Part shown: positions 1 through 33,399 of the stretch, piece after piece | Layout: each line of letters starts with the position of its first letter | Position numbering within the stretch: position 1 is the first letter of the stretch | Origin: Bacillota bacterium | Lineage (GTDB): Bacteria; Bacillota; UBA4882; UBA8346 | Direction: 5' to 3' | DNA length: 33,399 nucleotides | Assembly: GCA_012735315.1 (NCBI GenBank) | Contig: JAAYHS010000090.1 | Coordinates: forward strand, 1 to 33,399 | Position numbers and translations under genes: made by a program | The notes under the pieces: generated by a model | What the model saw: only the letters and a program-made list of their open reading frames with translations | Told to the model about the DNA's origin: nothing | The model's database searches: none

Positions 1-2
1 CT

Positions 3-110
3 TATAATTTGGAAGTGGGTTTATTGTTTAATTTCGGAACGAAGAGTTTGGAGTTTAAAAGAATGTTTAATCAGGTGGTTCAGGAAGCTTCCGGTCAGAA
101 CCAGGATTAG
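3..110 (+). CDS. C-terminal end of a GxxExxY-family protein (partial)
   Basis: The window opens inside a reading frame that ends at TAG 108-110. The 35 visible residues read YNLEVGLLFNFGTKSLEFKR, followed by about 15 more. The pattern of a hydrophobic strand, LLFNFG, then SLEFKR matches the C-terminus of the small GxxExxY family, which is predicted to be related to PD-(D/E)XK nucleases. The conserved GxxExxY motif itself lies upstream and is not visible. Members are usually about 125 residues and their role is unknown; they are often found in repeat-rich places, as here, where an inverted repeat begins inside the last codons. The family call rests on recall of the C-terminal pattern only. Confidence 0.6.
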   Translation, partial: YNLEVGLLFNFGTKSLEFKRMFNQVVQEASGQNQD

Positions 111-260
111 TCAGGATTAAACGGATTTAACAGATTAAAAACATTGCACATAGGTTGAATCGATGATCAACTAAAGATAAGATATTTTTAGAATAAAAGT
201 CTCGTTACAGTAAAAAAAAAGAAAATCCTCTTAATCCGAGAAATCCGTCTAATCCTGGTT
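99..260. repeat. Imperfect inverted repeat overlapping the end of the GxxExxY gene
   Basis: AACCAGGATTAG (99-110) is exactly complementary to CTAATCCTGGTT (249-260). A second, slightly different version of the arm (111-128, AGGATTAAACGGATTT) also matches the reverse complement of 241-256. The roughly 110-bp centre is AT-rich with an A-run at 211-220. The arms start inside the last codons of the GxxExxY gene. This could be a small non-autonomous element or a long-armed hairpin downstream of the gene. Confidence 0.6.
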
Positions 261-520
261 CAGACAGGAGACATCATCGAAATTGCAATAATTGATTCCC
301 AATTTTATCACTTTCGGTTATTAATCGGGTGAAAATAACGCCAATTAGGCCTTCGTCCTCGTGTATCCGGCTTCCGCGGTCCTTTTCCGCCGAGGGCTAT
401 GAAACATTCTATTTCCCGCCAAGCCACGGGTTGGAAACCCATGGCTGAAACCAACATTACCGGTTAAAAACGGTATCAAACCCAAAGCAACCCGAGATAG
501 CCAAATAATGCCTTACAAAC
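111..520. other. Intergenic stretch, no gene
   Basis: No reading frame with a credible start and SD was found. The stretch holds the inverted repeat around 99-260, then a segment (352-402) resembling 3187-3242, and the first copy of the 82-bp palindromic repeat (418-499). The HAD gene on the minus strand ends at 521, so this region is downstream of both flanking genes. Confidence 0.6.
418..499. repeat. 82-bp palindromic intergenic repeat, copy A
   Basis: This segment is almost identical to 3342-3424: about two substitutions and one single-base indel over the whole length. It contains two palindromes. The first is AGCCACGGGTT (422-432) with AACCCATGGCT (436-446), one mismatch. The second is TACCG (458-462) with CGGTA (471-475). 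The left neighbour (about 352-402, ending GGCTATGAAAC) also resembles the sequence before copy B, so the full element is longer than 82 bp. Confidence 0.8.
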
Positions 521-1198
521 CTAACACCGGGTTATAATCTCCCAGCCGTTTTTTACGGCCCATTTATAAAGCTTGGGGTCGGGGTTGACTGCTACCGGAT
601 GCCCAACTAGAGAGAGTAGCGGCAAGTCGTGGAAATCATCGGCATAAGCGTATGAGTCCTTTAAGTCGAATTTGATGCCGGACTTTTCTTTTGCTTGAAG
701 GAATTCTTCTAACTTAGTTACTTTTTCAGGGCCGCTTATAAAGGACAATACCTGGCCGGTAACGAATCCGTTTTTTAATTCTAGTTCCGTGCCGAGCCAG
801 TATTTGACGCCGAGTTTCTTCGCGACCAAAGCCAGAAATGGGGAGAAGGCCCCCGACAAAATCAGAACTTCAGCGCCGGATTCAAGATGGCGTTCAATCC
901 GTTTGATGATTTCGGGATTAAACTTTTTTTGAGCGATCTCCACGCAAGCCTCGAAAAATTCATCCAGTTCCCTTTGGTCCATTCCTTTTAATAGATTTGC
1001 GATGCCGTCGACTACCCTTTTCCTCATCAGTTCGCGGCAGAATCCGAGTTTATAGAGGATATACAGCCAGGAGTTGGATAAGTAAAAAGCCTTAACCAAG
1101 CTATGGTTTCGGGCGTCTCTTGCCAACACGTTAAGAAACAGACGCGGGGTTTCATCCAAATAAATCGTTCCGTCGAAATCACAAATAATAAGCCGCAT
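521..1198 (-). CDS. HAD-superfamily phosphatase, phosphoserine-phosphatase-like (HAD-IB)
   Basis: This 225-residue protein starts at ATG 1198, preceded on the minus strand by the SD GGAGGAG six bases away. HAD motif I, with its nucleophile, is CDFDGTIY near residues 6-13. Motif II is LILSGAFSPF (around 110-120), with the serine expected in SerB-like enzymes. Motif III is the lysine in GPEKVTKL (around 155-162), and motif IV is AYADDFHDLPLL (around 183-194). The helical insert between motifs I and II fits the HAD-IB group, which includes phosphoserine phosphatase and related small-molecule or phospholipid-headgroup phosphatases. Motif IV has ADDFHDLP where SerB usually has GDGANDLP, so the substrate is uncertain and no gene symbol is given. 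It is transcribed alone and flanked by repeats on both sides. Confidence 0.85.
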   Translation of the reverse strand: MRLIICDFDGTIYLDETPRLFLNVLARDARNHSLVKAFYLSNSWLYILYKLGFCRELMRKRVVDGIANLLKGMDQRELDEFFEACVEIAQKKFNPEIIKRIERHLESGAEVLILSGAFSPFLALVAKKLGVKYWLGTELELKNGFVTGQVLSFISGPEKVTKLEEFLQAKEKSGIKFDLKDSYAYADDFHDLPLLSLVGHPVAVNPDPKLYKWAVKNGWEIITRC

Positions 1199-1294
1199 AT
1201 CGCTCCTCCAAATCTCCGGAAAGTTTTTCTGTCATAATTGAATTTTATGCCATAAATATCCTGCTAATTTTTTGTTATTTTTACGCCGGCCTAA

Positions 1295-1322
1295 CAAGCC
1301 ACGGGTTTTAACTCGTGGCTTG
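1295..1322. repeat. Short palindromic repeat, CCACGGGTT type
   Basis: CAAGCCACGGGTT (1295-1307) pairs with AACTCGTGGCTTG (1310-1322) with one mismatch. It is followed by AGGGCGGA. The same core occurs at 3470-3493 and, diverged, at 7808-7829, always between genes. It is also related to the first palindrome in the 82-bp repeat. Confidence 0.7.
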
Positions 1323-1422
1323 AGGGCGGATAGAGTCTGCCACTTCTAAAAAATTAAAAGATTATTTGGATCCTCATTGGGGATGCTATTTTTAGACAAA
1401 AAAGGAGAAAGGAACGATCAAA

Positions 1423-2841
1423 GTGTCTTTAATGGCTGACTTAATGAGAAAAATGATGATTGAGAGCATGCAGGATATATGGACAAAAATGGTTTCTGAT
1501 AATTATACTCGTAGTGAGTTTGCAATGGTACCCATACTCCAAAAGATCGGTCTTCGATCCTTGGTTGAATCTAATCTTCGCGCTACCGACGGCGAAGTTT
1601 TGGATCGGCCTTTAGGCAGTCCGGTGGTTCTTTCGCCCTGGGAAAAGCTTTTACTCAATCCGGTCCATCTGCACCGGTTTCCGGTCGATGAAAAACAGAC
1701 GATTGACACTTCAGCGACGATTGGGCCGCAGGCAAAAAAACCGCTGAAGTTGGCGGTTCCAATTATTATTAGCGGAATGTCCTGGGGGACCGCGCTTAGT
1801 ATGAAGATGAAGGTTGCATTGGCAAAAGCGGCTTCAATGGTTGGAACGGCCACCAATACCGGTGAGTCTCCGGCGCAAAAAGAAGAGAGGGATGCGGCAA
1901 AGTTTTTAATAGGCCAATATACAAGGGGTGGTCAGAATAGTAAGCCGGAAGAATTAAAACAACTTGATGCGATTGAAATTCAACTTGGACAAGGGGCGCA
2001 GGCGGCGGCTCCGGTTTTTCAGCCTTCCCGGTTTGTTGGAGAAGATATCCGAAGGGTCAATAATTCGCCGGAAGGTAAACCGTTAAGGGTCCCGACTCGC
2101 CTTAAAGGGGTCAATAATATTCAGGATTTTAACAAGTTAGTTGCTGGTCTAAAACAATACGGAGTGCCGGTGGGAGTCAAATTTGCCGCTACCGATTATA
2201 TGGAGCATGAATTGAAAATTATGGTTGATGCGGGCGTTGATTATGTTGTGGTCGACGGCGCCGAAGCAGGGACTCACGGCGGCCCCACGATACTTCAGGA
2301 TGATATGGGTTTGCCTACATTAGTAGCGCTGGCGCGGACCTCCAATTATTTAGAAGATCTGGGAGTTCGGGATCGGGTTAGTATTATTGCAGGCGGAGGA
2401 TTAACAACTCCGGGCCATTTTTTAAAAGCCAAAGCGCTCGGAGCGGATGCGGTTTATATTGGAACCATAGCATTAATAACACTTTTACATACTCAAATGA
2501 TCAAGGCGTTGCCTTTGGAACCTCCAATGCAAATCGCTCTATATACCGGAGTTTTCAAAGGTGAGTTGGATGTGGATAAAGCCGCGGAAAATTTGGCCAA
2601 CTTCCTTCATTCCTGTCAGGAAGAGATGAAGTTTGCATGTTATGCCATGGGTAAAAAATCTATATTTGAGGTAAATCGGTCCGATTTAACCTCAGTGGAT
2701 CGGGATTTGGCGGCGCTTTGCCGAATCAGATGGGCTTACCGCAGTATATTTGAACCTGCCGAACTTTTGCTAAATAATAAAGATATACCCTTGGTACATT
2801 CGGAAGCCGGGGGATTCGAACAGCCGAACTACTTACAATAG
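1423..2841 (+). CDS. FMN-binding glutamate synthase family protein (GltS-like domain only)
   Basis: This 472-residue protein consists mainly of the FMN-barrel domain of the glutamate synthase large subunit, with no glutaminase domain. The barrel begins about residue 105 with VPIIISGMSWGTALS. Typical signatures follow: TNTGES, IEIQLGQGAQ, then VPVGVKFAA and the strand VDYVVVDGAEAGTHGG (around 270-290), and the FMN phosphate-binding part IIAGGGLTTPGHFLKAKALGADAVYIGT. The start is GTG 1423, placed 9 bases after AAAGGA; the next ATG (1432) would be too far from the SD. Such stand-alone proteins may work with separate partners or on other substrates, and none is encoded nearby. The gene stands alone between palindromic repeats and appears richer in A and T than purL. 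Confidence 0.88.
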   Translation: MSLMADLMRKMMIESMQDIWTKMVSDNYTRSEFAMVPILQKIGLRSLVESNLRATDGEVLDRPLGSPVVLSPWEKLLLNPVHLHRFPVDEKQTIDTSATIGPQAKKPLKLAVPIIISGMSWGTALSMKMKVALAKAASMVGTATNTGESPAQKEERDAAKFLIGQYTRGGQNSKPEELKQLDAIEIQLGQGAQAAAPVFQPSRFVGEDIRRVNNSPEGKPLRVPTRLKGVNNIQDFNKLVAGLKQYGVPVGVKFAATDYMEHELKIMVDAGVDYVVVDGAEAGTHGGPTILQDDMGLPTLVALARTSNYLEDLGVRDRVSIIAGGGLTTPGHFLKAKALGADAVYIGTIALITLLHTQMIKALPLEPPMQIALYTGVFKGELDVDKAAENLANFLHSCQEEMKFACYAMGKKSIFEVNRSDLTSVDRDLAALCRIRWAYRSIFEPAELLLNNKDIPLVHSEAGGFEQPNYLQ

Positions 2842-3030
2842 TGTTCATACTAGGATTAGGATGGCGAATAATAGTAATCGCAGGGAGCATTATTCATCAA
2901 AACAGCCCAGCAGGCTTCCATCTTGTAGCCGTGAGATTCAGTTCACGGGCGGCTTATGATTGCCGACGGGGAACGTCGCCCGCTTTCCTGCGCCCCCGAC
3001 GTTAATCGCCATCCTGGCTACGCCTAACTG

Positions 3031-3115
3031 AGGACATCCTGTCCTTCGCCCTAGTGCCAAAGGGTGTTGCGGAACACCCTTTGGAATCCCGCCGCCCGGG
3101 GGCGTATCCCCCGGG
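3031..3115. repeat. Three consecutive GC-rich hairpins
   Basis: Three inverted repeats follow one another. AGGACA/TGTCCT (3031-3045) has a 3-base loop. CCAAAGGGTGTT (3057-3068) is exactly complementary to AACACCCTTTGG (3073-3084) around a GCGG loop. CCCGGGGG (3095-3102) is exactly complementary to CCCCCGGG (3108-3115). None is followed by a T-run on the plus strand, so they are unlikely to be ordinary terminators. Confidence 0.75.
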
Positions 3116-3341
3116 GACTCCCTTATCCACGGTCATCCATGAGCCATGGTTTTCAACCTTTGGAAGTATAATAATCTACTTGTCCTCCGACCTCGTGTCT
3201 CCGGCCTTTGGAGCGGTCCTTTTACGCCGACGGCTATGAAACCTCCTGTTTCCAAGCCGCGCCGTCGGCCTCCCGCCTTCGGGTGGTTTTAGATGGACTG
3301 GATTGTTTATAGACACCTAAAATTGGACGTTCCGGAATTTT

Positions 3342-3424
3342 GCCAAGCCACGGGTTGGGAACCCATGGCTGAAACCAACATTACCGGTTAAAAACCGGTA
3401 TCAAACCCTAAGCAACCCGAGATA
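3342..3424. repeat. 82-bp palindromic intergenic repeat, copy B
   Basis: Nearly identical to 418-499. Here the second palindrome is perfect: TACCGGTT (3382-3389) with AACCGGTA (3393-3400). The first palindrome is AGCCACGGGTT (3346-3356) with AACCCATGGCT (3360-3370). Compared with copy A, about 100 bp of unrelated sequence separates it from the shared upstream segment ending GGCTATGAAAC. Confidence 0.8.
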
Positions 3425-3469
3425 TATCCACAAATTATTAATATCGGTTTCAACCGATAAACAAAAATC

Positions 3470-3493
3470 AGCCACGGGTTTTAACTAGTGGCT
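3470..3493. repeat. Short palindromic repeat, CCACGGGTT type
   Basis: AGCCACGGGTT (3470-3480) and AACTAGTGGCT (3483-3493) form a stem with mismatches. It is followed by TGAGGTCGGA, matching the tail after the 1295-1322 copy (TGAGGGCGGA). Confidence 0.7.
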
Positions 3494-3639
3494 TGAGGTC
3501 GGAGCATTATTCAACTTGTCGTCGACCGGCGCGATACTTAATCTATCTTTTAAAAAAGCAAAATCATGCGCTTACATCAGACTCCAAGGATGAAATCGCT
3601 TAATTACCACAGCTAATAAAAACTATTAACAATATTAAT

Positions 3640-3668
3640 TTTACTAATTATCAATCCCATATTATAAT
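3640..3668 (+). promoter_or_regulatory. Likely sigma-A promoter of purL
   Basis: TTTACT (3640-3645) and a perfect TATAAT (3663-3668) are separated by 17 bases. This lies about 60 bases upstream of the purL start in an AT-rich stretch. Confidence 0.55.
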
Positions 3669-3729
3669 GTAAATGTCATAATAGATGTATTTTCAGATGA
3701 AAAACAATTCCAACTGAGGAGGAACGAGA

Positions 3730-6700
3730 ATGAGTAACGTCCGGCGGATATTTGTGGAGAAGAAACCCGGTTTTGACGTGGAGGCTCACAGTCTGTACCG
3801 GGATTTAAAGGATAACTTGAGGATAAGCGGTTTGAAAAAGGTGCGAATTATCAATCGTTACGATATTGAAGGCGTTTCCGAACAGGAATACCGGGAAGCG
3901 CGGGAGATCATCTTCGCCGAACCGCCGGTGGATTCGGTAGTCGATGAAGTCATGGACTTTAGCCCCGAGGAACGGGTGTTGGCCATCGAGTATCTGCCCG
4001 GCCAATACGACCAGAGGGCCGATTCGGCGGCTCAATGCATTCAAATTCTTGCCCACCGGGAACGGCCGGAGGTGAGGGTCGCCAAACTGATCGTATTTAG
4101 CGGCGATATTTCGGAAACCGAATATCAAAAAATCAAAAATTACTGTATTAACCCGCTGGAGTCCAGGGAAGCATCCTTGGTGAAACCGGAGACTTTGGGG
4201 CTGGAGACTCCGTATCCGGCTGATGTCCCCCTGGTCGACGGTTTTATCAATATGTCCGAAGCGGATCTCGAAGCCCTCCTGAATGAGCTGGGTCTTGCCA
4301 TGTCCCTGGAAGACCTGGCCTTTTGTCAACGATATTTCCGGGAAACGGAGCGGCGCGATCCGACCCTGACCGAGATCCGGGTCCTTGACACTTACTGGTC
4401 GGACCATTGCCGGCACACTACTTTTTTGACGAAAATCGAATCGCTCGAGATCAAGGACGGCCCTTATGCGGAAGCCATTCGGACCGCCTATCATAGTTAT
4501 TTGGAGTCCCGGAAATATTTGTACGGCGGCGCTCCCCCGGAAATAACCTTAATGAATCTGGCGACCATCGCCATGAAGGAGTACCGGAAACGGGGACTTT
4601 TGGACGATCTGGAAGAATCGGACGAGATTAATGCTTGCAGCATTACCGTGACCGCCATGGTTGACGGGAAACCCGAGGAATGGCTGGTAATGTTCAAGAA
4701 TGAGACCCATAACCATCCTACGGAGATTGAACCCTTCGGAGGGGCGGCTACTTGTCTGGGAGGAGCCATCCGGGACCCTCTTTCCGGGAGATCCTATGTT
4801 TATCATGCGATGCGGGTGACCGGGAGCGCCGATCCCCGAACCCCGATTGACGATACCTTGCCCGGAAAACTGCCCCAGCGGACGATTACTACCAAGGCGG
4901 CGGCCGGATTTAGCTCCTATGGTAATCAGATCGGCTTGACTACCGGTCAAGTGACGGAAGTTTATGACCCGGATTTTGTCGCCAAACGGATGGAGCTCGG
5001 CGCGGTAATCGGCGCCGCACCCCGGAAAAACGTGGTCCGGGGAAAACCGGAACCGGGAGATGTAATTATTCTCCTTGGCGGGCGTACCGGCAGGGATGGC
5101 TGCGGCGGGGCTACCGGTTCCTCCAAGGAACATACCGAGGAGTCGCTTCAAACCTGCGGAGCGGAAGTTCAGAAGGGTAATCCCTCTATCGAACGGAAGA
5201 TCCAACGTTTGTTTAGAAACCCGGAAATTAGCCGGATAATTAAAAAATGTAATGATTTCGGCGCCGGCGGAGTCTCGGTGGCCATCGGCGAGTTGGCCCG
5301 GGGGCTGGAGATTAGCCTGGATGCCGTTCCTAAAAAATATGAAGGCCTGGACGGGACCGAATTGGCCATCTCCGAGTCTCAGGAAAGAATGGCTGTATTG
5401 GTGGCTCCCAAAGATGTCGAGACCTTTTGCAAGGCCGCCGCAATCGAGAATCTGGAAGCTACAGTGGTGGCTAAAGTAACCGCTGAACCAAGATTGAAAA
5501 TGTTTTGGCGGGGCCGGGCCATCGTCGATATCAGCCGGGAGTTTTTAGACACCAGTGGAGTCCGACAAACAACGACAGTCGTGGTGAATAGCCCGGCGGA
5601 GTCCGAGAACCCGTTAAATGTCGTTCCTCCCGAAGTCCTAGCGAAGCTGCCTGATTTGAAAGAGGCTTGGCTCGCCAATTTGGGACGGCTCAATATCTGC
5701 AGCCAAAAAGGGTTGATCGAACGTTTCGACAGCACCATCGGCGCGGGAACGGTTTTGATGCCCTTCGGCGGCAAACACCAACTCACTCCGGCGGAGACGA
5801 TGGTAGCTAAGCTTCCGGTTTTAGAAGGCGACACCGCTACCGGAACGGCGATGGCTTACGGTTATAACCCGGTCATCGGGAAATGGAGTCCCTTCCATGG
5901 CGGGCTTTATGCAGTGGTGGAATCGGTGGCCAAGATTGTGGCCGCCGGCGGCGATTACCGGAAAATTCGCCTTTCCTTACAGGAATACTTTGAAAAACTG
6001 GGCAAGACGCCGGAAAAATGGGGCAAACCCTTCGCAGCCTTATTAGGGGCTTATTACGCCCAGTTGAAATTGGGGATCCCGGCCATCGGCGGTAAGGACA
6101 GCATGTCCGGAACGTTTAAAGATCTTTCCGTCCCGCCGACCTTGGTTTCCTTTGCCTTGGATACTGTGGATGTAACTAAAACCATCTCTCCCGAGTTCAA
6201 GGAAGCCGGGAGCAGCGTGGTTTGGCTGCGGCTGAATAAAGATCGCCATCTGCTTCCTGATTTTGACGAACTGGATCGCAACTACCGGACGGTCCATGAT
6301 TTAATCAATCAGGGCAAAATTTCGGCGGCCCATTCGGTCCGGGACGGCGGTTTAGCCGCGGCGGTTACCAAAATGTGTTTCGGCAATCGGATAGGGTTCA
6401 AATTCACCGCCCAGCTGGAACCCGAGCGGCTGTTCCTTCCGGAATACGGCTCGTTGGTCTTGGAAATACCGGCCGGGGAAGATCCGGCGGGGCTTTTGAA
6501 AGGTTTGAATTATCAAACCTTGGGAGTCACTCAAGCTGAACCGGAGATTGATTTTAAGGGGACAGTCATTGACCTGTCCGAGGCTTTAGAGAAATGGCAG
6601 GAACCGCTGGAAAAGATCTTTCCGACCAAAGTTGAGATTATTCCCGGAGAACCGCAAGCTTTTCACTTTGAACGGAAAGGGACCTTCAAGCCCAAAGTAA

Positions 6701-7506
6701 GTATTGTCAAGCCCCGGATCTTCATGCCGGTTTTTCCCGGAACCAACTGTGAATATGATACTCAGAAAGCCTTTGAAAAGGCCGGAGGCCTCGTGGAGAC
6801 ACTGGTCTTTCGGAATCTGACCGCCACCGATATTGTGGAGTCTCTTGATCAGATGGTCGCCAAAATTAATAACTCCCAAATAATTATGCTCCTTGGCGGT
6901 TTTAGCGCCAGCGACGAACCGGACGGATCAGGGAAATTTGTCGCCACCGTTTTTCGAAACGATAAAGTCAAAGAGGCGGTAATGAAATTATTGCAAGAGC
7001 GGGACGGCTTAATATTGGGAATCTGCAACGGATTTCAGGCCTTGATCAAACTCGGTTTGGTCCCGTACGGCGAAATTCGGGAGATCACCTCCGATTCGCC
7101 CACTTTAACCTATAATAACATCGGACGGCACGTCTCCCGCCTGGTCCGGACCAGAGTCGCCTCGAACCTTTCCCCTTGGTTGAGCAAGGTGAAGGTGGGC
7201 GATATCCATACCATACCCGTATCCCATGGTGAAGGCCGGTTTGTGGCGAGCAAGGAACTAATCGCCGCATTGGCCAAAAACGGACAGATCGCCACCCAAT
7301 ATGTGGATTTGGACGGGAAGCCGACTTATGACATCCGGTATAATCCCAACGGTTCATTGGAGGCGATTGAGGGCATAACCAGCCCCGATGGGAGAGTCTT
7401 GGGCAAGATGGGACATTCGGAGCGGATTGGGAGCAATCTATACAAGAATGTGCCGGGAGAGAAGGACCAGCGGATCTTCGAGGCGGGAGTGGAGTATTTT
7501 AAGTAA
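3730..7506 (+). CDS. purL: Phosphoribosylformylglycinamidine synthase, single-chain (clostridial type)
   Basis: The enzyme converts FGAR, glutamine and ATP to FGAM in de novo purine synthesis. At 1258 residues it carries the synthetase and glutaminase parts in one chain, instead of the separate PurS, PurL and PurQ found in Bacillus. The synthetase half shows DTYWSDHCRHTTF (around 217-229), FKNETHNHPTEIEPFGGAAT (around 331-350) and the second repeat with AIGGKDSMSGTF (around 785-797). The glutaminase domain starts about residue 996 (FMPVFPGTNCEYDT). Its nucleophile is Cys1099 in GICNGFQ, and the catalytic His1229 and Glu1231 lie in GHSERIG. The start ATG 3730 follows GAGGAGG. No other pur gene is adjacent, and no purine riboswitch was recognised upstream. 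The length and domain order fit the long clostridial-type PurL family. Confidence 0.97.
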   Translation: MSNVRRIFVEKKPGFDVEAHSLYRDLKDNLRISGLKKVRIINRYDIEGVSEQEYREAREIIFAEPPVDSVVDEVMDFSPEERVLAIEYLPGQYDQRADSAAQCIQILAHRERPEVRVAKLIVFSGDISETEYQKIKNYCINPLESREASLVKPETLGLETPYPADVPLVDGFINMSEADLEALLNELGLAMSLEDLAFCQRYFRETERRDPTLTEIRVLDTYWSDHCRHTTFLTKIESLEIKDGPYAEAIRTAYHSYLESRKYLYGGAPPEITLMNLATIAMKEYRKRGLLDDLEESDEINACSITVTAMVDGKPEEWLVMFKNETHNHPTEIEPFGGAATCLGGAIRDPLSGRSYVYHAMRVTGSADPRTPIDDTLPGKLPQRTITTKAAAGFSSYGNQIGLTTGQVTEVYDPDFVAKRMELGAVIGAAPRKNVVRGKPEPGDVIILLGGRTGRDGCGGATGSSKEHTEESLQTCGAEVQKGNPSIERKIQRLFRNPEISRIIKKCNDFGAGGVSVAIGELARGLEISLDAVPKKYEGLDGTELAISESQERMAVLVAPKDVETFCKAAAIENLEATVVAKVTAEPRLKMFWRGRAIVDISREFLDTSGVRQTTTVVVNSPAESENPLNVVPPEVLAKLPDLKEAWLANLGRLNICSQKGLIERFDSTIGAGTVLMPFGGKHQLTPAETMVAKLPVLEGDTATGTAMAYGYNPVIGKWSPFHGGLYAVVESVAKIVAAGGDYRKIRLSLQEYFEKLGKTPEKWGKPFAALLGAYYAQLKLGIPAIGGKDSMSGTFKDLSVPPTLVSFALDTVDVTKTISPEFKEAGSSVVWLRLNKDRHLLPDFDELDRNYRTVHDLINQGKISAAHSVRDGGLAAAVTKMCFGNRIGFKFTAQLEPERLFLPEYGSLVLEIPAGEDPAGLLKGLNYQTLGVTQAEPEIDFKGTVIDLSEALEKWQEPLEKIFPTKVEIIPGEPQAFHFERKGTFKPKVSIVKPRIFMPVFPGTNCEYDTQKAFEKAGGLVETLVFRNLTATDIVESLDQMVAKINNSQIIMLLGGFSASDEPDGSGKFVATVFRNDKVKEAVMKLLQERDGLILGICNGFQALIKLGLVPYGEIREITSDSPTLTYNNIGRHVSRLVRTRVASNLSPWLSKVKVGDIHTIPVSHGEGRFVASKELIAALAKNGQIATQYVDLDGKPTYDIRYNPNGSLEAIEGITSPDGRVLGKMGHSERIGSNLYKNVPGEKDQRIFEAGVEYFK

Positions 7507-7601
7507 TCGCATACCCCAGCGCGCCGGAGCTGTGAAAAGCGCCTCACAGACTGAAGTCAACCGCCTCACCCTTGGAAGTTGGTCGGTTGTAGAGCAATAC
7601 G

Positions 7602-7652
7602 TGTCCCCTCTCCCCGAAAGGAAGCTTATTCCGACTGTTGTGAGAGGGGACA
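7602..7652. repeat. Perfect 10-bp inverted repeat with 31-base loop
   Basis: TGTCCCCTCT at 7602-7611 and AGAGGGGACA at 7643-7652 are exact complements. No T-run follows, so it is not a standard terminator. It may be a structured element or a remnant of a small mobile element. Confidence 0.6.
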
Positions 7653-7807
7653 ATGGTCGATAATGCTTTTCGATAATTTGTATCACCGCAGGATTCTGTC
7701 GGCAACGAAGAACTTCTACAAACGTTACCCAATTTTGACTGTTTATTCGGCTTCGAAGCATCACGGAGCTCGGTGGAGGCCGGGCTTTGGAATGTTTTTC
7801 ACACCTA

Positions 7808-7829
7808 GCCGTGGGTTTTAACCCGCGGC
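7808..7829. repeat. Diverged CCACGGGTT-type palindrome
   Basis: GCCGTGGGTT (7808-7817) and AACCCGCGGC (7820-7829) form a stem with one mismatch. The TTTTAA centre and the following GCGACATAGAGT resemble the copy at 1295-1340 (GGATAGAGT). Confidence 0.55.
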
Positions 7830-7879
7830 GGAGTGCGACATAGAGTTTTTCAGTTGAAGATAAGATTTTTATACAACTT

Positions 7880-7912
7880 GGCGGCAAAGGATGATATTTG
7901 CCGCCGGTTTTT
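7880..7912 (+). terminator. Intrinsic terminator
   Basis: GGCGGCAAA (7880-7888) pairs exactly with TTTGCCGCC (7897-7905) around an 8-base loop, followed by GGTTTTT. It lies about 370 bases after the purL stop and would end purL read-through before the next transcription unit. Confidence 0.75.
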
Positions 7913-8000
7913 ATAATTTCTATGAAATTAATCGCCGGAGATGTTCAGCCCTGTTCCAGAGTTGGAAGGACTGGACCAAAAGTAAAAGAGAAGGAGTTAA

Positions 8001-8051
8001 TTGACAAAAGATGAATTTAATATTAATTTCTTCCCGACTAAAAGGGGATGA
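8001..8051 (+). CDS. Possible 16-residue upstream reading frame coupled to the kinase gene
   Basis: TTG 8001 follows AAGGAG (7991-7996) by 4 bases and opens a 16-codon frame (MTKDEFNINFFPTKRG) that stops at TGA 8049-8051. That stop overlaps the ATG 8048 of the next gene as ATGA. The kinase ATG has a purine-rich AAAGGGG directly abutting it, which is poorly spaced as an SD, so translation of the small frame could feed ribosomes to it. TTGACA at 8001-8006 also looks like a -35 box but has no well-spaced -10 partner. The product is unrecognised and the call is tentative. Confidence 0.3.
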   Translation: MTKDEFNINFFPTKRG

Positions 8052-9004
8052 TCTTCATCCAAAGGATTTTAGTGATTTATAACCCCATAGCCGGAAGGGG
8101 CAGGGTGCTGGAGTATTGGCCTCAAGTGAAACAAGCTTTACATGAATCAGGTTTAAAGTTTGATGTTGCCCCGACCGATGCCCCCTTGGAGGCGGCGCGT
8201 TTGGCGGAACAAGCGCCTTTCAATTATGAAGCGGTAATCGGCGTAGGCGGTGACGGTACTATTCATGAGATCGTTAATGGTTTATTACGGGCGTCCCAAG
8301 AGAATGAAACCATCCCGTTAGGCGTCATTCCGCTCGGAAATGGCGATGATTTCGCGAAGATGATCCCTCCGGAGACTTTAATCGGCGGGAAAATGCTCGA
8401 TTGGCGGGAGGCTGTCCGAAAAATCACCGCCGGCCGGAGCCTTTTGTTTGATGTAGGAAAGGTTTGGGGTGGTTCGTTCAGTCCGGAGTCGGAAGATGAA
8501 CCCCATTATTTCATGAACGGGATGGACGTGGGCTTTGGGGCGCAGACGGCTTACAACTTAAGGCGGATTCCCCGGTTTTTGACCGGCCTTCCGGCTTATC
8601 TGACATCAGTAATAATGACCTTAATTGAATATCATATTCCCAGGCTCCGTTTGCAAATCGATAATCTCCCCCCTTTTGAACAGGAAACGACACTGACCGC
8701 GATTATGAACGGGCGGTGTTTCGGAAGCGGATTTTGGATTTGTCCGGATGCCCGCGCCGATGACGGTTTCTTCGACGTTTTGGTAAGCGATGCGGTGGAT
8801 CGTTTAAATATTATGCGATTAGTCCCGGCGCTGATGAAGGGAGAACATCTTAATGAACCGGTTTTAAAGCTCTATCGCGCCAAACGAATTACTATCGAAG
8901 CGTACCAACCGGTGATAGTGGAAATGGATGGAGAAATTCCCTTGATAGACGCGCGGCGGTTTGAGGTTGAGTTGTTGCCGAAGCGGTTAAGGGTTTTTGT
9001 TTAA
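8048..9004 (+). CDS. Diacylglycerol/lipid kinase family protein (DAGK catalytic domain, YegS/DgkB-like)
   Basis: This 318-residue protein would phosphorylate a diacylglycerol-like or other lipid substrate with ATP at the membrane face. The N-terminal motif is VIYNPIAGRGR (around 9-19), and the nucleotide-binding signature is VIGVGGDGTIHEIVNGLL (around 64-81). LGVIPLGNGDDFAKM (around 96-110) is the family's GTxNDF-like region, with GNGDDF here. The C-terminal beta-domain contains NGRCFGSGFWICPDARADDG and EMDGE, both typical. The start ATG 8048 is chosen because it gives the normal short leader before the first strand; GTG 8072 is possible but would remove part of that strand. It is probably the last gene before the zinc operon promoter. 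Substrate (diacylglycerol, undecaprenol or other) cannot be told from sequence. Confidence 0.9.
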   Translation: MIFIQRILVIYNPIAGRGRVLEYWPQVKQALHESGLKFDVAPTDAPLEAARLAEQAPFNYEAVIGVGGDGTIHEIVNGLLRASQENETIPLGVIPLGNGDDFAKMIPPETLIGGKMLDWREAVRKITAGRSLLFDVGKVWGGSFSPESEDEPHYFMNGMDVGFGAQTAYNLRRIPRFLTGLPAYLTSVIMTLIEYHIPRLRLQIDNLPPFEQETTLTAIMNGRCFGSGFWICPDARADDGFFDVLVSDAVDRLNIMRLVPALMKGEHLNEPVLKLYRAKRITIEAYQPVIVEMDGEIPLIDARRFEVELLPKRLRVFV

Positions 9005-9021
9005 AAAAATTTGTCATATTA

Positions 9022-9050
9022 TTGACTAAAAAAGGAATATAACATATAAT
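9022..9050 (+). promoter_or_regulatory. Consensus sigma-A promoter of the zinc uptake operon
   Basis: TTGACT (9022-9027) and TATAAT (9045-9050) are separated by exactly 17 bases. Transcription would begin near 9057, at the palindrome described next. Confidence 0.85.
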
Positions 9051-9056
9051 ACAAAC

Positions 9057-9069
9057 GCAACTAAATTGC
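9057..9069. promoter_or_regulatory. Candidate operator for the Fur-family regulator
   Basis: GCAA-CTAAA-TTGC forms a short palindrome at the predicted transcription start, just upstream of the regulator gene. Its position suits autoregulation and control of the uptake genes. It is not an obvious match to the Bacillus Zur or Fur box, so assignment is by position only. Confidence 0.35.
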
Positions 9070-9078
9070 ATTTAGAAA

Positions 9079-9498
9079 GTGGGAAGAGAATTGGCCGATA
9101 TCGTTCAAATTTTACACGACGCCGGATTAAAGCATACTCCCGGCCGGGAGGCGTTGCTTAACGTATTGATGCGCAGCGCCCACCCTATGACCCAGGAAGA
9201 AATCTCCCGGGAGTTGGCCGGTTCCGGAATGAACCGGGTCACGATCTACCGGGCTTTGGACTCGTTTACCAAGGCCGGCATCGTCCACCGGGTTGAAAAT
9301 GGAGACCGGGTATGGAAGTTCGCCTTCTGCGGCTGTGGTAGCCACGGCCATTGCCACCCTCATTTTACTTGTCGTAATTGCGGCAAAGTTGAATGCCTTC
9401 CCGGGATAGAGCTTCCCGATATCCCCAAACCCAAGGCCGGATATATTATCGAGGAACGCCAGTTCTACCTGAGGGGGCTGTGCGCCCGGTGTTCGTAA
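9079..9498 (+). CDS. Fur-family metal-responsive regulator, probably Zur
   Basis: The protein is 139 residues from GTG 9079, or 135 from TTG 9091, which has the purine-rich GGGAAGAG just upstream. The N-terminal winged helix has TPGREALLNVL and the recognition region NRVTIYRALDSFTKAGIV (around 51-68). The C-terminal part carries HGHCHPHF, then CRNCG and a second CxxC (CARC) at the very end; these cysteine pairs form the structural zinc site of Fur proteins. It is the first gene of a run with ZnuA, ZnuC and ZnuB homologues, so zinc is the most likely signal and the operon is probably autoregulated. Mn or Fe regulation (Mur, Fur) cannot be excluded by sequence. Confidence 0.85.
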   Translation: MGRELADIVQILHDAGLKHTPGREALLNVLMRSAHPMTQEEISRELAGSGMNRVTIYRALDSFTKAGIVHRVENGDRVWKFAFCGCGSHGHCHPHFTCRNCGKVECLPGIELPDIPKPKAGYIIEERQFYLRGLCARCS

Positions 9499-9581
9499 GG
9501 AAAGCGTTAAGAGTAAGTTAGACTGAAAAATAAGTATCCTTTACTTGGATGCGCGGATCAACGTGATTGGAGAAACGGAAG

Positions 9582-10520
9582 ATGAAAAAAACGAAGCATT
9601 TAAGTAGTTTGTCATTAACCGCAATCATCGTCATAATTATCGGTATAATCATCGGTTGGTCCCTGTGGCGCCAACCGGAGGTTGAGATCGCCACCGGCTC
9701 CAAATTACAGGTTACCGTGAGTATGCCCTTACTGCGTAATCTGGTAGAGGAAATCGGCGGAGATCAGGTTGAAGTGACCAGCATCATTAACGGGCCAAGT
9801 TGTAATCATCATTATGAACCCACCTCCGGCGATCTGATCAAAGCAACCCGTTCCGCTTTATTCATCAAAGCCGGGATGGGATTCGATCCCTGGGTGGATC
9901 ATTTAATTGAAAGTTCCGGTAAAATTGAGGCCGCGCTCGACGCCTCCATAGGTATTGTTCCGATGGTAATCGAGCCCTCCGGCAGTGAAGGCCAGGATCA
10001 ACATGCCGATGATGATCATCATACCGGCAATCCCCATTACTGGGGCAGTCCCGAGAATGTAAAAATAATGGCGGAAAATATTTTAAACGGTTTAATCGAG
10101 GTTTTACCGGAAAAGAAAGACTACTTTATCCATAATTATCGCGAATATCTCGCGAAACTGGATAAAGTCGTCGTCGAATTAAAAAAAGAGGCGGCTTCGG
10201 TTCCCGATAAGAAAGTCGCCAGTTATTCGGCGGCATTTCTTTACTTATACCGATATTTCGGCTTCGATAATCTGGCGACGGTGGAAACTACTTGCGAACA
10301 AGAAGTTTCGCCGCGACGCCTGGCTGAAGTCGTCGCCAAGGTCAAAGCGAATCAAGTCAAAGTGGTCGTTGGCGAAACGATTTATCCGAAATTACCGGAA
10401 AATTTGGCTCGAGAGACCGGCGCCGAGTTGGTCCTGTTATGGCCTACTACCAACGAAAGCGGCGACTATCTGGAGACCCTCGCCGAAAACGTTAAAAAGC
10501 TGGTGGCTGCTTTACAATGA
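9582..10520 (+). CDS. Zinc/manganese ABC transporter substrate-binding protein (ZnuA-like)
   Basis: This is the extracytoplasmic receptor that hands metal to the adjacent ABC permease. The start ATG 9582 is chosen over TTG 9567 because GGAG lies 9 bases before it. Residues about 10-30 form a hydrophobic signal or anchor (AIIVIIIGIIIGW). No lipobox cysteine is seen, unlike most Gram-positive homologues, so the protein may be membrane-anchored or periplasmic. Metal-ligand motifs of the cluster A-1 family are visible: CNHHYEPTSGDL, and NPHYWGSPENV after a His/Asp-rich loop (DQHADDDHH). The C-terminal glutamate/aspartate region includes VVGETIYPKLPENLA. The loop favours zinc. The gene is followed immediately by the ATPase gene, overlapping by ATGA. 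Confidence 0.9.
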   Translation: MKKTKHLSSLSLTAIIVIIIGIIIGWSLWRQPEVEIATGSKLQVTVSMPLLRNLVEEIGGDQVEVTSIINGPSCNHHYEPTSGDLIKATRSALFIKAGMGFDPWVDHLIESSGKIEAALDASIGIVPMVIEPSGSEGQDQHADDDHHTGNPHYWGSPENVKIMAENILNGLIEVLPEKKDYFIHNYREYLAKLDKVVVELKKEAASVPDKKVASYSAAFLYLYRYFGFDNLATVETTCEQEVSPRRLAEVVAKVKANQVKVVVGETIYPKLPENLARETGAELVLLWPTTNESGDYLETLAENVKKLVAALQ

Positions 10521-11329
10521 GCATTAAAATTCGGAAAAAGGATCCCGCAACTGAGCAACCTTTATTGAGCCTGTCCGAGGTAACTCTGGGTTATCCCGGA
10601 ATCATCGCTTTGGAAAAGGTCAGCTTCTGTCTCAAGCGCGGCGAATTTTTAGGAATCATCGGCCCCAACGGGTCCGGGAAAAGCACTTTGCTGAAAGGAA
10701 TTTTAGGTCTGCTCCGGCCGCTGGAGGGCGAGATCCGGTTATTCGGCGCTTCTCCCAAAAACCGCGCCGCGCGAAGCAAAATCGGTTATGTTCCGCAAAT
10801 GTCCAAAAGTGATACCGATTTTCCCGCCCTGGTCAAAGATGTGGCGCTGATGGGGTTGTATGCGCGGATCGGCTGGTTGCGCCGGCCGAACGAGACCCAC
10901 CGTCAAATGGTTGCCCAAAGTTTGGCTCGGATGGGAATCGCCGCTTTGGCGGAGCGGCCCATTGGCGAGTTATCCGGCGGACAATATCAAAAAGTGATGC
11001 TCGCCCGGGCTTTGGTGAACAACCCGGAATTTCTGGTGCTTGACGAACCCACCGCAGCGGTGGACATCTCCGCCCAACGGGCCATTTTGGAACTCTTGGA
11101 AGGACTTAACCGGGAGCAAGGAATCACGGTGTTGATGGTTTCGCACGACATCAACGAGATCGTCCATTTTTGCGACCGGATTTTATTATTGGACGGCAAG
11201 GTACGCGCTTTCGGGACTCCGGCGGAAGTATTGACCAAGGAGAATTTAAAGTCGGTTTACGGCTCTAGAGTGTTCATTTATGATCATCATGGCCACCCTC
11301 ACGTGATGGTAGGTGATTTCGATGATTGA
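10517..11329 (+). CDS. Zinc/manganese ABC transporter ATPase (ZnuC-like)
   Basis: This 270-residue ABC ATPase powers metal import. Walker A is GPNGSGKSTLL (around 49-59), the Q-loop is GYVPQM, the signature is LSGGQYQKVMLARAL (around 153-167), Walker B is FLVLDEPTAAVD (around 173-184) and the H-loop is MVSHD. The C-terminus ends in the His-rich segment YDHHGHPHVM, which is common in zinc-linked members. The start ATG 10517 overlaps the preceding stop, and the 3' end overlaps the permease start, so the three transport genes are probably translationally coupled. Confidence 0.93.
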   Translation: MSIKIRKKDPATEQPLLSLSEVTLGYPGIIALEKVSFCLKRGEFLGIIGPNGSGKSTLLKGILGLLRPLEGEIRLFGASPKNRAARSKIGYVPQMSKSDTDFPALVKDVALMGLYARIGWLRRPNETHRQMVAQSLARMGIAALAERPIGELSGGQYQKVMLARALVNNPEFLVLDEPTAAVDISAQRAILELLEGLNREQGITVLMVSHDINEIVHFCDRILLLDGKVRAFGTPAEVLTKENLKSVYGSRVFIYDHHGHPHVMVGDFDD

Positions 11330-12122
11330 CATCTTTGCCTTTTCATTCATGAGGACCGGCTTGATAGCCGCTATCATAAGCGGGATCTGTTGTTCATTGA
11401 TCGGGGTCTTCGTGGTGTTGCGGGGAATGTCCTATGTAGGATCGGGTATCGCTCACGGCTGTTTAGCCGGGGTGGCCTTGGCCTTCTTGATGGGGTGGAA
11501 TCCCTTGATTACTTCCGCCGGGGTGGCCTTGGCGATGGTGGTCATTATTGAGATTTTGAGACGGCGGACCTCCTTAAAGGTGGATTCGGCGATCGGGGTT
11601 ACCTTTTCATTGGCCATGGCCTTGGCGGTGCTCTTTATCGGGTTGCTACGGCGGTACACCCCTGATATTATGGGCTATTTATTCGGTAATTTGCTGGGGG
11701 TAACCCCGACGGGACTTTGGATTATGGGCGGGGTTAGCGTGCTTGTAATCTTAACGCTGCTCCTTTTTTTCAAGGAATTCCAATTTTCCACCTTTGACCC
11801 GGAAATGGCCGAGGTTTCGGGAATCCCGGAGAGTCTGATTTCGTTAATATTATCGATCTTGATGGGATTGACCATTGTAGTGTCTTTACAGGCCGTGGGC
11901 GAGCTGTTAGTGTTAGCCTTAATTGTGCTGCCGGCTTCCATCGCCCGTCAACTGACTTATTCCCTTCCCAAATTGGCTTGGTACTCGGTGGGAATCGGGG
12001 TAGTTTCCGCGGTCGCGGGTTTGATCCTCTCGTTTTATCTTGATATCCCTTCCGGCTCCACGATCGTTCTGATTCTGGGTTTATTATTTTTCCTGAGTCT
12101 GTTTTTCCGGAAAAAAAGTTAA
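11322..12122 (+). CDS. Zinc/manganese ABC transporter permease (ZnuB-like, ABC-3 family)
   Basis: This roughly 266-residue integral membrane protein has eight or so hydrophobic segments, matching the ABC-3 family of metal permeases. Family features include the N-terminal GLIAAIISGICCSLIGVFVVLRGMSYVG and, near residue 200, GELLVLALIVLPASIARQLT, the conserved glycine-rich EAA-like region before the last helices. ATG 11322 is preferred because AGGTG lies 6 bases upstream; GTG 11313 is possible. It overlaps the end of the ATPase gene. The operon appears to end here, although no clear terminator follows. Confidence 0.9.
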   Translation: MIDIFAFSFMRTGLIAAIISGICCSLIGVFVVLRGMSYVGSGIAHGCLAGVALAFLMGWNPLITSAGVALAMVVIIEILRRRTSLKVDSAIGVTFSLAMALAVLFIGLLRRYTPDIMGYLFGNLLGVTPTGLWIMGGVSVLVILTLLLFFKEFQFSTFDPEMAEVSGIPESLISLILSILMGLTIVVSLQAVGELLVLALIVLPASIARQLTYSLPKLAWYSVGIGVVSAVAGLILSFYLDIPSGSTIVLILGLLFFLSLFFRKKS

Positions 12123-12548
12123 ACCGGGGGTCCGCTCTGGATGAATAGTTTCACGGCAGTTTCCTTTTCATTGACGGTAAGGAGCGCTAATTGTTTTTAG
12201 TTTAAATCACAAATCCGCCAGGGATTGAAAACTTGACTTCCATCGACATCTAATTCCTCAAACAAGGCCGGACCAAACATTGGTGGTATGGTCCGGAAGA
12301 TTTACAACTCACCGGTCTTTCCATCATTTTTTGGGATCTTCCTTTAACCCCGCGGTTATGAAATATCCGATCTCCGAAATAAATCTCGCGCACTCAGATC
12401 GATTTTTAGGTGATTGTCCAATAAATATAAAAACTGCAATAGAATAATTGAGAATAATGATAGTTCCGGTGTTCCCTCCTTGCATTCGGGGTTGTAATTC
12501 CGGATTTTTTATAGGTTATTTTGGAGAAAAATTTACGAAAGATAGTTA
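12123..12548. other. Intergenic stretch, no gene
   Basis: No credible gene. CCGGACCA (12268-12275) and TGGTCCGG (12289-12296) form an 8-bp hairpin without a T-run. The sequence CCGCGGTTATGAAAT around 12350-12364 loosely recalls the GGCTATGAAAC segment beside the 82-bp repeats, suggesting a degraded relative. The right end leads into the promoter at 12549. Confidence 0.5.
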
Positions 12549-12577
12549 TTGACATATGCCCAAAACTGATTTAAAAT
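12549..12577 (+). promoter_or_regulatory. Sigma-A promoter of the DUF5320 gene, -35 overlapping a CATATGCC motif
   Basis: TTGACA (12549-12554) and TAAAAT (12572-12577) are 17 bases apart. The -35 runs into TATGCC, giving GACATATGCC (12551-12560), which resembles half of the palindrome at 12596-12605 and recurs at 14056-14065. Confidence 0.8.
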
Positions 12578-12595
12578 AATCGTGAGGACGTTATT

Positions 12596-12605
12596 GGCAT
12601 ATGCC
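12596..12605. promoter_or_regulatory. Candidate operator palindrome GGCATATGCC
   Basis: A perfect 10-bp palindrome just downstream of the predicted transcription start, between promoter and SD. A near copy (GGCATAAGCC, flanked as TTGGC-ATAA-GCCAA) occurs at 14086-14099 at a second promoter in this cluster. Confidence 0.55.
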
Positions 12606-12631
12606 CATTAAAATTAAAGGAGGTGAATCAA

Positions 12632-12961
12632 ATGCCGAGAGGAGATGGTACCGGCCCGATGGGATTGGGGCCGATGACGGGACGGACCGCCGGATACTGC
12701 GCCGGTTATCTAGGGCCTGGTTTTGCCAATCCAATTGTTGGGTTTGGCTGGGGATGCCGTGGATTGGGCAGGAGATTTTGGGGCGCCGGATATGGCCGGG
12801 TTCCGGGGTATGCGCCAGGCTATAACCCTTATTTTCAAAAAGGCGCCGTTGATTCCGAATTTGAGGCGCGCGTTCTCAGCGATCGGATCGAAATAATGGA
12901 GCAATCGCTGAAAGAAGCTAAGGAACGGCTGAAGGAACTTCAAAAGAGCGAGGACAAATAG
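12632..12961 (+). CDS. DUF5320 family small Gly-rich protein
   Basis: A roughly 109-residue protein of unknown function. The N-terminus MPRGDGTGPMGLGPMTGR and the following GYCAGY are the hallmark of DUF5320, with a Gly/Pro/aromatic-rich middle (around 25-70) and a charged helical, probably coiled-coil, tail (EIMEQSLKEAKERLKELQK). ATG 12632 is chosen because AAAGGAGGTG precedes it at good spacing. Family members commonly sit beside NifX/NifB-like and MinD-type ATPase genes, exactly as here, so a shared role in metal or iron-sulfur handling is inferred. It has its own promoter, which shares motifs with the promoter at 14054. Confidence 0.85.
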   Translation: MPRGDGTGPMGLGPMTGRTAGYCAGYLGPGFANPIVGFGWGCRGLGRRFWGAGYGRVPGYAPGYNPYFQKGAVDSEFEARVLSDRIEIMEQSLKEAKERLKELQKSEDK

Positions 12962-13051
12962 TATTTGGGGGCATAGTCAGGAGACGGGAGTCGGGAGATC
13001 GTAAACGAAGCTTCGGAATCTAAAATCTTAATACCCCTTTATGTTAGCTTC

Positions 13052-13180
13052 TCAACTTCCGACGACTGCTTTTATACTGGCTCCTGACTCCTCAACTCCT
13101 GACCACTGCCTTTACGTCGGCTCTTGACTGCTAATCTTCCGGCTGCCGGTTTTTAACTTTTGACCACTGTCTTTTTAAAA
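13052..13180. repeat. Degenerate tandem repeat, CTCCTGACCACTGC-like units
   Basis: Three imperfect copies begin at about 13052 (TCAACTTCCGACGACTGC), 13092 (TCAACTCCTGACCACTGC) and 13152 (TTAACTTTTGACCACTGT). Each of the first two is followed by a GGCTCYTGACT segment. A reverse-oriented relative lies at 12977-13000 (TCAGGAGACGGGAGTCGGGAG). The repeats fill the gap between the DUF5320 and DUF89 genes and are non-coding. Confidence 0.6.
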
Positions 13181-13202
13181 CTATTGAAAGGACTCAAATT
13201 TG

Positions 13203-14057
13203 ATGAAGATTGAACTGGATTGTCTCCCTTGTTTGTTAAACCAGATCTTAAGAGCATCCCGAATGGTCACGGACGACGTGGAGACTCACGAAAAAATATT
13301 AAGAGAAGCCAATGATATTATTTCAAAGTACGATTCTTACAGTTATGCCCCGGAAGTTGGAAGAGTGTTGCATTTTTTGGTAAAAAAACATACCGGAATA
13401 AAGGACCCTTATCAAAAGTTAAAACAGAAACATCTTAAAATGGCCTTACAGTATTATCCCGTTCTGAAGCGTTTTTTATTTGATAAAGAGGATCGATTAT
13501 ATTGGGTGTTAAAGATCGCCGTCGTAGGTAATGTGTTCGATGCGGCCATTAATAGTGAAATCAAGGATGGCGATGATTTAATGAAAGAACTGGCGGTAGA
13601 GTTTAAAAAATGTGAACTCGAACGGTTTCGGAAGCAATTAAAGAACGCTCGAACTATGCTGATTATTGGGGATAATGCCGGAGAAACGGTTTTCGATAGG
13701 GTATTGATCGAAGAACTGTTGAACTTGGAAATTGTCTATGCGGTTCGAAGCGGACCGGTAATTAATGATGCTACCATTGAAGATGCGGAACAAGCCGGCT
13801 TAGGTCGACAAGTAAAGCTTATATCTACCGGGTGTGATGCTCCTGGGGTGATTCGTGCCGAGTGTAACCCGGAGTTTTTAAAAGTTTTGGATGAAGCCGA
13901 CATTGTCATCAGTAAAGGCCAGGGGAATTTTGAAACACTATCGGAAGAAAAACGGGAGATCTTTTTTTTGCTTAAGGCCAAATGCCCGGTGATTGCCGGG
14001 CGGATTGATATTGACGCGGGAGACTATTTGTTTACAACATACCGGATAAATAACTGA
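13203..14057 (+). CDS. DUF89 / ARMT1-like domain protein
   Basis: A 284-residue member of the DUF89 family, metal-dependent phosphatases thought to remove damaged or excess phospho-metabolites. The N-terminal MKIELDCLPCLLNQ carries the CxxC typical of the prokaryotic branch. The catalytic region has MLIIGDNAGETVFDRVL (around 154-170), with the conserved Asp-Asn, and further on VISKGQGNFETLSE (around 235-248). ATG 13203 is used; TTG 13200 is equally reachable from the SD GAAAGGA. It lies directly upstream of the NifX/MinD cluster but is separated by a promoter at 14054. The family assignment is firm; the physiological substrate is unknown. Confidence 0.85.
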   Translation: MKIELDCLPCLLNQILRASRMVTDDVETHEKILREANDIISKYDSYSYAPEVGRVLHFLVKKHTGIKDPYQKLKQKHLKMALQYYPVLKRFLFDKEDRLYWVLKIAVVGNVFDAAINSEIKDGDDLMKELAVEFKKCELERFRKQLKNARTMLIIGDNAGETVFDRVLIEELLNLEIVYAVRSGPVINDATIEDAEQAGLGRQVKLISTGCDAPGVIRAECNPEFLKVLDEADIVISKGQGNFETLSEEKREIFFLLKAKCPVIAGRIDIDAGDYLFTTYRINN

Positions 14058-14099
14058 CATATGCCTAAAAAGCCTAGAATATTAGTTGGCATAAGCCAA
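14054..14099 (+). promoter_or_regulatory. Promoter and candidate operator of the NifX-MinD-Mrp operon
   Basis: CTGACA (14054-14059) and GAATAT (14077-14082) are 17 bases apart. As at 12549, the -35 is embedded in TGACATATGCC. The palindrome TTGGC-ATAA-GCCAA (14086-14099) follows at the expected transcription start. The shared arrangement suggests one regulator for both promoters. Confidence 0.6.
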
Positions 14100-14130
14100 T
14101 AATTTAAAAGAACTAAAGGAAGTGTTAACC

Positions 14131-14511
14131 ATGAAGATAGCCATTTCAGCAACGGGAAATACACTTGATGGCGCACTGGACCAACGCTTCGGCAGAGCGG
14201 CCTTTTTTTTAATCGTGGACCCGGATACCTCACAATTTGAAGTAATTAATAACGAAGCTGCGGGGGCTGCCGGAGGGGCGGGGATTACCTCGGCTCAGAC
14301 GATAGTGGATAAAGGAGTTAAAGCGGTAATAACCGGTAATGTGGGGCCAAACGCCATGAAGGTTTTAAATGCGGCTGAAATTGCCGTCTATCGAGGGGTG
14401 TCGGCTTCGGTTCGAGCGAACATTGAAAAGTTTAAAAAGAGAACGTTGGAAAAGATCGATAATGCCGTGCCGTCTCATTTTGGTATGGGGTTAACGGGAG
14501 GTCAAAAGTGA
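14131..14511 (+). CDS. NifX/NifB-like dinitrogenase iron-molybdenum cofactor family protein
   Basis: A 126-residue single-domain protein of the dinitrogenase Fe-Mo cofactor biosynthesis fold. It opens MKIAISATGNTLDGALDQRFG, followed by a strand (AAFFLIVD) and GAGITSAQTIVDKGVKAVITGNVGPNA (around 48-76), the family's signature. ATG 14131 is preferred over GTG 14122 because AAGGA is 10 bases upstream. No nif structural genes are nearby, so the role is probably binding or delivery of an iron-sulfur or other metal cluster rather than nitrogen fixation. Its 3' end overlaps the next start (GTGA). Confidence 0.9.
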   Translation: MKIAISATGNTLDGALDQRFGRAAFFLIVDPDTSQFEVINNEAAGAAGGAGITSAQTIVDKGVKAVITGNVGPNAMKVLNAAEIAVYRGVSASVRANIEKFKKRTLEKIDNAVPSHFGMGLTGGQK

Positions 14512-15338
14512 AAATAGCCGTTTTGAGCGGTAAAGGCGGGACCGGAAAAACGACCGTCTCCGCCAGTCTTGCATATTCCTTGGGTGCTTGTCAGTATATT
14601 GATTGTGATGTTGAGGAACCCAATGGAGCGATCTTTTTAAAACCGGACCTTCAAGAGTCTTATCAAGTAAAAGTCCCAGTACCGGAGGTGGATCAGGCGA
14701 AATGCAACGGATGCGGCGCTTGCGTTAAGGTATGTCAATTTAACGCCTTGGCGGTGATCAAAGGGAAGGTATTACTTTTTTCTGAGATTTGCCACCATTG
14801 CGGCGCTTGTTCCCTTGCTTGTCAGACCGGGGCAGTTCATGAGGTTGATCGGATAATCGGAGTTGTTGAAACGGATCAAGTCCAATCTTTCTTGCACGGT
14901 CGTTTGAATATTGGCGAACCGATCAGTATTCCGATTATTCGGGAATTAAAAAAACGGATCAATAAAGATTTACCGGTAATATTGGATTGTCCGCCGGGAG
15001 CTTCTTGTTCGGTAGTACAGTCCCTTGAAGACTGTGACTATTGCATTTTAGTTACGGAACCGACTCCTTTTGGGCTTCATGATTTAAAGATTGCGGTTGC
15101 TCTCGTTAAAAAAATGGGGATCCCTTTTGGAGTGATAGTCAACAAAGCAACTGAAAACCAACGAATGATTCAAGATTTTTGTAAAGAGAATGAAATCGGG
15201 ATTTTGATGGAGATTCCGTTTTCCCGGAAAATTGCTGAAAAGTACTCCAAAGGTATTTTACCGGTCCAAGATAATCCGGAGTGGATTAAGCGGTTTCAAG
15301 AAGTTTATGCCAAGGTGGAAAGAGGTGTCAACCAGTGA
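14508..15338 (+). CDS. MinD-superfamily ATPase with inserted ferredoxin domain (first copy)
   Basis: A 276-residue P-loop ATPase (COG1149 type). The deviant Walker A is LSGKGGTGKTTVSASLA (around 6-22). Two [4Fe-4S] binding motifs are inserted at about residues 64-105: CNGCGACVKVCQFNAL and CHHCGACSLACQTGA. The ATPase resumes with PVILDCPPGASCSVV (around 157-171) and VTEPTPFGLHDL. Start GTG 14508 follows GGGAGGTC and overlaps the previous stop. The protein probably acts as a cytosolic dimer with the second copy, coupling ATP hydrolysis to cluster binding or redox change. The exact reaction is not established for the family. Confidence 0.92.
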   Translation: MKIAVLSGKGGTGKTTVSASLAYSLGACQYIDCDVEEPNGAIFLKPDLQESYQVKVPVPEVDQAKCNGCGACVKVCQFNALAVIKGKVLLFSEICHHCGACSLACQTGAVHEVDRIIGVVETDQVQSFLHGRLNIGEPISIPIIRELKKRINKDLPVILDCPPGASCSVVQSLEDCDYCILVTEPTPFGLHDLKIAVALVKKMGIPFGVIVNKATENQRMIQDFCKENEIGILMEIPFSRKIAEKYSKGILPVQDNPEWIKRFQEVYAKVERGVNQ

Positions 15339-16213
15339 AGCGGATATCTTTTGTCAGTGGTAAAGGCGGAACAGGTAAAAGCACCTTGGTTGCCTCATTA
15401 AGTTTGTTGGTCAAAGAGAAGATGCTGGCCGATTGCGATGTGGACGCTCCAAATCTTTATATTCTACTTCATAATGAGGTTTTATCAAGCGAAGATTATT
15501 ACGGAGCAAAAGAAGCTGTGATCGATCCCGAGATTTGCGCAAAATGCGGCCGGTGTAAAGAAGTATGCCGGTTTGAGGCTATTAACGATGCTTGGGAAAT
15601 CGTTCCGATGCATTGCGAAGGTTGTGGAGCTTGCGTTCTGGCCTGTCCGGTAAGAGCGATCCACCTTGAAACAGTAAAGACGGGTCAAACTTATGTATCT
15701 CGGACCGAGAGGGGGACCTATGCCCATGCGTTGTTGGATATCGGCGCCGAAGGTTCGGGCAAACTGGTTACTGAAGTCCGTAAAAAGCTGGAACAATACA
15801 AAAAAGATGAAAAGTGGGTCTTGATTGATGGTTCCCCGGGTATCGGTTGCGTGGTGATTGCATCGATTAGCGGGGTTGACGCTGTAGTTGCCGTCGCAGA
15901 ACCGACCAAGTCGGGCTTGAGTGATCTGGAACGGGTCCTGGGCGTTACCAGGCATTTCGGCATTCCCGGGTTGGTATGTATTAATAAGTTTGATCTTAAT
16001 CCTGAAATAACTGCGGAAATTGAAAGCTTTTGTAATAATAATGGATTTTCCGTAATTGGAAAGATTCCGTATGACCCGGCGGTTATGAAAGCTTTACAAG
16101 GATTCAAGACACCGGTTGAAGCCGGGAATACCAGGTTCACTTCAGAGATTGAACATTTATGGAAAGAGATCGAAAAGAAGGTGGGATATGAACAAAAAAC
16201 CGGAAGCGGTTGA
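15335..16213 (+). CDS. MinD-superfamily ATPase with inserted ferredoxin domain (second copy)
   Basis: A 292-residue paralogue of the preceding protein with the same layout. Walker A is VSGKGGTGKSTLVASL (around 6-21). The inserted iron-sulfur motifs are CAKCGRCKEVCRFEAI and CEGCGACVLACPVRAI (around 68-112). WVLIDGSPGIGCVVIASISG (around 161-180) is the Walker B-like region, followed by VAEPTKSGLSDLERV. Start GTG 15335 overlaps the previous stop as GTGA. Divergence between the two copies suggests a heterodimer rather than a recent duplication. Confidence 0.92.
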   Translation: MKRISFVSGKGGTGKSTLVASLSLLVKEKMLADCDVDAPNLYILLHNEVLSSEDYYGAKEAVIDPEICAKCGRCKEVCRFEAINDAWEIVPMHCEGCGACVLACPVRAIHLETVKTGQTYVSRTERGTYAHALLDIGAEGSGKLVTEVRKKLEQYKKDEKWVLIDGSPGIGCVVIASISGVDAVVAVAEPTKSGLSDLERVLGVTRHFGIPGLVCINKFDLNPEITAEIESFCNNNGFSVIGKIPYDPAVMKALQGFKTPVEAGNTRFTSEIEHLWKEIEKKVGYEQKTGSG

Positions 16214-16253
16214 AGCATAAGTAACTGAAAATTTCCGAAAAAGGTGACTTCAA

Positions 16254-17078
16254 ATGAGTAAAAATGCAAATTCTCCCTTTGAAAAAATCCAGAACCGTTA
16301 TGGCATTATTAAAAAAGTTGTTGCGGTTATGAGCGGGAAAGGAGGAGTGGGTAAATCCTCGATCACCGCTTTGCTGGCTTCGGCTTTGAATAAAAAGGGG
16401 TTGAAGGTCGGTGTTTTAGATGCCGATATTACCGGGCCTAGTATTCCCAAAGTCTTCGGAGTTAAAGAAAAAGCCCAGGTAATCGGAGATACGATTCTGC
16501 CTTCGGAGACTCCGCTTGGGATAAAAATTATGTCCATCAATTTAATCTTAGAAAACGAGGAAGATCCGGTAATTTGGCGGGGGCCGCTGATTGCGGGGAT
16601 GGTCAAACAATTTTTTGAACAGGTTGACTGGGGGGACCTGGACTACTTAGTGGTTGACCTACCGCCAGGAACCGGTGATGTTCCATTGACCGTAATGCAG
16701 TCGCTTCCCTTAAGCGGGATGATCGTAGTATCTTCGCCACAGGAATTGGTAACCTTAATCGTCAAGAAAGCCATTAACATGGCAGATAAGTTGAACATTC
16801 CAATTTTAGGTCTGATTGAGAATATGAGTTACTTTGAATGTCCCGGTTGTAAACGTAAAACCGAGTTGTTCGGGAAAAGTCGCGTCGAGGTTGTTGCTTC
16901 GGAAATGGAATTGGCTTTATTGGGACGGCTGCCGATCATACCTGAAGTAGCCCAGTTAAGCGATGAAGGCAAGATTGAAACTGTTGAAGCTATTTGTCCG
17001 GGGTTCTTTGATGAAATAGTTAATAATCTATTGACTAAACCGGAGTTAAAAAATAAAGTTAATAGGAGAGTGAATTGA
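16254..17078 (+). CDS. Mrp/NBP35-family iron-sulfur carrier ATPase
   Basis: A 274-residue ApbC/Mrp-type ATPase implicated in carrying and inserting [4Fe-4S] clusters. It has Walker A VMSGKGGVGKSSITALLA (around 23-40), DADITGPSIPKVFG, the PVIWRGPLIAGMVKQF segment, DYLVVDLPPGTGDVPLT (around 131-147) and the cluster-binding ENMSYFECPGCKRKTELFG (around 189-207), which contains the CxxC. Start ATG 16254 follows AAAAAGGTG. The gap of about 40 bases after the second MinD gene holds no terminator, so it is probably co-transcribed. Confidence 0.94.
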   Translation: MSKNANSPFEKIQNRYGIIKKVVAVMSGKGGVGKSSITALLASALNKKGLKVGVLDADITGPSIPKVFGVKEKAQVIGDTILPSETPLGIKIMSINLILENEEDPVIWRGPLIAGMVKQFFEQVDWGDLDYLVVDLPPGTGDVPLTVMQSLPLSGMIVVSSPQELVTLIVKKAINMADKLNIPILGLIENMSYFECPGCKRKTELFGKSRVEVVASEMELALLGRLPIIPEVAQLSDEGKIETVEAICPGFFDEIVNNLLTKPELKNKVNRRVN

Positions 17079-17079
17079 C

Positions 17080-17436
17080 ATGAAAATAGCGATTGCTACC
17101 GAAGGTAATTATGTTGCCGGACATTTCGGCCACTGTGAAGGATTTACCATTTTTGAAGTTGAGAACAAGACGATCAATGGGAAACAATTTCAAGTCAATC
17201 CCGGGCACCGGCCGGGGTTTTTACCGAACTACCTTAATGATTTAGGGGTAAAAGTGATTATAGCCGGAGGCATGGGCGGCGGCGCCATTGAGATTTTTAA
17301 CGAGAAGGGAATCCGAGTATACACCGGTGTTACCGGTACCTTGGATGAGACCATCGAAAAATATCTAAACGATGAATTGCAATCTTCGGACACGGTCTGC
17401 CATCAACACCAACATGCGGGCGAATGCGGGCATTGA
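17080..17436 (+). CDS. NifX/NifB-like protein with His/Cys-rich tail
   Basis: A 118-residue second member of the dinitrogenase Fe-Mo cofactor family in this operon. It opens MKIAIATEGNYVAGHFGHCEGFTIF and has the conserved LNDLGVKVIIAGGMGGGAIEIFNEKGI (around 51-77). The last residues, CHQHQHAGECGH, are a compact His/Cys tail likely to bind metal. GGAGAGTG precedes ATG 17080, which follows the Mrp stop by one base, so the two are tightly coupled. The copy at 14131 lacks this tail. Confidence 0.9.
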   Translation: MKIAIATEGNYVAGHFGHCEGFTIFEVENKTINGKQFQVNPGHRPGFLPNYLNDLGVKVIIAGGMGGGAIEIFNEKGIRVYTGVTGTLDETIEKYLNDELQSSDTVCHQHQHAGECGH

Positions 17437-17500
17437 GATTGCAGTCATTTTTTATTGATGGTATGATGAGAGGGATTAGTATTTTATTAGGGGTGAAAAA

Positions 17501-17977
17501 ATGCCCAGGCCGGTCAAATGGAGAAAGGTAGCTTTTATTCCGGGTGTCCGCTTATATATCCCGGTAGGGGTGGCCCAATGCAACTTGGAAGAGAATGTCC
17601 TGAAAATAGAGGAACTGGAAGCTATACGTCTGAAAGACTTGGAAGGTCTGGAACAAGAAGAATGCGCCGAATTGATGGAAATATCCCGTCAAACCTTTCA
17701 ACGGATTTTAATTGAAGCCCGTAAAAAAATCGCCGATTCGTTGGTCAATGGGAAAGCGGTCCGGATTGAAGGCGGTAATTTTACCAGCAACATTTGTCCG
17801 GTTAAATGTTTGAGTTGTCAAAGGGAATGGCAAGAAAGCTTTGAAAATTACCGTAAGATTTTAGAGGGCAAATATGAGTGTCCCTCTTGTGGGTCAAAAG
17901 AAGTTAATTGCGCATTTGGCAGGGGCAAGCGCTTTTGTGGCGGGCGTTGTTGGCGGCATGGACAATCCAAGGAATAA
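17501..17977 (+). CDS. DUF134 family DNA-binding protein
   Basis: A 158-residue protein. The N-terminal MPRPVKWRKVAFIPG motif and the helix-turn-helix (around 37-75; LEAIRLKDLEGLEQEECAEL, then MEISRQTFQRILIEARKKIA) identify DUF134, which resembles sigma region 4. The C-terminal extension (around 95-158) has a zinc-ribbon-like set of cysteines, CPVKCLSCQ and CPSCG, and a Cys/Arg-rich tail. DUF134 genes are habitual neighbours of NifX/MinD clusters, so it is the prime candidate for the regulator reading the palindromes at 12596 and 14086. This is inference from context. It follows the NifX-like gene by 64 bases. Confidence 0.9.
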   Translation: MPRPVKWRKVAFIPGVRLYIPVGVAQCNLEENVLKIEELEAIRLKDLEGLEQEECAELMEISRQTFQRILIEARKKIADSLVNGKAVRIEGGNFTSNICPVKCLSCQREWQESFENYRKILEGKYECPSCGSKEVNCAFGRGKRFCGGRCWRHGQSKE

Positions 17978-18132
17978 GGCAGGTATAAAAAATTCCGAAG
18001 CGGCATAAATATTATTAACCGGTTTTAGCGTTTGGGAGGAATGGGGCCTTTTAAATAACCAAAATTTTATTCGGAGTTATTTAAGTAGTATTAAGTTGAT
18101 TTTAAGATTAATTTGCCCGCTAAAGTTGAAAT

Positions 18133-18162
18133 TTGACTATTAGTCGCAGTTTATGTTATAAT
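18133..18162 (+). promoter_or_regulatory. Consensus sigma-A promoter of the riboswitch-dapB unit
   Basis: TTGACT (18133-18138) and TATAAT (18157-18162) are 18 bases apart, placing transcription start near 18169, just upstream of the riboswitch. Confidence 0.8.
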
Positions 18163-18183
18163 TTAATCAATTCCATATATTAT

Positions 18184-18325
18184 CTTCCTGTTACGCTTAA
18201 TCTCTTGAAAAAGAGAACGGGGGAACCAGTTTTTTGGGGTGAATTACCATGTTGGTCATGGTATAGGGTTACTCAAGCGACCCGAACCCGGCAGCTAACT
18301 TCGTCAGCGTTGCATGAGATGGAAG
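18184..18325 (+). ncRNA. Cyclic di-AMP riboswitch (ydaO/yuaA type)
   Basis: The stretch matches the ydaO/yuaA aptamer by its conserved blocks in the right order: CGCTTAATCTCTTGAAAAAG (18194-18213), AACGGGGGAACC (18216-18227), TTGGGGTGAATT (18234-18245), a variable hairpin ACCATG/CATGGT (18246-18262), CTCAAGCGACCCGAACCCGG (18272-18291), CAGCTAACTTCGTCAGCG (18292-18309) and GAGATGGAAG at the end. The outer stem CTTCC (18184-18188) / GGAAG (18321-18325) can form. In known examples, c-di-AMP binding stabilises the aptamer and turns the downstream gene off. Recognition is from recall of the motif, without a covariance search. Confidence 0.88.
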
Positions 18326-18344
18326 CATGGTTTAATCATAACCG

Positions 18345-18372
18345 ACCATGGATCCTCCATGGTTATTTTTTT
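18345..18372 (+). terminator. Riboswitch expression-platform terminator
   Basis: ACCATGGA (18345-18352) pairs exactly with TCCATGGT (18356-18363) around a 3-base loop, followed by A and seven T (18366-18372). CATGGT at 18326-18331, just after the aptamer closing stem, could instead pair with ACCATG (18345-18350) as an antiterminator. The two structures are mutually exclusive, which fits ligand-induced termination. Confidence 0.85.
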
Positions 18373-18396
18373 CAAAAAGTTCCGGAGGTGTTGTCA

Positions 18397-19236
18397 ATGG
18401 TGAGGACCTGCTTACTTGGACTTGGGAGAACCGGGAAGGTTGTAGCCGAAGAATTGTTAATGTCCCGGGAATTTGATTTGGTTTCCGTGATCACCAGACC
18501 CGGCAGCAAAAAAGCGAATCGGTCCTTAAGAGAATTGGCGAATATTAATAGTGATTTGAAGGCTGTTAGCGCCGAGAAATTGACCGAAGAGATCCGGAAA
18601 AAGAAATTCACCTTGGCGATTGATTTTTCCACGCCCGACGCCTGTCTAAAAAATGCGCAGATTTTAGCCGAACACGGCGTCCAAATCGTCGTCGGAACCA
18701 CCGGTTTCAATAAACTCCAGGTTTACGAATTAAAAAGAATAGCCCAACGCTATAAAATCGGAATGGTCTATGCTCCTAATATTTCCGTGGGCATCAATGC
18801 CTTGCTATATATAGCCAAAGCATTGGCCCGGATGACCCCTGAGTATGATGTGGAAATTATGGAGTCGCACCACCGCAATAAGGCCGACTCTCCCTCGGGA
18901 ACCGCGCTTAAAATAGCCGCCGCCATTCATCACGAAAAGGGAATCCAGGAGCAAAAGCTCGTTTACGGCAGAAGAGGAGCGACCCATAGAGACGCCGCCG
19001 AGATCGGGGTTCACGCCGTCCGGGCGGGGGGAATAACCGGTGTTCATCGGGTGTTGTTTGCCGGAGAACATGACGAAATCGAAATTATCCATCGCTCTTA
19101 TTCCCGTAAAGTATTCGCCGAAGGAGCGCTGCTGGCGGCCAAATTTATTCTGAACCGAAGAGGGTTTTTCTCAATGGAAGAGGTCTTGGCATATGAAGAA
19201 AAAGATGAGGCGGAACCGGTTGAAGGTTCGGCATAA
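18397..19236 (+). CDS. dapB: 4-hydroxy-tetrahydrodipicolinate reductase
   Basis: DapB reduces the DapA product with NAD(P)H in the lysine/diaminopimelate branch, which also leads to spore dipicolinate. The protein is 279 residues from ATG 18397, which follows GGAGGTG (18384-18390). The open frame extends upstream to 18133, but that part covers the promoter and riboswitch and cannot be coding. The N-terminal Rossmann motif is LLGLGRTGKVV, a slightly unusual GxGRTG in place of GxxGRMG. VVGTTGF and APNISVG follow. The catalytic segment is ESHHRNKADSPSGTA, with His158, His159 and Lys162 at nearly the same positions as the E. coli active-site residues. No other lysine gene is adjacent. Confidence 0.93.
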   Translation: MVRTCLLGLGRTGKVVAEELLMSREFDLVSVITRPGSKKANRSLRELANINSDLKAVSAEKLTEEIRKKKFTLAIDFSTPDACLKNAQILAEHGVQIVVGTTGFNKLQVYELKRIAQRYKIGMVYAPNISVGINALLYIAKALARMTPEYDVEIMESHHRNKADSPSGTALKIAAAIHHEKGIQEQKLVYGRRGATHRDAAEIGVHAVRAGGITGVHRVLFAGEHDEIEIIHRSYSRKVFAEGALLAAKFILNRRGFFSMEEVLAYEEKDEAEPVEGSA

Positions 19237-19277
19237 AAAATATTTATGACATATATATTACTGATGAGTTCGGTTAG

Positions 19278-19313
19278 AAAATGGAGCGCCTGAAAACCTG
19301 GGCGCTCCATTTT
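19278..19313 (+). terminator. Terminator hairpin after dapB
   Basis: AAAATGGAGCGCC (19278-19290) and GGCGCTCCATTTT (19301-19313) form a perfect 13-bp stem with a 10-base loop and A/T-rich ends, 41 bases after the dapB stop. Confidence 0.8.
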
Positions 19314-19461
19314 CAATTAATCATTCCACAAAAAACGGCCTGTCACATTAAAAAGCTTTAAGGATTTGGATAACCATTCCTGACTTGACAAACAGTTGCT
19401 AAAGGAGTAGCGGTCCGGGGAGGAGAAACGGTATTTAAAATTCAGTAAAGGAGTGCGGTAG

Positions 19462-20127
19462 ATGATGCGCAAACTAATCACGGTAATCATCGCAACCCTC
19501 ATTCTATCTCTTTCCGGATCATTGGTCGCTCGCGGCGGCTCCTATTCCCTGGAAGCTGAAAACGGCAAAATAAACGCGCCGGCTGGTCTGGGTTTTGAGG
19601 TTAAAACTAATTTTAGGGATGAGCAAAACTTTTCTTTCGCCTCAATACCGGTTACCGCAAAACTCAGTTACGGGATCCGCCCCTCGGTTACTATTAGCGG
19701 CGAAGTAAGCCGCAACGGAGAGGAGGACCCGCGGATGCTTCTGAAAGGCTACTATAGTCCTTCGCGTTCATCGCTGGGTTACACGGCCTATTTGGGGTAT
19801 GATTTTAGCGCGGCGGAGATTCCCATGTACGGTGTTTCGGTATGGCTGGCTTCAGATCAACTTTATGGTTTTATTAACTTCGAAGCTGATCAGGCCGCGG
19901 ATGATACCGCCCTAACGGTTACACCCGGCGTAAACTTTGGGCTTGGTTCTAAAATCAGATTGGCCGGCGAAGTGGGATACGACATTATTAATAAAGGGTA
20001 TAAAGAAGTAAGGCTGGGCGCAAGTTATGAATTGGTAGACAACTTTAACATCAAAATAGGCGTTGCCGCCGGTTTTGAAGAGGATGCCGAACGGGTTTAT
20101 ACCACCGGTTTGGCGATGGAGATCTAA
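19462..20127 (+). CDS. Exported beta-barrel-like protein, possible outer-membrane protein
   Basis: The protein is 221 residues. A signal peptide is clear: MMRKL, then the hydrophobic ITVIIATLILSLSGSL and a probable cleavage near residues 23-26 (VARGG). The mature part is built of alternating short strands with aromatic and Gly/Ser residues (for example AKLSYGIRPSVTISGEVS, SLGYTAYLGYDF, VRLGASYELVDNFNIKIGVAAGF), and ends in a strand GLAMEI. This looks like an 8-10-stranded small outer-membrane barrel, though the final aromatic residue of classical barrels is absent. AAAGGAG precedes ATG 19462 by 8 bases. It is a single-gene unit with its own terminator. I do not recognise a specific family. 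If correct it implies a diderm cell envelope. Confidence 0.65.
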   Translation: MMRKLITVIIATLILSLSGSLVARGGSYSLEAENGKINAPAGLGFEVKTNFRDEQNFSFASIPVTAKLSYGIRPSVTISGEVSRNGEEDPRMLLKGYYSPSRSSLGYTAYLGYDFSAAEIPMYGVSVWLASDQLYGFINFEADQAADDTALTVTPGVNFGLGSKIRLAGEVGYDIINKGYKEVRLGASYELVDNFNIKIGVAAGFEEDAERVYTTGLAMEI

Positions 20128-20201
20128 GTCGAACGATTGAATATGTAAGTCACAAACATTAAAAACCGGATGCCGTTGCCGTATATTTGGGAAAGACGAA
20201 A

Positions 20202-20236
20202 CAAACCACTCGTTTGGCGGGTGGTTTGCAATTTTT
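20202..20236 (+). terminator. Terminator after the barrel-like gene
   Basis: CAAACCACTCG (20202-20212) and CGGGTGGTTTG (20218-20228) form a stem of about 10 bp with a G-T pair, followed by CAATTTTT. It lies between two convergent genes and may serve both. Confidence 0.75.
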
Positions 20237-20262
20237 AAATAAGCGATGGGAAGGGATTGGGC

Positions 20263-21222
20263 TTAATCGAAAAGGACGCTGACGGAAATGTCCTGATGGA
20301 TGCGGCGGATGGCGTCGCCCAAAAGGGGCGCGACCGAGATAACCGTAAATTTTGGAAGCATTCGATCCGGAGTCAGCGGAATGGTATTGCAGACCACGAC
20401 TTCTTTGATGGCGTCGTGTTTTAAACGTTCAATGGCCGGTGGTGAAAAGACCCCATGGGTGGTCAAGAGATGAATATCAGGTCTGGCGCCGCGTTCTAAA
20501 AGAGCGTTAACCACCTGCATGATGCTTCCGGCGGTGTCAACCATGTCATCAATGATAATCGGGGTTTTATCCTTGACATCTCCGATGAAGTAGGTCATTT
20601 CGGCGACATTGGGGGCGGGACGCCTTTTATACATCACACCCAGTGGTAAATCAAGCCTGGCGGCGAGTTTTTCGGCCTTTTTAACGCTTCCGGCGTCGGG
20701 GGCGATGATTACGCTGTCGGGGAAATTTTTTTGACGAATATACTGAGCCAGCATCGGCAGAGCGGTCATATGGTCAACCGGGATATTAAAGAAACCCTGA
20801 ATAGCCGGGGCATGGAGGTCCATGGTAATGATCCGGTCGGCTCCCGCGGTAGTGATGAGGTCCGCCAGCATTCGGGCGGTAATCGGTTCCCGGGGCGCCG
20901 ATTTTTTTTCTTGACGCGCGTAACAATAGTAAGGAATAACCGCGGTTATTCTTCCTGCCGAAGCGCGTTTTAAAGCGTCGATGCCGATCAGCAATTCCAT
21001 TATCTGATCATTGACATTGTTGGTAAAAGATTGCAAAATAAAAACATCGGAGCCGCGAATGCTTTCTTCAAATCTAATATAGATTTCTCCATTAGCGAAA
21101 CGGGAGATATTGATCCCTCCCAAACGCACTCCCAAATATTCGGCAATTTCTTGACCGAGTTGCGGGTTGGCCGTTCCCGTAAAGATCTTCATGGGACCGT
21201 ATTGAGACAAAGTGACGCACAC
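20263..21222 (-). CDS. prs: Ribose-phosphate pyrophosphokinase (PRPP synthetase)
   Basis: Prs makes PRPP from ribose 5-phosphate and ATP for purine, pyrimidine, histidine and NAD synthesis. At 319 residues it has the normal class I length. Signatures are MKIFTGTANPQLGQEIAEYL (residues 11-30), RFANGEIYIRFEESIRGSDVF, the ATP-binding YARQEKKSAPREPITARML, the MDLHAPAIQGFF metal site, and the PRPP-binding loop PIIIDDMVDTAGSI. GTG 21222 gives ten residues before MKIF; ATG 21192 (the M of MKIF) is a reasonable alternative, since neither start has a strong SD. It is transcribed alone on the minus strand. Confidence 0.96.
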   Translation of the reverse strand: MCVTLSQYGPMKIFTGTANPQLGQEIAEYLGVRLGGINISRFANGEIYIRFEESIRGSDVFILQSFTNNVNDQIMELLIGIDALKRASAGRITAVIPYYCYARQEKKSAPREPITARMLADLITTAGADRIITMDLHAPAIQGFFNIPVDHMTALPMLAQYIRQKNFPDSVIIAPDAGSVKKAEKLAARLDLPLGVMYKRRPAPNVAEMTYFIGDVKDKTPIIIDDMVDTAGSIMQVVNALLERGARPDIHLLTTHGVFSPPAIERLKHDAIKEVVVCNTIPLTPDRMLPKFTVISVAPLLGDAIRRIHQDISVSVLFD

Positions 21223-21404
21223 CCCCGTGGGTTATAATTTTATTTCAAATAATTAATAGCATAACTTAATTCAGCAAATAGTATTAATATCCTTTAATTT
21301 TTGATCCTTGAAAAAGTTATTTCGGTATTTGGGAGTTATGTTGAATTGAATTAGAACAGAACCATTAAAACTAGGATTAAAACTACCCGTCACAGCCGGA
21401 AAAC

Positions 21405-21427
21405 AAAAAAGACCCGTCGGGTCTTTT
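21405..21427 (-). terminator. Terminator of rpmB
   Basis: On the minus strand AAAAGACCC pairs with GGGTCTTTT around a 3-base loop (21407-21427), followed by more T (21405-21406). It begins 12 bases after the rpmB stop. Confidence 0.88.
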
Positions 21428-21438
21428 AAGTTATGCTA

Positions 21439-21630
21439 CTAGTTTGCTCGTTGAATCTTATTGGAGCGTAGACAACGTGAACAAACCCTAATACGTTTCC
21501 GGGTTCCGTCAATTATGGCGCGGACATTACGGAGGTTTGGTTTCCAGCGGTGACGGGTCTTAATATTTGAATGGCTTACCAAATTTCCGGTTTGGTGTCC
21601 TTTGCCGCAAATTGTGCAACGGTAAGACAA
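21439..21630 (-). CDS. rpmB: 50S ribosomal protein L28
   Basis: A 63-residue protein starting at TTG 21630, which follows GGAGGTG (21637-21643 on the minus strand) by 6 bases; an upstream in-frame start would read through this SD. SYRCTICGKGHQTGNLVSHS at the N-terminus and RWKPNLRNVRA are typical L28. Cysteine pairs CTIC near the N-terminus and CSRC near the C-terminus mark the zinc-binding (C+) form. A TTGTCA/TAGAAT promoter and a terminator frame it as a single-gene unit, as is usual for rpmB. Confidence 0.95.
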   Translation of the reverse strand: MSYRCTICGKGHQTGNLVSHSNIKTRHRWKPNLRNVRAIIDGTRKRIRVCSRCLRSNKIQRAN

Positions 21631-21669
21631 GAAAAACACCTCCAAATCAAGGACGAATTAAACAAAACT

Positions 21670-21698
21670 ATTCTACCATAAAGAACTGTCGCTGACAA
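21670..21698 (-). promoter_or_regulatory. Sigma-A promoter of rpmB
   Basis: On the minus strand, TTGTCA (21698-21693) and TAGAAT (21675-21670) are exactly 17 bases apart, about 40 bases before the TTG start. Confidence 0.75.
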
Positions 21699-22053
21699 GG
21701 GTATAAATCGAAGAAAGCTTCATCAATCTGATTTTTTAAAAAGCAGGATTTTAAAGAGATTTCTCGAAATTTAAAGGGTATTTACACTTGTGATTTAAAA
21801 TTAACCGTAAAGCCTGACTATACAAGGCCGGGACTCGCTTTTAATTGAAAGGCGTAAAGAAATGGGCGGTGGTTGATCTTTTAAATAGCGAGGAATAATT
21901 TATTAGAGGAATAAGCGCAAGTGTTCGGAGTAACACTCTCTACCTGGGCTGTCAAAAACTTGAACATCAAACATCTTACTCAACTAAGATGAAGGAAATT
22001 TATGTTTTTAAGCGAATAGTAATTGGGATAAACAGGATTAAGGAGGAACCAAC
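21699..22053. other. Intergenic stretch upstream of the Asp23 gene, no gene
   Basis: This divergent gap contains no credible gene or tRNA. A small hairpin GTGTT/AACAC (21921-21936) and a weak promoter-like pair TTGAAC (21960) / TAAGAT (21985) with a too-long 19-base spacer are the only visible signals. The Asp23 SD AAGGAGG is at 22040-22046. Confidence 0.5.
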
Positions 22054-22428
22054 GTGGCCGAAAAAACCAAAGCCGCGTCCAAACAAAAACTTGGCTCCAT
22101 CAATATTTCACCGAATACAATTGCCATGATTGCCGGAATCGCGACCATGCAGTGTTTCGGTGTGGTCGGTATGGCCTCCCGTACTTTACATGACGGGCTC
22201 TCCGATTTATTGACAGGAAAGGATAATTTAACCAAAGGGATTGAAGTGATTATTGATGAGGACCAGGTAGATGTAGATCTCTACATCATTGTCGAATACG
22301 GGGTTCGGATTCAAGAAGTGGCCCGGAATGTTATTGAAAATGTCAGGTACGCCATTGAAAATCAGCTCGGTTTGGATAAGGTTAAGATTAATGTAATCGT
22401 ACAAAGTGTGCGTAGCAATAAAAAATGA
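22054..22428 (+). CDS. Asp23/Gls24 family envelope stress protein (YloU-like)
   Basis: The protein is 124 residues from GTG 22054 with SD AAGGAGG. The Asp23 domain fills the chain: GSINISPNTIAMIAGIATMQCFGVVGM (around 12-38), then VEVIIDEDQVDVDLYIIVEYGVRI-type strands (around 70-90) and VRYAIENQLGLDKVKINVIVQ at the end. In Firmicutes this gene (yloU) regularly precedes the fatty-acid kinase gene (yloV/fakA), as here, only 18 bases away. The protein is usually membrane-associated through partners and linked to envelope homeostasis; the molecular role is unclear. Confidence 0.93.
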   Translation: MAEKTKAASKQKLGSINISPNTIAMIAGIATMQCFGVVGMASRTLHDGLSDLLTGKDNLTKGIEVIIDEDQVDVDLYIIVEYGVRIQEVARNVIENVRYAIENQLGLDKVKINVIVQSVRSNKK

Positions 22429-22446
22429 TTAATTTTGGGAGGCAGT

Positions 22447-24090
22447 ATGTTGCAGCCAGATTATATTGACGGACCGTTATTGAAAGAGATGATTTCAGCT
22501 GGAACAGCTTGTTTGTATTCTCATAAAGCGGAAGTCGACGCCTTAAATGTTTTTCCCGTTCCGGACGGGGATACCGGTACTAATATGTACCTTACTTTCC
22601 AAGCCGCTCTCCGAGAAGTGTTAAATAATACTTCGCGTCAAGTGGTTGATTTGTTGGAGTCGGCAGCCTACGGAGCTTTAATGGGCGCCCGCGGCAACAG
22701 CGGGGTTATTGTATCACAGTTTTTTCGAGGTTTTGTGAAAGCGCTCCCCGCTAAAACCAAAAATCTTACTAAATCCGATTTAGCCGCAGGGTTTAACGGC
22801 GCTTATGAATTATGTTATCAAGCGATTCGCCAACCGGTGGAAGGAACGATTTTAACCGTTATTCGTGAAACGGCCGGTTATGCCAAGGAGAATACCGCTA
22901 AAAAATCGGATATAAAGGAATTTTTCGATCAACTATATCAGCATGCGTGCCATATTCTGGCTCAAACCCCGGAGATGTTACCGGTTTTAAAACAAGCCGG
23001 AGTGGTAGACGCAGGCGGTCAAGGTCTCGTATATTTCCTTGAAGGCATGAACCGCTGTCTGAAAGGCGAGAATCTGGATGAAACGATTTCCGATAATCTG
23101 CTGAATGAAGCGCCGAAAGTCAGCGTGGCTCCTTATACCGACGGTGAGCTTTTAGCCGATGGGGTCATTAATTTTCAATATTGCACCGAATTTATTTTAA
23201 AAGGAAAACAACTCGATTTGGAACATATTAAAAACAATCTCAGCCCGCATGGAGATTGTTTAATGGTGGTCGGCGACGCCAACACCGCCAAAATTCACCT
23301 TCACACCAATAATCCCGGTATTGTTTTGGACTTCGCGGTCCGTTACGGCGATATGTATGAGATTCAAATTCATAACATGGTGGAACAAAGCCAGCAACGT
23401 TTGGCGAAATTATCCGAAATGACCGCCAATTCCAAATATGGGATAATCGCGGTAACCTCGGGAGACGGTTTGGAACGAATTTTCCGGAGTTTAGGGGTTC
23501 AAGCCATCGTTAACGGCGGACAAACCATGAATCCCAGCGTCGAGGATTTGGCTAAAGCCGCTTCGGGCCTTAAGGCTTCGCAGATTATTATTTTGCCTAA
23601 CAATAAGAATATCATTTTAACCGCCAATCATGTTCAACAATTATTGCCGGAACGCCAGGTAAGAGTGGTTCCAACTCAAAGTATTCCGGAAGGACTCGCG
23701 GCTTTGTTGAACTATTCCGAAGATCGCGATTTGGATGAGAATGTGCGGCAAATGACTGAAAAATCGCAAGCGATTGTAACCGGAGAAGTTACTTATGCGA
23801 TTCGCAGCGTAAAATTGGGTAAAATGGACATTAAAGAAGGGGAAATCATCGGTCTGTTGGATGGGGAGATTGTAACTCACGGCGATTCCCCGGAACAAGT
23901 TTTGAAAGAGGCGTTGCAAAAGTTCCCCAAGGCTAACGGCAGTCTGATTTCAATTTATTATGGCGCCGATGTTACTTCTTTGACTGCTCAGGATTTATTG
24001 AATCAACTCGAGAAGCTGTTCCCCGATGCCGAAATTGAATTATATTACGGTGGCCAACCGTTATATTATTATTTATTCTCAATCGAGTAA
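22447..24090 (+). CDS. fakA: Fatty acid kinase subunit A (DAK2/YloV family)
   Basis: FakA phosphorylates fatty acids bound to FakB so they can enter phospholipid synthesis. The protein is 547 residues from ATG 22447, preceded by GGGAGG; the in-frame TTG 22435 has no SD. The N-terminal DAK2 ATP-binding domain shows NVFPVPDGDTGTNM (around 31-44) and GALMGARGNSGVIVSQFFRG (around 73-92). The middle and C-terminal parts carry HLHTNNPG and the DegV-like YYGGQPLYYYLFSIE end. The next gene encodes a DegV/FakB protein 12 bases later, which strengthens the assignment. Confidence 0.93.
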   Translation: MLQPDYIDGPLLKEMISAGTACLYSHKAEVDALNVFPVPDGDTGTNMYLTFQAALREVLNNTSRQVVDLLESAAYGALMGARGNSGVIVSQFFRGFVKALPAKTKNLTKSDLAAGFNGAYELCYQAIRQPVEGTILTVIRETAGYAKENTAKKSDIKEFFDQLYQHACHILAQTPEMLPVLKQAGVVDAGGQGLVYFLEGMNRCLKGENLDETISDNLLNEAPKVSVAPYTDGELLADGVINFQYCTEFILKGKQLDLEHIKNNLSPHGDCLMVVGDANTAKIHLHTNNPGIVLDFAVRYGDMYEIQIHNMVEQSQQRLAKLSEMTANSKYGIIAVTSGDGLERIFRSLGVQAIVNGGQTMNPSVEDLAKAASGLKASQIIILPNNKNIILTANHVQQLLPERQVRVVPTQSIPEGLAALLNYSEDRDLDENVRQMTEKSQAIVTGEVTYAIRSVKLGKMDIKEGEIIGLLDGEIVTHGDSPEQVLKEALQKFPKANGSLISIYYGADVTSLTAQDLLNQLEKLFPDAEIELYYGGQPLYYYLFSIE

Positions 24091-24102
24091 GGGGGGCCTA
24101 AG

Positions 24103-24948
24103 TTGGCTGTTAAAATTGTTACGGACAGTACGGCCGATATACCGAGCAATCTTATCGCCGAATATGGGATAGAGGTTGTTCCCTTGAACGTGCATTTCGG
24201 GGAAGAGGTATTCAAAGACGGGGTTGATATTTGGAGCGAAGAATTTTATAATAAGCTTCGCAATGAACCGTTGCTGCCGAATACTTCGCAACCTTCTCCC
24301 GGCGAGTTTTTAAAGGCTTATCAGAAGATTGCGCAGCCGGGCGACACCATTATATCGATTCACATTTCCCGTGAAATGAGCGGAACGGCTGATTCGGCGG
24401 AATTGGCCGCGCAGATGGCGGGGGCCGATTACCAAATCCGGGTCGTTGATTCGAGGAATGTCTCGATGGGTTTGGGAATTATAGTATTAAAAGCCGCCAA
24501 AGCGGCAAAGAATGGCGAGACGGCCGACTCGATCCTCGCCAAGCTTTCGGAATGGAAGCAAGAAGTGTCGGTTTATTTTACCTTAAAAAGCTTGGAGTAC
24601 TTGCACAGAACCGGCAGAATCGGTAAAGCCTCGGCTTTGTTGGGCGGTTTATTAAGTATTAAGCCGATTTTGCAAATCGAAGACGGGTTAATCGTCCCGG
24701 CGGAAAAGATCAGAGGTAATTATCAAAAGGTGGCCGAACTAATGGTTGAAAAACTGGCCGAGCGCTACGGAAGCCGGCCTTTATTGGCGGGTATCGTCCA
24801 TACCGAACTACCTGGCGAATTAGAGATTTTGAAAACAGCAGCCCAAAAAAGGTTAAACATTGACGAGTTGGTGATTAATTTGGTCGGTCCCATCGTCGGG
24901 ACCCATGCCGGTCCATATACGATCGGGATCATTGCTCTTCCGGTATGA
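24103..24948 (+). CDS. DegV family fatty-acid-binding protein (FakB-like)
   Basis: The protein is 281 residues from TTG 24103, preceded by AAGGGGGG. DegV signatures are VTDSTADIPSNL (around 5-16), TSQPSPGEFLKAYQ (around 61-74), SIHISREMSGTADSAELAA (around 85-103) and RTGRIGKASALLGGLLSIKPIL (around 168-189). It binds a fatty acid in a buried pocket and presents it to FakA, encoded just upstream. The chain-length or saturation preference cannot be read here. Its stop overlaps the rsmD start as ATGA. Confidence 0.93.
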   Translation: MAVKIVTDSTADIPSNLIAEYGIEVVPLNVHFGEEVFKDGVDIWSEEFYNKLRNEPLLPNTSQPSPGEFLKAYQKIAQPGDTIISIHISREMSGTADSAELAAQMAGADYQIRVVDSRNVSMGLGIIVLKAAKAAKNGETADSILAKLSEWKQEVSVYFTLKSLEYLHRTGRIGKASALLGGLLSIKPILQIEDGLIVPAEKIRGNYQKVAELMVEKLAERYGSRPLLAGIVHTELPGELEILKTAAQKRLNIDELVINLVGPIVGTHAGPYTIGIIALPV

Positions 24949-25487
24949 GGGTAATCGCGGGTAAGCACCGGGGAAGGACTTTAAAGAGTCCGAAACATAG
25001 GGGCGTTCGCCCGACCGCTGATCGGGTCAAGGAAGCATTATTTAACATCTTAGGCGCCAGGATAGATGGCGCCGCTTTTCTGGATCTATTCGCCGGGACC
25101 GGCGCGATCGGAATTGAGGCTATCAGCCGGGGCGCCGCCACCGTGGTTTTTGTCGATCAAAGCCCGTTAAGCGTTAAACTGATTCATCAGAACTTAAAAC
25201 TGATAGAACCGAATCACAATTTCCCCGTTTTGTGCTTGCCTTTTACGCGGGCTATTGATTTATTAGCCGAGGAGAAGATTTATTTCGATCTGGTTTTCTT
25301 AGATCCTCCCTTTGAAGACCGTATCTTAATTCAAGCGGTTCAAGGAATATTGAGCGCCGATTTATTGAAAGAAAACGGGATAATCATCGCCGAACACCCG
25401 TGTAAGTTTCGGTTCGAACTCCCGGAATTTCACGGGGAAACTAGAAATTATGGCGATATTTGCTTGACTTTTCTTCATAAAAGATGA
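24945..25487 (+). CDS. rsmD: 16S rRNA (guanine(966)-N(2))-methyltransferase
   Basis: A 180-residue SAM-dependent methyltransferase acting on the small ribosomal subunit. MRVIAGKHRGRTLKSP opens the protein as in most RsmD proteins, then RPTADRVKEALFNIL, the SAM-binding motif FLDLFAGTGAIGIEAISRGA (around 43-62) and the catalytic LDPPFED (around 125-131). Start ATG 24945 overlaps the DegV stop. rsmD followed by coaD is a widely conserved pair. Confidence 0.95.
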   Translation: MRVIAGKHRGRTLKSPKHRGVRPTADRVKEALFNILGARIDGAAFLDLFAGTGAIGIEAISRGAATVVFVDQSPLSVKLIHQNLKLIEPNHNFPVLCLPFTRAIDLLAEEKIYFDLVFLDPPFEDRILIQAVQGILSADLLKENGIIIAEHPCKFRFELPEFHGETRNYGDICLTFLHKR

Positions 25488-25594
25488 TAAAGTAAAAAAA
25501 CCCGTTCATTTGAAATTAATAGCTTTTGTCAATTTTATCTATCAATTGTAGCATTTCGGTAAAAATTATGAAATCAAGGACGGCGAAGCCATCG

Positions 25595-26089
25595 ATGCTT
25601 TTAAAAGTTGTATGTCCCGGTAGTTTTGATCCGATTACCAACGGGCATTTGGATATTATCGAACGAGCCGCCCAATTGTTCCCGGGGGTAGTGGTTGGGG
25701 TGCTTGAAAATCCGAGTAAAAAACCATTGTTTTCCCTTCAGGAACGCGTTGAATTGATTCAAAATGCGGTTCGGCATTTAAATAATGTTGAAGTCGAATG
25801 TTTTAGCGGATTATTGATTGATTTTGCCAGACGGGTCGGTAGTAATTTGATCGTTAAAGGTTTACGGGCGATCTCCGATTTTGAGATCGAATTTCAGATG
25901 GCCTTAAATAATAAAAGAATGGCGCCGGAGATCGAGACGATCTTTATGATGACCAAGAATGAATACTCTTTTTTGAGCTCAAGCATGGTTAAGGAAATTG
26001 TTCATTTTGGAGGAGATGTTCGGGGATTGGTCCCCGAGGGGGTTGAAACGGCTCTCCGGAAAAAATACGGATTAAGCGCGGGAGAATAA
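25595..26089 (+). CDS. coaD: Phosphopantetheine adenylyltransferase
   Basis: CoaD adenylates 4-phosphopantetheine in coenzyme A synthesis. ATG 25595 gives a 164-residue protein beginning [20 protein letters not shown], the normal CoaD length and N-terminus. The frame stays open upstream to 25526, but those extra residues have no family match. NGHLD carries the T/HxGH nucleotidyl-transfer motif; [20 protein letters not shown] and [12 protein letters not shown] (ISSS-type) motifs follow. No strong SD precedes 25595, so ATG 25568 remains possible. Confidence 0.94.
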
Positions 26090-26090
26090 A

Positions 26091-26537
26091 ATGCCGAAGT
26101 TGAATTTGATTTTGCTTTTGGAGCATTTGGAAAAGCTTGCGGTTAATAATTTTTCCATTGCCGGAAAGGTCCTAATCGACAAGGATGAATTGGAAGAATT
26201 AATTAATAAGATGAGAATGGCTCTGCCTGAGGAGATTAGGGAAGCGGAATGGGTTAGCCGCGAAAAGGATAAGTATTTGGAGCAAGCTCAGGAAGAAGCT
26301 AAACGGATATTGCGGGAAGCCGAGCTCTATGCCGAGCGCCTGGTGCGCGAAGATCAGATAACCGCCCAAGCCCAGGAGGAGGCCAAAAGAATCATCTCCG
26401 AAGCCAGGAAAAACGCGAGCCAGATCGAAGCGGACGCCCTGCAATATACAAATTCCATCTTGGAACAGCTGGAAGAGAGTTTGGAACGCACTATTCGGAT
26501 CGTGCGTAAAAGCCGTGAAGAAATCTTACATAAATAG
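26091..26537 (+). CDS. Coiled-coil protein of unknown function
   Basis: A 148-residue protein that follows coaD by one base, with GGGAG upstream of ATG 26091. After a short N-terminal part (LNLILLLEHLEKLAVNN), residues about 40-145 are almost entirely charged and helical, with heptad-like repeats such as EAKRILREAELYAERLV and QEEAKRIISEARKNASQIEADA. This resembles ATP synthase b-subunit or DivIVA-type coiled coils, a similarity likely driven by composition. Similar proteins are often found beside coaD in clostridia. No membrane segment or catalytic motif is visible; a structural role is possible but unproven. Confidence 0.75.
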   Translation: MPKLNLILLLEHLEKLAVNNFSIAGKVLIDKDELEELINKMRMALPEEIREAEWVSREKDKYLEQAQEEAKRILREAELYAERLVREDQITAQAQEEAKRIISEARKNASQIEADALQYTNSILEQLEESLERTIRIVRKSREEILHK

Positions 26538-26549
26538 TTTTCGTAATTT

Positions 26550-26606
26550 CGTAATTGGGAAGCCTGTTCGTTGAAAGGCCGTTTACAGGTAATTACGGCT
26601 TTTTTT
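26550..26606 (+). terminator. Probable terminator before cmk
   Basis: CGTAATT (26550-26556) and AATTACG (26591-26597), with an inner CCTG/CAGG pairing, form a long hairpin followed by a run of seven T. It lies between the coiled-coil gene and cmk and may mark an operon boundary. Confidence 0.6.
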
Positions 26607-26634
26607 CATGAAAAAACCATGGAGAGATAAAATA

Positions 26635-27336
26635 ATGGGAAAAGGAATTTCAATCGCTCTCGATGGACCGGCCGGTTCGGGGAAAAGCACTATTGCCAGG
26701 GCGGTGGCTCTGAAATTCGGATATCAGTATATCGACACCGGCGCCATGTACCGGGCGATCACCCTTAAGGCCTTAAAAAATAAAATTCCGGTCGATGATG
26801 AATCACGGTTAACGGAGTTAGTCGCGAATACCACAATTAACTTTAAATATATCGGGACCGGCGATCAACCCCAGCTTCGGGTGATTATGGACGGGGTTGA
26901 CGTCAGCGAAGCGATCCGCAGTTTAGAGGTGACCGATAATGTATCGGCGGTATCGGCGGTTGCCGGTGTTCGCGAAGCGTTGGTAAAGCTTCAAAGAAGT
27001 ATGGCCGAGGAAGGTGGCGTGGTCATGGATGGACGGGATATCGGAACCGTAGTTTTGCCGAACGCCGAATTGAAAATCTTTCTGACCGCCTCGGTGGCGG
27101 AGCGTAGTAAACGGCGCTGGTTGGAGTTAAAAGCCAAGGGAGTCGAAGTCCCTCTTGAGGAATTGGAGCAACAAATTCGTAAACGCGACCAATTTGACAG
27201 TAATCGCGCCGTAGACCCTTTGCGGCAGGCCGAGGATGCAATTTTGTTGGATACTACCGATTTATCCATTAGTGAAGTTACCGACCGGATCGTGGAATTA
27301 GCCTTGGCAAAGGGAGCGGAATTTAAACCGACATGA
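26635..27336 (+). CDS. cmk: Cytidylate kinase
   Basis: Cmk phosphorylates CMP and dCMP. The protein is 233 residues from ATG 26635, preceded by GGAGAG; the in-frame ATG 26608 lies in the terminator tail. Motifs are ISIALDGPAGSGKSTIARAVA (P-loop, around 5-25, in two parts), YIDTGAMYRAITLKAL, the CMP-binding MDGRDIGTVVLPNAELKIFLTA (in two parts), and RKRDQFDSNRAVDPL. It overlaps ispH by ATGA. cmk-ispH-rpsA is a common clostridial arrangement. Confidence 0.95.
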   Translation: MGKGISIALDGPAGSGKSTIARAVALKFGYQYIDTGAMYRAITLKALKNKIPVDDESRLTELVANTTINFKYIGTGDQPQLRVIMDGVDVSEAIRSLEVTDNVSAVSAVAGVREALVKLQRSMAEEGGVVMDGRDIGTVVLPNAELKIFLTASVAERSKRRWLELKAKGVEVPLEELEQQIRKRDQFDSNRAVDPLRQAEDAILLDTTDLSISEVTDRIVELALAKGAEFKPT

Positions 27337-28199
27337 GCGGGAGTTTCGAAATATTGGTCGCTAAAACGGCCGGTTATTGTTTCGGTGTCCGGCGGGCCAT
27401 GGAAATGGTGGAAAAGGCTTTAGCCGAAGGAGACCGGCGCTTATTCGCTTTCGGTCCGTTGATTCATAACCCGCGAGTCGTTAACGAACTGGAAGAACGC
27501 GGTTTGCGCACGGTTGATTCCTTGGCTCAGGTTCCCGGAGGGAAGGTCGTTATTCGCTCCCACGGAGTAGGACCGAGAATTTATCGCGAGGCGCGGGAAC
27601 GGAATTTAGAAATTGTCGACGCCACTTGTCCCTTTGTAAAAAATGTTCAACAATTGGCGGTCTTTTTGGCGGAAGAGGGTTACCAGGTGATCATTATCGG
27701 CGAACCGGAACACGCGGAAGTTAAAGGGGTGTTGGATTCGGTCGCCGGCAAGGCTTTGGTATTGGATAAGATCGAGGATCTGGATCCGGAGCGGATCTTG
27801 CCCAAAGTTGGGGTGATTAGTCAAACAACTCAAGACCTGGTTAATTTTCAGCGGCTGATTAGCGCGCTTATTCCTTTGGTGAAAGAGATCCGTATTTATA
27901 ATACTATTTGCTTGGCTACGTCCGAGAGACAGCAGGAAGCCGCCGAACTTAGCCGGAAAGTTGACCTGATGTTGGTAGTAGGCGGTAAAAATTCCGCTAA
28001 TACCTCGCGTTTGACTGAGATAAGCCGGATGAATGGGACGCGCACTTATCAATTGGAATCCGCTGCTGAAATCGACGCGGCCTGGTTTGAAAAAGTCGAA
28101 AAAGTTGGAGTTACGGCGGGAGCTTCCACTCCTGATCAACAAATTGAGGAAATAATTCAAAAATTGACTTATCTAGGAGGTAAAGTAGGTAATGAATGA
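27333..28199 (+). CDS. ispH: 4-hydroxy-3-methylbut-2-enyl diphosphate reductase
   Basis: IspH (LytB) is the last enzyme of the MEP isoprenoid pathway and uses a [4Fe-4S] cluster. The three cluster cysteines are Cys16 in AGYCFGVRRA, Cys99 in DATCPFVKN and Cys193 in NTICLATSERQ. VIRSHGVGP, GEPEHAEVKGV, VVGGKNSANTSRL and TAGASTPDQQIEE are further family signatures. At 288 residues the length is normal. The start overlaps the cmk stop, and the end overlaps the S1 gene start. Confidence 0.96.
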   Translation: MSGSFEILVAKTAGYCFGVRRAMEMVEKALAEGDRRLFAFGPLIHNPRVVNELEERGLRTVDSLAQVPGGKVVIRSHGVGPRIYREARERNLEIVDATCPFVKNVQQLAVFLAEEGYQVIIIGEPEHAEVKGVLDSVAGKALVLDKIEDLDPERILPKVGVISQTTQDLVNFQRLISALIPLVKEIRIYNTICLATSERQQEAAELSRKVDLMLVVGGKNSANTSRLTEISRMNGTRTYQLESAAEIDAAWFEKVEKVGVTAGASTPDQQIEEIIQKLTYLGGKVGNE

Positions 28200-29388
28200 G
28201 ACAAAAAACCAAATGACGCCGGAGCAAGAAACCTTGATCCCAATGGAAGAGGCGTTGAAAACCGCCGAGGAGCGTTTGCCCAATTTTGAACCGGGTGAAA
28301 TCATCGACGCTAAAGTGGTGTTGGTTCGCGATGACGCCGCTTTTGTCGATATCGGCGGTAAGTCGGATTATTCAATACCCCTTGCCGAACTTACGGCGGA
28401 GTCGGCCGCTTTAGCGCAAGAGGTTGTTAAAACCGGGGATCTCATCAAAGTGATGGTTGTCAGAACCGAGGAAGAGGATAAAATTTCGCTTTCGAAACGC
28501 CGCGCCGATGAAAGACTGGTTTGGCTCGATTTACAAGAGGCTTTTAATAGTCAAAGTTTGGTCTCCGGCACGGTTAGCGGAGTTGTTAAAGGCGGTTTGA
28601 ATGTGAATCTTAACGGAGTGAAAGCTTTTATGCCCGCCTCTCATGCCGTCTTGGAGCAAACCAAAAATTTGGAATCGTTGGTCGGTCAGACCTTTGACAT
28701 GAATATTCTGGAATTGGATCTGGCCAAAAAACGGGTTTTAGTATCCCGTAGAAAGATTTTGGAGGAAGAACGCCGCAAAATCGAGGCGGAGTTTTTTGAA
28801 AATATCAAAGAAGGAGAACGCCGCAAAGGAAAGGTGACTAAGATCCTTAATTTTGGAGCCTTTGTGGATCTGGGCTCGGGGATTGAAGGATTAATTCATA
28901 TTTCCGAGCTGAGTTGGAACCGGGTTAAAAATGCCGCCGAAGTTTTGAATGAAGGCGACGAGGTGGAAGTATTAGTCACCAAAGTGGATCCGGAGAAAAA
29001 ACGTTTGTCGTTATCATTAAAACAAATCGAAGAACATCCTTGGGACCGGGCAATCAAGGATTTTACCGAAGGAGCCGTTTATCAGGGAACGGTTGTCCGT
29101 TTGGAACCTTTCGGGGCATTCATCCGCTTGGCGCCCGGAGTTGAAGGCTTGGCTCATATTTCCCAATTGGCCGAGAAACGGGTTAATAACCCGGAAGAAG
29201 TTTTAAGCGTCGGTCAAGAGGTTCAAGTTAAAATTATTAAGATTGATCCGTCTAAACGAAAGGTTTCGTTAAGTTTAAAACAGGTCGCCAGCGACCGTGA
29301 GAAAGAGCAACTCCATGCTTATCTGAAGCAGCATCAAGATCAGCCTTTTGTCCAAAATTTGGGAGACTTTATTAAAATTGAGCAGTAA
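28192..29388 (+). CDS. S1-domain RNA-binding protein (30S ribosomal protein S1-like)
   Basis: A 398-residue protein with four S1 (OB-fold) RNA-binding domains at roughly residues 33-103, 118-183, 206-275 and 291-360. Domains three and four carry the clearest signatures: GKVTKILNFGAFVDLGSGIEGLIHIS and GTVVRLEPFGAFIRLAPGVEGLAHIS, each continued. The four-domain layout is shorter than the six-domain Gram-negative S1 and matches the Firmicute form encoded with cmk and ispH. Start ATG 28192 lies after AGGAGGTAAAGTAGGTA. A strong terminator at 29465 ends the unit. Confidence 0.92.
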   Translation: MNETKNQMTPEQETLIPMEEALKTAEERLPNFEPGEIIDAKVVLVRDDAAFVDIGGKSDYSIPLAELTAESAALAQEVVKTGDLIKVMVVRTEEEDKISLSKRRADERLVWLDLQEAFNSQSLVSGTVSGVVKGGLNVNLNGVKAFMPASHAVLEQTKNLESLVGQTFDMNILELDLAKKRVLVSRRKILEEERRKIEAEFFENIKEGERRKGKVTKILNFGAFVDLGSGIEGLIHISELSWNRVKNAAEVLNEGDEVEVLVTKVDPEKKRLSLSLKQIEEHPWDRAIKDFTEGAVYQGTVVRLEPFGAFIRLAPGVEGLAHISQLAEKRVNNPEEVLSVGQEVQVKIIKIDPSKRKVSLSLKQVASDREKEQLHAYLKQHQDQPFVQNLGDFIKIEQ

Positions 29389-29464
29389 GAACACTTGGTA
29401 GTAGTATTTTTTTACCGGTATTATTGTAAGAAATTTAATGAAGTTAAATGATTTGCCGTAACCG

Positions 29465-29495
29465 ACTCTTCGTTCGTAAACGAAGAGTTTTGTTT
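29465..29495 (+). terminator. Terminator after the S1-domain gene
   Basis: ACTCTTCGTT (29465-29474) pairs exactly with AACGAAGAGT (29479-29488) around a 4-base loop, followed by TTTGTTTTT. It closes the housekeeping run. Confidence 0.88.
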
Positions 29496-29685
29496 TTAGT
29501 TAAGCTAGGTTTCGCTATCTTTTTTATTCTTTCCAAATCAAGCGGATTGCTTCCTGGTTTTGGTCGGCATAAGCGGTATTTCCTCAGGAAAATCTATTCT
29601 CATGATGGCATTTGCGCTATTATGCGGTAGGACGATATTCCTTAGTTGGCTAAGCGCGCAAAAATTGTAAAGGAGGCATCGAAAT

Positions 29686-30369
29686 ATGACCGGAGTCGTT
29701 TTACTGATCGGCGTCAGTATTTTGATTTTTTTGGGATTAGCGCACCGGGTTCTCGACCGGCTTTATTTAAGCGACCGGGGCGGATTACTTCTAATCGGCG
29801 CGTTGATTGCCGGAAGTTTCATCGACGTCCCGATCTGGAGAAACCCCTTAGTGACGTTGAATGTGGGCGGGGCGATTATCCCTCTTCTATTGTCGATTTA
29901 TGTTTTAAGTAAGGCGGGGTCGGGAAAGGAAGTAACCCGCTCGGTGATCGGCATTATTATAACCGTCGGCGTATTATACGGGGTCAGTAAACTTTATAGT
30001 TTCGACACCGCCCGCGGATTAATCGAACCCCAATATTTATGGGCGGTTATCGCTGCGGTAATCGCTTATTTGGCCGGCCGTTCCCGCCGCTTGGCTTTTA
30101 TTATAGCCACCCTCGGACTTTTGGCTCTGGATGTAGCCCATATTATTGAAGTCGGTCTTGGAGGTTTTAATGCTCCGACGCGAATCGGCGGCGCGGGGGC
30201 ATTCGATACCATCGTAGTGGCCGGGATCTTAGCGGTCTTGCTTGCCGAATTGATCGGTGAAAGCAGAGAGGCTCTCCAAGGGGGTCCCGTCAGGGAAGGA
30301 CATGCCGCGAGTTTAAACCGGGCCTTGGACCATCCGGAAGGGACCGGAAGGGAGGATGAGCGGAAATGA
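29686..30369 (+). CDS. DUF1614 family membrane protein
   Basis: A 227-residue protein starting at ATG 29686 after AAAGGAGG. Seven or so hydrophobic segments fill residues 1-195, including LLIGVSILIFLGLAHRVLDRL, then GGLLLIGALIAGSFIDVPIW and IGIIITVGVLYGVSKLY. Characteristic DUF1614 features are NVGGAIIPLLLSIYVL (around 65-80) and GGAGAFDTIVVAGILAVLLAEL (around 168-189), both in the membrane part. The tail (around 195-227) is hydrophilic. The stop overlaps the SpoIIP start as ATGA. Function is unknown; the pairing with SpoIIP suggests a role in sporulation or germination. Confidence 0.85.
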   Translation: MTGVVLLIGVSILIFLGLAHRVLDRLYLSDRGGLLLIGALIAGSFIDVPIWRNPLVTLNVGGAIIPLLLSIYVLSKAGSGKEVTRSVIGIIITVGVLYGVSKLYSFDTARGLIEPQYLWAVIAAVIAYLAGRSRRLAFIIATLGLLALDVAHIIEVGLGGFNAPTRIGGAGAFDTIVVAGILAVLLAELIGESREALQGGPVREGHAASLNRALDHPEGTGREDERK

Positions 30370-31463
30370 AGCGCAGGTTTGGTTGGATATTGATAATAAT
30401 GGCTTTTTCAGCTGTTATGGCCGTGAATGTCCGGGCGGAACTGGAACTTGACGGTGAATATATGACTCTCAAAGACGACGGGGGACGGATTATCGCCCGG
30501 ACCGCCCATCAAATATCCATCGGCGACGAGTATTTGAATAGCAACAATGAACTTTACCGCGTGGAACAGGTTGAAGGGGATACGGCATTGGTTAAACTGG
30601 TGCGCAAAGAGCGTCTTACGGCGGAGAGCGGGACCGGATTTAGGGGTTTGTTAAATGATCTGTTCAACTTGCGGGCGGAAGTTAAAAGCAAAGGTCCGAT
30701 CGGGATTTATCATACTCACTCGGATGAATCATACGTCCCCACCGACGGCAAGTCCAGCCGAAAAGGAAGCGGGGGAATCATAAAAGTCGGGGAGACTTTG
30801 GCCAAGGCTTTGGAGAAAAAAGGGATTCCGGTCGTTCATGATAAAAGCATTCATGATCCCCATGACGCCCTTGCCTATGATCGTTCCCGGCGTACTGCCG
30901 CCCAAATCTTGAAAAAAGGGCCCTCCTGTATTCTCGATGTTCATCGCGACGCCGTGCCTAGGGAAGAGTATTCCAAGATCATTAACGGCCAAGGAGTAAC
31001 CAAGGTTCAGTTGGTAGTCGGGAGGGAGAACCCGAATTTTCGGGCCAACAATGATTTTGCCAAACAGGTGAAAGCCAAAGTTGATCAAAAATACCCCGGT
31101 TTAATCAAAGGCATTTTTTATGGAACCGGAAAGTATAATCAGGATTTGGGACCCCGGACTTTACTGCTGGAATTCGGCACCCATACCAATAGCCGGGAAT
31201 CGGCGGAACGCGGCGCGGCGATTTTTGCCGAAGCCGCCGCCGATGTTCTTTACGGGGCGGCGGGGGCCGGTTTTGTGAACCGGGGCAGTTGGCGGAGTCT
31301 TTTTTGGGTGATCGCGGCAGTGGTGGGCGGAATAGCCTTATTCATGCTTTTAAATCGCGAAGGGTTTAAAAATATCGGCAAGGAATTTACCGGGGCCGTA
31401 GGCGAAGAACGCCCGGAAGAGGAAGAAAAGTCATCCGGTAACAATCCCGGGGAGTCTTCTTGA
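30366..31463 (+). CDS. spoIIP: Stage II sporulation protein P
   Basis: SpoIIP is a peptidoglycan amidase/endopeptidase that works with SpoIID and SpoIIM to thin septal wall during engulfment. The protein is 365 residues, with a signal or anchor segment (around 6-23). The catalytic domain shows IGIYHTHSDESYVPTDG (around 112-128), CILDVHRDAVPREEY (around 184-198) and LLLEFGTHTNSRESAERGA (around 259-277), with the zinc-binding His and Glu residues conserved. A second hydrophobic segment (around 316-330, FWVIAAVVGGIALFML) precedes an acidic tail, an extra not found in the Bacillus protein, which ends soon after its catalytic domain. It is coupled to genes on both sides by start/stop overlaps. Confidence 0.92.
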   Translation: MKRRFGWILIIMAFSAVMAVNVRAELELDGEYMTLKDDGGRIIARTAHQISIGDEYLNSNNELYRVEQVEGDTALVKLVRKERLTAESGTGFRGLLNDLFNLRAEVKSKGPIGIYHTHSDESYVPTDGKSSRKGSGGIIKVGETLAKALEKKGIPVVHDKSIHDPHDALAYDRSRRTAAQILKKGPSCILDVHRDAVPREEYSKIINGQGVTKVQLVVGRENPNFRANNDFAKQVKAKVDQKYPGLIKGIFYGTGKYNQDLGPRTLLLEFGTHTNSRESAERGAAIFAEAAADVLYGAAGAGFVNRGSWRSLFWVIAAVVGGIALFMLLNREGFKNIGKEFTGAVGEERPEEEEKSSGNNPGESS

Positions 31464-31939
31464 AAATAATTTATCATTGTTATGGAGGGGCTCATGCTTC
31501 CCCAACGGCGGCCGCGATTCATTTGGGTTTATTGCCCAGCGATCGGAGGCCGACCTTCGCGGAATTACTGAAAACGCCCCGTTTTGACGAAATCGGCTAT
31601 TGGGAGCATGGCAAATTATTTTGGGCCGGGGTTGACACGGCGGGCAACGAGGTATACACCCTGGGACGAAGAAACGCCGCGGCTTTGGTAATCAACTTAA
31701 TCAAAGAGTTTACTCGTTTGGTCGGCGGCAACCCGGACGATTATTATTTCGTAAACTGCGTCCAATTATTGAATCCGTTTATGGTGACGGGTGGCTATTC
31801 TTCCCGGTCGCTCGGATGGGTCGGATTGGGGCGGCCGTTGGTGACTTTCGGAACAATCTTATCCTTTCCCATCTTGGTTAAAATCGTGCGACGGACTATT
31901 AAAGAAGTTAACGATCTTAAATTGGCTAAGCGGGCATGA
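31460..31939 (+). CDS. DUF3189 family protein
   Basis: A 159-residue protein beginning at TTG 31460, which overlaps the SpoIIP stop. The N-terminus KIIYHCYGGAHASPTAAAIH, followed by LGLLPSDRRPTFAELLKTPRFDEI in part, identifies DUF3189, a family found in spore-forming Firmicutes. The Cys-Tyr-Gly-x-x-His core is shared with the N-terminal half of the next gene, so the two are tandem paralogues. No transmembrane segment is certain, though FPILVKIV near 135 is hydrophobic. Function is unknown. Confidence 0.82.
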   Translation: MKIIYHCYGGAHASPTAAAIHLGLLPSDRRPTFAELLKTPRFDEIGYWEHGKLFWAGVDTAGNEVYTLGRRNAAALVINLIKEFTRLVGGNPDDYYFVNCVQLLNPFMVTGGYSSRSLGWVGLGRPLVTFGTILSFPILVKIVRRTIKEVNDLKLAKRA

Positions 31940-32961
31940 AGTTGTTCTATTACTGTTATGGACGGTCTCATTCCTCGGTCATCGCCGGTTCGATTCATCT
32001 AAAACGGTTGCCCGATAATCGAATTCCGGGAATTCGAGAGATTTTAGCGGTTCCCCAATTCGACCGGGCCGATAGCAGTGATTTTGGTGTCCCTTTTTAT
32101 TTAGGCAACGACGAAGCCGGCAACGAAGTTTATATCATTGGTTTCGGAAGGGAAACTTTTTTAGGCTTGCAAACGATCTATCACTTTCTAAGAGGTAACG
32201 CCGACCCGACGGAATGGAAATTCTTCAACTCATTGGCGGCTGTCGGCTGGTTGACCAAGATCGGCGGTTTTATTTCTAAAAAATTAAAACTGCCTTTAGT
32301 GGGGAAATATTTGGCGGCCGTAGGCATCCGGAGAAGTTATCGCAACCTGGTGGAGTTGGTCAAAAAGGCAAAGGAGACTGAGATAATGGCTGCTCGGAAA
32401 GTTATTATCGTCACCGATGGCGACCGGGTCGCCGAGAAGGTAGTGGAAAAAGTAGCCCAAAATATTGGAGGCAGGGCGATTTCATTGTCGGCCGGCAACC
32501 CGACGCCGGTATCCGGGAGTCAAATAGCGGCGGCTATTAAAGAAACGCCCAAGGATCCGGTTTTAGTGATGGTTGATGATTGCGGGTCCCGGCATAAGGG
32601 CAAGGGCGAAAAGGTTTTGGAAGAATTGGCCCATAATCCGGACCTCGATATCTTGGGTGTAATCGCGGTGGCCTCCGATACTTCAAAGGTTATGGGCGTG
32701 CCGGTGAGTTTTTCCATTACCCGGGAGGGTAAAATTATCGACGGACCCGTGGATAAAACCGGCAACCCCGAACCCGACGGCCACCGCCGGATAGAGGGCG
32801 ATACGGTTGATGTGATTAACCGGCTCCATATTCCGCTGGTGGTTGGACTGGGTGATTTGGGTAAAATGGATGACGCCGATTTGGTTGAGGAAGGCGCGAA
32901 AATAACCACCATGGCGGTGGAGGAAATTTTAAAAAGGAGTAACTTTAATAATTCCACATAA
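31936..32961 (+). CDS. DUF3189 domain fused to a stage V sporulation protein AE (SpoVAE-type) domain
   Basis: A 341-residue two-domain protein. Residues 1 to about 145 are a DUF3189 domain (KLFYYCYGRSHSSVIAGSIH at the start). Residues from 151 onward (MAARKVIIVTDGDRVAEKVV) are the soluble SpoVAE-type domain, with VMVDDCGSRHKGKGEKVLEE (around 211-230) and VVGLGDLGKMDDAD (around 305-318). At the junction AAGGAG (32371-32376) lies 9 bases before an in-frame ATG (32386), so the SpoVAE part could also be made as a separate 191-residue protein. SpoVA proteins move dipicolinate during sporulation and germination. Start ATG 31936 overlaps the previous stop. Confidence 0.85.
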   Translation: MKLFYYCYGRSHSSVIAGSIHLKRLPDNRIPGIREILAVPQFDRADSSDFGVPFYLGNDEAGNEVYIIGFGRETFLGLQTIYHFLRGNADPTEWKFFNSLAAVGWLTKIGGFISKKLKLPLVGKYLAAVGIRRSYRNLVELVKKAKETEIMAARKVIIVTDGDRVAEKVVEKVAQNIGGRAISLSAGNPTPVSGSQIAAAIKETPKDPVLVMVDDCGSRHKGKGEKVLEELAHNPDLDILGVIAVASDTSKVMGVPVSFSITREGKIIDGPVDKTGNPEPDGHRRIEGDTVDVINRLHIPLVVGLGDLGKMDDADLVEEGAKITTMAVEEILKRSNFNNST

Positions 32962-33023
32962 GAAGCAGGAAAAGTCCGATTTAAGACTAATTAATGTAAG
33001 AGCTAAATGTCAAGAGGTTTAGA

Positions 33024-33399
33024 ATGAAAATAGGCATTCCCCGCGCGTTATTGTATTTTTGGTACGGCCATCTTTGGGAACGGTTTTGGAGCGAGTGCGG
33101 TTGGGAGGCGCAAGTCTCTCCGCCGACCGACCACCGGATTATGAAATCAGGGGTAAATGTGGCCATCGACGAACTTTGCCTTCCGGTAAAGGTTTTTTTA
33201 GGCCATGTTCAATTTTTAGCGCCTAGAGTCGACCGGATTTTCATTCCCCATTTGATTAAAGTGGAGCGGGACGCTTTTATTTGTCCCAAGTTTATGGGTT
33301 TGCCCGATTTGGTCCGGCACGCGCTTCCCGGTTCGGCTTCAAAGTTGCTGGTGTCAAAAGTGGGACCGAAAAAAGTTGATCCGATAATGAGCTTAATCA
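33024..33399 (+). CDS. Acyl-CoA dehydratase activase-related protein, DUF2229 (partial, runs off the window)
   Basis: The frame opens at ATG 33024, preceded by AAGAGG, and is still open at the end of the window (125 codons). The visible part MKIGIPRALLYFWYGHLWERF, then DELCLPVKVFLGHVQFLA and RIFIPHLIKVERDAFICPKFMGLPDLVR, matches the N-terminal part of DUF2229, proteins related to 2-hydroxyglutaryl-CoA dehydratase activase or component D. The cysteines in DELCLPVK and FICPKFMG probably hold an iron-sulfur cluster. In sporulating clostridia such genes commonly stand near spore genes, with unknown function. Confidence 0.85.
   Translation, partial: MKIGIPRALLYFWYGHLWERFWSECGWEAQVSPPTDHRIMKSGVNVAIDELCLPVKVFLGHVQFLAPRVDRIFIPHLIKVERDAFICPKFMGLPDLVRHALPGSASKLLVSKVGPKKVDPIMSLI

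Follow-up and report, generated by a model that had tools for sequence, protein, structure and literature searches.

A c-di-AMP riboswitch ahead of a second dapB gene in a Bacillota bacterium

The switch and the dapB-family gene behind it

The window, a stretch of 33,399 nucleotides from a Bacillota bacterium (GCA_012735315.1, contig JAAYHS010000090.1), carries a promoter, a c-di-AMP riboswitch and a second dapB, here called dapB2, in series on the forward strand. All three fall inside positions 18133–19236, the interval marked in the original prediction, which is to be read as promoter, leader and gene rather than as one gene, since the open frame that spans it was set mechanically from a TTG and takes in the leader. 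In a covariance-model search, the aptamer (18184–18325, +) matched the c-di-AMP (ydaO/yuaA) family RF00379 at 98.3 bits (E 2.3e-22), against a gathering score of 38, over the full model (1–134) and without truncation. The predicted c-di-AMP riboswitch before a dapB-family gene is thus borne out by the very covariance-model check proposed for the leader, and we regard the switch as confirmed. It is the sole Rfam match within the window, and the 2.95 Mb assembly gave no second RF00379 match. The aptamer is a putative c-di-AMP binder, and the genome encodes a single diadenylate cyclase domain, so c-di-AMP can be made.

The promoter is of sigma-70 type and near consensus (18133–18162, +; TTGACT-18-TATAAT, with TG before the second hexamer and 11 of 12 matches), and is the top-scoring of three promoter-like sites around the leader. 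A similar TTGACT...TATAAT is present in the leader of the sister species (G001), and as classes, promoter-like and terminator-like sites were no more numerous than in shuffled sequence. Between aptamer and gene lies an expression platform, in which a stem at 18344–18364, followed by ATTTTTTT, was recognized by folding and by a terminator scan as an intrinsic terminator with a U-tract reaching to about 18371 (18344–18371, +). The ribosome-binding site GGAGGT (18384–18389, +) follows. Constrained folding also suggests that CUUCC (18184–18188, +) could be the 5′ side of a P1 extension, with GGAAG (18321–18325) as its partner. As in the RF00379 class at large, a full-length aptamer is combined with a transcription-terminator platform, but here the gene controlled codes for a DapB paralogue and not for a transporter or a cell-wall hydrolase.

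The proposed 5′ side of an antiterminator (18316–18332, +; GAG..GGA..CAUGGUU), placed by constrained folding and comparison by eye, is complementary to the left arm and loop of the terminator, the putative partners being GGAAGCAUGG and CCAUGGAUCC. Read by eye, most family leaders have a CAUGG 3′ of the aptamer that is complementary to CCAUG in the left arm of the terminator, and often a GAGG-type element facing CCUC of the terminator loop. Because the CAUGG/CCAUG pairs show no covariation across the family leaders, and a crude duplex-energy test on part of these leaders did not separate the pairing from shuffles, a mutually exclusive antiterminator is plausible rather than demonstrated. Terminators stand 3′ of the aptamer in most DapB2 leaders, with no clear terminator in the L103 leader. 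The dapB2 leader of genome G008 (L089:1952-2852) keeps its aptamer and has no recognizable terminator. Since White et al. 2022 (PMC9337991) report, for the homologous c-di-AMP riboswitch of Dehalobacter ablA, ligand-dependent termination at high ligand in in vitro transcription, and describe an alternative pairing of matching kind, OFF at high c-di-AMP is likely to be the direction here as well, and with its terminator 3′ of the aptamer the platform does look like the OFF switch that had been predicted. When c-di-AMP is abundant, the aptamer would fold, the terminator would form, and transcription would end at about 18371; when c-di-AMP falls, the antiterminator would form instead and dapB2 would be transcribed alone. 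c-di-AMP is thought to drop under osmotic stress.

The coding region of dapB2 (18397–19236, +) starts at the ATG at 18397, behind GGAGGT, and domain, tree, and alignment data identify its product as a DapB paralogue. DapB2 carries both DapB_N and DapB_C, scores 231.5 bits against TIGR00036 (the NCBIfam dapB equivalog; cut-off 122), and in phmmer reaches 156 bits against solved DapB structures. The catalytic and substrate motif HHxxKxDxPSGT is complete in the window’s protein, as ESHHRNKADSPSGTA, and most DapB2 keep the 4-hydroxy-tetrahydrodipicolinate (HTPA)-binding motif HHxxKxDxPSGTA whole; in three DapB2 proteins of the window’s family, Cys replaces the first His. While both domains and the substrate-site motif are shared with DapB as represented by TIGR00036 and by PDB 4f3y and 1arz, the nucleotide loop of DapB2 is one residue shorter (GxGxxG, in the family form GLG[KR]TG), and position 38 (E. 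coli numbering) carries no acidic residue. The window’s protein has the loop GL-GRTG and a T at position 38, in place of GxxGxMG and an acidic residue, which are usual in DapB and not required, cofactor use varying within the family. All 29 DapB2 sequences have another residue there, whereas 30 of 31 DapB1 have the acidic one. In E. coli DapB, E38 is the acidic residue for the NADH ribose, and by analogy with that enzyme DapB2 is probably NADPH-preferring. Because the equivalog cut-off is exceeded by more than 100 bits, we read the altered loop and position 38 as a change of cofactor, and DapB2 as a putative second HTPA reductase.

Distribution of the riboswitch–dapB2 pairing

Riboswitch and dapB coordinates were compared in 61 genomes, ten of them from the window’s family. 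Among the 76 RF00379 matches, 20 lie in this family, and nine of these 20 stand just upstream of, and on the same strand as, a dapB; the nine genes are all of the family’s DapB2 genes, and the pairs occur in eight of its ten genomes. No other dapB in the 61 genomes, every DapB1 included, lies near an RF00379 match. A survey of dapB leaders in related genomes, as had been advised, therefore finds the same riboswitch before 9/9 DapB2 of the family and before no DapB1. DapB2 relatives in named genomes, Clostridia among them, were gathered by protein alone, and scanned for the riboswitch afterwards: RF00379 was found upstream at 14 of the best 20 loci (three members of the window’s family among them). 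The other DapB whose loci were scanned, chiefly those of Proteobacteria but also of further phyla, had none.

A tree of 60 DapB proteins gathers the 21 riboswitch-linked rows, without exception, in a single DapB2 clade of 29 rows (support 98/94), which extends into Clostridia. Riboswitch presence changes state four times on this tree, most simply by one gain and three losses, and a search down to E 0.5 found no weak or different RNA element that would explain the riboswitch-less DapB2 leaders of Clostridium. Of the two DapB2 genes in one genome of the sample (G007), one is of the Clostridia type, which points to a joint transfer of gene and riboswitch. At least one further dapB-family gene is present in 16 of the 17 Clostridia genomes with DapB2, and in nearly all genomes with such a further gene, one falls in the canonical DapB1 branches of the tree. 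The riboswitch–dapB2 pairing thus recurs across many anaerobic Bacillota.

Paralogues, operon partners, and other targets

The window’s genome has three dapB-family genes, the highest-scoring of which is DapB1 (contig 43), with a lysine riboswitch (RF00168) upstream and the operon order dapB1, dpaA, dpaB, aspartokinase, dapA. The original prediction that the switch controls dapB holds for the gene family; however, the tree and the three family genes place the target as the paralogue DapB2, and not as the genome’s main dapB. In both cases a riboswitch precedes a dapB-family gene, but ligand and paralogue differ, and dapB1 heads a multi-gene operon whereas dapB2 makes up a unit by itself. Of the lysine-pathway enzymes in this genome, DapB2 alone is placed under c-di-AMP. 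Since dapA is found once, inside the lysine-riboswitch operon, DapB2 alone cannot bypass lysine repression. DapB is usually not the flux-controlling step. A surplus of DapB can increase flux only as long as the lysine-controlled operon is on, for example when lysine is being consumed, and DapB2 would either act together with a lysine drain or have a somewhat different role. The third member, DapB3 (L091:7494-8342 and L092:7149-7997), is derived from DapB2 within the window’s genus and is an open frame in two genomes; it is without the catalytic HHxxK motif and without a riboswitch, and is possibly a pseudoenzyme.

The riboswitch, dapB2, ablA (lysine 2,3-aminomutase) and ablB (beta-lysine N-acetyltransferase), the latter two being the genes for the osmolyte N-acetyl-beta-lysine, stand in series in Clostridium weizhouense, Pseudobacteroides cellulosolvens, and a Desulfitobacteriaceae MAG. 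In Pseudobacteroides a Na+ riboswitch is placed in tandem in front of the c-di-AMP riboswitch. The order in another genome (G062) is dapB2, an amino-acid ABC transporter, ablA-ablB, and in G007, ablA-ablB lies about 3 kb downstream of dapB2. In the window’s genome we found no ablB and no full-score ablA, only a KamA-family gene below the AblA cut-off, so beta-lysine as the end product is unsupported there, and this end point does not apply to it. The KamA-family aminomutase gene (L214:6339-8521) is directly followed by a D-Ala-D-Ala-ligase-like ATP-grasp gene, and the same pair occurs in G001.

Two further targets of c-di-AMP riboswitches in the window’s family fit osmotic adaptation, a KimA-like permease and a TreT-like trehalose synthase. 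The TreT-like case is from the sister species G001 (L034:663-1883). Two targets in the family are unexplained, namely the genes for asparagine synthase B and for an octopine/nopaline-dehydrogenase-like protein (L037:613-2085, L038:989-2650, L046:1504-2598, L039:3265-4350, L042:491-1576), both of which occur in G007, where asparagine synthase B is in pieces. A SulP-type transporter gene follows the riboswitch in other families of the class (L014, L021, L022, L024, L028), the transporter being named by family search for one locus and by sequence likeness for the other four. A gene for a PBP5-type D-Ala-D-Ala carboxypeptidase adjoins dapB2 in several Clostridia lineages (L209, L216-L219, L221, L222). 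In the window, the gene after dapB2 (19462–20127) has a weak likeness, below the Pfam cut-off, to outer-membrane beta-barrels, which hints at a two-membrane member of the Bacillota; relatives of this gene lie near dapB2 in G001 and G002.

Physiological role and meaning

We consider it reasonably probable that the leader works as an OFF switch for c-di-AMP, letting a DapB isozyme with regulation of its own be expressed once osmotic stress lowers c-di-AMP. The sequence data establish the aptamer, the terminator, the identity and paralogy of the gene, its conserved pairing with the riboswitch and the operon links; the OFF direction, the osmotic trigger, and the activity, cofactor preference and end product of DapB2 are what we infer. 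Regulated separately from the lysine-riboswitch operon, DapB2 would raise flux to tetrahydrodipicolinate, and from there to diaminopimelate and lysine, in osmotic adaptation. In relatives with ablA and ablB, the lysine would feed N-epsilon-acetyl-beta-lysine, a compatible solute. In the window’s genome, where ablB and a full-score ablA are both missing, the useful product may be diaminopimelate for the cell wall, lysine, or another derivative.

It is this gap in the window’s genome that speaks for a role of DapB2 mainly in the cell wall, in which low c-di-AMP would bring more diaminopimelate for peptidoglycan synthesis or repair under turgor stress, rather than osmolytes. The carboxypeptidase genes adjoining dapB2 at 6 to 7 Clostridia loci point the same way, as does the peptidoglycan reading that White et al. 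2022 (PMC9337991) suggest for Acetivibrio. However, the carboxypeptidase is often convergent and outside the dapB2 transcript, and the direct operon links in several genomes are to ablA and ablB; we judge a mainly cell-wall role unlikely, although deserving of some weight. A broader supply role, in which the riboswitch ties dipicolinate and general diaminopimelate and lysine supply to c-di-AMP, dapB being a pathway gene, draws on the family membership of the target and on the dipicolinate synthase genes of the genome, which may accordingly sporulate. But dpaA and dpaB share the lysine-riboswitch operon of dapB1, which links dipicolinate synthesis to DapB1 and lysine, while dapB2 stands on its own. 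The predicted tie between dipicolinate supply and c-di-AMP finds no support in this arrangement, dipicolinate supply is rejected as the purpose of dapB2, and the broader supply role as a whole is very improbable.

The altered dinucleotide loop (GLG[KR]TG) with its lost acidic cofactor residue, the derived sister DapB3 lacking the catalytic motif, and the fact that the dapB2-ablA-ablB operons hold no lysine-pathway gene besides dapB2 could all be taken to mean that DapB2 is DapB by annotation only, and has shifted to another substrate, an HTPA-related cyclic imine, in osmolyte metabolism. We find such a shift improbable, as the HTPA-binding motif is intact in most DapB2, and both the phmmer matches to authentic DapB structures and the TIGR00036 score, well above its cut-off, argue against it. 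Least credible of all is that the aptamer is a relic whose regulation has been lost: while some DapB2 genes have lost the riboswitch (a five-member Clostridium group, L099, and DapB3), the aptamer in the window scores 98 bits over the full model, compensatory differences between G000 and G001 were read by eye in one aptamer stem, and promoter, terminator, and ribosome-binding site are all in place.

The original prediction presented dapB as a notable new target of this riboswitch class. It does differ from the transporter and hydrolase targets, but the pairing is already published, as White et al. 2022 (PMC9337991) report tandem Na+ and c-di-AMP riboswitches on dapB of Acetivibrio cellulolyticus, read as an osmotic stress response. 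Those tandem systems, on Acetivibrio cellulolyticus dapB and Dehalobacter sp. CF ablA, resemble the present one in the c-di-AMP riboswitch before dapB, the OFF logic, and the link to lysine-derived osmolytes, whereas the window has no Na+ riboswitch, and the accessible text of that paper describes no separate dapB paralogue clade and no dapB joined to ablA-ablB. In the main text of the papers searched, we likewise found no separate DapB clade and no c-di-AMP-controlled dapB-ablA-ablB operons. The paralogue clade, the division between two riboswitches, and the dapB2-ablA-ablB operons therefore appear to be new.

More tentatively, and with somewhat less than even confidence, we propose that DapB2 is an anciently separated isozyme clade of at least two Bacillota lineages, spread in part horizontally, that serves as a c-di-AMP-gated (and in some cases also Na+-gated) dedicated osmotic-response enzyme regulated separately from the lysine-riboswitch copy, and is linked, in several genomes, to the making of beta-lysine osmolytes. 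The function of this previously unrecognized DapB clade becomes directly testable. If our reading is true, these bacteria would hold one lysine-pathway enzyme in duplicate, with a different riboswitch over each copy, one answering to the end product of the pathway and the other to an osmotic second messenger, and a concrete route would lead from c-di-AMP to amino-acid-derived osmolytes.
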